64,000 nucleotides of DNA from assembly GCF_002148795.1 (NCBI RefSeq), contig NZ_MPOB01000006.1:62001-126000 (forward strand), given 5' to 3'. The notes below the pieces were generated by a model. That model saw only the letters and a program-made list of their open reading frames with translations. It ran no database searches and was not told the DNA's origin. This DNA comes from Oceanibaculum nanhaiense (lineage in GTDB: Bacteria; Pseudomonadota; Alphaproteobacteria; Oceanibaculales; Oceanibaculaceae). Shown here in pieces: positions 1 to 64,000 of the stretch. The stretch's first letter is position 1. Each line of letters begins with the position of its first letter. The position numbers and the translations under genes were made by a program.

Positions 1-43
1 TCCCGCATCGCGCCTGTGGCGTCTCGTTGGGAAGCCATGGTAC

Positions 44-59
44 ATTCTGTATTCAGAAT
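44..59. promoter_or_regulatory. palindromic candidate operator upstream of the IclR gene
   Basis: A perfect 6-bp inverted repeat, ATTCTG-TATT-CAGAAT, ends 17 bp before the ATG of the IclR-family gene. IclR-type regulators bind short palindromes and often control themselves, so this is a plausible autoregulatory operator. No second copy was noticed upstream of the other operons in the window. Confidence 0.4.
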
Positions 60-76
60 TGCAATCGGAGTGTTGA

Positions 77-889
77 ATGGCAGACACGATTGAAAAGCAT
101 ATGGGGGAAAAGCATAAGGATGTCGGCGCCGTCGTGCATGCGCTGCGCATCCTGCAGCATCTGGCCGACGCGCCGGGGCCGCTGGGCGTCGCCGCCGTGG
201 CGCGCGCGACCGGCATCAGCCCCAGCACCTGCTTCAGCATCCTTCGCACCATGGCGCGGGCGCGCTTCGTCAGCTTCCACGAGACCGACAAGACCTACAC
301 GCTGGGGCTGGCGGTGGCGGAGCTGGCGACTGGGCTGATCGGCACCAGCTATCTGGACCTGATCCGGCCGGAGATCGAGCGGCTGGCGCTGAACCACAAC
401 ATGCTGATCGCGCTGTGGCGCGTCACCGAGGACGGCCATATCGTCGTCATCGACCGGGCTTATGGCGAGCATGTGGTGCGCGTCGATATGCGGGTCGGAT
501 CGCGCCTGCCCTTCCTGATCGGCGCGGTCGGGCGCTGCGTCGCGGCGCATCTGCACCTGCCCCCGGCGGAGCTGCGGCGGCGCTTCACCACGCTGCGCTG
601 GCAGAACCCGCCCAGCTACGAGCAGTATGAATCGGAAGTGGCCGAGGCCGGCCAGCGCGGCTGGACCAAGGATGTCGGGCATCTCTATCGCGGCATCACC
701 ACGGTGGCGAGCGCGGTGGCCGATCAGGCCGGCTCGCCGCGCTTCGGCATCAGCGGCATCGCCATCCAGGGCCAGCAGACACCGGAACAGATCGACCGGC
801 TGGGCGAGGAACTGCGCGACGTCGCCGCCTATCTCGGCCGCGCCCTGTTCGCGCAACGCCAGCCGGTCGCGATCGCCGCCGCCTCTTAA
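77..889 (+). CDS. IclR family transcriptional regulator
   Basis: A 270-residue protein of normal IclR length. Residues about 15-75 form the winged helix-turn-helix (ALRILQHLADAPGPLGVAAV, then STCFSILRTM), and the rest is the effector-binding domain (DRAYGEHVVRVDMRVGSRLP and a late GISGIAI strand). It should repress or activate a nearby catabolic gene in response to a small metabolite. The stop lies 1 bp from the end of the convergent nitronate monooxygenase gene. A palindrome at 44-59 may be its operator. The target is unknown; the Zn-alcohol dehydrogenase or the sugar-acid locus at 9.4-17.8 kb are candidates by proximity only. Confidence 0.93.
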   Translation: MADTIEKHMGEKHKDVGAVVHALRILQHLADAPGPLGVAAVARATGISPSTCFSILRTMARARFVSFHETDKTYTLGLAVAELATGLIGTSYLDLIRPEIERLALNHNMLIALWRVTEDGHIVVIDRAYGEHVVRVDMRVGSRLPFLIGAVGRCVAAHLHLPPAELRRRFTTLRWQNPPSYEQYESEVAEAGQRGWTKDVGHLYRGITTVASAVADQAGSPRFGISGIAIQGQQTPEQIDRLGEELRDVAAYLGRALFAQRQPVAIAAAS

Positions 890-890
890 C

Positions 891-1904
891 TTAAGCGGGC
901 TGTAGCCCTTCCAGCCGGCCAGCCGTGGCGCGCAGCCGCGCCAGCGCGTCGGCTTCCAGCCGCTCCAGGATCGCCGCTGCCGGCTCCAGACGGTCGCACC
1001 AGGCCGCCGCCGGCCCCAGCGACAGCACGCCCTTGGTCCAGTCCCCGGTCTCGTAGGCCACCTTCTGGATCGGCCCGCCGACCAGCGGCCCCAGCACCGC
1101 ATAGTCGCTCTGCCCGCTGGCTTCCAGCCGCGCCACTTCCGCCGCCGTCTCGTTGGCGAGGCAGCGATAGGTGTTCTTGAGGCTGCGCAGCACGGTCGTC
1201 GAGCAGGTCTCGTCCAGCCCGAGCAGATGCTGCTTGTAGAGCGGATGCGCCCAGATCTCGTCGGCCACCAGCATGCGGCTGCCCAGCAGCACGCCATCGG
1301 CGCCCATCGCCAGTGCGGCGGCAATCTGCCGGCCGGAGCCGATGCCGCCGCCGACCACCACCGGCACGTCGAGGCTCTCCAGCGCGCGCGCCGCCAGCAG
1401 CATCGCCGGCAGATCGCCCAAGCCCGGATGGCCGCCGCATTCCGCCCCGATCAGCGCCACCGCATCGACGCCCGCCGAGGCCGCCTTGGCGGCGTGGCGC
1501 ACCGTCGTCGCCTTGTGCAGCACCGTGCAGCCGGCCTCCTTCAGGCGCGGCAGCAGTGCTTCCGGGCTGTAGCCCGCCGTCTCGATGCGGGTCACGCCCT
1601 CCTCGACCACCACATCGACATAGGCCTTCATCTTCTCATTCTCCGCCGGCCGGGCGGAGATATAGAGGTTCACGCCAAACGGCCTGCCGCCGGTCATTTC
1701 CCGGCAGCGCCGCACGGCATCGCGGAAGGCATCGGCATCCGGGTAGGAGCGCGGGGTGATGAAGCCCATGGCCCCGGCATTCACCACGGCGGCGACATAT
1801 TCCGCCGTCGCCAGCCACATCAGCCCGCCGCACAGGATCGGCTTGTCGATGCCGAACAGATCGGTCAACCGGGTCGGCAGCTTGGGGGAGGACGGGGTCG
1901 GCAT
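891..1904 (-). CDS. nitronate monooxygenase (2-nitropropane dioxygenase family)
   Basis: A 337-residue FMN-dependent TIM-barrel protein that would oxidise alkyl nitronates, or act as a related enoyl reductase. Seen in the sequence: the N-terminal PILCGGLMW strand, the GAECGGHPG motif carrying the family histidine, and the phosphate-binding VVGGGIGSG and ADGVLLGSRM motifs near residues 190-220. The frame stays open far upstream (to 2582), but similarity begins at MPTPSSPKLPTRLTDLFGI, so ATG 1904 was chosen. It is divergent from the Zn-alcohol dehydrogenase and convergent with the IclR gene. The natural substrate cannot be deduced. Confidence 0.9.
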   Translation of the reverse strand: MPTPSSPKLPTRLTDLFGIDKPILCGGLMWLATAEYVAAVVNAGAMGFITPRSYPDADAFRDAVRRCREMTGGRPFGVNLYISARPAENEKMKAYVDVVVEEGVTRIETAGYSPEALLPRLKEAGCTVLHKATTVRHAAKAASAGVDAVALIGAECGGHPGLGDLPAMLLAARALESLDVPVVVGGGIGSGRQIAAALAMGADGVLLGSRMLVADEIWAHPLYKQHLLGLDETCSTTVLRSLKNTYRCLANETAAEVARLEASGQSDYAVLGPLVGGPIQKVAYETGDWTKGVLSLGPAAAWCDRLEPAAAILERLEADALARLRATAGRLEGLQPA

Positions 1905-2084
1905 CGGCGCGCTCCTGCTTGGAATAGGCGCATCAGCAAAGGCGGGCTCGGCGAGGTTGTCAACGGCCCTGCTTGTCAAAGCACCGGAACCGGCAGTAGC
2001 GTCATGGTTGAAAAAGCGGGAGCGCACAACAAGCAAGCCCCCCACAAAACGAACGGGCAGAACAAAAGGGAGAGGACACGCGGC

Positions 2085-3134
2085 ATGAAGGGCATCGTCT
2101 TTCTGGGCGACCGCAAGCTGGAGCTGCGCGACTTCCCCGACCCCACGCCCGGCCCCGGCGAGGTGGTGCTGGAGATCAAAGCCTCGGGCATGTGCGGCAG
2201 CGACCTGAAATTCTACCGTACGCCGGGCGGGGCGAAGGCGCTGGGCTTCAAAATGCAGGACGGCCCGATCATCGGCGGGCACGAGCCCTGCGGCGTGGTG
2301 GTCGCGGTCGGTCCTGGCGTACCGGAAAAGCAGGCCCGCATCGGCATGCGCGCGATGCAGCATCATTATCGCGGCTGCGGCGTGTGCCCGCATTGTTCGA
2401 CCGGCTGGATGCAGCTCTGCGTCGAGGGCGTGGCGGAGGTCTATGGCGTCACCGGCCATGGCGCGCACGCGACCTACATGAAATGCCCGGCGCGCACGCT
2501 GGTCGAGCTGCCGGACGAGCTGTCCTTCGCCACGGGAGCGGCGATCTCCTGCGGCACCGGCACCGCCTGGGGTGCGCTGCAAAGGCTGGGGCTACAGGGC
2601 GACCACAGTATCGCGATCTTCGGCCAGGGGCCGGTGGGCCTGTCGGCGACACAGCTGGCCAGCGCGCTCGGCGCGCGCGTCATTGCGCTGGACACCAGCC
2701 CGGAGCGCCTGGCCCGCGCGCTGGAATTCGGCGCCGATGCGGTGCTGAACCCCGCCGAACTTGACGATGTGGTGGGCGCGATCCGCGAGCTGACGCATGG
2801 CCTCGGCGCGCATCTCTCGCTTGATGCTTCCTCTTCGCCGCTGGCCCGCGCGCAGGCGGTGAAATGCCTGCGCACCTGGGGCAAGGCCTGCTTCGTCGGC
2901 GAGGGCGGCGAGGTGACACTGGATGTCAGCAACGATCTACTGCGAAGGCAGGTGACGCTGATCGGCTCCTGGACCTTCTCGACCATCGGCCAGGCCGACT
3001 GCGCCCGCTTCGTCGCCGACCGCGGGATCGATGTGGATGCGCTGTTCACCCACCGCTGGCGCCTCGACGAGGCCGAACCCGCCTACCGCCTGTTCGACAG
3101 CCAGACCACCGGCAAGGGCGTGTTCTTGATGTGA
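2085..3134 (+). CDS. zinc-dependent alcohol dehydrogenase (MDR superfamily)
   Basis: A 349-residue cytosolic oxidoreductase with GroES-like and Rossmann halves. The catalytic zinc motif is MCGSD plus GHEP; the structural zinc loop is C-x2-C-x2-C-x7-C (GCGVCPHCSTGWMQLC). The nucleotide-binding motif is GQGPVGLSA near residue 180. The frame is open from 1227, but the enzyme begins at MKGIVFLGDRKLELRDFPDP, after an AGAGGA-type ribosome-binding site. The likely reaction is NAD(P)-linked oxidation of a secondary alcohol or polyol. The A+T-rich DUF4209 gene starts only 12 bp after its stop. Confidence 0.93.
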   Translation: MKGIVFLGDRKLELRDFPDPTPGPGEVVLEIKASGMCGSDLKFYRTPGGAKALGFKMQDGPIIGGHEPCGVVVAVGPGVPEKQARIGMRAMQHHYRGCGVCPHCSTGWMQLCVEGVAEVYGVTGHGAHATYMKCPARTLVELPDELSFATGAAISCGTGTAWGALQRLGLQGDHSIAIFGQGPVGLSATQLASALGARVIALDTSPERLARALEFGADAVLNPAELDDVVGAIRELTHGLGAHLSLDASSSPLARAQAVKCLRTWGKACFVGEGGEVTLDVSNDLLRRQVTLIGSWTFSTIGQADCARFVADRGIDVDALFTHRWRLDEAEPAYRLFDSQTTGKGVFLM

Positions 3135-3146
3135 GGGGAGGTGGTT

Positions 3147-5030
3147 ATGTCTGAACAAGAAAGCCCCCCGAGCATTCAAACTCCCGGTGTGAATTTTGTT
3201 GTTCCATTACAGTCGTTTTTAAGAGAAGCGGTTCTAGCGGCTGTCGCAGCTTCAAAAATAGCAGATAGCAATGATGCCTATGGTCGCATCGAAGCGGCTG
3301 TTGCCAATGCAAAAACTGCCAAAGACACTGAAAGCGAAAGGGCATTAGGGATTCTGAGCCAGATTTCAGGTTACCACTTTAAACCTGATGACCGAGCCGA
3401 ACCATTTGGTCCTTTGATGGTAATGGGTGGCCGTCGTTCTCAAATTCCGTCTGACCTTCTGGGAGATCAAGTCGAAATACTGTCGAGATTTGCCTCAGAC
3501 GTCGCTCACCCATCATTCCGTGCCAGACTTTCTGATGTCTGCTGGCTCTTAAACAAGAAAGACGTAACGTCAGGATTGCGAGCGGTATCTAGTTATGTCG
3601 AATGCGTAAAATTGGTACTGAATGGCGAATCTCAGTTCGACTTCGATGAAACTAACCCGGCCAGCGTTCCGGGCACTGAATACCTGACTCGAGCCGCTAC
3701 CATCGCGCGAGCCATGGGTTGGCTACGTAACGACTTCGATCCACTACGCCAGATCATCGCGGAAGTTTCCCAGAACGCCTTGGATAAGGACGACGGATGG
3801 GGGTTTATCCACATCGGCCCCATCAATCTAAGCAATCAGGTCTGGGAATCGGCTCAAATCGCAACAGCGGCCGAAAATCTCGCCAAAAGTGACAAGCTTG
3901 CACAGGACCATCCGGGCAGAAGAGAACTCTGGGAACTCGCCGCTCACGCCTATCACCGTGCTAAGGACTCCGACAATAGCAATAGGTGTTCGATTGAAGC
4001 AGCTGAAACATATGTTTCAGATGCTAACAACAAGACAGATTCAGCCTTTGCCCAAGTACACTTCCTAAATCAAGCCATTCAAGCCTTGAGATCAACACCC
4101 AAAACAGTAGATCGGCGGCAAGAAATACAAAACCGGATAAGTTCAATTCAGCACAGCATTCTAGACGAAATGTCCAGTTTTTCGCACGAGGCGGATATTA
4201 CAGAACTGGTAGAGACAATCGAATCCGTAGTGCGAGGAAAAACGCTTTCCGAGACAATTCTTAAACTATTTACATGCGAAAGTTCACCTGATCCTAATAA
4301 CTTACGCGATGAGGTTTTGAGCACAGCTTACGGAAATCTATCAGCGATGATCTCGACGACTGTCACGGACAGGCAAGGTCGAATTCGTTTCATTACCCCC
4401 GGTCTGCCTCCCGTTGGCTCGCCTGATGAGAACCAAGTCCGTTTTCTAATAAATCGGCATGATCAATTTCGACGCAGCCTTGTCGTTTCATCTAAAATAA
4501 ATACTATTCGACGCGTCCTACAGGAAGAACACTCCGTATCTGTCACTGCTCTGTTGCCATTAATGCAAGCAAGCCCCTTTGTACCGCCCAGTCATGAATA
4601 CACGTTTGCGAGCGGTGCAGCACACTTTATTGGGGGAAACGAAATTGAGGCTGCACATCTAATTTTACCAAAACTTGAAAACTCTCTTCGGCACATCCTC
4701 AGTTTAGCCGGCGTTGACACGAATCGTATGAATCAGGATGGCACTCAGGAAGAGGCAATGCTCAGCCGCATACTGGAAGACTTCAGAGAACCTCTACTGC
4801 GCCTCGTACCTGCCGCGCTTGTTCAAGAAATAGAGCTTCTGTTCAATTTTCGAGGCGGACCATCAATACGTCACGAACTCGCCCATGGAAAAATGACGGA
4901 CAAAGAATTTTGGAGTCCCGATGTAACCTATTCGGTATGGCTAGTTTTAAAATTAGTTACGCTCTCAGTCCTGCGGCATTGGGACGAGGTTGCTGCTCAT
5001 ATATCAAGACGCTCACCTCGGGCGCTTTAA
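3147..5030 (+). CDS. DUF4209-type protein with C-terminal HEPN-like Rx4H motif
   Basis: A 627-residue, mostly helical protein with no signal peptide. Near the C-terminus it has IRHELAHGKM: R575-x4-H580-G. DUF4209 is known for a conserved RNxxxHG motif, which this matches apart from N to H. The same spacing (Rx4H) is the catalytic signature of HEPN ribonucleases, so an RNase or nucleic-acid role is possible but inferred. ATG 3147 was chosen over GTG 3141 because the GAGGGGAGG ribosome-binding site suits it. Base use is unlike the neighbours: 27 G+C in 60 at 3181-3240 against 45 in 60 at 2521-2580 in the preceding gene, with many ATA, TTA and AGA codons. This suggests recent transfer. It sits 12 bp after the dehydrogenase stop, with no mobility genes nearby. 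Confidence 0.8.
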   Translation: MSEQESPPSIQTPGVNFVVPLQSFLREAVLAAVAASKIADSNDAYGRIEAAVANAKTAKDTESERALGILSQISGYHFKPDDRAEPFGPLMVMGGRRSQIPSDLLGDQVEILSRFASDVAHPSFRARLSDVCWLLNKKDVTSGLRAVSSYVECVKLVLNGESQFDFDETNPASVPGTEYLTRAATIARAMGWLRNDFDPLRQIIAEVSQNALDKDDGWGFIHIGPINLSNQVWESAQIATAAENLAKSDKLAQDHPGRRELWELAAHAYHRAKDSDNSNRCSIEAAETYVSDANNKTDSAFAQVHFLNQAIQALRSTPKTVDRRQEIQNRISSIQHSILDEMSSFSHEADITELVETIESVVRGKTLSETILKLFTCESSPDPNNLRDEVLSTAYGNLSAMISTTVTDRQGRIRFITPGLPPVGSPDENQVRFLINRHDQFRRSLVVSSKINTIRRVLQEEHSVSVTALLPLMQASPFVPPSHEYTFASGAAHFIGGNEIEAAHLILPKLENSLRHILSLAGVDTNRMNQDGTQEEAMLSRILEDFREPLLRLVPAALVQEIELLFNFRGGPSIRHELAHGKMTDKEFWSPDVTYSVWLVLKLVTLSVLRHWDEVAAHISRRSPRAL

Positions 5031-5153
5031 TGTACAAGTGACAGCTTTCGAATAGTTGAGGGTAGAGAGGCTCCCCTCTCCCCTTGGCGGCGGGGCGAAA
5101 CCCTCCTAACCTATCCGTCTTGCTGACAAATAAACGCCCTGGAGGATGCCCCC

Positions 5154-5660
5154 ATGTCCTATACGCTGCATGAGTTCGCCGCCGATATCCGCGCGGCGCT
5201 GACCGCCGATCCCGGCCCGGCGGGCCAGGAGAAGGTACGCCTTCTGACCGAGAAGGCCCTGCGCGACACGGATTTCATGGCCGCCTGCTTCGGCGTGCCC
5301 GCGCCCAAGGAACGCGAAGTGCTGTACGAGGATGCCGATCTCGGCTTCGCCATCTGCCGCCATGTCTATACGGGTGCGAAGGATTCCGGCCCGCACGATC
5401 ACGGCCCCACCTGGGCGATCTACGGCCAGGCCGAGGGCGAGACCGACATGACCGACTGGCGCATCGTCACCCCGCCCTCTGGCGGCAAGCCGGGCCGGGT
5501 GGAGAAGACGCGGACCTACCGGCTGACGCCGGGCGTGGCGCATCTCTATCTTGCCGGGGACGTGCACGCGCCCTACCGCGCCGGCCCCACCAAGCTGATC
5601 CGCATCGAGGGCCGGAACACCGACAAGATCAGCCGCACGCCCCTCGAAGCGGCGGCGTGA
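5154..5660 (+). CDS. cupin-fold protein (cysteine-dioxygenase-like)
   Basis: A 168-residue protein. A helical N-terminus (to about 60) is followed by a cupin: metal-binding motif 1 is SGPHDHGPTWAIYGQAEG and motif 2 is GVAHLYLAGDVHAPY. Histidines at HDHG and VAH/DVH could hold one Fe or other metal. The layout resembles the small cysteine dioxygenase-like cupins of proteobacteria, but the substrate is unknown. It has a good GGAGGA site before ATG 5154 and stands alone between the DUF4209 gene and a hairpin-rich intergenic region. Confidence 0.82.
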   Translation: MSYTLHEFAADIRAALTADPGPAGQEKVRLLTEKALRDTDFMAACFGVPAPKEREVLYEDADLGFAICRHVYTGAKDSGPHDHGPTWAIYGQAEGETDMTDWRIVTPPSGGKPGRVEKTRTYRLTPGVAHLYLAGDVHAPYRAGPTKLIRIEGRNTDKISRTPLEAAA

Positions 5661-5989
5661 GGTAATACTCAAACCGTCATTCCCGGGCCACCCTCTGGCT
5701 TGACCAGAGGGACCGGCAATCCAGGGTTCAGCTTACTCGACCGACGATCCAGCGAGCGGAAGCCTGGCCCCCCGCAACAAGTGCGGGGGTGACGAGGGTG
5801 GGCATGCGGGCAGCAAGTGCATAAAGCGGCGGCGCGCCGGTCTCCCCTCACCCAGCCCCCGCCGCCCTGAAAAACCCCGCATAATCGCGGTGCCGGGGTT
5901 GCGTTCGCGCGCGGCGGGCCAATATTAGGGGCCGCCGGGCGGTCCCGCCCGTTTTCGCGTGCCCGCCCACAACCTGGTCCTTATCTCCC
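5661..5989. other. 329-bp intergenic region with palindromic repeat units
   Basis: There is no credible gene here. The region holds two strong 8-bp hairpins (5691-5711 and 5769-5789) inside a stretch starting GTCATTCCCGGG, which looks like the dispersed palindromic intergenic repeats common in alphaproteobacteria. The last about 60 bp before 5990 carry the leader of the exchanger gene. Confidence 0.6.
5675..5795. repeat. probable dispersed palindromic intergenic repeat (two hairpins)
   Basis: Hairpin 1: CCCTCTGG-cttga-CCAGAGGG (5691-5711). Hairpin 2: CCCCCGCA-acaag-TGCGGGGG (5769-5789), followed by GTGACGA. The opening CGTCATTCCCGGG and the closing GGGGGTGACGA are roughly mirror-related, as expected for a short palindromic element. 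Neither hairpin has a T tract, so they are not typical terminators. Copy number in the genome cannot be checked here. Confidence 0.55.
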
Positions 5990-6967
5990 ATGCTTCTCGA
6001 TTTCGGAATGGTTGCCGCCGGCCTTGTCCTTCTGTTCCTGGGCGGCGAAGGGCTGGTGCGCGGCAGTGTGGCCATCGCCACGCGGCTGGGCATCTCCAAG
6101 CTGGTGGTCGGCATGGTGATCGTGGGCTTCGGCACCTCGGCGCCGGAGCTGGTGGTGTCGCTGCAGGCCGCATTGGCCGGCTCCCCCGATATCGCGCTCG
6201 GCAATGTCATCGGCTCCAACATCGCCAATATCCTGCTGATCCTGGGCATCGCCGCGCTGCTGACGCCGCTGGCCAATGAGGATGGCGGCATCAAGCGCGA
6301 GGCGCTGGTCATGCTGCTGGTCGCCGCCGCGCTGGTGGCCGCGCTGTGGTATGGCGAGCTGAACCGCCTCATCGGCTTCGCGCTGCTGGCCGGCCTTGCG
6401 GTGCATCTGACGCTGGCCTTCCTGAAGGAGCGCCGCAGCCGCGCCGATATCGCCGAAGGTGCTGCTCCAGAGGGCGCTCACGAGCATGAGGCGGACGAGG
6501 TCACCGACATTCCGCTGAAGCTGCCCATCGCCATCATCGCCACGCTGACCGGGCTGGGGCTGCTGGTGGTGGGCGCGGAGCTGATGGTCGAGGGTTCAAC
6601 CGCGATTGCCCGCGATTTCGGCGTGTCGGAGGCGGTCATCGGCCTGACCATCGTTGCTGTCGGCACCTCGCTGCCGGAGCTGGCGACCGCCATCGTCGCC
6701 GCGATCCGCCGGCATTCCGATGTGGTGCTGGCCAACATCGTCGGCTCCAATATCTTCAACGTGCTGGCGATCCTGGGCATCACCGCCACCATCGCGCCGA
6801 TCGGCGTCAGCGAGCGGTTCCTGCTGATCGACGGGCCGATCATGCTGGTGGTCACGCTGCTGGCCTTCGTGATCCTGCTGCGCGCCCGCACCGTCTCCCG
6901 GCTGATCGGCGGCGGGTTCCTGGCGTCCTATTGCGGCTATATCCTGTTTCTTGCCAGCATGGGCTGA
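5990..6967 (+). CDS. calcium/sodium antiporter (CaCA family, YrbG-like)
   Basis: A 325-residue inner-membrane protein with about ten hydrophobic segments, built from two inverted alpha repeats. Repeat 1 carries GFGTSAPELVVSLQ and GSNIANILLILG; repeat 2 carries AVGTSLPELATAIV and GSNIFNVLAILG. These hold the ion-coordinating acidic and serine/asparagine residues of the family. A hydrophilic acidic loop (about 150-170) separates the halves. It would export Ca2+ in exchange for Na+ or H+. It appears monocistronic. Confidence 0.95.
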   Translation: MLLDFGMVAAGLVLLFLGGEGLVRGSVAIATRLGISKLVVGMVIVGFGTSAPELVVSLQAALAGSPDIALGNVIGSNIANILLILGIAALLTPLANEDGGIKREALVMLLVAAALVAALWYGELNRLIGFALLAGLAVHLTLAFLKERRSRADIAEGAAPEGAHEHEADEVTDIPLKLPIAIIATLTGLGLLVVGAELMVEGSTAIARDFGVSEAVIGLTIVAVGTSLPELATAIVAAIRRHSDVVLANIVGSNIFNVLAILGITATIAPIGVSERFLLIDGPIMLVVTLLAFVILLRARTVSRLIGGGFLASYCGYILFLASMG

Positions 6968-7053
6968 GCCGGCAGGGAGCCAAGCGGGAAGAGGTTATTG
7001 CGGCTCGCTATTTTCAGCTTGATCGTTAATAAAAACAAAAGACCTTTAGGATA

Positions 7054-7764
7054 ATGTTCCGGCAAAATGCCGGATCAGAACCCGGCCAGAACTGGATCAG
7101 ACCGAATATGAGCGTGCCTCCCGAGGCCCCCTGGACCGACCCGACGGACGCCGATGTCGAGCGTGCGGCAGACCGGATTCTGGCTGCCGATACCGAGGTG
7201 CCGGCGGCGGAGCTGCGGACGATCAGCGATTGCACGATACGGGTTTCCTGGATTTCCGAGTCGTCCCGCATCGGCGAGCCGACCCTCGCCTTCCTGTTCG
7301 ATTACTGGCGCGGGCTCGACGCGGCGCAGCCGGATGGCGTGCCGTTCGCCGCTGAGGTCGATGGCATCGACCTGATGCCGGCGCTGGGCAACATCATGCT
7401 GCTGGATGTGGAGCGCGACGGGCTCGACGCGCGCTACCGGCTCTATGGCACCAAGGTCGCCAGCAAGGCCGGGCGCGACTGGACCGGCTGGCTGGTCTCC
7501 GAAATGGGCCGCACCACGCAAACCCCGGCCACCCTGCTCTACCGCGCCGGCTACCGGGCCGTCTTCCAGCGGCGCGCGGCGCTGTTCACCGAGCATAACT
7601 CGCCCCCCTGGGTGGCGGCCGAGGCCTGGCGCCGGCTGATCCTGCCGCTGTGCGACGAGACCGGGAACTGCATCCGCTTCCTGGTCGGCAACATGGCCGT
7701 CGGTCACCGGCTGATGAGCGAGGCGCAGATCGAGGCGCAGCAACGCCACCTGCGCAAGCACTGA
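7054..7764 (+). CDS. PAS_5-type domain protein
   Basis: A 236-residue protein. From about residue 85 it shows the PAS_5 pattern typical of Rhodospirillales: FLFDYWRGLDAAQPDGVPF, ALGNIMLLDVERDGLDARYR, LYGTKV, GWLVSEM and LILPLCDETGNCIRFLVG. This family has unknown function and is presumed to be a stand-alone sensory domain. The N-terminal 60 residues are not conserved-looking. ATG 7054 follows AGGA at a suitable distance; ATG 7108 is an alternative. A second PAS_5 protein lies at 8757. Confidence 0.82.
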   Translation: MFRQNAGSEPGQNWIRPNMSVPPEAPWTDPTDADVERAADRILAADTEVPAAELRTISDCTIRVSWISESSRIGEPTLAFLFDYWRGLDAAQPDGVPFAAEVDGIDLMPALGNIMLLDVERDGLDARYRLYGTKVASKAGRDWTGWLVSEMGRTTQTPATLLYRAGYRAVFQRRAALFTEHNSPPWVAAEAWRRLILPLCDETGNCIRFLVGNMAVGHRLMSEAQIEAQQRHLRKH

Positions 7765-7818
7765 GCTTTCATCCGACCGCCAGGTTAGGGTAACCTGCTG
7801 CGCGGAAAGGGAGAACTC

Positions 7819-8670
7819 ATGCTGGAAATTCCGAAGATTGCGCTGCCCGGCGGCGAAACCGTGCCGATTCTGGGCCAGGGCACCTGGGGCATGGGCGAGG
7901 ATGCGCGCCGCGCCGGGCAGGAGGCGGACGCGCTGCGGCACGGGCTCGACCTCGGCATCAACCTCATCGATACGGCGGAGATGTACGCCGATGGCCGCGC
8001 CGAACAGATCACCGGCGAGGCGATCAAGGGGCGGCGCGAGGCGGTCTTCCTGGTCAGCAAGGTGCTGCCCGGCAATGCCAGCCGTGCCGGCACCATCGCC
8101 GCCTGCGAGCGCAGCCTGAAGCATCTCGGGACCGACCGGATCGATCTCTACCTGCTGCACTGGCGCGGCCCGCATCCGCTGGCCGAGACGCTGGCCGGCT
8201 TCGAGGAACTGCAGCAGGCCGGCAAGATCCGCCATTGGGGGGTCAGCAATTTCGACATGGAGGATTGCCGGGAGCTGGACAGCCTCGCCCCCGGAATCAG
8301 CCCAGGAAAGGCCGCGACCAATCAGGTGCTGTTCAATCTGATGCGCCGCGGCATCGAATACGACCTGCTGCCCTGGTCACGCGAACGCGGCATGCCCGTC
8401 ATGGCCTATTCGCCGATCGAACAGGGCCGGCTGCTGAAATATCCGGCACTCGGCAAGGTGGCGGAACGCTATGGCGCCACCCCCGCGCAGGTCGCGCTGT
8501 CCTGGCTGCTGCGCCAGCCCGGCGTGATCGCCATACCGAAAGCCGCGCGCGCCGCCCATATCGAGGAGAATCTGGCAGCGCTGGACATCAGGCTGGACCG
8601 CGACGATCTGGCCCTGCTCGACCGCACCTTCCCGCCCCCTGCCAGCGCCCGGCCGCTGGAAATGCTCTGA
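7819..8670 (+). CDS. aldo/keto reductase
   Basis: A 283-residue (alpha/beta)8 NADPH-dependent reductase. The catalytic tetrad is visible: D and Y in [14 protein letters not shown] in VFLVSKVLP, and H in LYLLHWRGP. The cofactor-binding C-terminal segment [16 protein letters not shown] is present. It is closest in layout to short soluble AKRs that reduce aldehydes or diketones; the substrate is not evident. AAGGGAGA precedes ATG 7819. It lies between the two PAS_5 genes and may be unrelated to them. Confidence 0.93.
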
Positions 8671-8756
8671 CACAAATAATTCGGGATTTTCATGTTGCTT
8701 GGCGCGCATAAAACATAGAAATTTAGATAAATAAATCACCCTGAACGGGTACGGCC

Positions 8757-9302
8757 ATGAGCGACAATCCCGACATCATCCACCCGCGCGGACGTTCGTT
8801 CGGCGCGTACTGGATGTGCTTGCCGAAACGCGATTTCCTGCCGGACCGTGACCAGATCGATCTGGCGCAGCTGAAGGAAATCCTGCCCTCCTTCGTCATC
8901 CTGCAATATGAATCGCCGTCCATGATCCGCTTTCGCCTGGCCGGCACGGATGAGGTGAAGCGCTATGGATTCGAAGTGACCGGCAGGAACTACCTGGATT
9001 TCGTACCGGACGAACGCAAGGCAGAAGCCCTGCAGACCTTCGAAACCATGCTGCGGCACCCCTGCGGCTCGCGGAACCTGATCGAGACCGTCACCTCCTC
9101 CGGCCGCATCGTGATAAACGAGGCCATTGGCTATCCGATGCGGGGCAGCGACGGGCGCGCCGACCAGCTGATCTTCCAAAGCAACGATATCGAGGGCAAG
9201 CTGGAACCTTATCAGCGCAGGGATGTGGTGGCGCAGCACCGCCGTTTGCGCGAACGCCGCTTCATCGATATCGGCGCCGGGCTGCCTTCACTCACCGTCT
9301 GA
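8757..9302 (+). CDS. PAS_5-type domain protein
   Basis: A 181-residue protein of the same type as the product at 7054: RSFGAYWMCLPKRDFLPDRD, LKEILPSFVILQYESPSMIRFRLAG, GRNYLDFV and a late region mentioning the modified residue pocket. It is a single PAS_5 domain without an output domain or membrane segment, so a signal-binding or adaptor role is inferred. The upstream 8671-8756 is A+T-rich and probably holds its promoter. Confidence 0.82.
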   Translation: MSDNPDIIHPRGRSFGAYWMCLPKRDFLPDRDQIDLAQLKEILPSFVILQYESPSMIRFRLAGTDEVKRYGFEVTGRNYLDFVPDERKAEALQTFETMLRHPCGSRNLIETVTSSGRIVINEAIGYPMRGSDGRADQLIFQSNDIEGKLEPYQRRDVVAQHRRLRERRFIDIGAGLPSLTV

Positions 9303-9342
9303 CGCCTGCCTTCCCCAACTGCCGGTCAGACCTGATCCAGCG

Positions 9343-9412
9343 GCGTTTGCTTTCCCAACAGCGAAGCCTCATACTGCGCGGCAAGGCTGAGAAAATCAGC
9401 AAATGCAAACGC
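9343..9412. promoter_or_regulatory. candidate operator pair upstream of the sugar-acid dehydratase
   Basis: An 8-bp inverted pair, GCGTTTGC (9343-9350) and GCAAACGC (9405-9412), lies before the dehydratase start. Each arm resembles half of a LacI-type operator (core GCAAACG). No LacI-family gene is in the window, so this is weak. Confidence 0.2.
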
Positions 9413-9425
9413 TTGGGAGGGTTCT

Positions 9426-11237
9426 ATGAGTCATGGCAGCCAGCCTTCAGCCGGCACGCGCCGGCTTCGTTCGCAACTCTGGTTCGACAATCCCGACAAC
9501 CCCGCCATGACCGCGCTCTATCTGGAGCGCTACCTGAATTTCGGCCTGACTCGGGCGGAACTGCAATCCGGCAAGCCGATCATCGGCATCGCCCAGACCG
9601 GCTCCGATCTGTCACCCTGCAACCGGCACCATCTCGACCTCGCCAAGCGCGTGCGCGAGGGCATCAATGCCGCCGGCGGCGTGGCCTTCGAATTTCCCGT
9701 CCACCCGATCCAGGAAACCGGCAAGCGCCCGACCGCGGCCCTGGACCGTAACCTGGCCTATCTGGGGCTTGTCGAGCTGCTGTACGGCTATCCGCTGGAC
9801 GGCGTGGTGCTGACCACCGGCTGCGACAAGACCACGCCGGCCTGCATCATGGCCGCGGCCACGGTGAACATCCCGGCCATCGTGCTGTCCGGCGGGCCGA
9901 TGCTGAATGGCTGGTGGAAAGGCGAGCGCACCGGCAGCGGCACCATCGTCTGGAAGGCGCGCGAGCGCCATGCGGCCGGCGACATAAACTATGACGAGTT
10001 CATGGATATCGTCTCTTCCTCCGCGCCCTCGGTCGGCCATTGCAACACGATGGGCACGGCCTCGACGATGAACGGGCTGGCCGAAGCGCTGGGCATGTCG
10101 CTGCCGGGCTGCGCCGCGATTCCCGCCCCCTACCGCGAGCGCGGGCAGATCGCCTACGAGACCGGCCTGCGCGCGGTGGAGATGGTATGGGAAGACCTGA
10201 AGCCGTCGGACATCCTGACGCGCGAGGCCTTCGAGAACGCCATCGTGGTGAACTCCGCCATCGGCGGATCGACCAACGCGCCGATCCATATCAACGCGAT
10301 TGCCCGGCATATCGGCGTCGAGCTGAACAACGATGATTGGGAGAAGATCGGCTACGACATTCCGCTGATCGTGAACCTGCAGCCCGCCGGCAAATATCTC
10401 GGCGAGGAATTCCACCGCGCCGGCGGCATCCCGGCCGTGGTCAACGAGCTGATGAAGCACGGTAAGATCCGCGAGAATGCCATCACTGCCAACGGCAAGC
10501 CCATCGGCGAAAACTGCCGGGGCCGCGAGGCGGAGGGCGACGATGTCATCCTGCCCTATGAAAAGCCGATGGTGGACAAGTCAGGCTTCCTGCATCTGCG
10601 CGGCAATCTGTTCGATTCGGCGATCATGAAGACCAGCGTGATCTCGCCGGATTTCCGCAAGCGCTACCTCTCCGACCCGCAGGACCCCAACGCCTTCGAG
10701 GGCCGCGCCATCGTCTTCGAGGGGCCGGAGGATTACCACCACCGCATCGACGATGCGTCGCTGAAGATCGACGATTCCTGCATGCTGTTCGTGCGCGGTA
10801 CCGGCCCCATCGGCTATCCCGGCGGCGCGGAGGTGGTGAACATGCAGCCGCCGGCAGCGCTCATCAAGCAAGGCATCCTCGCCCTGCCCTGCATCGGCGA
10901 CGGGCGGCAGTCCGGCACCTCGGGCTCGCCCTCGATCCTGAACGCCGCCCCCGAGGCGGCATTGAATGGCGGCCTCGCCATCCTGCAGACCGGCGACCGA
11001 GTGCGCATCGACCTGAACAAGCGCACCGCCGATATCCTGATCCCGGCTGAGGAATATGAGAAGCGCAAGGCCGACCTCATCGCCAAGGGCGGTTTCCCCT
11101 ATCCCGATCACCAGACGCCCTGGCAGGAAATCCAGCGCGGCATGGTCTCGCAATTCGACGAGGGCATGGTGCTGAAGCCGGCCGTGAAATACCAGCGCGT
11201 TGCCCAGACCAAAGGCGTGGCCCGGGACAATCACTGA
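9426..11237 (+). CDS. IlvD/Edd family sugar-acid dehydratase
   Basis: A 603-residue Fe-S dehydratase. Cluster and active-site motifs are [20 protein letters not shown] (about residue 135), [20 protein letters not shown] (about 205) and [13 protein letters not shown], and the C-terminal GSGTSGSPS-like segment [16 protein letters not shown] is present. Length and motifs fit aldonic-acid dehydratases (arabinonate/xylonate type) better than branched-chain IlvD. It would convert an aldonate to a 2-keto-3-deoxy acid. The gene leads a run with a DenD-like dehydrogenase, a sugar ABC importer and an SDR, supporting a role in sugar-acid breakdown. AGGGTT precedes ATG 9426. Confidence 0.9.
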
Positions 11238-11343
11238 GGACGGAAGAGGACACATCCCTCGCCCCGGATGGGGAGAGGGAAGAGAGAAAAGAGCCGCTCC
11301 ACGAAGAGACGGCGACTGAAACAAAAACAGGGAGAGAAGCTTC

Positions 11344-12321
11344 ATGCGGATACTGATTATCGGGGCGGCCGGCATGATCGGCCGCAAGCTGACGCAGCGT
11401 CTGGTCGCAGATGGAACGCTGGGCGGCACGCCCATCGGGCACCTGCATCTGGTCGATGTGACGACACCCGAAAAGCCGGACGCCCCCTTCGCGGTGGAGG
11501 TGGAGCCGGCCGACCTGTCGCAGCCAACCGCCGCTGCCCGCCTGACCGCCAGCCGACCGGATGTGATCTTCCATCTGGCGGCCATTGTCTCCGGCGAGGC
11601 GGAGGCGGATTTTGAGAAGGGCTACCGCATCAATCTGGACGGCACGCGCTACCTGCTGGAATCGATCCGCCGCACCGGCGGGCAGGATTATTGCCCGCGC
11701 CTTGTCTTCACCTCCTCCATAGCCGTGTTCGGCGCCCCCTTCCCCGAGGCCATCGGCGACGAGTTCCTGTCGGCGCCGCTGACCAGCTACGGCACGCAGA
11801 AGGCCATCGGCGAGCTGCTGCTGGCGGATTACACCCGCAAGGGTTTCGTCGATGGCATCGGCATCCGCCTGCCCACCATCTGCGTGCGGCCGGGCACGCC
11901 GAACAAGGCGGCGTCGGGCTTCTTCTCCAACATCATCCGCGAGCCGTTGGTGGGCAAGGAGGCGGTGCTCCCGGTCTCCGAGGATGTGCGGCACTGGCAC
12001 GCCAGCCCGCGCGCGGCCGTCGGCTTCCTGCTGCATGCCGCAACCATCGATGGCGACAAGGTCGGCCCGCGCCGCAACCTGGCCATGCCGGGCCTCTCCA
12101 CCACGGTCGGCGAACAGATCGAGGCGTTGCGCAATATCGCTGGCGACAAGGCGGTAAAGCTGATCCGCCGCGAGCGCGACCCGATCATCGAGACCATCGT
12201 CGCCGGCTGGCCGCGCAATTTCGAGGCAAAACGCGCCACCGCACTGGGCTTCAAGGCCGAAAGCAGCTTCGAGGAGATCATTCGCATCCATATCGAGGAC
12301 GAGCTGGGCGGCCGTCTCTGA
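11344..12321 (+). CDS. denD: D-erythronate dehydrogenase-like protein (DenD family)
   Basis: A 325-residue extended SDR/epimerase-fold protein. The NAD motif is IIGAAGMIGRKL at the N-terminus; the catalytic serine and YxxxK are in FTSSIAVFG and SYGTQKAIGE. The RLPTICVRPGTPNKAASGF segment is characteristic of the DenD group. Characterised DenD enzymes oxidise D-erythronate at C2 and usually lie beside a DUF1537 kinase; none is present here, so the true substrate may differ. The gene is 106 bp after the dehydratase, after AGGGAGAGAAG, and probably co-transcribed. Confidence 0.85.
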   Translation: MRILIIGAAGMIGRKLTQRLVADGTLGGTPIGHLHLVDVTTPEKPDAPFAVEVEPADLSQPTAAARLTASRPDVIFHLAAIVSGEAEADFEKGYRINLDGTRYLLESIRRTGGQDYCPRLVFTSSIAVFGAPFPEAIGDEFLSAPLTSYGTQKAIGELLLADYTRKGFVDGIGIRLPTICVRPGTPNKAASGFFSNIIREPLVGKEAVLPVSEDVRHWHASPRAAVGFLLHAATIDGDKVGPRRNLAMPGLSTTVGEQIEALRNIAGDKAVKLIRRERDPIIETIVAGWPRNFEAKRATALGFKAESSFEEIIRIHIEDELGGRL

Positions 12322-12478
12322 TACAGGGCGCGCTTTGTAAATTCAGACTATCTTATTCAACCTAAAAAGGAATCTAAGAGGCCGTCACACCTATCCCCTT
12401 GCGCTAATTAGAAACCCCTTCTATGTTTTTTCCTAATAAAACAAAGCCCGCCTCGATGCGGGTGTTGGGAGGGAAAGC
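12322..12478 (+). promoter_or_regulatory. A+T-rich leader of the ABC transporter operon
   Basis: This 157-bp gap is clearly A+T-richer than the flanking genes and separates denD from the transporter genes. It ends in GGGAGGGAAAGC before ATG 12479 and contains a small CCCGC-ctcgat-GCGGG hairpin (about 12449-12464). It probably holds a promoter for the importer. No specific -35/-10 pair is convincing. Confidence 0.45.
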
Positions 12479-13540
<1,062 letters not shown>

Positions 13541-13626
13541 CGGACGGTTTGCCACTGGCCCGGAAAAGGGCCGAAAACGGCCGGCAAACAAGCCGGACCG
13601 ACAAGCAAGCAAGGGAGGAATGGGCA

Positions 13627-14959
13627 ATGAGTTTTACCAGACGCGATCTGTTGAAGAGCAGCGCCGGCGTCGTTGCCGGTGTGGCCGGGGGTGCGGCGGG
13701 TGCCGGGCTGATCCGCCCCGGTGGGGCTGCCGCCCAGGATATGAAGCTTCAAGCCGGAAGCCGGCGCCACCCTGCGCGTGCTGCGTTGGCGCCGCTTCGT
13801 CGCCGGCGACGAGGAACAGTGGGTGGCCAACACCAAGAAATTCACCGAGAAGACCGGCGTCGAGGTGCGCATCGACAATGAAAGCTGGGAGGATGTGCGC
13901 CCGAAGGCGGCGGTCGCGGCCAATGTCGGCTCCGGCCCGGACATCATCATCGGCTGGTTCGACGATCCGCACCAGTATCCCGACAAGCTGGTCGATGTCA
14001 GCGATGTCGCCAACTATCTCGGCAAGAAATATGGCGGCTGGTATCCGGTGGCCGAACAATACGGCAAGAAGGACGGGCGCTGGATCGGCCTGCCGCTGGG
14101 GGCCGCCGGCGCCTGCATGGTCTATCGTCGGAGCTGGGTGCAGGAGGCTGGATTCGAGAAGTTCCCGCAGGATTACCGCGAAGTGCTGAAATGCGCCAAG
14201 GCGCTGAAGGCCAAGGGCCATCCGATGGGCATGGCGCTGGGCAATGCGGTCGGTGACGGCAATGGCTGGGTGCACACCATCCTCTGGGGCTTCGGCGGCA
14301 AGATGGTGAACGACAATAATGAGGTCGTCCTGAACAGCCCGGAAACGGTCGCCGCGCTGGAATATGTGAAGGAACTGTACGAGAGCTTCATCCCCGGCAC
14401 GCTGTCCTGGCTGGATTCCAACAACAACAAGGCCTTCCTGGCCGGCGAGATCGGCGCCACCAACAACGGCATCTCGGTCTATTACGCCGCCAAGACCTCC
14501 AAGGATGAGGCGATGAAGGCGATAACCGCCGACATCGAACATGTGAACATGCCGATCGGCCCGGTCGGCAAGCCGACCGAACTGCACCTGTTCACCCAGG
14601 CGATGCTGTTCAAGCACACCAAATACCCTAATGCGGCGAAGGAATATCTCCGCTTTATGTGGGAGAAGGAGCAGTACGAGCCTTGGCAGCAGGCAGCCAT
14701 CGGCTACATCACGCACCCGCTGGCGGCCTACGAATCGAACCCGATCTGGACGGTCGATCCGAAGCACACGCCCTACCGCGACTGCGTGAAGAACATGCTG
14801 TCGAACGGCCATTCCGGCGATCTGGGCTATGCCTCGGCGGCGGCGATGGCGGACTACATCATCGTCAACATGTTCGCCGAGGTGTGCGGCGGCAACCAGA
14901 CGCCGAAACAGGCGGCCGAGCGCGCGGCCAAGCGCGCCGAACGCTATTACCGCGTCTGA
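13627..14959 (+). CDS. sugar ABC transporter substrate-binding protein, frameshifted after the Tat signal
   Basis: The gene starts at ATG 13627 after AGGGAGGA and encodes a Tat signal (SFTRRDLLKSSAGVVAG ... AAAQD). After about 40 codons the frame is wrong: the mature domain continues in the +1 frame from about 13751, KPEAGATLRVLRWRRF, then 390 residues of a normal family 1 solute-binding protein (GPDIIIGWFDDPHQYPDKL, HTILWGFGGKM, YLRFMWEKEQYEPWQQ). Skipping the C at 13750 restores one frame. An ATG at 13778 could start a product without an export signal. The rest is intact, so this is a recent mutation or a sequencing error. The protein would capture the sugar or sugar acid in the periplasm. 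Confidence 0.85.
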
Positions 14960-15052
14960 TTCGTGACGGGGACGGCGCCATCCTTCGGGGTGGCGCCGGT
15001 CTCCCGCGATAAACCCTGACGACCAGTCCCAGCCCCGACGAACGGAGTCCGC

Positions 15053-16033
15053 ATGGTCGCCGAAACGCCCGCCGAAACGCCGACCAAGGCGCGCCCGGCC
15101 CGGTCCGCAAAAACCGAAGCCTATGTGGTGCCGCTGACGGCGCGGCTGATGAACAACCGCAACTTCCTGGCGATCTGGTTCATGCTGCCGGCCGCCGCGA
15201 TCCTGCTGCTGTTCCTGGCCTGGCCGCTGATTCTCGGCATCTACCTGTCGATGACCGATACCACCATCGGGCGGCGCGGTGTCTTCATCGGGCTGGAGAA
15301 TTTCGAGCTGCTGGCCGACGACCCGGTGTTCTGGCTGTCGGTCTATAACACCTTCCTCTACACGCTGGTCGCCAGCATCCTGAAATTCGTGCTGGGGCTG
15401 TGGCTGGCGCTCATCATCAACGAGCACCTGCCCTTCAAGGCCTTCATCCGCGCCATTGTGCTGCTGCCCTGGATCGTGCCGACCGTGCTGTCGGCCATCG
15501 CCTTCTGGTGGATCTATGACGCGCAGTTCTCGGTGATCTCCTGGTCCCTGCAGCGCATGGGGCTGATCGACGAATACATCAATTTCCTGGGCGACCCGAA
15601 CAATGCGCGGGCCAGCGTGATTGCCGCCAACACCTGGCGCGGCATCCCGTTCGTCGCCATCACCCTGCTGGCCGGGCTGCAGACCATCCCGCAATCGCTG
15701 TACGAAGCCGCGACCATCGACGGCGCCAGCGCCTGGCAGCGCTTCCGCTTCGTCACCTTCCCGATGCTCACGCCGATCATCGCGGTGGTGATGACCTTTT
15801 CGGTGCTGTTCACCTTCACCGACTTCCAGCTGATCTATGTGCTGACCCGTGGCGGTCCGCTGAACGCGACGCATCTGATGGCCACGCTGGGGTTCCAGCG
15901 CGCGATCCCCGGCGGCCAGCTGGGCGAGGGTGCGGCCATCGCGGTCGCCATGATCCCGTTCCTGCTGGCGGCCATCCTGTTCAGCTATTTCGGCCTGCAG
16001 CGCCGGCGCTGGCAACAGGGCGGCAAGGATTAG
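15053..16033 (+). CDS. sugar ABC transporter permease (MalF-like)
   Basis: A 326-residue inner-membrane protein with six or more hydrophobic segments after a 35-residue cytoplasmic N-terminus. The ATPase-contacting EAA loop is YEAATIDGASAWQRFRFVTF. It pairs with the MalG-like permease that follows. The TAG stop lies in a 15-bp tandem duplication (16018-16047) in which the second copy would end in TGA, so the end of the gene was recently duplicated without changing the length much. Confidence 0.94.
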   Translation: MVAETPAETPTKARPARSAKTEAYVVPLTARLMNNRNFLAIWFMLPAAAILLLFLAWPLILGIYLSMTDTTIGRRGVFIGLENFELLADDPVFWLSVYNTFLYTLVASILKFVLGLWLALIINEHLPFKAFIRAIVLLPWIVPTVLSAIAFWWIYDAQFSVISWSLQRMGLIDEYINFLGDPNNARASVIAANTWRGIPFVAITLLAGLQTIPQSLYEAATIDGASAWQRFRFVTFPMLTPIIAVVMTFSVLFTFTDFQLIYVLTRGGPLNATHLMATLGFQRAIPGGQLGEGAAIAVAMIPFLLAAILFSYFGLQRRRWQQGGKD

Positions 16034-16047
16034 GGCGGCAAGGATTG
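16018..16047. repeat. 15-bp tandem duplication across a stop codon
   Basis: GGGCGGCAAGGATTA is followed at once by GGGCGGCAAGGATTG. The first copy contains the TAG of the MalF-like permease, and the second would encode the same GGKD tail with a TGA stop. This is a slippage duplication that shortens the spacing to the next gene's ribosome-binding region. Confidence 0.9.
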
Positions 16048-16058
16048 AGGGCGACATC

Positions 16059-17000
16059 ATGAGCACCGTAACGAACCGCCACGCCGACAGCGCCGGCACC
16101 GATATCGAGGCCCGCGAGGGTGGCCGCTCCCGTGGGCCGGCCCCCGATGACGGGATGCGCTACCTCTCCTCCATCCCGCGCCGGGTGGTGACGGTCTATA
16201 TCCCGCTGGCGATCTTCCTGTTCGTGCTGCTGTTCCCGTTCTACTGGATGGCGATCACCACCTTCAAATCGAACGAGGAACTGTATAATTTCCGCGATTT
16301 CAGCCCGTTCTGGGTGGTGAACGCGACGCTGGCCAATGTCGAGAAGCTGTTCTTCGAGACCAGCTATCCGACCTGGCTGTGGAACACCATGCTGGTCTCC
16401 ACCGTGGCGACCTTCCTGTCGCTGTTCTGCGCGGTGGGGGCCGCCTACGCCATCGAGCGGTTGCGCTTCACCGGTGCGCGCGCGGTCGGGCTGGCGATCT
16501 TCCTGGCCTATCTGGTGCCGCCCTCGATCCTGTTCATCCCGCTGGCGACCATGGTGTTCTCCTACGGGCTGTTCGACACCAGCTGGGCGCTGATCCTGAC
16601 CTACCCGACCTTCCTGATCCCGTTCTGCACCTGGCTCCTGATGGGCTATTTCCGCTCCATCCCCTACGAGCTGGAGGAATGCGCGCTGATCGACGGCGCG
16701 TCGCGCCTGCAGATCCTGGTGCGGATCATCCTGCCGCTCTCCGTGCCGGGGCTGATCTCGGCGGGTATCTTCGCCTTCACCCTGTCCTGGAACGAGTTCA
16801 TCTACGCGCTGACCTTCATCTCGTCCTCGGAGAACAAGACCGTGCCAGTCGGCGTGGTGACGGAGCTGGTGGAGGGCGATGTCTATCACTGGGGCTCGCT
16901 GATGGCGGGCGCCTTGCTCGGATCGCTTCCTGTCGCCATTCTGTATTCCTTCTTCGTCGAGCATTACGTCTCCTCGATGACGGGTGCGGTGAAGGAATAA
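16059..17000 (+). CDS. sugar ABC transporter permease (MalG-like)
   Basis: A 313-residue inner-membrane permease with six hydrophobic segments from about residue 45. The EAA loop is LEECALIDGASRLQILVRII, and the TM region SWNEFIYALTFISSSENKTV is typical of MalG/LacG. Residues 1-45 form a polar cytoplasmic tail. It completes the importer with the ATPase, the binding protein and the MalF-like subunit. Confidence 0.94.
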   Translation: MSTVTNRHADSAGTDIEAREGGRSRGPAPDDGMRYLSSIPRRVVTVYIPLAIFLFVLLFPFYWMAITTFKSNEELYNFRDFSPFWVVNATLANVEKLFFETSYPTWLWNTMLVSTVATFLSLFCAVGAAYAIERLRFTGARAVGLAIFLAYLVPPSILFIPLATMVFSYGLFDTSWALILTYPTFLIPFCTWLLMGYFRSIPYELEECALIDGASRLQILVRIILPLSVPGLISAGIFAFTLSWNEFIYALTFISSSENKTVPVGVVTELVEGDVYHWGSLMAGALLGSLPVAILYSFFVEHYVSSMTGAVKE

Positions 17001-17028
17001 GAACAGCGACAACGGAGGACGCCATCCC

Positions 17029-17775
17029 ATGAACCAGATCGACCTGAAGGGCCGCCGGGCGGTAGTCACCGGCGGCGCGCAGGGCATCGGCCTTGCGATC
17101 ACGAAGCGCCTGCTGCTCTCCGGCGCTTCGGTGGCGGTCTGGGACGCCGATGCGGGGGTGACGAAGAAGGCGCTGGAGCAGCTTTCCGGCCACACCATCG
17201 GCGTGCCCGTGGATGTGACCGATTACGACGCGGTGGCCGAAGCCGAGAAACAGACCGTCGCGGCGCTGGGCGGCATCGACATATTGGTGTGCAACGCCGG
17301 CATCGCCGGCATGAACACGACCATCGCCGAGTATCCCATCGAGGAATGGAAGCGGGTTCTCGATATCGACCTCAACGGCGTGTTCCATTGCTGCAAGGCC
17401 GTGGTGCCCGGCATGGTCGCCCGCGGCTATGGCCGCATCATCAACACAGCCTCCATCGCCGGCAAGGAAGGCAACCCCAATGCCGGCGCCTATTCGGCGG
17501 CGAAGGCCGGCGTCATTGCGCTGACCAAGTCGCTGGGCAAGGAGCTGGCCGGCCACGACATCGCGGTGAACTGCATCACCCCGGCCGCCGCGAAGACGCG
17601 CATCTTCGACCAGATGACCCAGACCCATATCGACTACATGCTGCAGAAGATCCCGCGCGGCCGCTTCGTGCAGGTGGAGGAGATCGCCGCCATGGTCGCC
17701 TGGCTGGCCTCGGCGGAGAATTCCTTCACCACCGGCGCGGTGTTCGACCTGTCGGGCGGCCGGGCGACGTATTAG
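17029..17775 (+). CDS. SDR family NAD(P)-dependent oxidoreductase
   Basis: A 248-residue classical short-chain dehydrogenase. The cofactor motif is TGGAQGIG, then CNAGIAG; the active site is S in NTASIAG with Y and K in YSAAKAG; the C-terminal FDLSGGRATY is typical. It lies 28 bp after the second permease and so belongs to the transporter operon. It would oxidise or reduce the imported sugar, sugar acid or its 2-keto derivative. It resembles FabG-like sugar dehydrogenases. Confidence 0.93.
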   Translation: MNQIDLKGRRAVVTGGAQGIGLAITKRLLLSGASVAVWDADAGVTKKALEQLSGHTIGVPVDVTDYDAVAEAEKQTVAALGGIDILVCNAGIAGMNTTIAEYPIEEWKRVLDIDLNGVFHCCKAVVPGMVARGYGRIINTASIAGKEGNPNAGAYSAAKAGVIALTKSLGKELAGHDIAVNCITPAAAKTRIFDQMTQTHIDYMLQKIPRGRFVQVEEIAAMVAWLASAENSFTTGAVFDLSGGRATY

Positions 17776-17782
17776 CAGCCTT

Positions 17783-18169
17783 TTAGAATTCCATTCCTGA
17801 TTTCAGCCCGGGAGCCTCCGCCCCGGCGGCAAGGGCCGTAATGGTAGCAGCCAGGCTGTCGACATCGAAAAGCTGCCTGCCGTCCCAATCCCGCATGACG
17901 CCAAGTTCATCCGGGCGTATTCCGAGATTCACCAAGAAAACCGCCAGTGCCTGCACATCTTCAGGATAAGCGTGTAGAACCTGAACCCATTCTTCGTCTT
18001 CGGAAGCGGCAAGAAGGCCGCATGTTGCCTTATCGATATCGGCACCGCCAAACAGCAAGGCAATGTCGCCCCCGGCCTCAAGCTTTCTTGCCAGCCCAAG
18101 GGAGGGGATATACCGCTCGAATCCGGCTAGCGGCCTGTGAACGAAGACGTTCGTTTCCTTGACGCTCAT
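17783..18169 (-). CDS. hypothetical protein (orphan)
   Basis: A 128-residue acidic, soluble protein (VFVHRPLAGFERYIPSLGLA, DKATCGLLAASEDEEWVQVL) with no recognised domain. ATG 18169 was chosen over 18187 because GGAAGG lies just before it. It is convergent with the SDR gene (8 bp between stops) and lies in a segment less G+C-rich than its surroundings, beside another orphan. Confidence 0.55.
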   Translation of the reverse strand: MSVKETNVFVHRPLAGFERYIPSLGLARKLEAGGDIALLFGGADIDKATCGLLAASEDEEWVQVLHAYPEDVQALAVFLVNLGIRPDELGVMRDWDGRQLFDVDSLAATITALAAGAEAPGLKSGMEF

Positions 18170-18205
18170 GTCGCACCCGCCTTCCAAAGGCTAAAGGCAA
18201 ATGTA

Positions 18206-18556
18206 CTACGTTAAATAACCCTGATGCACGATCTTATATATGGTAACTGCCAGCGCGATTGTCTCGTCATCCTCGCGCCGGAGACCTTCCACGGGTAAAT
18301 CTTCCATACGCCAATGCGCTATTCCACCTGGACTTATACTAGGGCGAGCGACCGCCATGAACTCGATGCCATCGGAATCGTCGCAATCCGCTCCAGCTGG
18401 CTCGCCCAGGCAAAGCGGCTTCTTATAGGCCCTCACCGTCGGGAATAGCCCGTTAAGTCTCCCGGGCCTCCCCCATATCTCGCCTGACCGCTTCTGTATC
18501 TGAGCTATTTCGAAGGTTTGCGTTGGGGATTCCTTTCGATGAAATGGGCCGTACAT
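18206..18556 (-). CDS. hypothetical protein (orphan)
   Basis: A 116-residue protein (MYGPFHRKESPTQTFEIAQI, then WRMEDLPVEGLRREDDETIA) without a recognised domain. ATG 18556 follows AGGGG at a suitable spacing; GTG 18562 is an alternative. Base composition is lower than in flanking genes (35 G+C in 60 at 18241-18300). It may form a pair with the downstream orphan; no function can be assigned. Confidence 0.5.
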   Translation of the reverse strand: MYGPFHRKESPTQTFEIAQIQKRSGEIWGRPGRLNGLFPTVRAYKKPLCLGEPAGADCDDSDGIEFMAVARPSISPGGIAHWRMEDLPVEGLRREDDETIALAVTIYKIVHQGYLT

Positions 18557-18616
18557 TACCACCCCTACAATACCAACCCGCGATAGCGTTCAGTATAAGG
18601 TAACAATTTTTAAACT

Positions 18617-19471
18617 TCACTCCCCCCGTGCCAGCTGCTTCAGCGCGTCGGGGATATCGTCCCAGCCGTCATAGGTGCCGTCCTTGAAGAAGGCGACCAC
18701 GCCGTTGCGGTCGATAATGAAGGTGGTGGGGGTGCGGGCGCGCAAGCTCTGGCCGTCAGCGAAGGTGATGCCGTGATAGGCGTTGGCATCATAGACCGGG
18801 ATATCGATCTTCTTCGACTTCAGCCAGTCGCGCGTGACCGAGGCATCCTCGCGGATCGGGATCAGGAAGAAGGCGATGGCGGGATCGTCCTTCACCTGCC
18901 TGTAGGCCGCGTGCACGCGGGAAATCTCACCCTGGCAATAGGGGCACCAGGTGCCGAACTGTTGGAACAGCACGGCCTTGCCGCGCATCCCTTCCAGCGT
19001 CAGCTTGTTGCCGGCTTCGTCGGTGAGGTCGAGGTCGGGAATCGGCTCGCCGACAGCGATGCCGCGCTTCACCCCGTCCGAGGGCGGGCTTGATGTGCGC
19101 AGGGCCAGCGCCGCGCTGCCGGCGGCGGCATATTTCTCGGCCAGTGCGGCATCGTCCGGCTGCGGTTCGAACACCACGTTACGGTCGCGGGCATAGATGC
19201 GGCAGGGCGTGCGCGCCCGCTTGTTGCAATAGGAGAGTGCATACTGCTCCGCCTCGTAGGCGCTGCCGCCGCGCCCCCAGCCCCAGCCGCCATCGGGCGA
19301 CAGGGCGAACACGTAATCGCGCCCCGGTTCGTCCCGCACCTTGTCGAGATAGGCTTCCCACCCCTTCAGCCCGCTGGCATGCAGGAAGGGCGGCGCCTCG
19401 GCCAAGGCCGGCCCCGCCGGCAGGAGCAGCGCCAAAATCGCAAAGAAGACATTCCGTACAGACCGCCGCAT
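18617..19471 (-). CDS. secreted thioredoxin-like (TlpA/redoxin) protein with extra N-terminal domain
   Basis: A 284-residue protein with a Sec signal (to about residue 24, ALA-EA). Residues about 30-105 form a small cysteine-containing domain (GGWGWGRGGSAYEAEQYALS, YCNKRARTPC) resembling DUF4189-like modules. From 138 there is a TlpA-type thioredoxin fold, with C176 and C179 in FGTWCPYC and cis-Pro in RTPTTFII. It is expected to act as a periplasmic thiol reductase. GGAGGT precedes the ATG. The combination of the two domains is unusual. Confidence 0.82.
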   Translation of the reverse strand: MRRSVRNVFFAILALLLPAGPALAEAPPFLHASGLKGWEAYLDKVRDEPGRDYVFALSPDGGWGWGRGGSAYEAEQYALSYCNKRARTPCRIYARDRNVVFEPQPDDAALAEKYAAAGSAALALRTSSPPSDGVKRGIAVGEPIPDLDLTDEAGNKLTLEGMRGKAVLFQQFGTWCPYCQGEISRVHAAYRQVKDDPAIAFFLIPIREDASVTRDWLKSKKIDIPVYDANAYHGITFADGQSLRARTPTTFIIDRNGVVAFFKDGTYDGWDDIPDALKQLARGE

Positions 19472-19682
19472 CTCACACCTCCGGCTTTTCTCTACAGCGG
19501 TAAAATAATGCCATGGCCGTGCGGCGCTGCCGACAATTTTTAGATGACAAAAGCGTGATGGACGATTTGTCCCCAGCCATGCGTCAGCCTTGACCCTTGG
19601 CTTCGCCTGTCAGGGCTACTAACATCCGCGCCGAAGTCCGACATAACAGTTGCGACCGATCCGAATCACAGGAGAAACGCCA

Positions 19683-21116
19683 ATGTATCCCGAGGTTTCC
19701 CTCTATATTGACGGCAAATGGTGCAAGGGCGCCACGGGCCGCAGCGAGCCGATCCTGAACCCGGCCACCGAAGAGGAAATCGGCACCGTCCCGCATGCCG
19801 ACAAGGCGGACCTCAACCGCGCGCTGGCCGCCGCCGAGAAGGGCTTCGCGCAGTGGAAGCACGTCTCCGCCTATGACCGCTCGAAGATCATGCGCAAGGC
19901 CGCCGACCTGCTGCGCAGCCGCGCCGACGCCATTGCCAAGGTGATGACGCTGGAGCAGGGCAAGCCCGTCGCCCAGGCCAAGGGCGAGACGATGGCCGGC
20001 GCCGACATCATCGACTGGTTCGCCGAGGAAGCGCGCCGCACCTATGGCCGCGTCATCCCGGCCCGCGCCGACGGCATCTACCAGCTGGTCATCAAGGAGC
20101 CGGTCGGCGTCGTCGCCGCCTTCACGCCGTGGAACTTCCCGATCAACCAGGCGGTGCGCAAGATTTCCGCCGCCCTGGCCGCCGGCTGCTCGATCATCAT
20201 CAAGGGCCCGGAGGAAACCCCGGCTGCCTGCATGGAACTGGTCAAGGCCTATATCGACGCCGGCGTGCCGGCGGGCGTCATCAACCTGGTCTATGGCGTG
20301 CCGTCCGAGGTGTCGGAATATCTGATCCCGCACCCGATCGTGAAGAAGGTCACCTTCACCGGCTCCACCGCCGTGGGCAAGCAGCTCGCCGGTCTGGCCG
20401 GCCTGCACATGAAGCGCGTGACGATGGAGCTGGGCGGACACGCCCCGGCCATCGTGTTCGAGGATGCCGACCTCGACACCGCCGTGAAGATTCTGGGCGT
20501 GAACAAGTTCCGCAATGGCGGGCAGGTCTGCGTCTCGCCGACCCGCTTCCTGGTGCATGAATCACTGTACGGCAAGTTCGTCGATGCCTTCACCGACATC
20601 GCGAAGAACACCAAGGTCGGCAACGGCCTGGAAGACGGCGTGGAGATGGGGCCGCTGGCCAATGGCCGCCGCGTCACCGCCATGGAGGCGCTGGTCGCCG
20701 ACGCCGTGTCCAAGGGTGCCACGGTGAAGACCGGCGGCAAGCGCATTGGCAACAAGGGCTATTTCTTCGAGCCGACGGTGCTGACCGACGTGTCGGACGA
20801 TGCCCGCATCCTGCATGAGGAGCCGTTCGGCCCGGTCGCCCCGATCATGCCGTTCAGCAGCTTCGACGAGGTGGTGAAGGAGGCCAACCGCCTGCCCTAC
20901 GGCCTGGCGGCTTATGCCTACACCAACTCCGCCAAGACTGCGAACGCCATCGGCGCCGCCGTCGAGAGCGGCATGGTATCGATCAACCATCACGGCCTGG
21001 CCCTGCCGGAAGTGCCGTTCGGCGGCATCAAGGACAGCGGTTATGGCAGCGAGGGCGGTTCGGAAGCCATTGAGGCCTATCTGAACACCAAGTTCGTCAC
21101 ACAAGCCGGCCTGTAA
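19683..21116 (+). CDS. NAD-dependent succinate-semialdehyde dehydrogenase family protein
   Basis: A 477-residue aldehyde dehydrogenase. Active-site motifs are TPWNFPINQ, the general base in MELGGHAPAIV, the nucleophile cysteine in NGGQVCVSP and EEPFGPVAP. The opening YIDGKWCKG and closing PFGGIKDSGYGSEGG fit the succinate-semialdehyde or related semialdehyde group. ATG 19683 after AGGAGA was chosen over the upstream in-frame start at 19650. It is monocistronic, closed by the terminator at 21156-21186. The substrate is uncertain. Confidence 0.92.
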   Translation: MYPEVSLYIDGKWCKGATGRSEPILNPATEEEIGTVPHADKADLNRALAAAEKGFAQWKHVSAYDRSKIMRKAADLLRSRADAIAKVMTLEQGKPVAQAKGETMAGADIIDWFAEEARRTYGRVIPARADGIYQLVIKEPVGVVAAFTPWNFPINQAVRKISAALAAGCSIIIKGPEETPAACMELVKAYIDAGVPAGVINLVYGVPSEVSEYLIPHPIVKKVTFTGSTAVGKQLAGLAGLHMKRVTMELGGHAPAIVFEDADLDTAVKILGVNKFRNGGQVCVSPTRFLVHESLYGKFVDAFTDIAKNTKVGNGLEDGVEMGPLANGRRVTAMEALVADAVSKGATVKTGGKRIGNKGYFFEPTVLTDVSDDARILHEEPFGPVAPIMPFSSFDEVVKEANRLPYGLAAYAYTNSAKTANAIGAAVESGMVSINHHGLALPEVPFGGIKDSGYGSEGGSEAIEAYLNTKFVTQAGL

Positions 21117-21149
21117 GGGGCTGGCCTGTAAGCCGGTCCTGCCGACAAG

Positions 21150-21187
21150 AAAAAAGGCCGTCACCCTCGCGGGTGGCGGCCTTTTTC
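21150..21187. terminator. bidirectional intrinsic terminator between the ALDH gene and prfB
   Basis: The stem GGCCGTCACCC (21156-21166) pairs with GGGTGGCGGCC (21171-21181) around a TCGC loop, with one G-U pair. A T5 tract follows and an A run precedes, so it works on both strands. Confidence 0.93.
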
Positions 21188-21220
21188 GTGTCGTGCGGCA
21201 AGAAGATCAGGCGGTCTGGC

Positions 21221-22340
21221 CTAGGCGGTCTGCCCGGCCCCGTCGCCCAGCTTGGAGGCCAGCGAGGCTTCCAGGAAGCGGTCGATATCGCCATCCAGCA
21301 CGGCGCCGGAATTGCCGGTCTCAACCCCGGTGCGCAGGTCCTTCACCATCTGATAGGGCTGCAGCACATAGGAGCGGATCTGGTGCCCCCAGCCGATGTC
21401 GGTCTTGGCGTCTTCCTGCGCCTGCGCCGCCTCCTCGCGCAGCTGCAATTCCCGCTCATACAGACGCGCCTTCAGCATCGAGAAGGCGGTAGCGCGGTTC
21501 TTGTGCTGCGAGCGGTCGCTCTGGCACTGCACCACGATGCCGGTCGGGATATGGGTGATGCGGATGGCACTGTCGGTCTTGTTGACGTGCTGGCCGCCGG
21601 CCCCCGAGGCCCGGTAGGTGTCGATGCGCAGGTCCTTTTCCTCGTATTCCACCTCGATCTCGTCATCGACCACGGGATAGACCCACACCGAGGAAAAGCT
21701 GGTGTGGCGCCTGGCCTGCGAATCGAACGGCGAGATGCGCACCAGCCGGTGCACGCCGCTTTCATGCTTCAGCCAGCCATAGGCATTCGGGCCAGTGATC
21801 TTCAGCGTGGCCGATTTCAGCCCGGCTTCTTCGCCGGCGCTTTCTTCCAGCCATTCGACCTTGTAGTCATGCTGCTCGGCCCAGCGTGTGTACATGCGCG
21901 ACAGCATCAAGGCCCAGTCCTGCGCCTCGGTGCCGCCAGCGCCGGCATGCACTTCAAGATAGCAGTCATTGCTGTCCGCCTCGCCCGACAGCAGGCTTTC
22001 CAGCTGCTTCTTGGCCGCGATCTCGCGCAGCCGAGCCAGTACCTTCTCGGCCTCGGTGACGACATCCTGGTCGCCCTCCATCTCGCCGAGTTCGATCAGT
22101 TCCAGCGTATCGTTCAGCTCGCGCTCGATGGCGCGATAGCCCTCGATGCCCTTTTCCAGCTGGGTGCGCTCGCGCAGCAGCTTCTGCGCCTTGTCGCTGT
22201 CGTTCCACAAATTGGGATCGGCCGTGAGGGCATTCAGCTCGTCGAACCGGGAAACCGCACGATCCCAGTCAAAGATGCCTCCTCAGCAGCGCCAACGAGT
22301 CTCTGATCTCGTCGGCGACCGCTTGAATTTCCGCGCGCAT
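21221..22340 (-). CDS. prfB: peptide chain release factor 2, with programmed +1 frameshift
   Basis: The product is about 372 residues and is read by joining 22340-22272 to 22270-21221. The first 23 codons start [14 protein letters not shown] and end in CTT followed by in-frame TGA; the +1 frame continues [20 protein letters not shown] three bases before CTT completes the classic RF2 recoding site. The rest has the stop-recognition SPF motif ([10 protein letters not shown]) and the peptidyl-hydrolase loop [15 protein letters not shown]2 ends translation at UGA and UAA and controls its own synthesis: low RF2 favours the frameshift. It is the last gene after amiC and mrcA. Confidence 0.97.
22268..22283 (-). 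promoter_or_regulatory. prfB: prfB programmed +1 frameshift site
   Basis: On the minus strand the sequence is AGGAGG-CAT-CTT-TGA-C. The internal Shine-Dalgarno (22283-22278) is three bases from the slippery CTT (22274-22272), and the UGA is followed by C, as in the E. coli site. The ribosome skips the T at 22271. Confidence 0.95.
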
Positions 22341-22394
22341 CGCGTCTCTCCAAATCCAGTCAGGTTGCCGGCGGCATGCCGGCAGGAAGCGCCC

Positions 22395-24806
22395 TTAATA
22401 CAGGCCGCCGAGCCCGGTCGCAACCGGCGCCCTTTCATCTCCGGTCGTGGTATCGCCGATGGAAGGCGGCATGTCCGCCTGCCCCGGTTCCGGCGCCGTG
22501 CCGGGCCGGAACGCTTCCAGGATCACCGCACCGCCATCGCCGGACCGCGCCAGCTGGCCCGTGGAGGCGTCGATGCGCACGAACTGCACGCCGGGCGGCA
22601 CACGGAACGGGACCGAGGGCTCGCCTTCCAGCGCCTCGGCCATGAAGGCCTTGAAGATCGGCGCCGCGACGGTGGAACCCGACTCGCGCCCCCCCAGGGT
22701 GCGGGGCTGGTCGAAACCGACGAACACGCCAACCGCCAGATCCGGCGAAAAGCCGACGAACCAAGTGTCCAGACTGTCGTTGGTGGTGCCGGTCTTGCCG
22801 GCCAGCGGGCGGTTCAGCTCGGCGATCCGGCGGCCGGTGCCACGCAGGACCACCCCCTGCAGCATGGAGGTCATCTGATAGGCCGTCACCGGCGCGACCA
22901 CCTCCTCGCGCAAATCCGGCACCCGGGGGACGCTCTGCCCGTCCCAGACATCGACGAGGCAGTCCTCGCAGGGCCGCACATCGTGACGGTACAGCGTCCG
23001 GCCGTTGCGGTCCTGGATGCGGTCGATCAGATGCGGGGATATCCGCTTGCCGCCATTCACCATCATGGCGTAGCCGGCGGTCATCCGCATCAGCGTGGTT
23101 TCCCCGGCGCCCAGCGACATCGACAGCAGCGGCTGCAGATCGTCCATCACCCCGAAACGGCGGGCATACTCCACCACCTTCGGCATGCCGACCATCGCCG
23201 CCAGCCGCACCGTCATCAGGTTGCGCGACTTCTCGATGCCGACGCGCATCGGCTGCGGGCCATAGAATTCGTTGGAATAGTTGGAAGGCTTCCATTTCGG
23301 CAGCCCCGGCCCCTGGTCGAGAACGATGGGGCCGTCGATGATGACGGTGGCCGGCGTGAAGCCATTATCCAGCGCCGCCATATAGACGAAGGGCTTGAAG
23401 GAGGAACCGGGCTGCCGGTTCGCCTGGGTGACCCGGTTGAACTGGCTTTCGTCGAAGCTCCAGCCACCGGTCATCGCCAGCACGCGGCCGGTATGCGGGT
23501 CCATCGCTACCAGCGCACCTTCCACATCAGGCACCTGACGCAGAGCGAAATTCCCCTCCGACGACAGCGCCTCGACAGCAATCACGTCACCGACCGCCAA
23601 CACATCGCCGGCGCGGCGCACCTCCGCCCCCAGCTTCTGATCCTCCTGCCAGGGCCGCGCCCAGCGCAGCTCAGCGAAGGGCACGGTACCGCGCGCGCCA
23701 TCGGTCAGCCCGACACGGACCTGATCATTGGCGACCTCCAGCACCACGGCCAGCCGCCACGGCGCCAGCCCGGCCGGCGTCTTCACCTGCGCCAGCGCCA
23801 CCCGCCAGTCGCCGCCCACATCGATCCGGTCGATGGGGCCGCGCCAGCCATGCCGCCGGTCATAGGCGACCAGGCCGTCGCGCAACGCGCGGTCGGCAAT
23901 AGCCTGAAGTTCTGGCGAGATCGATGTCCGAACCGACAGGCCGCCGCCATAGGCGCCATCCTCGCCGAAGCGGTCAACCAGTTCGCGGCGCACTTCCTCG
24001 GCGAAATAATCGGCGACGGTGAACTGCTCCGAATCGCGGCGTCGCATCATCAGCGGCTCGGCCATCGCCATATCGGCCTCGGCGGCCGAGATATGGCCGT
24101 TTTCCAGCATGCGCATGATAACCCAGTCGCGCCGCGCCTTGGCGGCGTCGCGATGCCGTACCGGATGGTAATTGCTGGGCGCTTTCGGCAGCGCCGCCAG
24201 ATAGGCCGCCTCGGCGATCGTCAGATCGACCAGCGACTTGTTGAAATAATTCAGCGCCGCCGCCGCCACGCCATAGGCGCGGTTGCCGAGGAAAATCTCG
24301 TTCAGATAAAGTTCGAGGATGCGTTCCTTGCTGAACGCCTTCTCCATGCGGAAGGCGAGCATCGCCTCCTTGATCTTGCGGTCGATGGAGACCTCGTTGG
24401 TCAGCAGGAAATTCTTCGCGACCTGCTGGGTGATGGTGGACGCCCCCACCGGGCGCCGGTCGGAGCCGAATTGCTGCAGGTTCTGCACCACGGCGCGCAG
24501 GATGCCCTGGACGTCGATACCGGGATGCTCGAAGAAATTCTTGTCCTCGGCCGACAGGAAGGCATTCACCAGCCGCTTCGGCATCGCCTCATAGGGCACG
24601 AAGACGCGGCGTTCGGTGGCATATTCGGCCAGCAGCCGACCGTCACCGGCATGCACGCGGGTCACCATCGGCGGACGGTAGTCCGCAAGCTGCTTATAAT
24701 CCGGCAAATCCTGGCTGTAATGATGCAGCACGAAAGCCACACCGGCGACCCCGACAATCGTCAGAAGCAGCAAGAGTCCCGCCAGATATCCAAGAAACCG
24801 AGTCAT
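22395..24806 (-). CDS. mrcA: penicillin-binding protein 1A
   Basis: An 803-residue class A PBP. A single N-terminal membrane anchor is followed by a GT51 transglycosylase domain (catalytic Glu in SAEDKNFFEHPGID, then GASTITQQVAKNF) and an OB-like region. The transpeptidase has the nucleophile serine in PGSSFKPFVY, the SRN-like KSRNLMTVRL and the KTGTTNDSLDTWFVG box. It polymerises and cross-links peptidoglycan at the inner membrane. GGAGGA precedes the ATG. It lies between amiC and prfB, an arrangement common in alphaproteobacteria. Confidence 0.96.
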   Translation of the reverse strand: MTRFLGYLAGLLLLLTIVGVAGVAFVLHHYSQDLPDYKQLADYRPPMVTRVHAGDGRLLAEYATERRVFVPYEAMPKRLVNAFLSAEDKNFFEHPGIDVQGILRAVVQNLQQFGSDRRPVGASTITQQVAKNFLLTNEVSIDRKIKEAMLAFRMEKAFSKERILELYLNEIFLGNRAYGVAAAALNYFNKSLVDLTIAEAAYLAALPKAPSNYHPVRHRDAAKARRDWVIMRMLENGHISAAEADMAMAEPLMMRRRDSEQFTVADYFAEEVRRELVDRFGEDGAYGGGLSVRTSISPELQAIADRALRDGLVAYDRRHGWRGPIDRIDVGGDWRVALAQVKTPAGLAPWRLAVVLEVANDQVRVGLTDGARGTVPFAELRWARPWQEDQKLGAEVRRAGDVLAVGDVIAVEALSSEGNFALRQVPDVEGALVAMDPHTGRVLAMTGGWSFDESQFNRVTQANRQPGSSFKPFVYMAALDNGFTPATVIIDGPIVLDQGPGLPKWKPSNYSNEFYGPQPMRVGIEKSRNLMTVRLAAMVGMPKVVEYARRFGVMDDLQPLLSMSLGAGETTLMRMTAGYAMMVNGGKRISPHLIDRIQDRNGRTLYRHDVRPCEDCLVDVWDGQSVPRVPDLREEVVAPVTAYQMTSMLQGVVLRGTGRRIAELNRPLAGKTGTTNDSLDTWFVGFSPDLAVGVFVGFDQPRTLGGRESGSTVAAPIFKAFMAEALEGEPSVPFRVPPGVQFVRIDASTGQLARSGDGGAVILEAFRPGTAPEPGQADMPPSIGDTTTGDERAPVATGLGGLY

Positions 24807-24973
24807 TTTCCTCCGAAACCCGTCTGATCCGCCGGGAAGCCCGCAATGCGATGGCCAGCCCCGTTTCCAACCCCGTGCTCAATCCCTTGAGCAGCATCAC
24901 CATCCTGTCACAACGTCACCACCATGGCAGCCGTTCCCAAAGAAGGGGATGCCTGCCGATGGTCCGTCCGCCC

Positions 24974-25011
24974 CAGATCAGGCCCCAGATCAGGCCCCCA
25001 GATCAGGCCCC
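24974..25011. repeat. three tandem 12-13 bp repeats after amiC
   Basis: The unit CAGATCAGGCCCC occurs three times in a row, with a fourth degenerate copy (CTGGTCAGG) running into the amiC stop at 25015. It lies in the amiC-mrcA gap. Confidence 0.85.
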
Positions 25012-25014
25012 TGG

Positions 25015-26304
25015 TCAGGAACGGCTGACGCTATCCTTGAAAGCGAAAAAAGCGTCAATGCCGCTGGCGATCCCGCGGGCCAGCTTGTCGCGATGGCGGG
25101 CATCGCGCAGATGGCGTTCGTCGGTCGCGTTCGACAGGAAGCCGAGTTCCACCAGCACCGAGGGTACGTCCGGCGCTTTTAACACGGCGAATCCGGCAAA
25201 ACGATGGCTGCGGCGCAGCAGCGGCGTCACCGGGTCCAGTTCCTTCAGCAGCATGGCGGCGAACCGGGCGCTGTCGTTCATGGTTTCGCGCTGCGCCAGG
25301 TTGATGAGGATGTTGGTGACCTCGGGACTTTCCGTGGACAGGTCGATACCGCCGATAAGGTCGGCCTTGTTTTCCTTCTGCGCCAGCGCCTCGGCCTCGG
25401 CGTCAGAGGCGGTTTCCGACAGCGAATAGACCGACAGACCACGCAAATTCTTGTTCTTGATCGCATCGGCATGCAGCGAGATGAACAGTTCAGCCCCCTC
25501 GCGCCGGGCGATGGCGAAGCGTTCGCGCAACCGCACGAAGATGTCGCGCTCGCGAGTCAGCAACACATGGTACTTGCCGGTACGCTCCAGCACCTGCTTC
25601 AGCTGCTTGGCCATCGCCAGCGTGATGTCCTTCTCATAGACTCCACTGGTGCCGATAGCGCCCGGATCGACGCCGCCATGCCCCGGATCGATCGCCACCA
25701 CGCGCTTGCCGTCGGCGCGGCGTGGCGTTTCGGCGAACGGAACCAGCGGCTGCCCCCGCGGCGGTGCCGGTGCCAGGCTGCGCCGCACCGCCATGCTGGT
25801 ACGCGAGGCGGCCATGAACTTCGCCGGCGAACTTGCGGCAACATCGATCACCAGCCGGTAATGCGGCGTCTCGCCCGGCGGCAGCAGGAAAGCCTCCTGC
25901 ACCTCGAACGGACGCGCCATGTCCATCACCACGCGCGACACGCCGGGCTGGAACAGGCCGTAGCGCAGGCCCTGGACCTGCCCGTCCCTGCCCGCGGCCA
26001 TCTCCTCATCCAGCCGCCATTCGATCTCCGGCAGGTCGATGACCAGCCGATAGGGATCGGGCAGCAGGATGATCTGGAACTCGACCGACTGGCTGATATC
26101 GAAGACGATCCGGGTCTTGTCCGGGTGCTGGCCGACCCGCATGCCGGTCACGGACGGTTCGGCCACGGCCGCGTTCGTCAGCCCCAAAAGGAGAAGAAAA
26201 ACTAGCAGGGACAATAATTTAGGAAACGCGGATTGCACCGCGCGGCGGCTTCCGGCGGCGGCAAGGGAGATCGGTCGAAGGGGTCCTGCCAGCTTGGCGA
26301 ACAT
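25015..26304 (-). CDS. amiC: N-acetylmuramoyl-L-alanine amidase
   Basis: A 429-residue exported protein with a signal/anchor at about residues 28-50 and an N-terminal AMIN domain (VTGMRVGQHPDKTRIVFDIS). The C-terminal amidase_3 domain has zinc ligands in AIDPGHGGVDPGAIG, the Glu of the GVYEKDITL region, LFISLHADA and the late VLVELGFLSNATDE. It cleaves peptide stems from murein during cell division. It starts the minus-strand run with mrcA and prfB and is divergent from rne across a 516-bp gap. Confidence 0.94.
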   Translation of the reverse strand: MFAKLAGPLRPISLAAAGSRRAVQSAFPKLLSLLVFLLLLGLTNAAVAEPSVTGMRVGQHPDKTRIVFDISQSVEFQIILLPDPYRLVIDLPEIEWRLDEEMAAGRDGQVQGLRYGLFQPGVSRVVMDMARPFEVQEAFLLPPGETPHYRLVIDVAASSPAKFMAASRTSMAVRRSLAPAPPRGQPLVPFAETPRRADGKRVVAIDPGHGGVDPGAIGTSGVYEKDITLAMAKQLKQVLERTGKYHVLLTRERDIFVRLRERFAIARREGAELFISLHADAIKNKNLRGLSVYSLSETASDAEAEALAQKENKADLIGGIDLSTESPEVTNILINLAQRETMNDSARFAAMLLKELDPVTPLLRRSHRFAGFAVLKAPDVPSVLVELGFLSNATDERHLRDARHRDKLARGIASGIDAFFAFKDSVSRS

Positions 26305-26820
26305 CTAGCGCCTCAGCGTCAATTCGCCACAAAATCTACATCAACTCTATCCGAAAGATCAATTCAAAACGCCAAATTTCGTTATTTTTTCGTCGCTTGC
26401 GGGATTTTCTTACAGTAGCGACAATTACGTTGTGGCGGACCCGCCCCCGGATTATGGTGTACACGCAAATTCCCGCTGTCTGTCGCACCCCTTCTAAAAT
26501 TATCTTGGGCGCGACGGCGTCGCGATTGAGTGGTCAGGTAGAGTTTCTTGCTCCATCGGCTCCGATGCGAGGCGCTCAGGACAAAAAAGCGGAGAAAATG
26601 TGGAACCCTGGGGCCCCCGCCCTTGCCCTGCCAAGCGCAGGCAGGACGGGTTGGCCGACCGGCTATCCTTCATACTGGCCGCTTCACAGCGCCGTTCGGG
26701 ATAGGGATGGCCCAGGCTGGCCCCGCTGATTGACCCGCAAGGGTCAGACTTTATTGCCGCGCCGGCGCCGCTGACCTTGAAACGGTTACGGTTAGCCTAG
26801 GCGCGCCCGGAGAAGGATAT
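26305..26820. other. 516-bp divergent control region between amiC and rne
   Basis: No gene is supported. The amiC-proximal part (26305-26420) is A+T-rich; on the minus strand TTGATC-18 bp-TAGATT is a possible sigma-70-type promoter. The rne-proximal half is G+C-rich and self-complementary, consistent with a long structured 5' leader; rne messages in other bacteria have long leaders used for autoregulation. A perfect hairpin with a GCAA tetraloop lies at 26731-26746. Confidence 0.6.
26731..26746 (+). other. GNRA-capped hairpin in the rne leader
   Basis: TGACCC-GCAA-GGGTCA is a perfect 6-bp stem with a GNRA tetraloop about 75 bp before the rne start. It is not followed by a long T tract, so it is a leader structure rather than a terminator. 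Confidence 0.5.
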
Positions 26821-29565
26821 ATGACGAAGCGTATGCTTATCGACGCGACCCATTCCGAAGAAACGCGGATGGTCGTGCTAAACGGCAATCGTCTTGAAGA
26901 GTTCGATTTCGAAACTGCCGCCAAGCGCCCCCTGAAGGGCAATATCTACCTCGCCCGGGTCACCCGGGTCGAACCCTCGCTGCAAGCGGCGTTCGTTGAA
27001 TATGGCGGCAACCGCCACGGTTTCCTCGCCTTCAACGAAATCCACCCCGACTATTACCGCATCCCCATCGCCGACCGCGAAGCGCTGGTCAGCGAGATGG
27101 AAGCCGAGCGTGACGAAGGCGCCAATGGCAATGGCGATTCGGTCGAGGTGCTGGGCGGTGACGATGTCGAGGAAGTCCAGCGCCGGCGGCCCAACCTGTC
27201 GCGCCAGTACAAGATCCAGGAGGTCGTGAAACGCCGCCAGATCATGCTGGTGCAGGTCACGAAGGAAGAGCGCGGCACCAAGGGTGCTGCCCTGACCACC
27301 TTCCTGTCGCTGCCCGGCCGCTATTGCGTGCTGATGCCGAACACCGCGCGTGGCGGCGGTGTTTCGCGCAAGATCACCAACGTCAACGACCGCAAGCGCC
27401 TGAAGAAGATCGTCGAGGAGCTGGAGCTTCCCACGGGCATGGCGGTCATCGTCCGCACCGCCGGGTCGGAGCGCACCAAGGCCGAGATCAAGCGCGACTT
27501 CGACTATCTGATCAAGCTGTGGGACGACATCCGCGAACTGACGCTGCAGTCCAATGCGCCGTCGCTGATCTATGAAGAGGGCAACCTCATCAAGCGCGCG
27601 CTGCGCGACATCTATGACAGCGAGATCGAGGAAGTGCTGCTCGAGGGTGATGAAGGCTACAAGAGCGCCAAGACCTTCATGAAGGACCTCATCCCCAGCC
27701 ACGCCAAGAAGGTTCAGCAGTACAAGGATCCGGTGATCCCGCTGTTCCAGCGCTATCAGGTGGAAAGCCAGCTGGACGCGATTCACAGCCCGACCGTGCA
27801 GCTGAAGTCCGGCGGCTATATCGTGATGAACCAGACCGAGGCGCTGGTCGCCATCGACGTGAATTCGGGCCGCTCCACGCGCGAGCGCAATATCGAGGAG
27901 ACGGCCTACCGCACCAATCTGGAAGCCGCCGAGGAAGTGGCGCGCCAGCTTCGCCTGCGCGACCTGTCGGGCCTGATCGTGATCGACTTCATCGATATGG
28001 AGGAGAATCGCAATCAGCAGGCGGTCGAGCGCAAGCTGAAGGAGTCGATGAAGAACGACCGGGCGCGCATCCAGATCGGCCGGATCAGCCATTTCGGCCT
28101 GCTGGAACTGTCGCGCCAGCGGCTGCGCCCCAGCGTGTTCGAGACCGCCAACCAGCCCTGCCCGCATTGCGCCGGCACCGGCTATATCCGGTCCACCGAC
28201 ACCACGGCGCTGCATGTGCTGCGCGCCATCGAGGAAGAGGGTATCCGCCAGCGCGCGTCGGAGATCGCCGTCTATGTGCCGACGCAGATCGCCCTCTATA
28301 TCCTGAACCAGAAGCGCGCCGCGCTGGCGCTGATCGAGGCGCGTTACAGCTTCGAGGTTATCATCGGCAGCGACGATACGCTGATCCCGCCGGCCTTCCG
28401 GCTGGAACGGCTGCGGCAGCGCAGCGCCGAGGAGCAGGCAGCCCTTGAAGCCGCAGCACCGGCCCGGATCGAAGCCCCGGTCGAGATCGACGAGGACGAG
28501 GACGAGATCGAGGAAAGCGTCGTGCAGGGCGACGCGGGCGATGCCGAGGACGCCCCCCGGGGTGGCGACGATACCCAGGATGGCGAAGCCCGCGAGGGCC
28601 GCCGTCGGCGTCGGCGGCGCCCGGGCCGTGGTGGCCGCGATGGCGAGCCGCGTCCGGTGGCGTCGGACGATCAAGCCGACTCCGCCGACAGCGACGATGA
28701 CGCGCCTGCCGATGCCGAATCGGAAAGCACTGGCGAGTCCCATGCCGGTGAAACCCTGAGCGCCGAAGAAGAAGAGCGGCAGCGCAAGCGGCGTCGGCGC
28801 GGCCGGCGTGGCGGGCGGCGGCGGCGGCGCACGCAGGAGGAGCAGGACAGCCTTGCCGCCTCCGGCGAAGCGACTGAGTCCGATGCCGATACCTATGCCG
28901 ACAGGGATACCGGTACGGATGCAGCCACCGAGGCGCAGCCCGCTGCTGAACCAACGGATGCAGAGAAGCCCAAACGCTCCCGCCGTGGCCGTGGCCGTGC
29001 CGCCAACCAGGAAGCTGTGGAAGTGACCGCCGAGGCGCCTGCAGCGGTAGTTGAAGCCGCGCCGGAAGGCGTTATGGAGACCGAGGCGCCGGCCAAGCCG
29101 AAACGCCCCAGCCGCCGCAAGCCCAAGGCCGAAGCTGCAGCTGCCGTGACAGACGAGGCGGTGACGGCGGAAGCGGTAACCCCAGAAGGCGTAACGGTCG
29201 AAGTGATCACGCCGGAATCCGTTGCCGCTCCCGAGGCTGGCGAGGAAAAGCCGAAGCCGGCCCCACGCAAGCGGGCGCCCCGCAAGGCAGCGGCGAGCAC
29301 GGAAACCGTGGAGGCCGAAAAGCCGAAGCGCGCCCGCGCGCCCCGCAAGCCGAAGGCACCTGCGGCAGCAGAAACCGTTGATGCGGCAGCAGAGACGGTT
29401 GATATGGCAGCAGAGACGGTTGATATGGCAGCAGCGGAAACCGCAGCCAGCCCGGTCGTGGAGACAATCATCGTCAAGGCGGAGCCGGCAGCGGCCAAGC
29501 AGCCAGAGGGCGAGCCGGACAAGCCGGCAAAGCGCGGTTGGTGGAGCCGTGCAGTCGGCCGCTGA
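26821..29565 (+). CDS. rne: ribonuclease E
   Basis: A 914-residue endoribonuclease. The N-terminal half has the S1 domain (GNIYLARVTRVEPSLQAAFV, about residue 40), the catalytic DNase I-like motif (ALVAIDVNSGRST and LIVIDFIDMEE, with the two aspartates) and the zinc link CPHCAGTG. From about 560 the tail is a low-complexity run of acidic patches and arginine-rich blocks (RRRRRRPGRGGRD), the degradosome and RNA-binding scaffold. A 21-bp tandem repeat lies near the 3' end. It processes rRNA and tRNA precursors and starts mRNA decay. A strong terminator follows. Confidence 0.97.
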   Translation: MTKRMLIDATHSEETRMVVLNGNRLEEFDFETAAKRPLKGNIYLARVTRVEPSLQAAFVEYGGNRHGFLAFNEIHPDYYRIPIADREALVSEMEAERDEGANGNGDSVEVLGGDDVEEVQRRRPNLSRQYKIQEVVKRRQIMLVQVTKEERGTKGAALTTFLSLPGRYCVLMPNTARGGGVSRKITNVNDRKRLKKIVEELELPTGMAVIVRTAGSERTKAEIKRDFDYLIKLWDDIRELTLQSNAPSLIYEEGNLIKRALRDIYDSEIEEVLLEGDEGYKSAKTFMKDLIPSHAKKVQQYKDPVIPLFQRYQVESQLDAIHSPTVQLKSGGYIVMNQTEALVAIDVNSGRSTRERNIEETAYRTNLEAAEEVARQLRLRDLSGLIVIDFIDMEENRNQQAVERKLKESMKNDRARIQIGRISHFGLLELSRQRLRPSVFETANQPCPHCAGTGYIRSTDTTALHVLRAIEEEGIRQRASEIAVYVPTQIALYILNQKRAALALIEARYSFEVIIGSDDTLIPPAFRLERLRQRSAEEQAALEAAAPARIEAPVEIDEDEDEIEESVVQGDAGDAEDAPRGGDDTQDGEAREGRRRRRRRPGRGGRDGEPRPVASDDQADSADSDDDAPADAESESTGESHAGETLSAEEEERQRKRRRRGRRGGRRRRRTQEEQDSLAASGEATESDADTYADRDTGTDAATEAQPAAEPTDAEKPKRSRRGRGRAANQEAVEVTAEAPAAVVEAAPEGVMETEAPAKPKRPSRRKPKAEAAAAVTDEAVTAEAVTPEGVTVEVITPESVAAPEAGEEKPKPAPRKRAPRKAAASTETVEAEKPKRARAPRKPKAPAAAETVDAAAETVDMAAETVDMAAAETAASPVVETIIVKAEPAAAKQPEGEPDKPAKRGWWSRAVGR
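29362..29439. repeat. rne: 21-bp tandem repeat in the rne tail
   Basis: Three copies of a 21-bp unit (core GCAGCAGAGACGGTTGAT) lie at 29362-29382, 29383-29403 and 29404-29424, followed by a partial fourth. Being a multiple of three, the array keeps the frame and encodes repeated Ala-rich ETVD units. Confidence 0.9.
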
Positions 29566-29870
29566 CCTGAAATAGATACAAGTTTAAGACAAAGACCCCC
29601 GAGACAAAACTCGGGGGTCTTTTTATTGTTTATTTCAAATTTTCGGAAAATAGACCTTCGATATAACAAGAAATATATGACCATTGCTTCAAAATAAGCC
29701 GCCCATTAATAATTCATCAATCATTTCGCTGAAACATGAGGGCACGCCAGATAGAAGGCGCACCAACCAATAACCTGCCCCTCCAGTAATCTGCCCCTCC
29801 AGCAATCTGTCCTGTCGTCCCACCAGCCGGCCCCTCCCCCTCCGCCGTCATCGACCGAAGAGCCAGAACC
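29566..29870. other. 305-bp intergenic region, rne to chemoreceptor
   Basis: It holds the rne terminator, then an A+T-rich stretch (29625-29720) likely to carry the chemoreceptor promoter, and a short imperfect direct repeat with core CTGCCCCTCCAG (about 29777-29805). No gene is supported. Confidence 0.6.
29591..29624 (+). terminator. intrinsic terminator of rne
   Basis: A 13-bp perfect stem, AAAGACCCCCGAG / CTCGGGGGTCTTT, around an ACAAAA loop, running into T5. Confidence 0.97.
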
Positions 29871-31880
29871 ATGAAATTCCTCGACAACCTGAAGGTTTCG
29901 ACCAAGATTTCCACGAATTCCGGCCTTATCTTGCTCCTGCTTCTCGTTTGCAGTGGCGTGACAATCTACGGGCTGGAGACGGCGAAGCAGTATTTCGCCG
30001 ATTACCGCAGCCTGACCGTGCAGACGGTAAGCGCCGCCGAGGTGCAGACGAACATGCAGAGCGCGCGCATCGGCGTTACCGGCTTCATCCTGAACGGCAA
30101 CCGGCAGGCCGCCGGAATCGTGGTCGAGAACGTGACCCTGGCGCAGGAGAACATCCAGCGGATCCTCGACCAGATCGAAGATCCCGCCATCACCGCCCGG
30201 ATGGAGGGCGCTGCCAGTCAGATCCGCGCCTATAACCAGACCTTCCAGTCGTTGCTTCCCATGCAGGAGCGCCGGGAAGAGCTGATGGGCAAGATGATCG
30301 CCCTGGGTGAGGACTCAAGCGCCGCCCTGAACGGGCTGATGACCGGCATGCAGCAGGAATTCAACACGGACGGTGTGTTCATGGCCGGCCAGGCGATGCG
30401 CCAGCTCATGCTGGCGGAAATCCAGGCCACCCTGTTCCTGTCGGAGAACGGCAGCAAGCAGGTCGATGCCTTCGCCGACCATATCAGCCAGTTGAAGGAG
30501 ATGATGGTGGGGCTGGACGTGATCGTATCCAGCACCGAGGGGCGGCAGCATGTCGATACGCTGACCACCGCCATCCCGCAATATGAGACACTCTTCAGCG
30601 AGGTCGTCGGCATCATCCTGCGGCGCAACGCCACCGTCTCGCACCGGCTGGACCGGATGGGCCCGCAGATCGCCAACGATCTCGATCAGATCAAGGGCGA
30701 CAATGCAGCACAGATGCGGGAGATCGGCGAGGCCGCTTTTATCGCCATCGACCGCTCCTTCATCATCGGCGCCGGGGTTTCGGCCTTCGCCCTGCTCGCC
30801 GGCATCGCGCTGTCGGTCCTGATCGGACGCGGCATCGCCAGGCCGATCATCGGCATGACGCAGGCGATGACGGCCCTGGCCGGCGGCGACAAGGAAACCG
30901 AGATTCCCGCACAGGACCGCAAGGATGAGGTCGGCCAGATGGCCGGCGCCGTCCAGGTGTTCAAGGAGAACATGATCCGCGCCGATGAGCTCGCCACCCA
31001 GCAGGCGGTGGAACAGCAGGCCCGCGAAAAGCGCGCCCAGGCCATCGAGCGGATGACCCAGGATTTCGACGCCGCTGTTGCAGGTGTGCTGGCCCAGGTC
31101 GGCGCCGCCACGGCCCAGCTGCAATCGACCGCGTCCTCCATGTCCGCCACCGCCGAGGAGACCAACCATCAGGCCGGCGCCGTCGCCGCCGCGTCCGAAC
31201 AGGCCGCCGCCAATGTCCAGACGGTCGCCGCCGCCTCGGAAGAGCTGTACAGCTCGATCCAGGAGATCGGCCGTCAGGTCAGCCAGTCGTCGACCATCGC
31301 CGACAAGGCCAGCAAGGACGCGCGCAAGACCAACGAGCAGGTCGAGGCGCTGGCCCTGGCCGCGCAGAAGATCGGCGAGGTGGTCCGGCTGATCCAGGAC
31401 ATCGCCGAGCAGACCAACCTGCTGGCGCTGAACGCCACCATCGAGGCGGCCCGTGCCGGGGAAGCCGGCAAGGGCTTCGCCGTGGTCGCGTCGGAGGTCA
31501 AATCGCTCGCCACCCAGACCGCGCAGGCGACCGAGCAGATCGGCCAGCAGATCGGCAGCATCCAGACCGAGACGACATCGGCCGTCGCCGCCATCCGCGA
31601 GATCGGCGATACCATCTCCGAGATCAACGACATCGCTGCCAACATCGCCGCCGCGGTGGAAGAACAGGGAGCGGCGACGCAGGAAATTTCCCGCAATGTG
31701 CAGGAAGCGGCGAAGGGCACGCAGGAAGTCTCGACCAACATCGTCGGCGTGACCCAGGCCGCCGCCGAGACCGGTCAGGCCGCCGATCAGGTGACCCACT
31801 CCGCCGGCAATGTCGCCAACCAGTCGGAAGAGCTGCGCCTTGCGGTGGAAAACTTCCTGAAAGGCGTGCGCGCCGCCTGA
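29871..31880 (+). CDS. methyl-accepting chemotaxis protein
   Basis: A 669-residue transmembrane receptor. TM1 is at about 15-38, followed by a periplasmic helical-bundle sensor (to about 300), TM2 at about 300-322, a HAMP domain ([20 protein letters not shown]) and a long coiled coil. The signalling hairpin is [20 protein letters not shown]. It ends in [11 protein letters not shown] with no NWETF-type CheR tether. It should relay an unknown extracellular cue to CheA. It is closed by the terminator at 31901-31929. Confidence 0.95.
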
Positions 31881-31900
31881 TAGGGATGCCCCATAAAAAG

Positions 31901-31929
31901 AAAAAGGCGCCGGTGACGGCGCCTTTTTT
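31901..31929. terminator. bidirectional terminator between the chemoreceptor and aminotransferase genes
   Basis: The stem AAAAAGGCGCCG / CGGCGCCTTTTTT with a GTGA loop is flanked by A and T runs, so it serves both convergent genes. Confidence 0.95.
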
Positions 31930-31933
31930 CGTA

Positions 31934-33082
31934 TCAGCTCAGGAAATTCCCGATCCGTTCGGCCGCCTTCGCCACATCCTCCGTCGCACCGGCATAGGAC
32001 AGGCGGACGAAGCGATTGCCCCGATCCGGGTCAAAATCCATGCCGGGTGTCAGCGCCACCCCGGTTTCGGCCAGCAGGCGGCGGCAGAATTCCGCGCTGT
32101 CATTGGTGAAACGCCCGACATCGGCGTAGATGTAGAACGCGCCATCGGCCCGCGAGAACTCCGTGATACCGGCTTTCGGCAGCGCCGCCAGCAGAATGTC
32201 GCGGTTGCGCCGGTATGTCGCGACCAGCGCGTCCAGCTCCTCCGTACAATCAAAGGCGGCAACCGCGGCGTGCTGCGACAGGGCGGAGGCGGAAATGAAC
32301 AGATTCTGCCCCAGGCATTCGACCGGTCGGATCATATCCTCCGGCAGCACCAGCCAGCCCAGCCGCCAGCCGGTCATCGAGAAATATTTCGAAAAGCTGT
32401 TCACCACAACGGCACTGCTGGAGCTGGCCAGCGCCGTTGCCGCCTGCGCCTCGAACTCGATACCATGATAGATCTCGTCGGAGATGAGCCGGATGCCTTC
32501 TTCGTCGCAATAGCGGGATATCTCCGCCAGCCCCTCGGCGGAGACGATGCTGCCGGTCGGGTTGGCCGGGCTGGCCAGGATCAGCCCGTCGATGCGGCCG
32601 GCACGCTGCATCTCGCGCAGCAGCGGTACGGTCGGCTGATAGGCGCTGTCCGGCCCGGTCGGAATCTCCACCGGCTCCAGCCCCAGCGCCACCAGGATAT
32701 TGCGATAGGCGGGATAGCCGGGGGCGGCCAGCGCCACGCGGTCGCCCGGCTCGAACGCCGCCAGGAAGGACAGGATGAAGCCGCCCGACGAGCCGGGCGT
32801 CACCACGATGCGCGCCGGATCGACCGACACGCCATACCGCGCGCGGTAATGCCCGGCCAGCCTTTCCCGCAGGGGCAGGATGCCGAAGGCCTCGGTATAG
32901 CCCAGCAATTCGCTGTCGATGGCGCGCTTCGCGGCTTCCAGAACCCTGGACGGCGCGCCGGTCGAAGGCTGACCGATCTCCAGATGCAATACATCGGCGC
33001 CGGTGGCCGCGCGTTCGTTGGCGGCACGCATCACATCCATGACGATAAAGCCGGGAATTCGCCCGCGCTTTGCGATCTTCAT
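31934..33082 (-). CDS. pyridoxal-phosphate aminotransferase class I/II
   Basis: A 382-residue fold-type I aminotransferase. The PLP lysine is in NSFSKYFSMTGWRLGW; the pocket aspartate/tyrosine region is LISDEIYHGIEF, with SPANPTGSIVS before it. GAGGAAGAGAG before ATG 33082 fixes the start, although the frame is open to 33295. It probably acts on aspartate, aromatic or branched amino acids; specificity is not readable. Its start is 26 bp after the end of the GGT-like gene, so the two may be co-transcribed. Confidence 0.92.
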   Translation of the reverse strand: MKIAKRGRIPGFIVMDVMRAANERAATGADVLHLEIGQPSTGAPSRVLEAAKRAIDSELLGYTEAFGILPLRERLAGHYRARYGVSVDPARIVVTPGSSGGFILSFLAAFEPGDRVALAAPGYPAYRNILVALGLEPVEIPTGPDSAYQPTVPLLREMQRAGRIDGLILASPANPTGSIVSAEGLAEISRYCDEEGIRLISDEIYHGIEFEAQAATALASSSSAVVVNSFSKYFSMTGWRLGWLVLPEDMIRPVECLGQNLFISASALSQHAAVAAFDCTEELDALVATYRRNRDILLAALPKAGITEFSRADGAFYIYADVGRFTNDSAEFCRRLLAETGVALTPGMDFDPDRGNRFVRLSYAGATEDVAKAAERIGNFLS

Positions 33083-33108
33083 ACTCTCTTCCTCAATGTA
33101 TCGGTCTG

Positions 33109-34701
33109 TCAGTCGCCGCTGGCGGCAAGCCCATAGCCACGCGGATCGGTGGCGCGGACGCAGAGCGGATTGCCCGGCAAGCCTTGCGGGCAGTGCGCCG
33201 CCTGCACCCGGCCGAAATGCCGTCCCTCCTCCAGCCGGTAGCCGCGTGCCGCAAGATCGGTACGCACCGCCTCCGGCATGGACTTTTCGTACCATAGCGT
33301 ATCGGCGGTACCCCCCAGATGCAGGCGCGGCGCGGCGATGGCCTGATCCAGCGGCACTTCCGCCGCCGCCGCGTCAAGCGCCACGCGGACCAGCGCGCTG
33401 GTGGCGGAAAAACCGCCGCTGCCGGTGCCGGTGAAATAGACATTCTTGCTGTTCTCGTTGAACACGATCAGCGCATGGCCGACCGGTCCCAGCTGGCCGG
33501 CGGGTGCGGGCGGCGGCGCCACGATGAAGCCGAGGCCCGGCACCTTGCGCAAGGTGCCGAAGGGCGTGTTCATGGTGAAGCTGCAGGCCACCATCTGGCC
33601 GGTGCCGTCATAGGTGGCAATGCCGGCCGCCCCCGGCCCGCCATGCGCCGGCGCGGACAGCGGCAGCGCCGCCGAATCGCCGGAAGCCTTCGCCCGGTCG
33701 TGCCCACGCATCGCGGCTTCCGCCTCTTCCTTGCCAAGCGGCCGGACCTTGCCGTCCGCGCGAATCTGGTCGGCGACGGCCTGGTGTGCGCGCAGGCTGG
33801 CATCCGCCAGTAGATGCGGCCGGTCGGCAGGGCTTGCAGCGGCATAGGACCGCCCGTCGGTCAGCAGCCGCCACAGGCTGCCGGCAATCGCGCCATTCAC
33901 CGCATCGGTGCTGGCCAGCGCCACCTTGTGCACGCCCAGTTCCAGCCCGTCATGCGGCCGCCAGCGCGGCACATAGGCCTGCAGCGCCGCCTGAGGCAGG
34001 CTGCCGCCGCTCTGTTCGATGGCGGCGGACAGCTCACGCGCCAGCCGTCCGGTGTAGAGATCGCCGATTCCGGCCTGCCGCAGCCGGCCCAGCGTGGCAC
34101 CCAGATCGAGATGGGTCATCGGGTCGCCTTCGCGCACCAGCCGCCCCTGGGTGACGAAGCTTTGCCGCATATCGGGAATCTGCGCGATGGCGCGGCCGGC
34201 GAAGGCCACATCCTCGGCCAGCGCGCGCGAAACTGGCTCGCCGAAACGCGCCAGCCGCTCGGCCGGCAGGATCAGCTGGTCGATGGGCATACGGCCATAG
34301 CGCGCATGCAGCGCGAACACGCCACGCGGCGCGGCGGGGATCGCCACGGCGTTCGATTCGGTGCCGGACGCGACCGCCGGGAATTCGAGAATCTCGCCGA
34401 CATTGCTCCGCCGGTCATAGACCGCGCAGGCACCGCCGCCGCCAAGCCCGACTGAAGAGGGCAGCGTCACCGACAGCGCGAAATAGCCTGCAACCGCCGC
34501 ATCGGCAGCCGTGCCGCCCGCCGCCAGCACGTCGCGCGCGACCAGTGCCGCCCTCGGCTCCCCGGACACGGCGCCACCGACGAAGTCCGGCGCGATGAAT
34601 TGCGTGGACTCCGTGCTGCCGCAACCGGCGAGAACGCCAAGCGAGCATGCAATGCCCATCGCCGCCGCTATCGGATGACGCCAGGCGGTCAGTGACTGCA
34701 T
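33109..34701 (-). CDS. gamma-glutamyltransferase-like lipoprotein, catalytic threonine apparently missing
   Basis: A 530-residue GGT-fold protein with a lipoprotein signal (lipobox LAGC, Cys about 27). The large-subunit features are there (RDVLAAGGTAADAAVAGYFA, VGLGGGGACAVYD), as are later small-subunit strands (CSFTMNTPFGTLRKVPGLGF, GSGGFSATSALVRVALD, ATDPRGYG). At the autoprocessing site, where GGTs have Thr-Thr-His, it has GPGAAGIATYDG (about 356-366), so the nucleophile threonine is not in place. It may be non-catalytic or use a different residue. It resides in the envelope and lies upstream of the aminotransferase gene. Confidence 0.82.
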   Translation of the reverse strand: MQSLTAWRHPIAAAMGIACSLGVLAGCGSTESTQFIAPDFVGGAVSGEPRAALVARDVLAAGGTAADAAVAGYFALSVTLPSSVGLGGGGACAVYDRRSNVGEILEFPAVASGTESNAVAIPAAPRGVFALHARYGRMPIDQLILPAERLARFGEPVSRALAEDVAFAGRAIAQIPDMRQSFVTQGRLVREGDPMTHLDLGATLGRLRQAGIGDLYTGRLARELSAAIEQSGGSLPQAALQAYVPRWRPHDGLELGVHKVALASTDAVNGAIAGSLWRLLTDGRSYAAASPADRPHLLADASLRAHQAVADQIRADGKVRPLGKEEAEAAMRGHDRAKASGDSAALPLSAPAHGGPGAAGIATYDGTGQMVACSFTMNTPFGTLRKVPGLGFIVAPPPAPAGQLGPVGHALIVFNENSKNVYFTGTGSGGFSATSALVRVALDAAAAEVPLDQAIAAPRLHLGGTADTLWYEKSMPEAVRTDLAARGYRLEEGRHFGRVQAAHCPQGLPGNPLCVRATDPRGYGLAASGD

Positions 34702-34776
34702 AATCTCGAAAACCTTTCATTGACGGGAGAGACTGCCCCACTTACTTACCAAAGCGGGGCGAGGAGAGACGCTATA

Positions 34777-36126
34777 GTGCTTCAGAAATTTCGCGTTCTG
34801 GTCGCCATAATCCTGTCGGTCGTCATTGCAGGCTCGCCGCTGCCGGCGATGGCAGCGGGCATGAGCCTGATTCGCGATACGGAAATCGAAAATACCATCC
34901 GCGACTATGCGACGCCACTGTTCGCGGCGGCAGGGCTGCAACCGGACAATATCCGCATCTTCATCGTCAATGGCGACGATATCAACGCCTTCGTCGCCGG
35001 CGGGCAGAACCTGTTCCTGAATTCCGGGCTGCTGGTGCGCTCCGACAACCCCAACCAGATCATGGGGGTGATCGCGCACGAAACCGGCCATATCGCCGGC
35101 GGCCATCTGGCGCGCCTGCAGGACGAGCTGCGCCGTGCAAGCATCGCGCAGATCCTGTCGATGGTGTTGGGCGCCGTCGCCGTCGCCGCGTCCGGCCAGG
35201 GCGAGGCCGGTATGGGCGTCATGGTGGGCGGGTCGGAAATGGCGCGCCGCGTGCTGCTGCAATATAACCGCAACCAGGAACAGGCGGCCGATCAGGCCGG
35301 CGTGAAATACCTCGATGAGATCGGCCAGTCCAGCCGCGGCATGGTGGAAATCCTGGAAAAGCTGAGCGGCCAGGAAATGCTGCTGGCGAGCCGCCAGTCG
35401 CCCTATGTGCGCAGCCATCCGCTGACCAGCGAGCGCATGAATTTCGTGCGCAACCACTTGGCCAACTCGCCCTATGCCGACGCGCCGCCGCCCGAGGGCT
35501 TCCCGATGCGCCACAAGCGCATGGTGGCAAAGCTGCACGGCTTCATGCAGCAGCCCGGCAAGACGCTGATGGATTATCCCGCAAGCGACACCAGCCTTCC
35601 GGCGCGCTATGCAAGGGCCATCGCCTATTACCGCATCCCGGACATGAACCGCGCCGTGCCCGCCATCGACGCGCTGATCGCCGATCATCCCGACGATCCC
35701 TATTTCCGCGAGCTGAAGGGGCAGATGCTCTATGAGAATGGCCGCGTCGCCGAGGCGCAGAAAGCCTATGCCGAAGCCATCAAGCGCCTGCCCGACGCGC
35801 CGCTGGTCCGCGCCGCCCATGCCGAGACGCTGCTGGCCCTGAACAAGGAGGACGACACCCGTTGGGCCCTGGCGGAGCTGCAGGAATCGGTGCGCCAGCA
35901 GCCGGAAAACAGCCGGGCCTGGCGCCAGCTTGCCATCGCCCATGGCCGGCTGGGCGATACCGGCCTCGCCGCCCTGGCGCTGGCCGAGGAGGCACTGCTG
36001 ACCGGCCAGCGGCAGACCGCCCGCCAGCAGGCGCGCCGCGCCCAGGCGCAACTCCCCACCGGATCGCCGGGCTGGCTGCGCGCCGAGGATATCGAGACCA
36101 CGACACGGCGCGACGCCGAGCGCTGA
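34777..36126 (+). CDS. M48 family metalloprotease with TPR repeats (BepA-like)
   Basis: A 449-residue periplasmic protein. A GTG start at 34777 after GAGGAGAG gives a clean signal peptide (MLQKFRVLVAIILSVVIAGS, cleavage after AMA). The zinc protease motif HETGH is in GVIAHETGHIAGGHLARLQD, with a second ligand region NRNQEQAADQAGVKYL. The C-terminal 180 residues are TPR-like helices (ARAIAYYRIPDMNRAVPAID). By homology to BepA/YfgC it would help outer-membrane protein assembly or quality control. Confidence 0.92.
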   Translation: MLQKFRVLVAIILSVVIAGSPLPAMAAGMSLIRDTEIENTIRDYATPLFAAAGLQPDNIRIFIVNGDDINAFVAGGQNLFLNSGLLVRSDNPNQIMGVIAHETGHIAGGHLARLQDELRRASIAQILSMVLGAVAVAASGQGEAGMGVMVGGSEMARRVLLQYNRNQEQAADQAGVKYLDEIGQSSRGMVEILEKLSGQEMLLASRQSPYVRSHPLTSERMNFVRNHLANSPYADAPPPEGFPMRHKRMVAKLHGFMQQPGKTLMDYPASDTSLPARYARAIAYYRIPDMNRAVPAIDALIADHPDDPYFRELKGQMLYENGRVAEAQKAYAEAIKRLPDAPLVRAAHAETLLALNKEDDTRWALAELQESVRQQPENSRAWRQLAIAHGRLGDTGLAALALAEEALLTGQRQTARQQARRAQAQLPTGSPGWLRAEDIETTTRRDAER

Positions 36127-36229
36127 GCGCGCGCCGCCATTCCGGCCGTGGACACCACACCGTGGACAGGCCGGTCCCTGCCCCGCATAGTCTGCACGCC
36201 ATCACCAAAGGCAAAAAGGAGAAAGCCCG

Positions 36230-37042
36230 GTGGGTCGATATACGGCGAACCCTCTTTCCGCGCTGGCGCTGGCCGGTACGATGATCTTCCTGGCAGGGCT
36301 TCCCGCCCTGGCCGATACGCCGAAGACGGAAACCGCGCCCGCGGCGACACCCCCGGCGGCTCAGGCGCCGGCCGGCTTCGACGAGCCCCAGAAACAGGCG
36401 ATCGAACAGATCGTCCGCGACTATCTGCTGGCCAACCCGGAAGTGCTGCGCGACGCCCTGATCGTCCTTGGCAGCCGCGAGAAGGCCGCCGCCGAGGGCC
36501 AGCGCAAGCAGCGCATAGAGGCCCTGCGCGCCGAGCTGGAGCACCAGCCTGACGATCCGGTGCTGGGCAATCCAGACGGCCGGATCACCATTGTCGAGTT
36601 CTTCGATTATCAGTGCGGCTACTGCAAGGCGATGAAGCCGGCCATGCAGAATATCCTGGCCAGCGAGAAGGATGTCCGCGTGGTGATGAAGGAATTCCCG
36701 ATCCTCAGCGAGGTCTCCACAATCGCCGCCCGCGCCGCGCTGGCCGCCCAGGCGCAAGGCAAGTACGCGGTATTCCACGACCGGCTGATGGGGCATCGCG
36801 GCCGGCTGAGCGAGGAGGCGATCTTCGCCGCCGCCCAGGAGGTTAGCCTCGATGTCGAGCGCCTGAAGGCGGACATGCAGGCCCCGTCGGTGGAGGCGGT
36901 GCTGAAGCGCAACCACATGCTGGCGGAGCGGCTGGAGATCAGCGGCACCCCCACCTTCATCGTCGGCGAGACGCTGGTTCCCGGCGCGGTGAACGAGGAA
37001 GGGATGCGCAAGCTGATCGCCGAAATGCGGGCAAAGCTGTAG
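36230..37042 (+). CDS. DsbA family thiol-disulfide protein
   Basis: A 270-residue protein from GTG 36230 (after AAAAGGAGAAAG) with a signal peptide ending about residue 30 (GLPALADT). A helical linker (about 45-100) precedes the thioredoxin fold, whose active site is CGYC in FFDYQCGYCKAMKP. The cis-Pro segment is ISGTPTFIVGETLVPG. It resembles BdbD/ScsC-like periplasmic oxidoreductases that oxidise or isomerise disulfides. It lies between the BepA-like protease and aroQ, with 103 bp and 84 bp gaps. Confidence 0.92.
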   Translation: MGRYTANPLSALALAGTMIFLAGLPALADTPKTETAPAATPPAAQAPAGFDEPQKQAIEQIVRDYLLANPEVLRDALIVLGSREKAAAEGQRKQRIEALRAELEHQPDDPVLGNPDGRITIVEFFDYQCGYCKAMKPAMQNILASEKDVRVVMKEFPILSEVSTIAARAALAAQAQGKYAVFHDRLMGHRGRLSEEAIFAAAQEVSLDVERLKADMQAPSVEAVLKRNHMLAERLEISGTPTFIVGETLVPGAVNEEGMRKLIAEMRAKL

Positions 37043-37126
37043 CGCGGCTCGCGCACCTCCGTTGCCTCTGGCGACGGGCATGCTATAAACGCGTCAATTC
37101 AGAAACAGACGAGAGTAGCCGCGCGC

Positions 37127-37582
37127 GTGACCGACCGCCCCGAGATCATGATCCTGAACGGGCCGAACCTCAACATGTTGGGGGTTCGCGAACCGGCGAT
37201 CTATGGCCGCGAGACGCTCGGCGATATCGAGGATGCCTGCCGGGCCATGGCCGAAGATATCGATCTCGGCATCGATTTCCGGCAGTCCAACCACGAGGGC
37301 GAGCTGGTCTCCTGGATTCACGAGGCGCGGGACAGCGCGGACGGCATCATCATCAATGCCGGTGCCTATACCCATACTTCGGTTGCCATCCTGGATGCGC
37401 TGACCCTGGCCGAACTGCCGGTCATCGAAGTGCATCTTTCCAATATCTACAAGCGCGAGAGCTTTCGCCATCACTCCTACATTTCGCCTGTCGCCCGCGG
37501 TGTCCTGTGCGGGTTCGGCGGCCAGGGCTATGTTCTGGCAATGCAGGCGATGGCACGCATCATCGGCCAAACGGACGAGTAA
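37127..37582 (+). CDS. aroQ: 3-dehydroquinate dehydratase, type II
   Basis: A 151-residue enzyme of the shikimate pathway that turns 3-dehydroquinate into 3-dehydroshikimate. The motif [18 protein letters not shown] includes the catalytic Tyr loop, and [28 protein letters not shown] and the histidine in FRHHSYIS complete the active site. GTG start at 37127. Its TAA is directly followed by the accB ATG, as in many alphaproteobacterial aroQ-accB-accC operons. Confidence 0.96.
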
Positions 37583-38038
37583 ATGTCTAAGGAAAAAGAG
37601 AAGATCGACGCGGCCATGATCCGCGAAATGGCCGCCCTGCTGGACGAGACCGGGCTGGGCGAGATCGAGTACGAAACCGACGAGGTGCGCATCCGCGTCG
37701 CCAAGCCGGGCGCGCCCATGACCTCGGTCATGGCGGCACCGGCGCTGGCCGCCAGCGCTCCGGTCGCAGCCAGTCCCGCGCCAGCGGCCCCGGCCGGCGA
37801 CCTGCCGGGCACCGTGCCCTCGCCGATGGTCGGCACGGCCTACCTGACGCCGGAGCCGGGGGCCGAGCCCTTCGTGCGCCAGGGCGACGTGGTGCGCAAG
37901 GGGCAGACCATCGCGATCGTGGAGGCGATGAAGGTGATGAACCCGATTCCCGCCCCGCGCGACGGCACAGTGACCAAGATCATGATCAGCAACGGCCAGC
38001 CGGTTGAGTTCGGCGAGCCGCTGATGGTCCTTGAATAA
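37583..38038 (+). CDS. accB: acetyl-CoA carboxylase biotin carboxyl carrier protein
   Basis: A 151-residue carrier. The N-terminal helical part (to about 45) leads through an Ala/Pro-rich linker (about 50-72) to the biotinyl domain; the biotinylated lysine is in [10 protein letters not shown]. It shuttles CO2 from AccC to the carboxyltransferase in fatty-acid synthesis. The ATG abuts the aroQ stop, indicating translational coupling. Confidence 0.97.
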
Positions 38039-38061
38039 GCACGGCGGATAGCTGGGCAGAG

Positions 38062-39411
38062 ATGTTCGAAAAAATCCTGATTGCCAATCGCGGCGAGATC
38101 GCCCTTCGCATCCACCGCGCCTGCCGCGAGATGGGCATTCATACCGTCGCCATCCATTCGACGGCTGACGCCAACGCCATGCATGTGCGGCTTGCCGACG
38201 AGAGCGTGTGCATCGGCCCGCCCCCGCCGAACCAGAGCTACCTGAACATCCCGGCGATCATCTCGGCCGCCACCATAACCGGCGCCGACGCGATCCATCC
38301 GGGCGTGGGCTTCCTGTCGGAGAATGCGGGCTTCGCGGAGATCGTGGAAGCGCACGGCTTCACCTTCATCGGCCCCTCGCCCGACCATATCCGCATGATG
38401 GGCGACAAGATCACCGCCAAGCGGGCGATGATCGAGGCCGGCGTGCCCTGCGTGCCCGGCACCGATGGCGCGATCAGCGGCCCTGACGAGGCCCGGAAGA
38501 TGGCCGCCAGCATTGGCTATCCGGTGCTGATCAAGGCAACCGGCGGCGGCGGCGGGCGCGGCATGAAGGTGGCACGCGACGAAAGCCAGCTCGCCCAGGC
38601 GCTGCAGCTCGCCAAGTCGGAGGCCAAATCCGCCTTCGGCAATGACGAAGTCTATATGGAGAAATTCCTCGATAAGCCGCGGCATATCGAGGTGCAGGTT
38701 CTGGCCGACAGCCACGGCAATGTGGTGCATCTGGGCGAGCGCGACTGCTCGTTGCAGCGCCGCCACCAGAAGGTGCTGGAAGAAGCCCCCTCCCCGGCGC
38801 TGAACGCGGAAGCGCGCGAGCAGCTCGGCATAATCGTCGTGAAGGCGATCGAGAAGCTGGGCTACCGCAGTGTCGGCACGCTGGAATTCCTCTACGAGAA
38901 CGGGGAATTCTATTTCATCGAGATGAATACCCGCCTGCAGGTTGAGCATCCGATCACCGAGATGATCACCGACATCGACCTGGTGCGCGAGCAGATCCGG
39001 GTGGCGTCGGGCGCGGCGCTGGGATTCGAGCAGAAGGACATCAAGTTCTTCGGCCATGCCATCGAATGCCGGGTGAACGCGGAAGACCCGGTGACCTTCC
39101 AGCCCTCGCCGGGCAAGGTCACCGACTATCATGCGCCGGGCGGCCTCGGCGTGCGCGTCGATTCAGCCCTCTATGCCGGCTACTCCATCCCGCCCTATTA
39201 TGACTCGCTGGTGTCCAAGCTGGTGGTGCATGGCCGCAACCGCGCGGAATGCATGATGCGGCTGCGGCGGGCGCTGGAGGAGTATGTGATCGGCGGCATC
39301 AAGACGACGATTCCGCTGCATCGCAAATTGTTGACGGAAAAGTCGTTCATCGACGGTGATTACGACATTCACTGGCTCGAACGCTGGATGGACGGCGGCA
39401 AGCGGGAGTAA
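38062..39411 (+). CDS. accC: acetyl-CoA carboxylase biotin carboxylase subunit
   Basis: A 449-residue ATP-grasp enzyme that carboxylates biotin on AccB. Seen: [15 protein letters not shown] at the N-terminus, the glycine-rich loop [13 protein letters not shown], the catalytic [15 protein letters not shown] and the C-terminal [16 protein letters not shown]. It is 23 bp after accB and in the same operon. Confidence 0.98.
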
Positions 39412-39429
39412 CCCCGTGGTCCCACAAGA

Positions 39430-39693
39430 GCCATTCTCTCTTTCATGGAAGCGTCTGCGCCGGACGGGGATGTGGCTTGACCAGGAGAAGGGTGCAGCGC
39501 GTAGCGGGGCTACGGACAAGCCCTTCGACGCCGACAGGGCACATCTCCCCGTTCGGCCCTCCGGGTTACCGGGCGCGGGGCACCGGGTTCGTTGCGCCGC
39601 TCGGCCGATGGCCCCGCATCGCCCTTCCCGGCGCGCCTGCCCGGACACCACCGCGCACGGCAACGCAGCGTTTCCATGAAAGAGAGAGTGGCT
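39430..39693. repeat. about 264-bp segment bounded by imperfect inverted repeats at the aat start
   Basis: The left end (39431-39458, GCCATTCTCTCTTTCATGGA...) is nearly the reverse complement of the right end (39665-39693, ...TCCATGAAAGAGAGAGTGGC), about 26 of 29 positions. The right arm contains the ATG of aat. The interior has no gene. It could be a small MITE-like element or an inverted duplication of the aat 5' end. Confidence 0.5.
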
Positions 39694-40335
39694 CTAACGC
39701 CGGAACTTGTCCTGCAGGCCTATGCCATCGGCGTGTTTCCGATGGCGGAGACGCGGGACGATCCGGAGCTTTTCTTCGTCGACCCCAGCAAGCGCGGCGT
39801 CTTGCCGCTCGATCATTTCCATATCCCGCGCAGCCTCGCCAAGACCGTGCGCAGGGGCGTTTTCGAGATGCGCTGCAACAGCGATTTCGAAGGCGTTCTG
39901 CAGGGCTGTGCAGAACCGGCGGAAGGCCGCCCCGACACCTGGATCAATGACGAGATCGTCCGGCTGTTCCTGGAATTCCGCCAGATGGGCGTCGCGCATT
40001 CGGTGGAAAGCTGGCGCGACGGCAGGCTGGTCGGCGGGCTGTACGGCCTGGCGCTCGGCGGCGCCTTTTTCGGCGAAAGCATGTTCAGCCGGGAAACCGA
40101 CGCCTCCAAGGTAGCGCTGGTCGATCTGATCGCGCGGCTGCGGCTGGGCGGTTTCGTGCTGCTGGACACCCAGTTCGTCACCAGCCATCTGACGCGCTTC
40201 GGCGCCCTGGAAATCCCGCGCGAAGAGTACAAGATCAAGCTGGCCGAGGCGCTGACCGTGGCCGCACGGTTTCCCACCGGCGATGTGCGGCACGCCTATT
40301 CGGAGGTCTTGCAGTCCAGCAGCCAGACGTCATAG
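39676..40335 (+). CDS. aat: leucyl/phenylalanyl-tRNA--protein transferase
   Basis: A 219-residue N-end-rule enzyme that adds Leu or Phe to proteins with N-terminal Lys/Arg, marking them for ClpAP. Motifs: LQAYAIGVFPMAE, VAHSVESWRDGRLVGGLYG, GAFFGESMFS and LLDTQFVTSHLTRFGA. The frame is open from 39592, but similarity starts at MKERVALTPELVLQAYAIG, giving ATG 39676; there is no clear ribosome-binding site, and the ATG sits in an inverted-repeat arm. The 3' end overlaps the convergent DUF2155 gene by 40 bp. Confidence 0.94.
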   Translation: MKERVALTPELVLQAYAIGVFPMAETRDDPELFFVDPSKRGVLPLDHFHIPRSLAKTVRRGVFEMRCNSDFEGVLQGCAEPAEGRPDTWINDEIVRLFLEFRQMGVAHSVESWRDGRLVGGLYGLALGGAFFGESMFSRETDASKVALVDLIARLRLGGFVLLDTQFVTSHLTRFGALEIPREEYKIKLAEALTVAARFPTGDVRHAYSEVLQSSSQTS

Positions 40336-40745
40336 ACCGGGTGTTGCAGCCCGTTCAGCGCCGGGCTTGAGGCGAACATCCAGCCGGTGAACTGCTGGCT
40401 GGCCGCCTCGCCAGGTTTCTGTTCGGTGATCTCCAGGAAAGCCGCACTCTCCGGCGGCTCCTCCGGCGGGCGCTTCTGGCAGGTCCGCACCAGGATGTGC
40501 AGTGAACCGAAGGTGACTTCCTGTTCGACCGGCACCTCGAAGGTCGATATCCGCGCGGTGATCTTGTCCAGCCCCTGCAGCACCGCCACCGGATAGGGAG
40601 TGAAGGTCGGCCGGTCCTGCGCGCCTGCCGGCCGCGCCATGACAAGGGCGATGCCCGCCATGATCAGCATGGCAGGAAGCAAGTGGCGACAGACGGCGGG
40701 GAGAGAATGGTTCGACATGCGCTGGATAACGATGCGGTGCCCCAC
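40296..40745 (-). CDS. DUF2155 domain protein, exported
   Basis: A 149-residue protein with a signal peptide (hydrophobic AMLIMAGIALVMA, cleavage after GAQ) and the DUF2155 core: VAVLQGLDKITARISTFEVP, FGSLHILVRTC and FTGWMFASSPALNGLQHPVY. The function is unknown; the gene is typically found with mlaD and the NDUFA12 gene in alphaproteobacteria, as here. GTG 40745 is 8 bp after the mlaD stop; ATG 40718 is a possible alternative that would give a more normal signal peptide. It overlaps aat tail-to-tail. Confidence 0.9.
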   Translation of the reverse strand: MGHRIVIQRMSNHSLPAVCRHLLPAMLIMAGIALVMARPAGAQDRPTFTPYPVAVLQGLDKITARISTFEVPVEQEVTFGSLHILVRTCQKRPPEEPPESAAFLEITEQKPGEAASQQFTGWMFASSPALNGLQHPVYDVWLLDCKTSE

Positions 40746-40753
40746 CGGTTCCG

Positions 40754-41275
40754 CTATTTCAGCGGCGCGGTGGTTTCGGGCTTGTTTCCGCCGGACTGGT
40801 TACCCCCGGACTGATTGCTCCCGCCGCCCCCGCTCTCGGCGGCGGTGAAGACGAAGCGGCCCAGCAGATCCATCAGATCGACGGAGGATTGCGTGTAGGT
40901 GATGCGGCCGCCCGGTTCGATCATCTGGTCGTCACCGCCGGGGATCAGCTGCATGTAGGTGCCGCCCAGCAGCCCTTCCGACGCCACCTTGGCGATGGTG
41001 TCGCGCGGCAGCTTCACCGCCGGATCGATGCTCAGCGTGATCCGCGCCAGATAGGTCTCGGGATCCAGCTGCTGGTTGATCACAGAGCCAACCTTGATGC
41101 CGCTGATGCGCACATCCGCCCCGCTGTTGAGGCCGGTCGTCTGCTCGAAGGAGGCGGTCACCGGATAGCCGCCAACCGCCCGCAGGTCGGCCGCGGAAAA
41201 GGCGAAGACGACGAACAGGCCGGCAACCACCAGCACGACGGCGCCCATCACGGTCTCGATCAGGCTGCGATGCAT
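40754..41275 (-). CDS. mlaD: MlaD-type phospholipid transport protein
   Basis: A 173-residue protein with one N-terminal membrane helix and an MCE domain (VTASFEQTTGLNSGADVRIS, GIKVGSVINQQLDPETYLAR, ASEGLLGGTYMQLIPGG). The C-terminus is a Gly/Ser/Asn low-complexity tail with two GGNQS-type repeats. It should form the hexameric periplasmic ring that carries lipid between membranes. The ATPase and permease partners (MlaF, MlaE) are not in the window. It is 31 bp after the NDUFA12 gene in one operon. Confidence 0.94.
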   Translation of the reverse strand: MHRSLIETVMGAVVLVVAGLFVVFAFSAADLRAVGGYPVTASFEQTTGLNSGADVRISGIKVGSVINQQLDPETYLARITLSIDPAVKLPRDTIAKVASEGLLGGTYMQLIPGGDDQMIEPGGRITYTQSSVDLMDLLGRFVFTAAESGGGGSNQSGGNQSGGNKPETTAPLK

Positions 41276-41306
41276 CGGCGCGCTCCCGCTTTATCGGTTG
41301 TCGCCC

Positions 41307-41666
41307 TCATTCCGGGCGCCAGGCCTCGTAATCGCCAGTCGCCTTGTCGCGTTGGCCGCCCTGCAGCACATGGCCGGGCGGACGGTAGGCGAGGTCGGTG
41401 CCGCTCAGGTTCGGCAGATGCTCCTTCTGCCAGGGCTTCGCCATCTGCTCCGCCCCTGTCGGCAGGGTGTTGACCGTATAATGCAGCCAGGCGTGCCAGG
41501 ACGAGGGCACCTTGGATGCCTCCGGCTCGCCCTTATAGACCACCCAGCGCTTCTCGCGCGGGCCCTTGGCCGCCTTCTTGCCGCGATAATAGATGTTGCC
41601 GAACTGGTCCTCGCCGACCTTCTCGCCGTTCAGCCACGTGTACAAGCGGGTGCCGATATCCGCCAT
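41307..41666 (-). CDS. NADH:ubiquinone oxidoreductase NDUFA12-type subunit
   Basis: A 119-residue protein. The family pattern is clear: GTRLYTWLNGEKVGEDQFGN, YYRGKK, RWVVYKGEPEASKVPSSWHA and WLHYTVNTLP. This accessory complex I subunit is shared by mitochondria and alphaproteobacteria. The frame is open to 41816, but similarity starts at MADIGTRL, so ATG 41666 was chosen. It is the first gene of the operon with mlaD and DUF2155. Confidence 0.95.
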   Translation of the reverse strand: MADIGTRLYTWLNGEKVGEDQFGNIYYRGKKAAKGPREKRWVVYKGEPEASKVPSSWHAWLHYTVNTLPTGAEQMAKPWQKEHLPNLSGTDLAYRPPGHVLQGGQRDKATGDYEAWRPE

Positions 41667-42033
41667 GATCTGGGTCCGTCCTTGATGCAAGGCAACGTAG
41701 TGCCTGGGTTGCAGGCAACGAAGTGCCCGGAATATTGCACCCTCGCGGCCATTCGTCCAGCCCGGCGGGCGCCGCACAGGGTGATTATCCGCCCTTCCCC
41801 AGTGCAGGAAAACCACGTGATGTGGCTAAATTCTGTCAACCCACAAAATGCAGTTGAACACGCCACCACTTGTGGCACACTTGCTCTCCGCCGCTAGATA
41901 TAGGGTGCCTCGCATCCGGCGACGAGGCGATCGAAACCGTCGGTCGCCACTCAGGACGACAGATCATACGGCCTTGCAGCGATTCCAGGCACGGAGAAGC
42001 GGTGCGGGCGCCGAGGGGACCGAGGGGGACAGA
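41667..42033. other. 367-bp divergent region between the NDUFA12 gene and nrdJ
   Basis: No gene is supported. It holds promoters for both directions, two possible NrdR boxes (41859-41906), and GAGGGGGACAGA as the nrdJ ribosome-binding site. No cobalamin riboswitch core was recognised. Confidence 0.6.
41859..41906 (+). promoter_or_regulatory. candidate paired NrdR boxes upstream of nrdJ
   Basis: The 3' box CCGCTAGATATAGGGT (41891-41906) matches the CTAGATATAG core of NrdR boxes. A weaker site, CACGCCACCACTTGTG (41859-41874), starts 32 bp upstream, the helical spacing usual for paired boxes. NrdR represses ribonucleotide reductase genes when dATP is high. Confidence 0.4.
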
Positions 42034-45000
42034 ATGAAAATCGAGCGTCGCTTCACCGAGGCCGGCAAGGATGCCTATGCCGCGCTTTCCTTCCGCAAGA
42101 CGACCAGCGAGATCCGCAATCCGGATGGCTCCGTCGTCTTTCAGCTGAAGGACATTGAGGTGCCGGCCAGCTGGTCGCAGGTCGCCTGCGATATCCTGGC
42201 GCAGAAATATTTCCGCAAGGCCGGCGTGCCGGTGGCGCTGAAGCCGGTCAAGGAAGAGAATGTTCCGTCCTGGCTGTGGCGCAACGCCCCCGACGCCAAG
42301 CGGCTGGACACCCTCGCCCCCGCCGACCGCACCACGCATGAGGAGAGCGCCAAGCAGGTGTTCGACCGGCTGGCCGGCACCTGGACCTATTGGGGCTGGA
42401 AGGGTGGCTATTTCGACGCGGAAGAAGACGCCCGCACCTATTTCGACGAGATGCGCTTCATGCTGGCCGCGCAGATGGCGGCGCCGAATTCCCCGCAATG
42501 GTTCAACACCGGCCTGCACTGGGCCTATGGCATCGACGGCCCGGCGCAGGGCCATCACTATGTGGACTTCAAGTCCGGCAAGCTGGTGAAGTCGAATTCC
42601 GCCTACGAGCACCCGCAGCCGCATGCCTGCTTCATCCAGTCGGTCGGCGACGATCTGGTGAATGATGGCGGCATCATGGATCTGTGGGTCCGCGAGGCGC
42701 GGCTGTTCAAGTATGGCTCGGGCACCGGCACCAACTTCTCGAAGCTGCGCGGCGAGGGCGAGCGCCTGTCCGGCGGCGGCAAATCCTCTGGCCTGATGAG
42801 CTTCCTGAAGATCGGCGACCGCGCGGCGGGCGCCATCAAGTCGGGCGGCACCACCCGGCGCGCCGCCAAGATGGTGACGGTCGATATCGACCATCCCGAC
42901 ATCGAGGCTTATATCGACTGGAAGGTGAATGAGGAGCAGAAGGTCGCCTCGCTGGTGACCGGCTCCAAGATCAACCAGAAGCATCTGGCCACCGTCATGG
43001 CCGCCTGCCAGGACGGTGAGGGCGAAGCGCGCTTCGATCCGAAGCAGAACCGTGCGCTGAAGAAGGCGATCTTCGAGGCACGCACCGCGATGGTCGCCGA
43101 GAACCTGATCCAGCGTACCATCCAGTTCGCGCGCCAGGGTTTCAGCGCCATCGAGTTCCGCACCTACGACACGGACTGGGATTCCGAGGCCTACCTGACG
43201 GTTTCCGGCCAGAATTCGAACAATTCCGTGCGCCTGACCAATGAATTCCTGCGCGCGGTCGAGACCGATGCCGACTGGGATCTCATCCGCCGCACCGACG
43301 GCAAGCTGCACAAGCGCCTGAAGGCGAAGGAGCTGATGGACCGCATCAGCTACGCCGCCTGGGCCTGCGCCGATCCCGGCATCCAGTACGACAGCACGAT
43401 CAACGAGTGGCACACCTGCCCGGAAGGCGGGCGGATCAACGCCTCCAACCCGTGCTCGGAATATATGTTCCTCGACGATACGGCCTGCAATCTGGCGTCG
43501 CTGAACCTGATGACCTTCCGCAAGGAAGATGGCAGCTTCGACATCGCCGGCTACGAGCATGCGGTGCGGCTGTGGACGGTGACGCTGGAAATCTCCGTGC
43601 TGATGGCGCAGTTCCCGTCCAAGGAAATCGCCAAACTCTCGTACGAATACCGCACGCTGGGCCTGGGTTACGCCAATATTGGCGGCCTGCTGATGTCCAT
43701 GGGCCTCGGCTATGACAGCGACAAGGGCCGCGCGCTGTGCGCCGCGCTGACCGCGGTGATGACTGGCCGCGCCTATGCCACCTCCGCCGAGATGGCGCAG
43801 GAGCTGGGCGCCTTCCCCGGCTACAAGAAGAATGGCGCGCACATGCTGCGCGTTATCCGCAACCACCGGCTGGCCGCGCATAGCGCGACCGAAGGCTATG
43901 AGGCGCTGGAAGTGGCGCCGGTGCCGCTGGATGCCGCCAACTGCCCGGAACAGGCGCTGGTCCGGGCGGCCAGGCTGGCCTGGGACGATGCGCTGGCGCT
44001 GGGCGAAGCCTATGGTTTCCGCAACGCACAGACCTCCGTCATCGCGCCGACCGGCACCATCGGGCTGGTCATGGATTGCGACACCACCGGCATCGAACCG
44101 GACTTCGCCCTGGTGAAGTTCAAGAAGCTGGCCGGCGGCGGCTATTTCAAGATCATCAACCGCATGGTGCCGCAGGCCCTGAAGGTGCTGGGCTATGACG
44201 AGGCCACGGTCGAGAACATCGTGCGCTATGCGGTCGGCCATCAGAGCCTGAAGAACGCGCCGGGCATCGACCATGCGAAGCTGAAGGAAAAGGGCTTTAC
44301 CGACGAAGCGCTGGAAAAGCTGGAGGGAAGCCTCGCCAGCGCCTTCGACATCAAGTTCGTATTCAACAAATGGACCTTCGGCGAAGAATTCTGCCGCGAC
44401 ATGCTGGGCCTCGACCAGGCACAGCTCGACGACATGAATTTCGACATGCTGGCGGCGCTGGGCTTCTCCAGGGCCGATATCGAGGCGGCCAACACCTACT
44501 GCAGCGGCGCCATGACGCTGGAAGGCGCGCCGGGCCTGAAGGACGAGCATCTGTCGGTGTTCGACTGCGCCAACCCGTGCGGCCGCATCGGCAAGCGCTT
44601 CCTGTCGGTGGAGAGCCACATCCGCATGATGGCGGCGGCGCAGCCCTTCATCTCCGGCGCCATCTCCAAGACCATCAACATGCCGAACAACGCGACGGTC
44701 GAGGATTGCGCCAACGCCTATGTCCTGTCCTGGAAGCTGGGCATCAAGGCAAACGCGCTGTACCGCGACGGTTCCAAGCTCTCCCAGCCGCTCTCGGCCG
44801 CCCTGCTGGACGCCGAGGATCTGGAGGAGTTCGAGGAAATCGTCGAGCAGCCGGCCGCCGCGCGCGCACCGGCCATCGCCGAGAAGATCGTGGAGCGCAT
44901 CATCGAGCGCGTCATCAACCGCGAGAAGCTGCCGGGCCGCCGCAAGGGCTATACCCAGAAGGCAGTCGTCGGCGGCCACAAGGTCTATCTGCGCACCGGC

Positions 45001-45717
45001 GAGTACGAGGATGGCCGTCTGGGCGAGGTATTCATCGACATGCACAAGGAAGGCGCCGCCTTCCGCTCGCTGATGAATAATTTCGCCATCGCGATTTCCA
45101 TTGGCCTGCAGTACGGCGTGCCGCTGGACGAGTATGTCGATGCCTTCACCTTCACCCGGTTCGAGCCGTCGGGCATGGTCGAGGGCAATGACGCGATCAA
45201 GATGGCGACCTCCATCCTGGACTATATCTTCCGGGAACTGGCGATCAGCTATCTCGGCCGCACCGACCTCGCCCATGCGGAACCCGCCGACCTCGCCCCC
45301 GATACGGTGGGACGCGGCACCGGCGACGCCACCCGCACCAATGACGAGGCGCTGGCCGCCGTCGAGCGGGTGACCAGCCGCGGCTTCGTGCGCAACAACC
45401 TCGTGGTGTTCACCGGCGGCCTGACGGAAACCGCCAAGGCCAACGGCACCACCGGCTATCACGCGCATGCCGATGCCCATGGCCACAATCATGGCGGGCA
45501 CGATCATGGCCTCGCCACCACGACCACCCGCACCACGGCGGTTGCCGTCAGCCAGCAGGTGGTCGAGGCGGTGGACGCCAAGTTCGACAGGATCCGCGAG
45601 GCACGCATGAAGGGCTATGAAGGCGACAGCTGCCCGGAATGCGGCAACTTCACGCTGGTGCGGAACGGCACCTGCCTGAAGTGCGACACCTGCGGCGGCA
45701 CCACCGGCTGCTCGTAA
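42034..45717 (+). CDS. nrdJ: vitamin B12-dependent ribonucleotide reductase (class II)
   Basis: A 1227-residue adenosylcobalamin-dependent enzyme that reduces ribonucleotides to deoxyribonucleotides. Seen: [70 protein letters not shown] with the catalytic cysteines, and the C-terminal zinc-ribbon [18 protein letters not shown] with a redox CGGTTGCS tail. A His-rich stretch ([18 protein letters not shown]) precedes the tail. The frame is open from 41848, but [15 protein letters not shown] at 42034 is the real start. It is monocistronic, with a strong terminator. Confidence 0.97.
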
Positions 45718-45778
45718 GGCCGAAGAGTTTTCCGGCGACGCAGCAGCCCCTTTATTGCCTCCTCTGTCGTCACTGGAT

Positions 45779-45808
45779 GGGGGCCGCCAGAATGGCGGCC
45801 CCCTTTTT
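45779..45808 (+). terminator. intrinsic terminator of nrdJ
   Basis: An 11-bp perfect stem, GGGGGCCGCCA / TGGCGGCCCCC, with a GAA loop and T5 after it. Confidence 0.96.
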
Positions 45809-45913
45809 CGTTTGCCGGGTATGGGGCCGCGTTATCGGCAGTTTTTCTTTTTATCCCGCGCCTTAGCCGCAGGCACTTGATTCTCAAGCCAGTTTCCGCA
45901 TGACGGAATTATC

Positions 45914-46687
45914 TTGCGCGCGCGCCCTCGAATCCGCCATTGCGCAAGGCTGCGGTTTCCCTATCTTGAAGAGAGCTATCGAAAGAGCACTGCCGGAAAA
46001 TCTGGTATCTCGCAGGGGAGTCGTGTCCTGAAAGTCAGGCGCAAACAGGGATGGTTTGCTGGTTTTCTGCGCACTGCGCGGATGAAACTGGTCGTGCCTA
46101 TGAAACGTGTCGGCTCCCAGCATCCGCCCGAATATACGGCGCGGGCTGTCGGCGTGGGTCTTGCCTGGGCGTTCACCCCGCTGGTCGGCGCACAGATGGT
46201 GACGGTCTTCCTGACATGGCTGATCGCCAGGCGCTTCAAGTGGGACTTCAGCCTGATCGTCTCCGCCGCCTGGACCTGGATCACCAATGTGGCGACGCTG
46301 GTGCCCTCCTATTACCTGTTCTATGTGACCGGCGAATTTCTGCTCGGCCGCGACGGGCACACCACCGGCTACCACAGCTTCGCCCGGCAATATGAAACCG
46401 AGGCCGCCGCGACCGCCACAAGCTGGTGGGATTCGGTGCTGGGCTTCGCCGACATGATGACCAGCTGGGGCCAGTCGATGCTGGTTGGCTGTATCCCCTA
46501 CGCCATCTTCTTTGGATTTGTCGGCTACAAGCTGTCGCTGATCTTCGTCGTGCGCCACCGCACCGCCAAGAAGGAACGCCAGGCGCAGCGCCGCAAGCGC
46601 CGGCTGGAGGCGGTGAAGGATACCGTCGCCAGCACACTGGAAGCGCGCGGCAAGAGGGATTATGGTCCCGTCCATAACGAGCAGTAA
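45914..46687 (+). CDS. DUF2062 membrane protein
   Basis: Up to 257 residues. The DUF2062 core is about 75-210: AVGVGLAWAFTPLVGAQMVT, a helix to VFLTWLIARRF, SAAWTWITNVATLVPSYYLF, then SMLVGCIPYAIFFGFVGYKL and a basic coiled tail. The family is integral membrane and of unknown function. The start is uncertain: TTG 45914 has a weak GACGGA site; ATG 46082 would cut into the conserved N-terminal helix. Confidence 0.82.
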   Translation: MRARPRIRHCARLRFPYLEESYRKSTAGKSGISQGSRVLKVRRKQGWFAGFLRTARMKLVVPMKRVGSQHPPEYTARAVGVGLAWAFTPLVGAQMVTVFLTWLIARRFKWDFSLIVSAAWTWITNVATLVPSYYLFYVTGEFLLGRDGHTTGYHSFARQYETEAAATATSWWDSVLGFADMMTSWGQSMLVGCIPYAIFFGFVGYKLSLIFVVRHRTAKKERQAQRRKRRLEAVKDTVASTLEARGKRDYGPVHNEQ

Positions 46688-46763
46688 CGGCAGACGCCGC
46701 GACTGTCCCTGAACGCCATTAACGAACCAACATAACAACGACAGAAACGAACGAGGATTTGCC

Positions 46764-47231
46764 ATGTCCGGACGTATCGACGCCCGCCTGAAGGAACTCG
46801 GCATCGAACTGCCTGCCGCCGCGGCGCCCGCCGCCAACTACGTGCCTTTCGTGGTCAGCGGCAAGACCATCTTCGTCTCCGGCCAGATTCCGATCCTGAA
46901 CGGCGAGATCAAGTTCAAGGGCAAGGTCGGCACCGACATCACCGTCGAAGAAGGCCAGAAATCGGCCCGGCTGTGTGCGCTGAACCTGATCGCCCAGGCC
47001 CGCCAGGCCGCCGGCGGCGATCTCGACCGCATCGTCCGCGTGGTGAAGCTCGGCGGCTTCGTCGCCTGCGAAGCCTCCTTCACCGACCAGCCGGAGGTCA
47101 TCAATGGCGCGTCCGACCTGATGGTCCAGGTGTTCGGCGATGCCGGGCGGCATGCCCGCTTCGCGGTCGGTGCCAATGTGCTGCCGCGCAATGTGGCGAC
47201 CGAGGTCGAGGCGATCTTCGAACTCGCCTAA
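46764..47231 (+). CDS. RidA family protein
   Basis: A 155-residue YjgF/YER057c-type protein of the longer subgroup: VPFVVSGKTIFVSGQIPILN, CALNLIAQARQAAGGDLDRI, VVKLGGFVACEASFTDQPEV and GDAGRHARFAVGANVLPRNV, where the arginine before the last strand is the usual carboxylate-binding residue. It may hydrolyse reactive enamines/imines. It is preceded by ACGAGGA and is convergent with the minus-strand operon ending at 47242. Confidence 0.93.
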   Translation: MSGRIDARLKELGIELPAAAAPAANYVPFVVSGKTIFVSGQIPILNGEIKFKGKVGTDITVEEGQKSARLCALNLIAQARQAAGGDLDRIVRVVKLGGFVACEASFTDQPEVINGASDLMVQVFGDAGRHARFAVGANVLPRNVATEVEAIFELA

Positions 47232-47241
47232 TTCTTCCCGG

Positions 47242-47703
47242 TTACCCCTTCAGGGCTTTAAATAACAACTCCACGGCCCGCCGCGCCTCGGCTTCGAGGC
47301 GCGCGCGGTCCTGCGTCTGGTCGCGGACGGTAAGGGCCGTCCGCCCCTCCTCATGCACCAGATCATTGCGCCGGTTGCGCAGCCAGACATAGTCGCGCCC
47401 GAAGCGGATGTCGTTCAGGGCAATTCCCGTCTCTTCCCCCGCAAGCTCGCGGTCAGCCAGATCCGCGTCCAGCGCGGTCTGGGCCAGGATGACCACCGCC
47501 ACCCAGGCGCCGGCGCAGAAGGAAAGCTGCAGATCGACCAGCAACGCCTCCGCCTGTTCGCCGATGGCAGTGGGCGTCTCGCCGCGCATATCGTCCAGCC
47601 GGCGCTGGAACCAGCCCTGGCGTTCCATCCAGAGGCGTTGCGACGGGGCCGCAAGCAAGGACTGGGCAGGCAGGGTCTGGACAGGCCGGGTCTGGACAGG
47701 CAT
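47242..47703 (-). CDS. small helical protein with an Rx4H (HEPN-like) motif
   Basis: A 153-residue protein with no recognised family. Two long helices (SAEQAEALLVDLQLSF-like region and ILAQTALDADLADRELA) are followed by LRNRRNDLVHEEG: R112-x4-H117, the spacing and flanks of HEPN domains. The N-terminus PVQTRPVQTLPAQ comes from a 15-bp duplication. It is the last gene of the gatCAB operon, 8 bp after acyP. A structural or RNA-related role is speculation. Confidence 0.75.
   Translation of the reverse strand: MPVQTRPVQTLPAQSLLAAPSQRLWMERQGWFQRRLDDMRGETPTAIGEQAEALLVDLQLSFCAGAWVAVVILAQTALDADLADRELAGEETGIALNDIRFGRDYVWLRNRRNDLVHEEGRTALTVRDQTQDRARLEAEARRAVELLFKALKG
47673..47702. repeat. 15-bp tandem duplication at the 5' end of the Rx4H gene
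   Basis: GGGTCTGGACAGGCC is repeated twice in a row (47673-47687, 47688-47702, last base differing). It encodes the PVQTR/PVQTL N-terminal repeat. Confidence 0.85.
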
Positions 47704-47711
47704 GCGGGCAC

Positions 47712-47996
47712 CTATGCAGTCGGTAATTGCTCGAACCCGGCACCGACACCGGTCGGCGCCGTATCGCTGATCAGCACCTCATCGACCCGCGCGGCCGGCG
47801 GGCCTTTCCGGCAGGCCTCGATCATCGCCTCGACGGCGGGTGCCGGGCCGACCAGCACCGCCTCGACCGAGCCATCCCGGCGGTTACGCACCCAGCCGCG
47901 CAACCCCCGCGCCTCGGCCTCGCGGACTGTCCAGGCGCGATACCAGACGCCCTGGACCCGGCCTAGAATGGATAAGCGGACTGCCTGCTCACTCAT
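47712..47996 (-). CDS. acyP: acylphosphatase
   Basis: A 94-residue cytosolic enzyme that hydrolyses acyl phosphates. The catalytic arginine loop GRVQGVWYRAW and asparagine in GWVRNRRDGSVE are both present. It is an inner gene of the minus-strand operon between the ATP12 gene and the Rx4H gene. Confidence 0.95.
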   Translation of the reverse strand: MSEQAVRLSILGRVQGVWYRAWTVREAEARGLRGWVRNRRDGSVEAVLVGPAPAVEAMIEACRKGPPAARVDEVLISDTAPTGVGAGFEQLPTA

Positions 47997-48027
47997 GACC
48001 TGTTCCGAATATTCCGACTGTCCTGGG

Positions 48028-48726
48028 TCAGCTCAACCGGCACAGGGACAGGAAACCCGACGCCGCTTCGATATCACGCATCAGCAGCGCGCGCCGTTTC
48101 CTCGCCTCCTCGTCCTCGCCCCATTTCTCGATCTGGAAGCTTTCGTCGAGCTGGGAGACCAAGAAGGCCTCATCGGCTGAAATCCGCCCATGCCGCACCG
48201 CCAGCGCCACGATCAGCGAGCCGCAGCACGCGCTGAGGCTGGCCAGTGCCGTCAGTTCCAGGTCGGACAGCGTTTCCAGCGCCCGGCGCACGCCACGCAG
48301 CGCCGGTTCGGGCTGGCGCGTCGGCATGATGCCGGCGGTGACCTGGAACGGCGCCTCGAAGGTCTCAGCCGCCCAGTCCAGCAGCGGCTGCCAGGCGGCC
48401 ATCTGGCGGACGATCAGATCCTCGGGCTCTTCGGCATGGTAGCAGAGCAGGTCGGTCTCGGCATAGCCGATCAGCTCCTCGATCACCGCCTCGCGTGCCT
48501 TGGCAACACGATCGATCGCGGTCGCGGCGAGCTGCGTCAGCGGCATGTCGTCGGGCTTGATCTCCTCACCCTGCGCCTGCCATTCGGCGGCAACCGCTTC
48601 GGCCAGCGCAGCCGCCGGCAACAGCATCTCCGCCTTGCCCGGCGTGCGGATCGGCTTGCCATCCAGCGTGACGCGATGGCCGTCCGTTGCCGAGGCAATG
48701 CCGGCCTGCTTGTAGAAACGCTTCAC
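48028..48726 (-). CDS. ATP12 family F1-ATPase assembly chaperone
   Basis: A 232-residue protein matching ATP12: MKRFYKQAGIASATDGHRVT, LDGKPIRTPGKAEMLLPAAA, AVAAEWQAQGEEIKPDDMPL, TQLAATAIDRV and DLLCYHAEEPEDLIVRQ. In mitochondria ATP12 holds the F1 alpha subunit during assembly; alphaproteobacteria keep the homologue. It lies 12 bp after the asmA-like gene. Confidence 0.95.
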   Translation of the reverse strand: MKRFYKQAGIASATDGHRVTLDGKPIRTPGKAEMLLPAAALAEAVAAEWQAQGEEIKPDDMPLTQLAATAIDRVAKAREAVIEELIGYAETDLLCYHAEEPEDLIVRQMAAWQPLLDWAAETFEAPFQVTAGIMPTRQPEPALRGVRRALETLSDLELTALASLSACCGSLIVALAVRHGRISADEAFLVSQLDESFQIEKWGEDEEARKRRALLMRDIEAASGFLSLCRLS

Positions 48727-48738
48727 GAGACCGTCTCC

Positions 48739-50739
48739 TTATCGGCCGAGCAAATTCTTGAACAGTCCGGGAATGCTGCCCGGCTGTTGCTCTTGCTGTT
48801 GCCCCTCAGGCGTCCCCTGGGGCGCCTTGGCATCTGGATTGTCCAGGCTAGCGATGGCCTGTGCGCAGGGGTTCTCTTTGCTGCCGGCCGACAGGAACGG
48901 CACCAGCAGCCCCAGCGGGTTCACGATCGTCCCCGCCACCGCGCCGGCCACGCCGGTCGCCAGCGCCACCGGGTCCGGCGCGAAGCTGGGCTGGGCGAAG
49001 CTGCCGCGGATCAGAATCGGCGTCGCCAGGCTGAGCAGGCTCTGGTCCTTCGGCGAGGGGGTCAGCTTCATGTCCAGCTGTTCGGTGCCCAGATTGGCCG
49101 TCCCGGTGCCGAGGATGGTGATGCGGCTGGTATCCAGCAGCATGACACGATTGGTTGCCACGCCCCTGGCGATGTCGATGCGGGTGACGATGCAGTTCAG
49201 GTTCGCTTCCTGCGCGGTGTTGCCGGGCAGCAGCTTAGGCACAAGGTCGGCGGCGATCAGCTCGAAATACTTATTATTGACCGTACCGCCCTGCAGGATG
49301 GTGCGGACCTGCCCGTCCAGGCTGGCGGCGATGGCGCGCGGGCTTGCCCCGCGGCCGGCAAGCTGCCAGCTGGCATCGGTGTTGGCTGACAGCATGTCGC
49401 TGTCGGCGGCGGCTTTCAGCAATGCGCCCATATCCAGCTTCTCCACCTTGCCCTCGGTGGAGAATTGCGGCGTCTGGCCGGACGCGTTCAGCCGCAGATT
49501 CTGTTCGATCTTCCCACCGAAGGCAGTCAGCACCAGCGGCTTCAGGTTGAGATCGCCGTTAGCGAGCGTCAGCTTCGCCGACAGGTCGGTCATCTCGCCA
49601 TTCTGAAGCAGCACCTTGGCCGCCTTGTAATCCAGAGTGGCGTCGAAGGATTTCAGCGCATCCAGCGGCAGCGGATCGTTCGGGATGACACGGCCGTCCG
49701 CGCTGCCGGCGACAGGCGTACCGCCCCCGCCGCCCCCCGTGTCGCCCATGAAGGGGGCAAGGTCCAGCGCATCGCTGGCGAGCGACCCGGTAATCGCGGG
49801 GCGGACACCGTCCAGCGTCACCGACAGGTTGCCGGCCAGGTCGGTGCGGCCCAGCTTAAGCGACAGCGGTTCCAGCTTCAGCGCCTTGCCGTTGCCTGAG
49901 ACCTGCGCCTTCATATCGAACGCGCCAAGATCGGGCAGGTCGCCCGCTACCGGCTTCAGCCCTGCGAAATCCTTGCCGCTGGCGGAAAGCGACAGGTTGA
50001 ACGGCCCGTTCGGGCTCGCCGCCGCCGTGCCCGAGAGCACCAGATCGATGCCCAGCGCGCTGCCTTCCAGATCGACCGGCACGGGACGCCCCGTGGTCAG
50101 CGCGTCGATGCTGCCAACCGTGCCGGACAACACCGCCGCCATATCCTGATACTGGATGTCGAGGGCAAGCTTGTTGAGATTGCCGGCCGGCTCCAGCGCC
50201 AGCCGGTTCACCGTCAGCTTCTGTTCGGTGCCGGCGGCGGCATCCTTCAGCACCAGCACGCTGCGTTCGATGGTCAGGTCGCGAAAGGCGATGGCCGCCC
50301 CGCCGCTGCCAGACGCAGACTCACCGGCCTGCCCCGCCGGCTTCGCCGCGCCGAATTCCCAGTTGCCACGCCCTTGGCGGTTGGTTTCCAGGAGGATGTC
50401 GGCGTCCCGCACCGTCAGCTCGCGGATATCGACCTGGCCGCTGATCAGCGGCAGCAGCGCCACGGAAACCTGCAATTCGCCGATGCGCGCCATGTCCGGG
50501 CGGCTACCCCAGTCGGCGTTCGAGAAGGTCACAGATTTCGCGCTCAGCACCGGCGTCAGCGAGATGCCGACATCGAGATCGCCGGCGATGGTCAGGGTCC
50601 GTCCGGTGGATGCGGAAACCTGTTCGGCGATCTGCCGCTTCACATCCTCGGAATCGATGGATTTGACGACGACCACCACCGCGACGACGATCGCGATGAG
50701 CAGAACGCCGACGATCTTGGCGAGGGTTTTCAGACGCAT
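48739..50739 (-). CDS. AsmA family protein
   Basis: A 666-residue envelope protein with one N-terminal membrane helix (IVGVLLIAIVVAVVVVV), the AsmA opening (QIAEQVSASTGRTLTIAGDL) and repeated beta-rich segments up to the C-terminal LTPSPKDQSLLSLATPILIR. The family is thought to form lipid-transfer bridges or affect outer-membrane assembly. ATG 50739 with GGAGGA was preferred over TTG 50745. It precedes the ATP12 gene in the operon. Confidence 0.93.
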   Translation of the reverse strand: MRLKTLAKIVGVLLIAIVVAVVVVVKSIDSEDVKRQIAEQVSASTGRTLTIAGDLDVGISLTPVLSAKSVTFSNADWGSRPDMARIGELQVSVALLPLISGQVDIRELTVRDADILLETNRQGRGNWEFGAAKPAGQAGESASGSGGAAIAFRDLTIERSVLVLKDAAAGTEQKLTVNRLALEPAGNLNKLALDIQYQDMAAVLSGTVGSIDALTTGRPVPVDLEGSALGIDLVLSGTAAASPNGPFNLSLSASGKDFAGLKPVAGDLPDLGAFDMKAQVSGNGKALKLEPLSLKLGRTDLAGNLSVTLDGVRPAITGSLASDALDLAPFMGDTGGGGGGTPVAGSADGRVIPNDPLPLDALKSFDATLDYKAAKVLLQNGEMTDLSAKLTLANGDLNLKPLVLTAFGGKIEQNLRLNASGQTPQFSTEGKVEKLDMGALLKAAADSDMLSANTDASWQLAGRGASPRAIAASLDGQVRTILQGGTVNNKYFELIAADLVPKLLPGNTAQEANLNCIVTRIDIARGVATNRVMLLDTSRITILGTGTANLGTEQLDMKLTPSPKDQSLLSLATPILIRGSFAQPSFAPDPVALATGVAGAVAGTIVNPLGLLVPFLSAGSKENPCAQAIASLDNPDAKAPQGTPEGQQQEQQPGSIPGLFKNLLGR

Positions 50740-50791
50740 GGTCAATCCTCCTCCCGGGCAAAACGGGTGGCCGGGTTAGACGGGTGCCCGG

Positions 50792-51469
50792 TCAGCAGGG
50801 TGTCCGGGTCAGCAAGGTGGCGGCCAGCGTGGGATAATCATGCACCAGATGGTGCGCCCCGGCGGCCTGCAACATCTCTATCGGATGGTACCCCCAGGAT
50901 ACGCCGACAGCCAGCGTCCCGGCGGCGCGCGCCATTTCGATATCGAAACTGGTATCGCCGATCATCACCGTATCGGCCGGCTCCACGCCGATCTCCGACA
51001 TGGCGGAGGTCAGCATGAAGGGGTGCGGCTTGCCCGGCCCGTCATCGGCGGTCCGCAACACCACGAACCGGTCTTTCAGCGCGTGCATGTCCAGAACCGC
51101 CAGCAGCCCGCGCTTCGCCTTGCCGGTGGCGATGCCGAGCAGCCAGCCGGCCGCCGACAGTCGGTCCAGTGTTTCAACGACTCCGGGATAGAGCGGTTCC
51201 CAATGATCGGGCTGCTGGCGCATGGCGGTATAGACCGCCTTGTAGGTATCGGTCAGGCTGTCATGCAGCGCAGCGTCGCCATCCGGCGCCAGCCGGGACA
51301 ATGTCTGGTGCAGCGGCAGGCCGATTCCGGTGCGCACCAGCGCGGCGGCCGGCGGCGGCAGATCGTGGCGCCGCCAGGTCTCCACCACCGCCGCCACGAT
51401 GTGATGCTGGCTGTCGACCAGCGTGCCGTCGCAGTCGAAGACCGCGAGCTTCAGGCCGGAAGCGGTCAT
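50792..51469 (-). CDS. HAD-IA family hydrolase (phosphoglycolate phosphatase-like)
   Basis: A 225-residue phosphatase. HAD motif I is AVFDCDGTLVDSQHH, motif II/III IATGKAKRGL and GKPHPFML, and motif IV MIGDTSFDIEMARAAG. The cap helix bundle lies between 20 and 90. It probably acts on a small sugar phosphate such as phosphoglycolate. It starts 5 bp after gatB and is in the same operon. Confidence 0.92.
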   Translation of the reverse strand: MTASGLKLAVFDCDGTLVDSQHHIVAAVVETWRRHDLPPPAAALVRTGIGLPLHQTLSRLAPDGDAALHDSLTDTYKAVYTAMRQQPDHWEPLYPGVVETLDRLSAAGWLLGIATGKAKRGLLAVLDMHALKDRFVVLRTADDGPGKPHPFMLTSAMSEIGVEPADTVMIGDTSFDIEMARAAGTLAVGVSWGYHPIEMLQAAGAHHLVHDYPTLAATLLTRTPC

Positions 51470-51474
51470 CGCCG

Positions 51475-52932
51475 TCAGGCCAGCTTGCTTTTCAGCAGCT
51501 CGTTCACCATCCCCGGATTGGCCTTGCCCTGGCTGGCCTTCATCACCTGGCCGACGAAGAAGCCGAACAGCTTGTCCTTGCCCGACTTGTATTCCGCCAC
51601 CTTGTCCTGGTTGGCGGCGATCACCTCGTCGATCACCTTCTCGATGGCGCCGGTGTCGGAGACCTGCTTCAGCCCCTTCTCCTCGATGATCGCATCGGCG
51701 TCCTTGCCGGTCTCGAACATCTCGGCGAACACATCCTTGGCGATGCGGCCGGAGATCGTGCCGTCCTTGATGCGGGCGATCATCTTGCCCAGCGCCGCGG
51801 CCGAAACCGGGCTGTCGGCGATATCCTTGCCGGCATTGTTCAGCTGGCCGAACAGCTCGGTGATGACCCAGTTCGCCGCCAGCTTGGCATCGCCGCTAGC
51901 CGTCACCACCTTCTCGTAGAAGCCCGACGTCTCCTGCTCCGCCACCAGCACGCCGGCATCGTAGGCCGACAGGCCATAATCCTGCATGAAGCGCTGCTTC
52001 TTGGCGTCCGGCAGTTCCGGCAGGCTGGCCTTGATCGTCGCGATACGCTCCTCGGTCAGGACCAGCGGCAGCAGGTCGGGATCGGGGAAGTAGCGATAAT
52101 CATGCGCATGCTCCTTGGAGCGCATGGAACGGGTGACACCCTGGCGCGAATCGAACAGGCGGGTTTCCTGGTTGATCGTGCCGCCCTCCTCGATCAGTTC
52201 GACCTGGCGGCGCGCTTCATATTCGATGGCCTGCTTCACGAAGCGGATCGAATTCACATTCTTGATCTCGCAGCGCGTGCCCAGAGGATCGCCGGCCTTG
52301 CGCACCGACACGTTCGCGTCGCAGCGCATGGAGCCTTCTTCCATGTTGCCGTCGCAGGTGCCGAGATAGCGCAGGATGGCGCGCAGCTTGGTCAGATACG
52401 CCGCCGCCTCGTCGCCGGAACGCAGATCGGGGCGCGAGACGATCTCCATCAGCGCCACGCCGGAGCGGTTCAGATCGATATAGCTGCGGGTCGGGTGCTG
52501 GTCATGCAGGCTCTTGCCGGCATCCTGCTCCAGATGCAGCCGCTCGATGCCGACTTCCTTGGTCGTGCCGTCCGGCAGATCGACCAGCACGATACCCTCG
52601 CCGACGATCGGCTTCTCGTACTGCGAGATCTGATAGCCCTGCGGCAGATCGGCATAGAAGTAGTTCTTGCGGGCGAACACGCTGGTCCGGTTGATCGCCG
52701 CGTTCAGGCCCAGGCCGGTCTTGATCGCCTGATCGACGCAGACTTTGTTGATGACCGGCAGCATGCCGGGCATCGCCGCATCGACGAGGCTGACCTGGCT
52801 GTTCGGCTCCGCGCCGAATTCCGCCGAGGCGCCGGAGAACAGCTTGGCGTTGGAGGTGACCTGCGCATGCACTTCCAGGCCGATCACGACCTCCCAGGTG
52901 CCGGTGCGTCCCTCGATCAGCAATCCGCTCAT
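51475..52932 (-). CDS. gatB: Asp-tRNA(Asn)/Glu-tRNA(Gln) amidotransferase subunit B
   Basis: A 485-residue subunit that phosphorylates and amidates the tRNA-bound Glu or Asp. Seen: [39 protein letters not shown], the kinase segment [13 protein letters not shown] and the tail YqeY-like helical domain (about 330-485). It is 4 bp after gatA with GGAGA before ATG 52932. Confidence 0.97.
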
Positions 52933-52936
52933 GCTC

Positions 52937-54415
52937 TTATTCTCCCGCCAGGAAGGACGGACGGGCGCTGAAAGCCGCCGCCTTCTCGATCACCCGGCCG
53001 ACTTTCAGGACCGTCTCCTCATCGAACGCCTTACCCAGCACCTGCAACCCCAGCGGCAACCCGTCGGCGGAAACGCCCGAGGGCACGGAAAGGCCCGGAA
53101 TACCGGCCAGATTCGCCGGCACGGTGAAGACGTCCTGCATATACATGGCGACCGGATCGTCCATCTTCTCGCCGATGGCGAAGGCCGCGGACGGCGAGGT
53201 CGGGGTCAGGATGACGTCGCACTGCTCATAGGCCTTGCGGAAATCCTCGGCGATCAGCGTGCGGATCTTCTGCGCCTTCAGGTAATAGGCGTCATAATAG
53301 CCCGCCGACAGCACATAGGTGCCGATCAGCACGCGGCGCTTCACTTCCGCCCCGAAGCCGGCGGCACGGCTGTTCTCGTACAGCCCGTCCAGCGTGTCGC
53401 CCTCGACGCGCAGCCCGTAGCGCACACCGTCATAGCGCGCCAGGTTGGACGATGCCTCCGCCGGCGCGATGATGTAGTAGGTCGGCAGCGCATGCTTGGT
53501 GTGCGGCAGGCTGACCTCGACCGGCACCATGCCGGCCGCCTTCAGCCAGTCGATGCCCTGCTGCCACTGCTGCTCGATCTCGGCCGGCATGCCCTCGACG
53601 CGGTATTCCTTCGGGATACCGACGCGCAGCCCCTTCACCGAGCCTTCCAGCGCGGCGCGGTAATCCGGCACGGCGATATCGACCGAGGTGGAATCCTTCG
53701 GATCGAACCCGGCCATAACGCCCAGCATGATCGCCGCGTCGGTGACGCTGCGGGTCATCGGCCCGGCCTGATCCAGCGAGGAGGCGAAGGCGACGATGCC
53801 CCAGCGCGAGCAGCGGCCATAGGTCGGCTTCATGCCGACGATGCCGGTGAAGGAGGCCGGCTGGCGGATCGAGCCGCCGGTATCCGTCCCGGTCGCGGCG
53901 ATGGCGGCATGGGCGGAAACCGCCGCCGCCGACCCGCCCGAGGAACCGCCCGGCACCAGCGGCCGGTTGTCGCCCGGCTTGCGCCAGGGGCTTTCCACAT
54001 TGCCGAAATGACTGGTGATGTTGGCCGAGCCCATGGCGAATTCGTCCAGGTTCAGCTTGCCCAGCATGACCGCGCCGGCATCCCACAGTTTCTGGGTGAC
54101 GGTCGATTCATAGGTCGGCGTGAAGCCTTCCAGGATGTGGCTGCCCGCCGTGGTCTGCACGCCCTTGGTGCAGTACAGATCCTTGATGCCCAGCGGCAGC
54201 CCGTCCATCGCGCCGGCAGTGCCCTTGGCACGCCGCGCATCGGACGCCTTGGCCATGTCGAGCGCCTGCTCCGGCGTCTCCACGATATAGGCATTCAGAT
54301 GCCGGGCCTGCTCCACCGCAGCCACATAGGCGCCGGTCAGCTCGGTGCTGGAAAATTCCTTCTTGGCGAGGCCATCCAGGGCCGCCGCCATCGTCAGTCC
54401 GGTAAGAGACGCCAT
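52937..54415 (-). CDS. gatA: Asp-tRNA(Asn)/Glu-tRNA(Gln) amidotransferase subunit A
   Basis: A 492-residue amidase that frees ammonia from glutamine. The Lys-Ser-Ser triad is visible: K in [11 protein letters not shown] in [13 protein letters not shown] and S in [14 protein letters not shown]. Its ATG overlaps the gatC stop by one base (TAATG), indicating coupling. Confidence 0.98.
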
Positions 54416-54702
54416 TATTCGACCACCTTCGGCACCACGTAATAGCCATGCGCCGCTTCCGGCGCGTTCGCCAGCACATCCTCCTGGATGTTGCCGTCCG
54501 TCACCACGTCCTCACGCTCGGGCAGCAGCCGTTCGACGACGCTGCTCATCGGCTCGACGCCGTCGGTATTCACGGCCTGCAATTGCTCGATCCAGTCCAG
54601 AATGCCGGACAGCTCGTTGGTATAGAGGTCCAGCTCTTCTTCGTTGAGTTTAATGCGCGCCAGGCGGGCGACATTCGCGACGGTGGCCTTGTCCATCGAC
54701 AT
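54415..54702 (-). CDS. gatC: Asp-tRNA(Asn)/Glu-tRNA(Gln) amidotransferase subunit C
   Basis: A 95-residue stabilising subunit with the family pattern [40 protein letters not shown] and a late [16 protein letters not shown]. It opens the long operon and is divergent from ruvX, with an 81-bp gap holding both promoters. Confidence 0.97.
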
Positions 54703-54783
54703 GCTGTAAATCTTCCTCGCGGAAACGGCGGAAAGCCGCAGGATTCAGGGTTTAATGAAACGCGGCGGAAAGTAGCACCGGGC

Positions 54784-55296
54784 ATGACGCACCGCAACCC
54801 CGACACCCACGCCAGCCCCCCCGATACGGAAACGCCGGGCGCGGCCATCGCACGGCTGATCGCCGGGCTGAAACCGCGCCAGCGGCTGCTGGGGCTGGAT
54901 GTCGGCTCCACCACCATCGGCCTGGCGATTTCCGACTTCAGCCAGGCCATCGCCACACCGCTGGAAACCATCGCCCGCACCAAGCTCACCAAGGATATCG
55001 AGGCGCTGCGCAAGATCGTCAAGGAACGCGAGGTCGGCGCGCTGGTGATCGGCCTGCCGGTCAGCATGGACGGCACCGAGGGGACGCGCTGTCAATCGAC
55101 CCGGCAGTTCGCCCGCAATATCGAGCCGCTGGGCCTGCCTTGCGGCTTCTGGGACGAACGGCTGTCCACCGCCGCCGTGACGCGGCTGATGATCGATGCC
55201 GACATGACCCGCAAGCGACGCAGCGAGCTGGTGGACAAGATGGCCGCCGCCTACATCCTGCAAGGGGCACTGGACGCGGCGCGGCTGGCGCGTTAA
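54784..55296 (+). CDS. ruvX: Holliday junction resolvase-like / pre-16S rRNA nuclease
   Basis: A 170-residue RNase H-fold protein. The active-site acidic residues lie in LLGLDVGSTTIGLAISDF, VIGLPVSMDGTEG and FWDERLSTAAV. YqgF/RuvX matures the 5' end of 16S rRNA and may act on junctions. The frame is open from 54448, but similarity fits ATG 54784 (MTHRNPDTHASPP), which adds about 30 disordered residues before the fold. Confidence 0.94.
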   Translation: MTHRNPDTHASPPDTETPGAAIARLIAGLKPRQRLLGLDVGSTTIGLAISDFSQAIATPLETIARTKLTKDIEALRKIVKEREVGALVIGLPVSMDGTEGTRCQSTRQFARNIEPLGLPCGFWDERLSTAAVTRLMIDADMTRKRRSELVDKMAAAYILQGALDAARLAR

Positions 55297-55306
55297 GCCG
55301 TCATCC

Positions 55307-56233
55307 ATGTCTGCCGTCCTGCCGGCCCTTGGCCCCATCTTCCTGATTATCCTGCTCGGCGCGCTGCTGAAGCGCGGGCTGATGCCGCATCTCGGCCTCG
55401 CCAACGGCTTCTGGGACGCGGCGGAGCGGCTGACTTATTTCGTGCTGTTTCCGGCGATGCTGCTGACCCGCACCGCGACCGCCAGCATCGGCGAGCTGCA
55501 GGTGGTGCCGATGGCGGCGGCGCTGACCGCGCCGATCCTGCTGATGATCGGCGGGCTGCTGGTGGTCCGCGAGCGCATCCCGATCGACACGCCGGGCTTC
55601 ACCTCCGTCCTGCAGGGCACGATCCGCCCGAACATCTATGTCGCACTGGCCGCCGCCGGCGGGCTGTACGGTGCTGCCGGCAACACGCTGGTCGCCATCG
55701 CCATCGGCGTTGTCGTGCCGTTCGTGAACGTGCTGTGCGTGGTGCTGCTGACCCGGCTGATCGGCATCGCCGATCCGGGCTGGCGGACACTGGCGAAGGC
55801 CCTGGCCAGCAACCCGATCATCCTGTCGGTCTGCGCCGGGCTGGCGCTGAACGCGCTGGGTCTGGGGCTGCCGCCGGTGATCGGCCCGACGCTGGATATC
55901 ATCGGCCGCGCCGCCCTGCCGCTTGGCCTGCTGTGCGTCGGGGCCGGCCTGCATTTCGGTGCGCTGAAGGCTGGCCGCACCGGCATCGTGCTGGCCTCGG
56001 TGCTGAAGCTGCTGGGCCTGCCGCTGCTGGCGTCGCTGGCCTGCCTCTCCTTCGGGGTCGAGGGGGTGACGGCGCAGGTGACGATCCTGTTCAGCGCGGC
56101 GCCGGCGGCGGCCTCCTCCTACATCCTCGCCCGCCAGCTCGGCGGCGACCACCAGCTGATGGCCGGCATCCTGACCGTGCAGGTGATCGCCGCCGCCGCA
56201 ACCCTGCCCCTCATCGTCACGACGCTGCTGTAG
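55307..56233 (+). CDS. AEC family transporter
   Basis: A 308-residue inner-membrane carrier with about ten helices in two inverted halves (PIFLIILLGALLKRGLMPHL, GFTSVLQGTIRPNIYVALAA, then FGALKAGRTGIVLASVLKLL and FSAAPAAASSYILARQLGGD). Relatives export or import dicarboxylates and auxin-like acids. It lies 10 bp after ruvX. Confidence 0.93.
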   Translation: MSAVLPALGPIFLIILLGALLKRGLMPHLGLANGFWDAAERLTYFVLFPAMLLTRTATASIGELQVVPMAAALTAPILLMIGGLLVVRERIPIDTPGFTSVLQGTIRPNIYVALAAAGGLYGAAGNTLVAIAIGVVVPFVNVLCVVLLTRLIGIADPGWRTLAKALASNPIILSVCAGLALNALGLGLPPVIGPTLDIIGRAALPLGLLCVGAGLHFGALKAGRTGIVLASVLKLLGLPLLASLACLSFGVEGVTAQVTILFSAAPAAASSYILARQLGGDHQLMAGILTVQVIAAAATLPLIVTTLL

Positions 56234-56303
56234 GCTTGACGCCCCCGGCGGCTTCGGCCACCGTCGCGGACCTGTAATTGATCCGAACATCCGGCGGCAT
56301 TTC

Positions 56304-57542
56304 ATGAGCAATCCCACTCCCGGCCCGATCCCTGGTCCTTTGGCCGGCATTCGCGTCTTCGACCTGACCCGTATCCTGGCCGGTCCCAGCGCCATGCAGC
56401 TGCTGGGCGACCTCGGCGCGGACATCATCAAGATCGAGCGGCCGGGCCAGGGTGACGACACCCGCAAATGGGGCCCGCCCTACATCAAGGATGCCGAGGG
56501 CAACGACACGACGGAGAGTGCCTATTACCTGTGCGCCAACCGCAACAAGCGCTCGGTCACGCTGGATATCTCCCAGCCCGAGGGGCAGGCGCTGGCGAAA
56601 AAGCTGATCGCCCAGTGCGACGTGCTGGTGGAGAATTACAAGACCGGCGGCCTCGCCAAATACGGCCTCGACTATGCCAGCCTGAAACAGGAATTCCCGC
56701 GCCTGGTCTATTGCTCGGTCACCGGCTTCGGCCAGACCGGCCCCTATGCGGAGCGCGCCGGCTATGATTTCGTGGCGCAAGGGCTGGGCGGCATCATGTC
56801 GATCACCGGCGAGGTCGAGGGCGAGCCGGTGAAGGTCGGCGTCGGCATCGCCGATCTGATGTGCGGCATGCACTCCGCCGTCGCCATCCTGGCCGCGCTG
56901 CGCCACCGCGACGCCACCGGCGAGGGTCAGCATATCGACGCCTGCCTGCTCGACACCCAGGTCTCCTGGCTGGTGAATGAGGCGACCAATTATCTGGTCT
57001 CCGGCCAGGTGCCGGTGCGGCGCGGCAACGCGCATCCGAACATCGTGCCCTACCAGGTGTTCAAGGCGGCCGACGGCTACATCATCCTGGCCTGCGGCAA
57101 TGACGGGCAGTATCAGCGCTTCTGCGACTTCGCCAATGTCGGGCATCTGGCGACCGACCCGCGTTTCCTGACCAACCCGGACCGCATCCGTAACCGCGAG
57201 GAGCTGATCCCGCTGATCCAGGCGGTGACGGTCACCCACCCCCTGGCCTATTGGGTGGACGGGCTGGAGCGCTGTAACGTGCCATGCAGCCCGGTGAACC
57301 GCATCGACCAGGTGTTCGAGGACCCGCAGGTGAAGGCGCGCGACCTGACCGTGCAGATGGACCATCCGCTGTCGCCCGATCCGGTGACCATGCTGGCCTA
57401 TCCGCTGAAGCTGTCGGGCACGCCGGCGACCTACCGGCTGCCGCCGCCACTGCTGGGCCAGCATACCGACGACATTCTGACCGGGATGCTGGAGATGACG
57501 CCGGAGGACATTGCCGCCCTGCGCGACAAGGGCGTGGTGTAA
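56304..57542 (+). CDS. CaiB/BaiF family CoA-transferase
   Basis: A 412-residue family III CoA-transferase. Motifs: LAGIRVFDLTRILAGPSAMQ, GADIIKIERPGQGDD, NRNKRSVTLDISQPEGQALA and the catalytic Asp region GQHIDACLLDTQVSWL, with PVNRIDQVFEDPQV near the end. It would move CoA between carboxylic acids via an aspartyl-CoA intermediate. It is followed after 24 bp by a RidA gene, suggesting a small catabolic unit. Confidence 0.95.
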   Translation: MSNPTPGPIPGPLAGIRVFDLTRILAGPSAMQLLGDLGADIIKIERPGQGDDTRKWGPPYIKDAEGNDTTESAYYLCANRNKRSVTLDISQPEGQALAKKLIAQCDVLVENYKTGGLAKYGLDYASLKQEFPRLVYCSVTGFGQTGPYAERAGYDFVAQGLGGIMSITGEVEGEPVKVGVGIADLMCGMHSAVAILAALRHRDATGEGQHIDACLLDTQVSWLVNEATNYLVSGQVPVRRGNAHPNIVPYQVFKAADGYIILACGNDGQYQRFCDFANVGHLATDPRFLTNPDRIRNREELIPLIQAVTVTHPLAYWVDGLERCNVPCSPVNRIDQVFEDPQVKARDLTVQMDHPLSPDPVTMLAYPLKLSGTPATYRLPPPLLGQHTDDILTGMLEMTPEDIAALRDKGVV

Positions 57543-57566
57543 CCGACAGAGCTAGGGAGACAAGTC

Positions 57567-57953
57567 ATGCTGGTGAAGCACAATCCGAAGAGCGTTCCGG
57601 CACCGGTCGGCAATTATGTGCAGATGGTGGAGGTGCGCGACCGTCCGCGCTGGCTGCATATTTCCGGCCAGGTCGGCATGACGCCGGACGGCACCCTGCT
57701 GGAAGGCTTCGAGGCACAGTGCGAGCAGGCGCTGAAGAACCTCGTCGCCTGCCTGGAGGCCGCCGGCATGAGCCTGGACGATCTGGTGAAAGTCACCATC
57801 CTGATGACACGGCAGGAAGATGTGCCGGTCTATCGCACCGTGCGCAAGCGCGTGCTGGGCGACGCCGAGATCGCCTCCACCCTGATGATCGTGGCCGGCC
57901 TCGTCAGTCCCGATTTCCTGATCGAGATCGAGGGCATCGCCGCCGGGGTGTGA
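57567..57953 (+). CDS. RidA family protein (second copy)
   Basis: A 128-residue Rid protein: YVQMVEVRDRPRWLHISGQV, ALKNLVACLEAAGMSLDDLV, KVTILMTRQEDVPVYRTVRK and a late ASTLMIVAGLVSPDFLIEIE. The canonical arginine position is replaced by a Ser/Thr-rich turn (IASTLM), so it is probably not a classical RidA. It is in tandem with the CoA-transferase. Confidence 0.92.
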   Translation: MLVKHNPKSVPAPVGNYVQMVEVRDRPRWLHISGQVGMTPDGTLLEGFEAQCEQALKNLVACLEAAGMSLDDLVKVTILMTRQEDVPVYRTVRKRVLGDAEIASTLMIVAGLVSPDFLIEIEGIAAGV

Positions 57954-57954
57954 C

Positions 57955-58575
57955 CTAACGCGCGGGCGGCGCCTGGAAGAACAGCAGCTGGATCAGCCGG
58001 CCATTCTCCGGCGTGGTGCCGAACTCGATGCCGCTGGTGTGCCACAGGAAGGGCCGGAACAGGACGCAGCGGTTGAAGCGCATCGGCAGCGTCAGGATTT
58101 TTTCCCATTTCGACAGATCTTTGCCGTCCCGTTCAATGATCGTGTCCACCACGGTCTGGGGCGTTGGCATGCCATAGAGGCGCTGTGCCTCCTCGTCTCT
58201 GACCGGCGCGCGCTCGGTGCCGAATTCCTTGTGCCGGTAGAATTCCGTCCCGCCCTGGCAATGGTCCGGCAGGGAGAGATAGACGATGCCGGCCCACACG
58301 CAGTTCGGATCGACATGAATTTCCGCCGGGCGGGGGTCGCCGGCCAGCGCGATACGGCAGCGGCCATGCGCCATGCGGCGGTTGCCGACGACCGGCTCGT
58401 GCAGGATCTGGCTGAACATCCGGTCGGTTTCCGGCGGCAGCATCGATTCCCGGGAGTTCTTGCCGGGGTAGAACACGCCCGCCTCCGGCTTCGGGTAGGT
58501 CATGGAAAGCGCCTGCTCGCGGACCACCAGCGGGTTGGTGTAGAAATCGTCGATGATGATGGTGTTCAGCAGCAT
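57955..58575 (-). CDS. predicted 2OG-Fe(II) oxygenase-like protein (DUF6445-type)
   Basis: A 206-residue double-stranded beta-helix protein. Candidate Fe ligands are H87 and D89 in AEIHVDPNCVWAGIVYL and H179 in FRPFLWHTSG; R193 in NGRLIQLLFF would bind the 2-oxoglutarate carboxylate, and GGTEFYRHKEFG lies between. This layout matches DUF6445-like prolyl-hydroxylase relatives; the substrate is unknown. The frame is open to 58617, but ATG 58575 (MLLNTIIIDDFY) gives the fold start. Confidence 0.82.
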   Translation of the reverse strand: MLLNTIIIDDFYTNPLVVREQALSMTYPKPEAGVFYPGKNSRESMLPPETDRMFSQILHEPVVGNRRMAHGRCRIALAGDPRPAEIHVDPNCVWAGIVYLSLPDHCQGGTEFYRHKEFGTERAPVRDEEAQRLYGMPTPQTVVDTIIERDGKDLSKWEKILTLPMRFNRCVLFRPFLWHTSGIEFGTTPENGRLIQLLFFQAPPAR

Positions 58576-58725
58576 GGTGGTACCTGATGCATAACCCTCG
58601 GAATCGGGCTGATACAACAGAACGGTTACCGTTTTACGAGGGTTGCGGGCGCCGTGATTTTTTCCCGCTGCGGCATTGAAAGCGCCGCTTGCGGCGGGCC
58701 TGTGCTCTGCCTATAGTCCCGGCTC

Positions 58726-59739
58726 ATGACCGCCGACACAGACGCCCCCGCCGAGCCCTGCGCCTTCTACCGCTATCGCCATTTGCTCGGAATCGAAGGG
58801 CTCCATCCGCCGGAGATCGCGGGCCTCCTCGATCTCGCCGATTCCTATGTCGAGCAGAGCCGCCGGCCGGAAAAGAAATCCGCCATCCTGCGCGGCCGTA
58901 CGCTGATCAATCTGTTCTTCGAGAATTCGACGCGCACCCGCACCAGCTTCGAGCTGGCCGGCAAGCGGCTGGGCGGCGACGTCATCAACATGTCGGTCGC
59001 CTCCTCCTCGGTGAAGAAGGGCGAGACGCTGATCGACACGGCGATGACGCTGAACGCCATGCATTGCGACGTGCTGGTCATCCGGCACGGCGAATCCGGC
59101 GCGGTGAAGCTGCTGTCGGAGAAGGTGAACTGCGCCGTCATCAATGCCGGCGACGGCAGCCATGAGCACCCGACCCAGGCGCTGCTCGACGCGCTGACCA
59201 TCCGCCGCCGCAAGGGCCGGATCGACGGGCTGCAGGTGGCGATCTGCGGCGATGTCGCGCACAGCCGCGTGGCGCGATCCAACATCTATCTGCTGACCAC
59301 GATGGGCGCGCGGGTCCGCGTCATCGCGCCGCCGACGCTGCTGCCCAATTCCATCGACCGGCTGGGTGTCGAGGTGTTCCATGACATGCGCGAGGGGCTG
59401 GCCGGCTGCGACATCGTGATGATGCTGCGCCTGCAGACCGAGCGGATGAAGAGCGCCTATGTCCCCTCTCAGCGCGAATATTTCCACTTCTTCGGGCTGG
59501 ATTACGAGAAGCTGGCGCTGGCCAAGCCGGACGCGCTGATCATGCATCCGGGGCCAATGAACCGCGGTGTGGAGATCGACACCGACGTGGCCGACGATAT
59601 CGACCGCTCGCTGATCCACCAGCAGGTGGAGATGGGCGTGGCGGTGCGCATGGCCTGTCTGGACGTGCTGGCGCAGAACCACGCCGCCTTCCTGGACGCG
59701 AAACCGAACGACCCGAAAGCCGGAACGGGCCTGAAATGA
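58726..59739 (+). CDS. pyrB: aspartate carbamoyltransferase catalytic subunit
   Basis: A 337-residue enzyme of pyrimidine synthesis. The carbamoyl-phosphate site [15 protein letters not shown], the [12 protein letters not shown] motif and [13 protein letters not shown] are intact. It is somewhat longer than E. coli PyrB at both ends and, by homology, would be active only with the dihydroorotase-like partner. It overlaps the next gene by 4 bp (ATGA). Confidence 0.97.
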
Positions 59740-61019
59740 GCAAGCGCATCCTGTTCAAGCACGCCCGGCTGCTCGACCCGGCCAGCCGGATGGACCGGCC
59801 CGGCGACCTGCTGGTCGAGGGCGAGGCCATCGCGGGCTTCGGCACGCTGGAGGACGCCACCGCCGACCAGGTGATCGAGTGCGGCGGCAAGGCGCTGATG
59901 CCGGGACTGGTCGATATGCGGGTGCAGATCCGCGAGCCCGGCGAGGAGCATAAGGAAAATCTGGTCAGTGCCGCGCACGCCGCGGCCGCCGGCGGCATCA
60001 CCAGCCTGGCCACCCTGCCGAACACCCAGCCGGTGATCGACGACCAGTCGCTGGTCGAGTTCATCGCCCGCGAGGCGCGCAAGATCGGGCTGGTGAAAAT
60101 CTTCCCCTACGCCGCCGCCACGCGCGGGCTGCAGGGCAAGGAACTGACCGAAATGGGGCTGCTGGCCGGCGTTGGCGCGGTCGGCTTCACCGACGGGGTG
60201 AAGGCGATCGCGAACGCGCAGGTCATGCGCCTGGCGCTGTCCTATGCCCGTACCTTCGATCAGCTGATCGTCCAGCATGCGGAAGAACCCAGCCTCGCCA
60301 ATGAGGCCGGCATGAATGAATGCGAGTGGGCAACGCGGCTGGGCCTGCCCGGCATTCCGGCCGCCGCCGAGGTCATCATGGTGGAGCGCGATCTGCGCCT
60401 GCTGGAACTGAGCGGCAGCCGGCTGCATTTCGCCCATGTTTCGACCGCCGAGTCGATCGATGCGATCCGCAAGGCCAAGGCACGCGGCCTGCGCGTCACC
60501 TGCGATACCGCCCCACCCTATTTCACGCTGAACGAGACCGCCGTCGGCGACTACCGCACTTTCGCCAAGCTGTCGCCGCCCCTGCGCGGCGAGGCTGACC
60601 GGCTGGCGGTGCTGAACGGCATCGCCGATGGCACCATCGATGCCATTGCCAGCGACCACAGCCCGCATGACCAGGATTCCAAGCGCCTGCCCTTCGCCCA
60701 GGCGGAATCCGGCGCGGTCGGGCTGGAGACGCTGCTGGCGCTGACGCTCGCCCCGGTGCACCAGAACAAGCTGGACTTGTTGACCGCGCTGGCGGCGCTG
60801 ACCTGCGGACCTGCCAATATCCTCGGGCTGAAGCTGGGGCAGCTGAAGGAAGGCTGGCCGGCCGATCTGGCGCTGGTCGATATCGACCGGCCCTGGCGCA
60901 TCGAGGCCAGCAAGTTCAAGTCGAAATCGAAGAACAGCCCGTTCGACACGCTGCCGGTGCAGGGCCGCGCCCTGCGCACAATGGTGAACGGCAAGACGAT
61001 CTTCGAGCTGGATTCCTGA
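59736..61019 (+). CDS. pyrC: dihydroorotase-like protein, metal-binding HxH lost (PyrC'/PyrX-type)
   Basis: A 427-residue amidohydrolase-fold protein. The family's metal motif DMHVHLREPG reads [11 protein letters not shown]62 and Q64 replace both histidines. Other landmarks remain ([53 protein letters not shown]). Inactive homologues next to pyrB, as in Pseudomonas, are structural partners of aspartate carbamoyltransferase. A separate active pyrC is expected elsewhere. Confidence 0.93.
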
Positions 61020-61029
61020 GAGGGACGCC

Positions 61030-61650
61030 ATGCCGGACCCGATGGGCGATCTCACCTACACCTGGCCGTTCTATGCGGCGGCGCTGTTCGGCTATCTGCT
61101 GGGCTCGATCCCGTTCGGGCTGGTGCTGACGAAGCTTGCCGGGCTGGGTGACATCCGCAAGGTCGGTTCCGGCAATATCGGCGCCACCAACGTGCTGCGC
61201 ACCGGCAGCAAGAAGCTGGCCGCCGTGACCCTGCTGCTGGATGGGGCGAAGGGCGCCGTGGCATTGCTGATCGCCGGTCTGTGGGGCCCGGACATGGCGG
61301 TGCTTGCCGCCGCCGGCGCAATGCTGGGGCACTGCTTCCCGGTCTGGCTGAAATTCAATGGCGGCAAGGGCGTGGCAACGGCGCTGGGCATCCTGATCGC
61401 CATCGCCTGGCCGGTCGGGCTGCTGGCCTGCGCCACCTGGCTGGCGGTGGCGGCGCTGTTCCGCTACTCCTCGCTGGCCGCGCTGGCCGCGCTGGCGCTG
61501 GCGCCGGTCTATGCCTGGTATCTGGCCGATCCGCAGCGCATGCAGCTGGCGCTGTTCATCGCCTTCCTGGTCTGGCTGCGCCACAAGACCAACATCGTCC
61601 GCCTGTTGCGCGGCCAGGAAAGCCGGATCAGCTTCAGCAAGAAGAGCTGA
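61030..61650 (+). CDS. plsY: acyl-phosphate glycerol-3-phosphate acyltransferase
   Basis: A 206-residue inner-membrane enzyme that makes lysophosphatidic acid. The three loop motifs are GSIPFGLVLTKLAG, KVGSGNIGATNVLRTGSKKL and the later KFNGGKGVATALGIL. Five hydrophobic segments are visible. It lies 10 bp after pyrC in the same operon. Confidence 0.97.
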   Translation: MPDPMGDLTYTWPFYAAALFGYLLGSIPFGLVLTKLAGLGDIRKVGSGNIGATNVLRTGSKKLAAVTLLLDGAKGAVALLIAGLWGPDMAVLAAAGAMLGHCFPVWLKFNGGKGVATALGILIAIAWPVGLLACATWLAVAALFRYSSLAALAALALAPVYAWYLADPQRMQLALFIAFLVWLRHKTNIVRLLRGQESRISFSKKS

Positions 61651-61723
61651 CCCCCACTTAGCCGCCTTCACGTAACGGCAATTGTCGTTTCAGTCGTTCA
61701 TTCCGTTTCGATTCCGAAATATC

Positions 61724-62005
61724 TTAGGCGCCCTGATGCATCATCAGGATGACGGCCAGCACCGCAAGCCCGCCGGCCAGCGCATAGCCGATCAACGGAC
61801 GGTCGCGAAAATAGGCGCTTTTCAACACGCTGAAACGCAGCAGCACCAGCAGCGCCGCAATCGCCAAAAGCGCGGCGCTATGCCAGTCGGGGCGAAAATC
61901 GAACAGGGACACGGCGGGGGCAGGGTCGTTTAAGGTCCCGGCATCCAAGCGCAGCGGCGCCAGCAATGCAACCGCCCCGGCAATGCAACCGCCCTTGCAC
62001 TGCAA
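61724..62005 (-). CDS. doubtful small two-helix membrane protein
   Basis: The open frame encodes up to 93 residues with two hydrophobic segments (SAALLAIAALLVLLRF and IGYALAGGLAVLAVILMM). The upstream third runs through a 17-bp tandem repeat, so the true start is more likely GTG 61912 (about 62 residues). There is no good ribosome-binding site. The pattern is faintly like the end of a ChrA-type permease, so a remnant is possible. Confidence 0.35.
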   Translation of the reverse strand: MQCKGGCIAGAVALLAPLRLDAGTLNDPAPAVSLFDFRPDWHSAALLAIAALLVLLRFSVLKSAYFRDRPLIGYALAGGLAVLAVILMMHQGA

Positions 62006-62013
62006 CCGCCGAT
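61963..62013. repeat. 17-bp tandem repeat, three copies
   Basis: The unit GCAATGCAACCGCCCCG occurs at 61963, 61980 and, with changes, 61997. The period is not a multiple of three, so it argues against coding there. Confidence 0.85.
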
Positions 62014-62106
62014 CCCGAAAAATGAGAGCGCTTGCTGGTTGCGCCCTGCTGGAGGACTATATCTGTGATTGCAGTAGTATAGTTTTTCCAACTGCGGGTA
62101 CGGCTC

Positions 62107-63834
62107 ATGGTGGACACACTGTCGGCACGGACTACGGAGAGAAGAACGTCAGGAGCGCCGGTGGAAAGGCTGAACAACAGTTCCCTGCTCTCCGCGACCG
62201 CCATCGTGCTTCTGCTGGCGATGGCGACTCTGGCTGTCTATCTGACGGGCGGCACCCAAAACGCAGCCCCCCATCTTTATTATATCCCGATCATTTCTGC
62301 CGCCTTCCTGATCGGTCCTGGCAGCGGAATCGCAACCGCCCTCGCCGCGAGCCTGCTGTGCGGCCCCTGGATGCCGCTCGATGTCGAGTCCGGCACCGCC
62401 CAGATTCTCGTCAACTGGATCGCCCGCAGCGGCAGCTTCCTGCTTATCGGCATCGTGGCCGCCCTGTTCCGCCGTAACCTTGACGGGCGAATCGACAAGT
62501 TCCGCGACTTCGCGCTGCACAATCCGGTAACCGGCCTGCCGAACCGTGCCGCCCTGGAGGACAGGCTGGCACCGCGCCTCGACAAGCCCCCCGACGATGG
62601 CAGGATGATTGCCCTCGTGAAAATACGCATCACCCGGTTCGAGGAAGTCGTCTCCACCCTCGGCTACGAGCAGGGCGAAAAGCTGATGAGGCTGCTTGGC
62701 GACCGGCTGCGGGAAAGTCAGACGGAAGACGAGCCGGTGCACAACATCAATCACGGCCGCTTCGCGGTCATCGCCGAGATCGGCACCCCGGAAGAAGCCG
62801 TGAAGATCGCCCGCCGTATGCTCGACAGCGTACACAAGCCAATCTTGCTGGACGGTATCCCTGTCACCGTCGGCGCGCATGCCGGCATTGCCCTCCATCC
62901 GGAACATGGCGGCACAGCGTCGCAATTGCTGCGCGCTGTCTCGCAGGCCACCGAAATGGCCGTCGAGCGCAATGCCGATTGCGTCATCTTCGATCCGGAG
63001 GCGGGCGAACAATACCGGCAAAAGCTGCTATTGCTGTCCGACATACGCGCCGCCCCGCGTACCGGCCAGCTCATGCTGCACTACCAGCCGCAAACCCGGC
63101 TTGGCGACGGACACTGCATCGGCGTGGAAGCGCTGTTGCGCTGGTGCCATCCGACACGCGGCATGATCCCGCCCAACCAGTTCATTCCACTGGCGGAAGC
63201 CACGGGGCTGATCTCGCCGCTGACCCTGTGGGTGGCCCGCACCGCCATCCGGCAGCTGAAACTCTGGGGAGAAGCGGGTATCGACCTCTCCATCGCCATC
63301 AACCTGTCCGCCCGCGACCTCGACAGCAAGACCATCCTGCGCGAGATCGAGGGGCTGCTGGACAGCCACAAGGTGCCCCCCGGCAAGCTGACGCTGGAGG
63401 TAACGGAAAGCGCCATCATGCAGTCCTATAAGACCGCCGTGCCCTTGCTTGAGCATATGGCGGAGATCGGCTGCACCATCGCCATCGACGATTTCGGCAC
63501 CGGTTACTCCTCCCTCGCCTCGCTGCGCCATTTGCCGGCGACGGTCCTGAAGCTGGATGGCAGCTTCTGCATCGATTTGTCCGCCGATGTCCGGCAGCGG
63601 CAGATCGTGCGCTCCACCATCGGCATGGCGCACGAGCTGGGGCTGAAGGTTCTGGCGGAAGGCATCGAGACCGCAGAATCGCTGGCGGAGATGCGCGCCC
63701 TTGGCTGCGATGAGGGCCAGGGCTATCTGATCTCCCGGCCGATACCGGAATCCGAGTTCCGCAGCTGGCTGAGCGCAAACGGGAAAACCCCCGGCCAGGC
63801 GGCCGGGGGTTCCCGAGAAGCAGAGCGTTCCTAG
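62107..63834 (+). CDS. membrane GGDEF-EAL protein, probable c-di-GMP phosphodiesterase
   Basis: A 575-residue protein. Two to three N-terminal hydrophobic segments (about 25-120) resemble the KdpD-type DUF4118 sensor. The GGDEF domain (about 140-310) is degenerate: the signature position reads NINHGRFAV, so it cannot make c-di-GMP. The EAL domain (about 325-565) keeps its catalytic set: GVEALLRW, NLSARDL, EVTESAIM, IDDFGTGYSSL, LKLDGSF and GQGYLISRP. It should cleave c-di-GMP to pGpG, possibly controlled by the dead GGDEF half. It lies next to a flagellar gene. Confidence 0.94.
   Translation: MVDTLSARTTERRTSGAPVERLNNSSLLSATAIVLLLAMATLAVYLTGGTQNAAPHLYYIPIISAAFLIGPGSGIATALAASLLCGPWMPLDVESGTAQILVNWIARSGSFLLIGIVAALFRRNLDGRIDKFRDFALHNPVTGLPNRAALEDRLAPRLDKPPDDGRMIALVKIRITRFEEVVSTLGYEQGEKLMRLLGDRLRESQTEDEPVHNINHGRFAVIAEIGTPEEAVKIARRMLDSVHKPILLDGIPVTVGAHAGIALHPEHGGTASQLLRAVSQATEMAVERNADCVIFDPEAGEQYRQKLLLLSDIRAAPRTGQLMLHYQPQTRLGDGHCIGVEALLRWCHPTRGMIPPNQFIPLAEATGLISPLTLWVARTAIRQLKLWGEAGIDLSIAINLSARDLDSKTILREIEGLLDSHKVPPGKLTLEVTESAIMQSYKTAVPLLEHMAEIGCTIAIDDFGTGYSSLASLRHLPATVLKLDGSFCIDLSADVRQRQIVRSTIGMAHELGLKVLAEGIETAESLAEMRALGCDEGQGYLISRPIPESEFRSWLSANGKTPGQAAGGSREAERS
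63784..63811 (-). terminator. intrinsic terminator for the minus-strand flagellar gene
   Basis: The stem AACCCCCGGCC / GGCCGGGGGTT with an AGGC loop is, on the minus strand, followed by TTTT. It lies inside the 3' coding end of the EAL gene, so the two transcripts overlap. Confidence 0.7.
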
Positions 63835-63840
63835 AGGCGG

Positions 63841-64000
63841 TTACCGCTTCATGCGGATCGCCTCGTCCAGCATTTCGTCGCCGGTGGTGACGATGCGGGT
63901 CGCGGCCGAGTAGGCACGCTGGGCGACGATCAGATCGGCGAACTCCTCCGCCGTGTCGGCGGTGGAGCTTTCCAGCGTTTCCGGCCGCAGGGCGCCATGC
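63841..64000 (-). CDS. flgE: flagellar hook/rod protein C-terminus (FlgE-like), partial
   Basis: Only the last 52 residues are in the window. They read ...RPETLESSTADTAEEFADLI, VAQRAYSAATRIVTTGDEML and DEAIRMKR before TAA (63843-63841). This is the Flg_bbr_C helix shared by axial flagellar proteins; the TTGDEMLDEAIRMKR ending fits FlgE hook protein best, with FlgF/FlgG less likely. The gene continues beyond 64000. Confidence 0.75.
   Translation of the reverse strand, partial: HGALRPETLESSTADTAEEFADLIVAQRAYSAATRIVTTGDEMLDEAIRMKR

Follow-up and report, generated by a model that had tools for sequence, protein, structure and literature searches.

Gamma-glutamyltranspeptidase (GGT) depends on one threonine both to process itself and to catalyse; when it is changed to alanine in the E. 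coli, H. pylori or B. licheniformis enzyme, self-processing fails and activity is lost (PMC6769717, PMC8062742). The E. coli T391S variant is given as impaired, not dead (PMC8062742). Another natural GGT homologue is human GGT2, which is described as 94% identical to an active paralogue and as encoding only inactive prepeptides (PMC12663528); GGT2 is eukaryotic, and its likeness to the protein described here is one of description alone. A precedent of another kind comes from Sinorhizobium meliloti, in which the protease JspA and the lipoprotein LppA reportedly depend on each other (PMC10659215). In that case an M48 protease and a lipoprotein act jointly in an alphaproteobacterial envelope, and the resemblance to the present locus is one of logic. 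LppA has 148 residues and JspA carries LysM, whereas the locus reported here encodes a putative lipoprotein of 530 residues and an M48 protease with TPR.

The window, the whole 64,000-nucleotide stretch of Oceanibaculum nanhaiense DNA that was analysed, encodes a GGT homologue without the catalytic threonine (Table 1). Its predicted model resembles the E. coli Ggt T391A precursor (PDB 2e0w) in the whole fold, in the alanine at the nucleophile position and, as predicted here, in an uncleaved chain. Unlike E. coli Ggt, the window protein is nucleophile-free by nature, lacks the counterparts of Arg114, Gln430, Asp433, the PLSSM pattern and the lid-loop region, and adds a lipobox and four further cysteines. 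Proteins of Bacillus halodurans (2nlz) and Thermoplasma acidophilum (2i3o), CapD and HpxW share the same Ntn-hydrolase fold; they were compared by fold alone and gave lower Z scores (23.6-39.5) than 2e0w.

Membership of the window protein in the PF01019 gamma-glutamyltranspeptidase superfamily follows from homology, both from the Pfam score (9.2e-61, 206.6 bits against a gathering cut-off of 27) and from the GGT fold. The NCBIfam equivalog for functional GGT, TIGR00066, gives the product 137.5 bits, far under its cut-off of 357.85. The protein is a GGT homologue without the defining nucleophile, and the name gamma-glutamyltransferase should not be applied to it; it and its orthologues are called pseudo-GGTs below. 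Eight other PF01019 genes in the same genome (L001-L008) all encode threonine at the nucleophile column, so the loss is not a genome-wide property. Among these eight only L001 retains both Arg114 and Asp433 of E. coli, and the substrates of the eight therefore probably differ.

Table 1. Features of the pseudo-GGT locus, in positions of the window.
Feature	Position	Strand	Basis or remark
Pseudo-GGT lipoprotein gene (lipidation predicted)	33109..34701	-	530 aa; ATG start, TGA stop
Predicted lipoprotein signal peptide, lipobox LAGC, Cys27	34621..34701	-	sequence pattern
Invariant Cys92 codon	34426..34428	-	108/108 rows, 0/11 comparison set
Codons 358-359 (Ala-Ala) at E. coli GGT Thr391-Thr392 positions	33625..33630	-	MAFFT, hhalign, model strand
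Invariant Cys373 codon	33583..33585	-	108/108 rows, 0/11 comparison set
Codons 504-514, Cys504...Cys514 pair just ahead of retained DPRG	33160..33192	-	alignment
Class I/II aminotransferase gene	31934..33082	-	26 bases downstream of pseudo-GGT stop, same strand
BepA-like M48 metalloprotease with TPR, divergent	34777..36126	+	PF01435 1.5e-26 and TPR
DsbA-family thioredoxin-fold protein, ScsC_N domain	36230..37042	+	adjoins protease gene

The original prediction held that the Thr-Thr-His processing site of GGT is replaced in this protein, and two alignments agree. The segment GPGAAGIATYDG starts at residue 355 of the 530-residue protein. A MAFFT alignment of 119 proteins (108 orthologue rows and 11 comparison proteins, E. 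coli Ggt included) and an hhalign comparison (E 1.6e-71) of nine Thr-bearing GGT homologues with an alignment of 75 orthologue rows both place Ala358, Ala359 and Gly360 on Thr391, Thr392 and His393 of E. coli. The strand at residues 332-339 of the AF2 model, equivalent to 358-365 of the open reading frame, begins at Ala358. The strands downstream also align by hhalign, as had been noted: CSFTMN with VTYTLN, GSGG with GSPGG, and TDPRG with SDPR. Two substitutes for the nucleophile were considered and rejected. Thr363, the nearby threonine in IATYD that might have occupied the nucleophile position itself, aligns with Val396 in both alignments and is excluded. A threonine at the second position cannot serve in the window protein, where that residue is alanine.

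Threonine is usually lost across the orthologues, and what replaces it varies. In the MAFFT alignment the nucleophile column of the 108 orthologue rows holds Ala in 52, Gly in 21, Ser in 21, Thr in six, Gln in four, and Val, Glu, Trp and Asp in one each; serine or threonine is thus found in 27/108. The comparison set, made up of E. coli Ggt, eight paralogues from the genome itself and two proteins from relatives, has threonine in 11/11. The second position is Thr or Ser in 61/108 rows. The Ala-Ala pair is conserved within the genus (4/4 genomes). The pseudoenzyme reading first put forward is supported, mainly because the window protein and most of its clade have lost the nucleophile; the altered nucleophile offered beside it is not, as no Ser, Thr or Cys is conserved at or beside the site. 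Since Ser or Thr occurs in 27 rows and T391S is given as impaired rather than dead (PMC8062742), some members might keep activity. The six Thr rows comprise four with Thr-Thr and two with Thr-Ala. Thr-Thr together with the clade cysteines was seen at loci L104, L112, L133, L017 and L209-L211, and such proteins could be reversals, chance occurrences or members with some residual activity.

The rest of the pocket is less telling than the nucleophile. The gamma-glutamyl-binding residues of E. coli are not retained in the window protein: by MAFFT, Arg114 is replaced by Pro108, Gln430 by Pro397, Asp433 by Pro400 and Ser462-Ser463 by Pro406-Val407, and by hhalign the lid-loop region is deleted. Asn411, Gly483 and Gly484 are retained (MAFFT), the two glycines as Gly429-Gly430, with Gly in 90/108 and 95/108 rows. 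Across the 108 rows, Arg stands at the Arg114 column in six, Asp at Asp433 in eight, and Ser or Thr fills the Ser462 column in 12 rows and the Ser463 column in 43; Thr or Ser at the Thr409 column (105/108) and Arg571 (98/108) are largely kept. No orthologue row combines a Ser, Thr or Cys nucleophile with both Arg114 and Asp433, versus three of the 11 comparison proteins, and these three are the only Thr-bearing comparison proteins that hold both residues. The PLSSM pattern is present in one comparison protein (E. coli) and in one orthologue row. Whole-pocket loss was therefore weakened as a mark of the clade, since these E. coli residues are often missing from Thr-bearing PF01019 homologues too. 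Loss of the substrate residues adds to the pseudoenzyme reading and discriminates less; the clade is set apart by the nucleophile column and the cysteines.

The AF2 model, built with 75 sequences, has a mean pLDDT of 93.4 and a pTM of 0.94. Foldseek ranked the uncleaved E. coli T391A precursor first, a ranking that single-chain precursors may owe in part to the storage of mature GGTs as two chains. VIA-align to 2e0w gave Z 44.3 and rmsd 2.6 over 472 aligned residues at 23% identity.

Cys92 and Cys373 are specific to the clade among the rows examined. Cys504 is present in 108/108 rows and Cys514 in 107/108, and the comparison set has cysteine in these columns in 0/11. The C-terminal pair was rejected as unique to the clade because a similar pair occurs in a Thr-bearing GGT homologue of the same phylum and another class (L241, genome G434); this homologue may be closer to the ancestor. 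Other clade-specific conserved residues are Asp47 (a column that is Gly in the window protein), Glu48, Thr79, Arg126, Glu148, Ser158 and Arg208, mostly polar and all within the part matching the GGT large subunit. To judge from the alignment, these conserved residues would suit a surface for contact with other proteins more than they would a new active site.

Anchoring by a lipobox, also part of the original prediction, is supported by pattern: LAGC follows a hydrophobic signal as expected of a bacterial lipoprotein, and its Cys is aligned in 106/108 rows. Asp occupies the +2 position in three of those 106. The +2 residue after Cys27 of the window protein is Gly, which by the E. coli Lol rule would favour the outer membrane.

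An initial search with the protein matched 43 of 59 genomes of relatives and not the other 16; these matches included Thr-bearing GGT homologues, and the best 30 loci were examined. A contig scan added the best 80 of 255 loci encoding a relative, all 80 with record titles that are alphaproteobacterial or an unspecific "Proteobacteria". The 108 rows consist of these 80 loci, L010-L036 and the window protein, chosen by search rank and not by nucleophile site; the copy of the window (L009) was omitted from the rows, and L131 (truncated) and L118 (without an aligned lipobox) were omitted from the folding set and the tree. Some genomes are doubled in the 108 rows or in the 100 loci used for gene order (for example L012/L069/L151, L013/L090/L149, L015/L142/L153, L018/L147 and L071/L152), and the counts given here are of rows or loci, not of independent events. 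In a quick, unrooted tree, a single branch with SH-aLRT 100 parts 61 representative pseudo-GGTs, under 50% identity, from the 18 Thr-bearing homologues included. The dN/dS ratio is 0.12 between the window gene and its 92%-identical congener, and 0.43-0.45 against two more distant congeners. Ala358 is neither a lone mutation nor the mark of a pseudogene.

Orthologues occur in many families of Alphaproteobacteria, and Magnetospirillum is among the carriers (L095, L111, L137). A 27-row profile matched 200 of 289 sampled genomes of the class at 1e-20; these matches take in every kind of GGT homologue. At least 263 bits, a line set above the best Thr-bearing GGT homologue found (G061, 261.6 bits), were scored by 97/289, of which a part was inspected individually. 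Individual inspection covered 20 lower-scoring profile matches. Each of the 14 inspected from among the 97 is a pseudo-GGT that has Cys92 and Cys373, and one of them (L213) ends at a contig edge; those under 263 bits or matched in pieces comprise five pseudo-GGTs with all four cysteines and one Thr-bearing homologue (G061). Threonine stands at the nucleophile column in four of the 19 further members inspected, all four among the 14. Genomes G043 (L033) and G069 (L240), under the 263-bit line, also carry a pseudo-GGT. Counting all 97 would bring the total to about 104 of the 289 class genomes. A full-profile search of 299 genomes of the phylum, with up to five best candidates considered per genome, found no pseudo-GGT outside the class; four of the six top outside-class matches were inspected (ranks 1, 2, 3 and 6), and all are Thr-bearing. 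A C-terminal profile run against 398 genomes gave four matches outside the class, and the one inspected (G434, L241) is Thr-bearing. Weak, divergent members may exist outside the class.

The pseudo-GGT gene keeps the same company in most loci. Thirteen window proteins were searched for in 100 loci. The divergent M48 neighbour is present in 95/97 testable loci (76/77 named, 19/20 others); of the two misses, L131 is a contig of 3.5 kb and L162 gave no match to the M48 query. The aminotransferase gene lies downstream on the same strand in 86/94 testable loci (70/74 named, 16/20 others), and at L115 and L165, counted as misses, the gene is present past the distance limit. A DsbA-family gene lies beyond the M48 gene in 68/83 (53/64 named, 15/19 others), and rne lies beyond the aminotransferase gene in 42/58 named loci and 13/19 others. 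The start of the M48 gene was chosen at 34777 in an open frame that runs from 34720; its product contains both M48 and TPR, and scores 154.9 bits against the BepA model NF052400, whose cut-off is 570. Given its ScsC_N domain, the DsbA-family protein could be an oligomeric disulfide isomerase of the ScsC kind and not a plain DsbA. The names rne, amiC, mrcA, prfB, aroQ, accB, accC and aat are ones we assume from sequence likeness, and further off in the neighbourhood lie genes that we take to encode an amidase and PBP1a.

Control loci temper the meaning of this gene order. Among 22 class genomes with a low best profile score, 18 keep a full M48 relative (E 2e-65 or better), and the other four have weak M48 matches. 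No pseudo-GGT reading frame was found beside the M48 gene in the 18 control loci, searched with about 1.5 kb of flank. One of these (L202) is without upstream sequence, which leaves 17 testable loci; the aminotransferase gene is directly beside the M48 gene in seven, rne is within the flank in eight, and neither is found in two. The M48-aminotransferase block thus persists without the pseudo-GGT gene, so proof of a shared function would need more than gene order, and synteny is weak evidence of function. The pairing with an aminotransferase gene that had been pointed out at the start is indeed common; as a functional pair it is unproven, given the seven control loci.

Several other observations were made in the window. 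A methyl-accepting chemotaxis gene (29871-31880, plus strand; MCP signal, HAMP and weak HBM) lies between rne and the aminotransferase gene. It occupies the same place in the congener G003 (L150), and among the 100 loci it was otherwise found only at L142/L153 (one genome, beside the aminotransferase gene) and L155 (elsewhere); it looks like a lineage-specific insertion. The product of 26821-29565 (plus strand), which we take to be RNase E-like, has a long low-complexity C-terminal tail in which short repeats occur, AAETVDMAAETVDM among them. Long antisense open frames at 31886-33136 (plus), 22146-24827 (plus) and 41836-45507 (minus) lie opposite clear genes, those for the aminotransferase and, by likeness, PBP1a and ribonucleotide reductase; such frames commonly arise at high G+C and do not point to genes. 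No structured RNA was found at 29500-37500 at the gathering threshold, and a promoter scan of 34600-34850 gave one weak plus-strand match, which is uninformative.

Several explanations compete for a GGT fold without its threonine. Loss of a catalytic residue is what a decaying pseudogene or an annotation artefact would display, and this explanation has a negligible probability: the reading frame is intact, the 92%-identical orthologue gives a dN/dS of 0.12, the fold is predicted with confidence, and orthologues with near-invariant cysteines are spread over many families of the class. It is very improbable that the protein is an enzyme that has recruited another catalytic residue, whether a second-position Thr/Ser or an invariant cysteine, or that activity is confined to the Ser/Thr members. 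The frequency of Ser and Thr at the two positions and the invariance of Cys92 and Cys373 speak for such an enzyme. However, both positions are alanine in the window protein and neither is conserved, and no histidine reaches the 88% conservation cut. Cys373 aligns with Val406, and strand alternation should point its side chain away from the nucleophile side.

Two non-catalytic roles are each unlikely as specific proposals. In one, the old cleft would hold a small ligand, such as glutathione or a gamma-glutamyl or muropeptide fragment, and pass it on in the manner of a substrate-binding protein. Retention of the fold and of the Gly483-Gly484, Thr409 and Arg571 columns is consistent with a cleft of this kind, but the window protein has lost the lid-loop region and the residues at the Arg114, Gln430 and Asp433 positions, the segment preceding the nucleophile would probably fill the pocket of an uncleaved chain, and no transporter gene lies immediately on either side. 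In the other, the protein would be an adaptor or inhibitor of the divergent BepA-like M48 protease, by the logic of JspA-LppA. The near-constant M48 neighbour and the published precedent (PMC10659215) argue for this role; against it, the full M48 relative and the gene block persist in genomes without a pseudo-GGT, and the precedent has a different layout.

The explanation that we favour, and consider fairly likely, is that of a secreted, lipid-anchored, uncleaved GGT-fold pseudoenzyme, probably disulfide-braced, that acts by binding or scaffolding rather than by catalysis. The protein would be exported, lipidated at Cys27 and folded as one uncleaved chain, as a natural counterpart of the T391A precursor mutant. 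With its nucleophile lost, it would neither cleave itself nor carry out gamma-glutamyl transfer. The four near-invariant cysteines would probably form two disulfides, and such bracing may replace heterodimer maturation as the stabilising step. A Cys92-Cys373 bond, as proposed, would join the two halves that autocleavage would otherwise separate, and a Cys504-Cys514 bond would lie near the C-terminal hairpin. The protein may then serve in the envelope as a scaffold, an adaptor or a substrate-presenting partner. To judge from the BepA-like protease and the DsbA/ScsC-like neighbour, and from the putative amidase and PBP1a genes at a greater distance, the most plausible setting would be outer-membrane and peptidoglycan housekeeping.

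Given that the fold is kept without its working residue, and in the same place in many alphaproteobacteria, the protein probably has a different job in the envelope. A more far-reaching proposal, tentative and on balance doubtful, is that the pseudo-GGT lipoproteins are ancient, class-wide and disulfide-braced, and constitute a dedicated alphaproteobacterial envelope factor, for example one that partners the divergent BepA-like protease in outer-membrane quality control by binding clients or by regulation. No description of a bacterial pseudo-GGT family was found in the literature searched, a scope outside which most subscription journals fall. The PF01019 match invites the name GGT and hence a part in glutathione metabolism that this protein is very probably unable to play. 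A conserved, intact and catalytically dead GGT-fold lipoprotein in much of a bacterial class points to a different function in the envelope. If the envelope-factor proposal is true, an Ntn-hydrolase fold has been repurposed from enzyme to scaffold. The family also offers a natural experiment on why this fold is kept once the nucleophile is gone.
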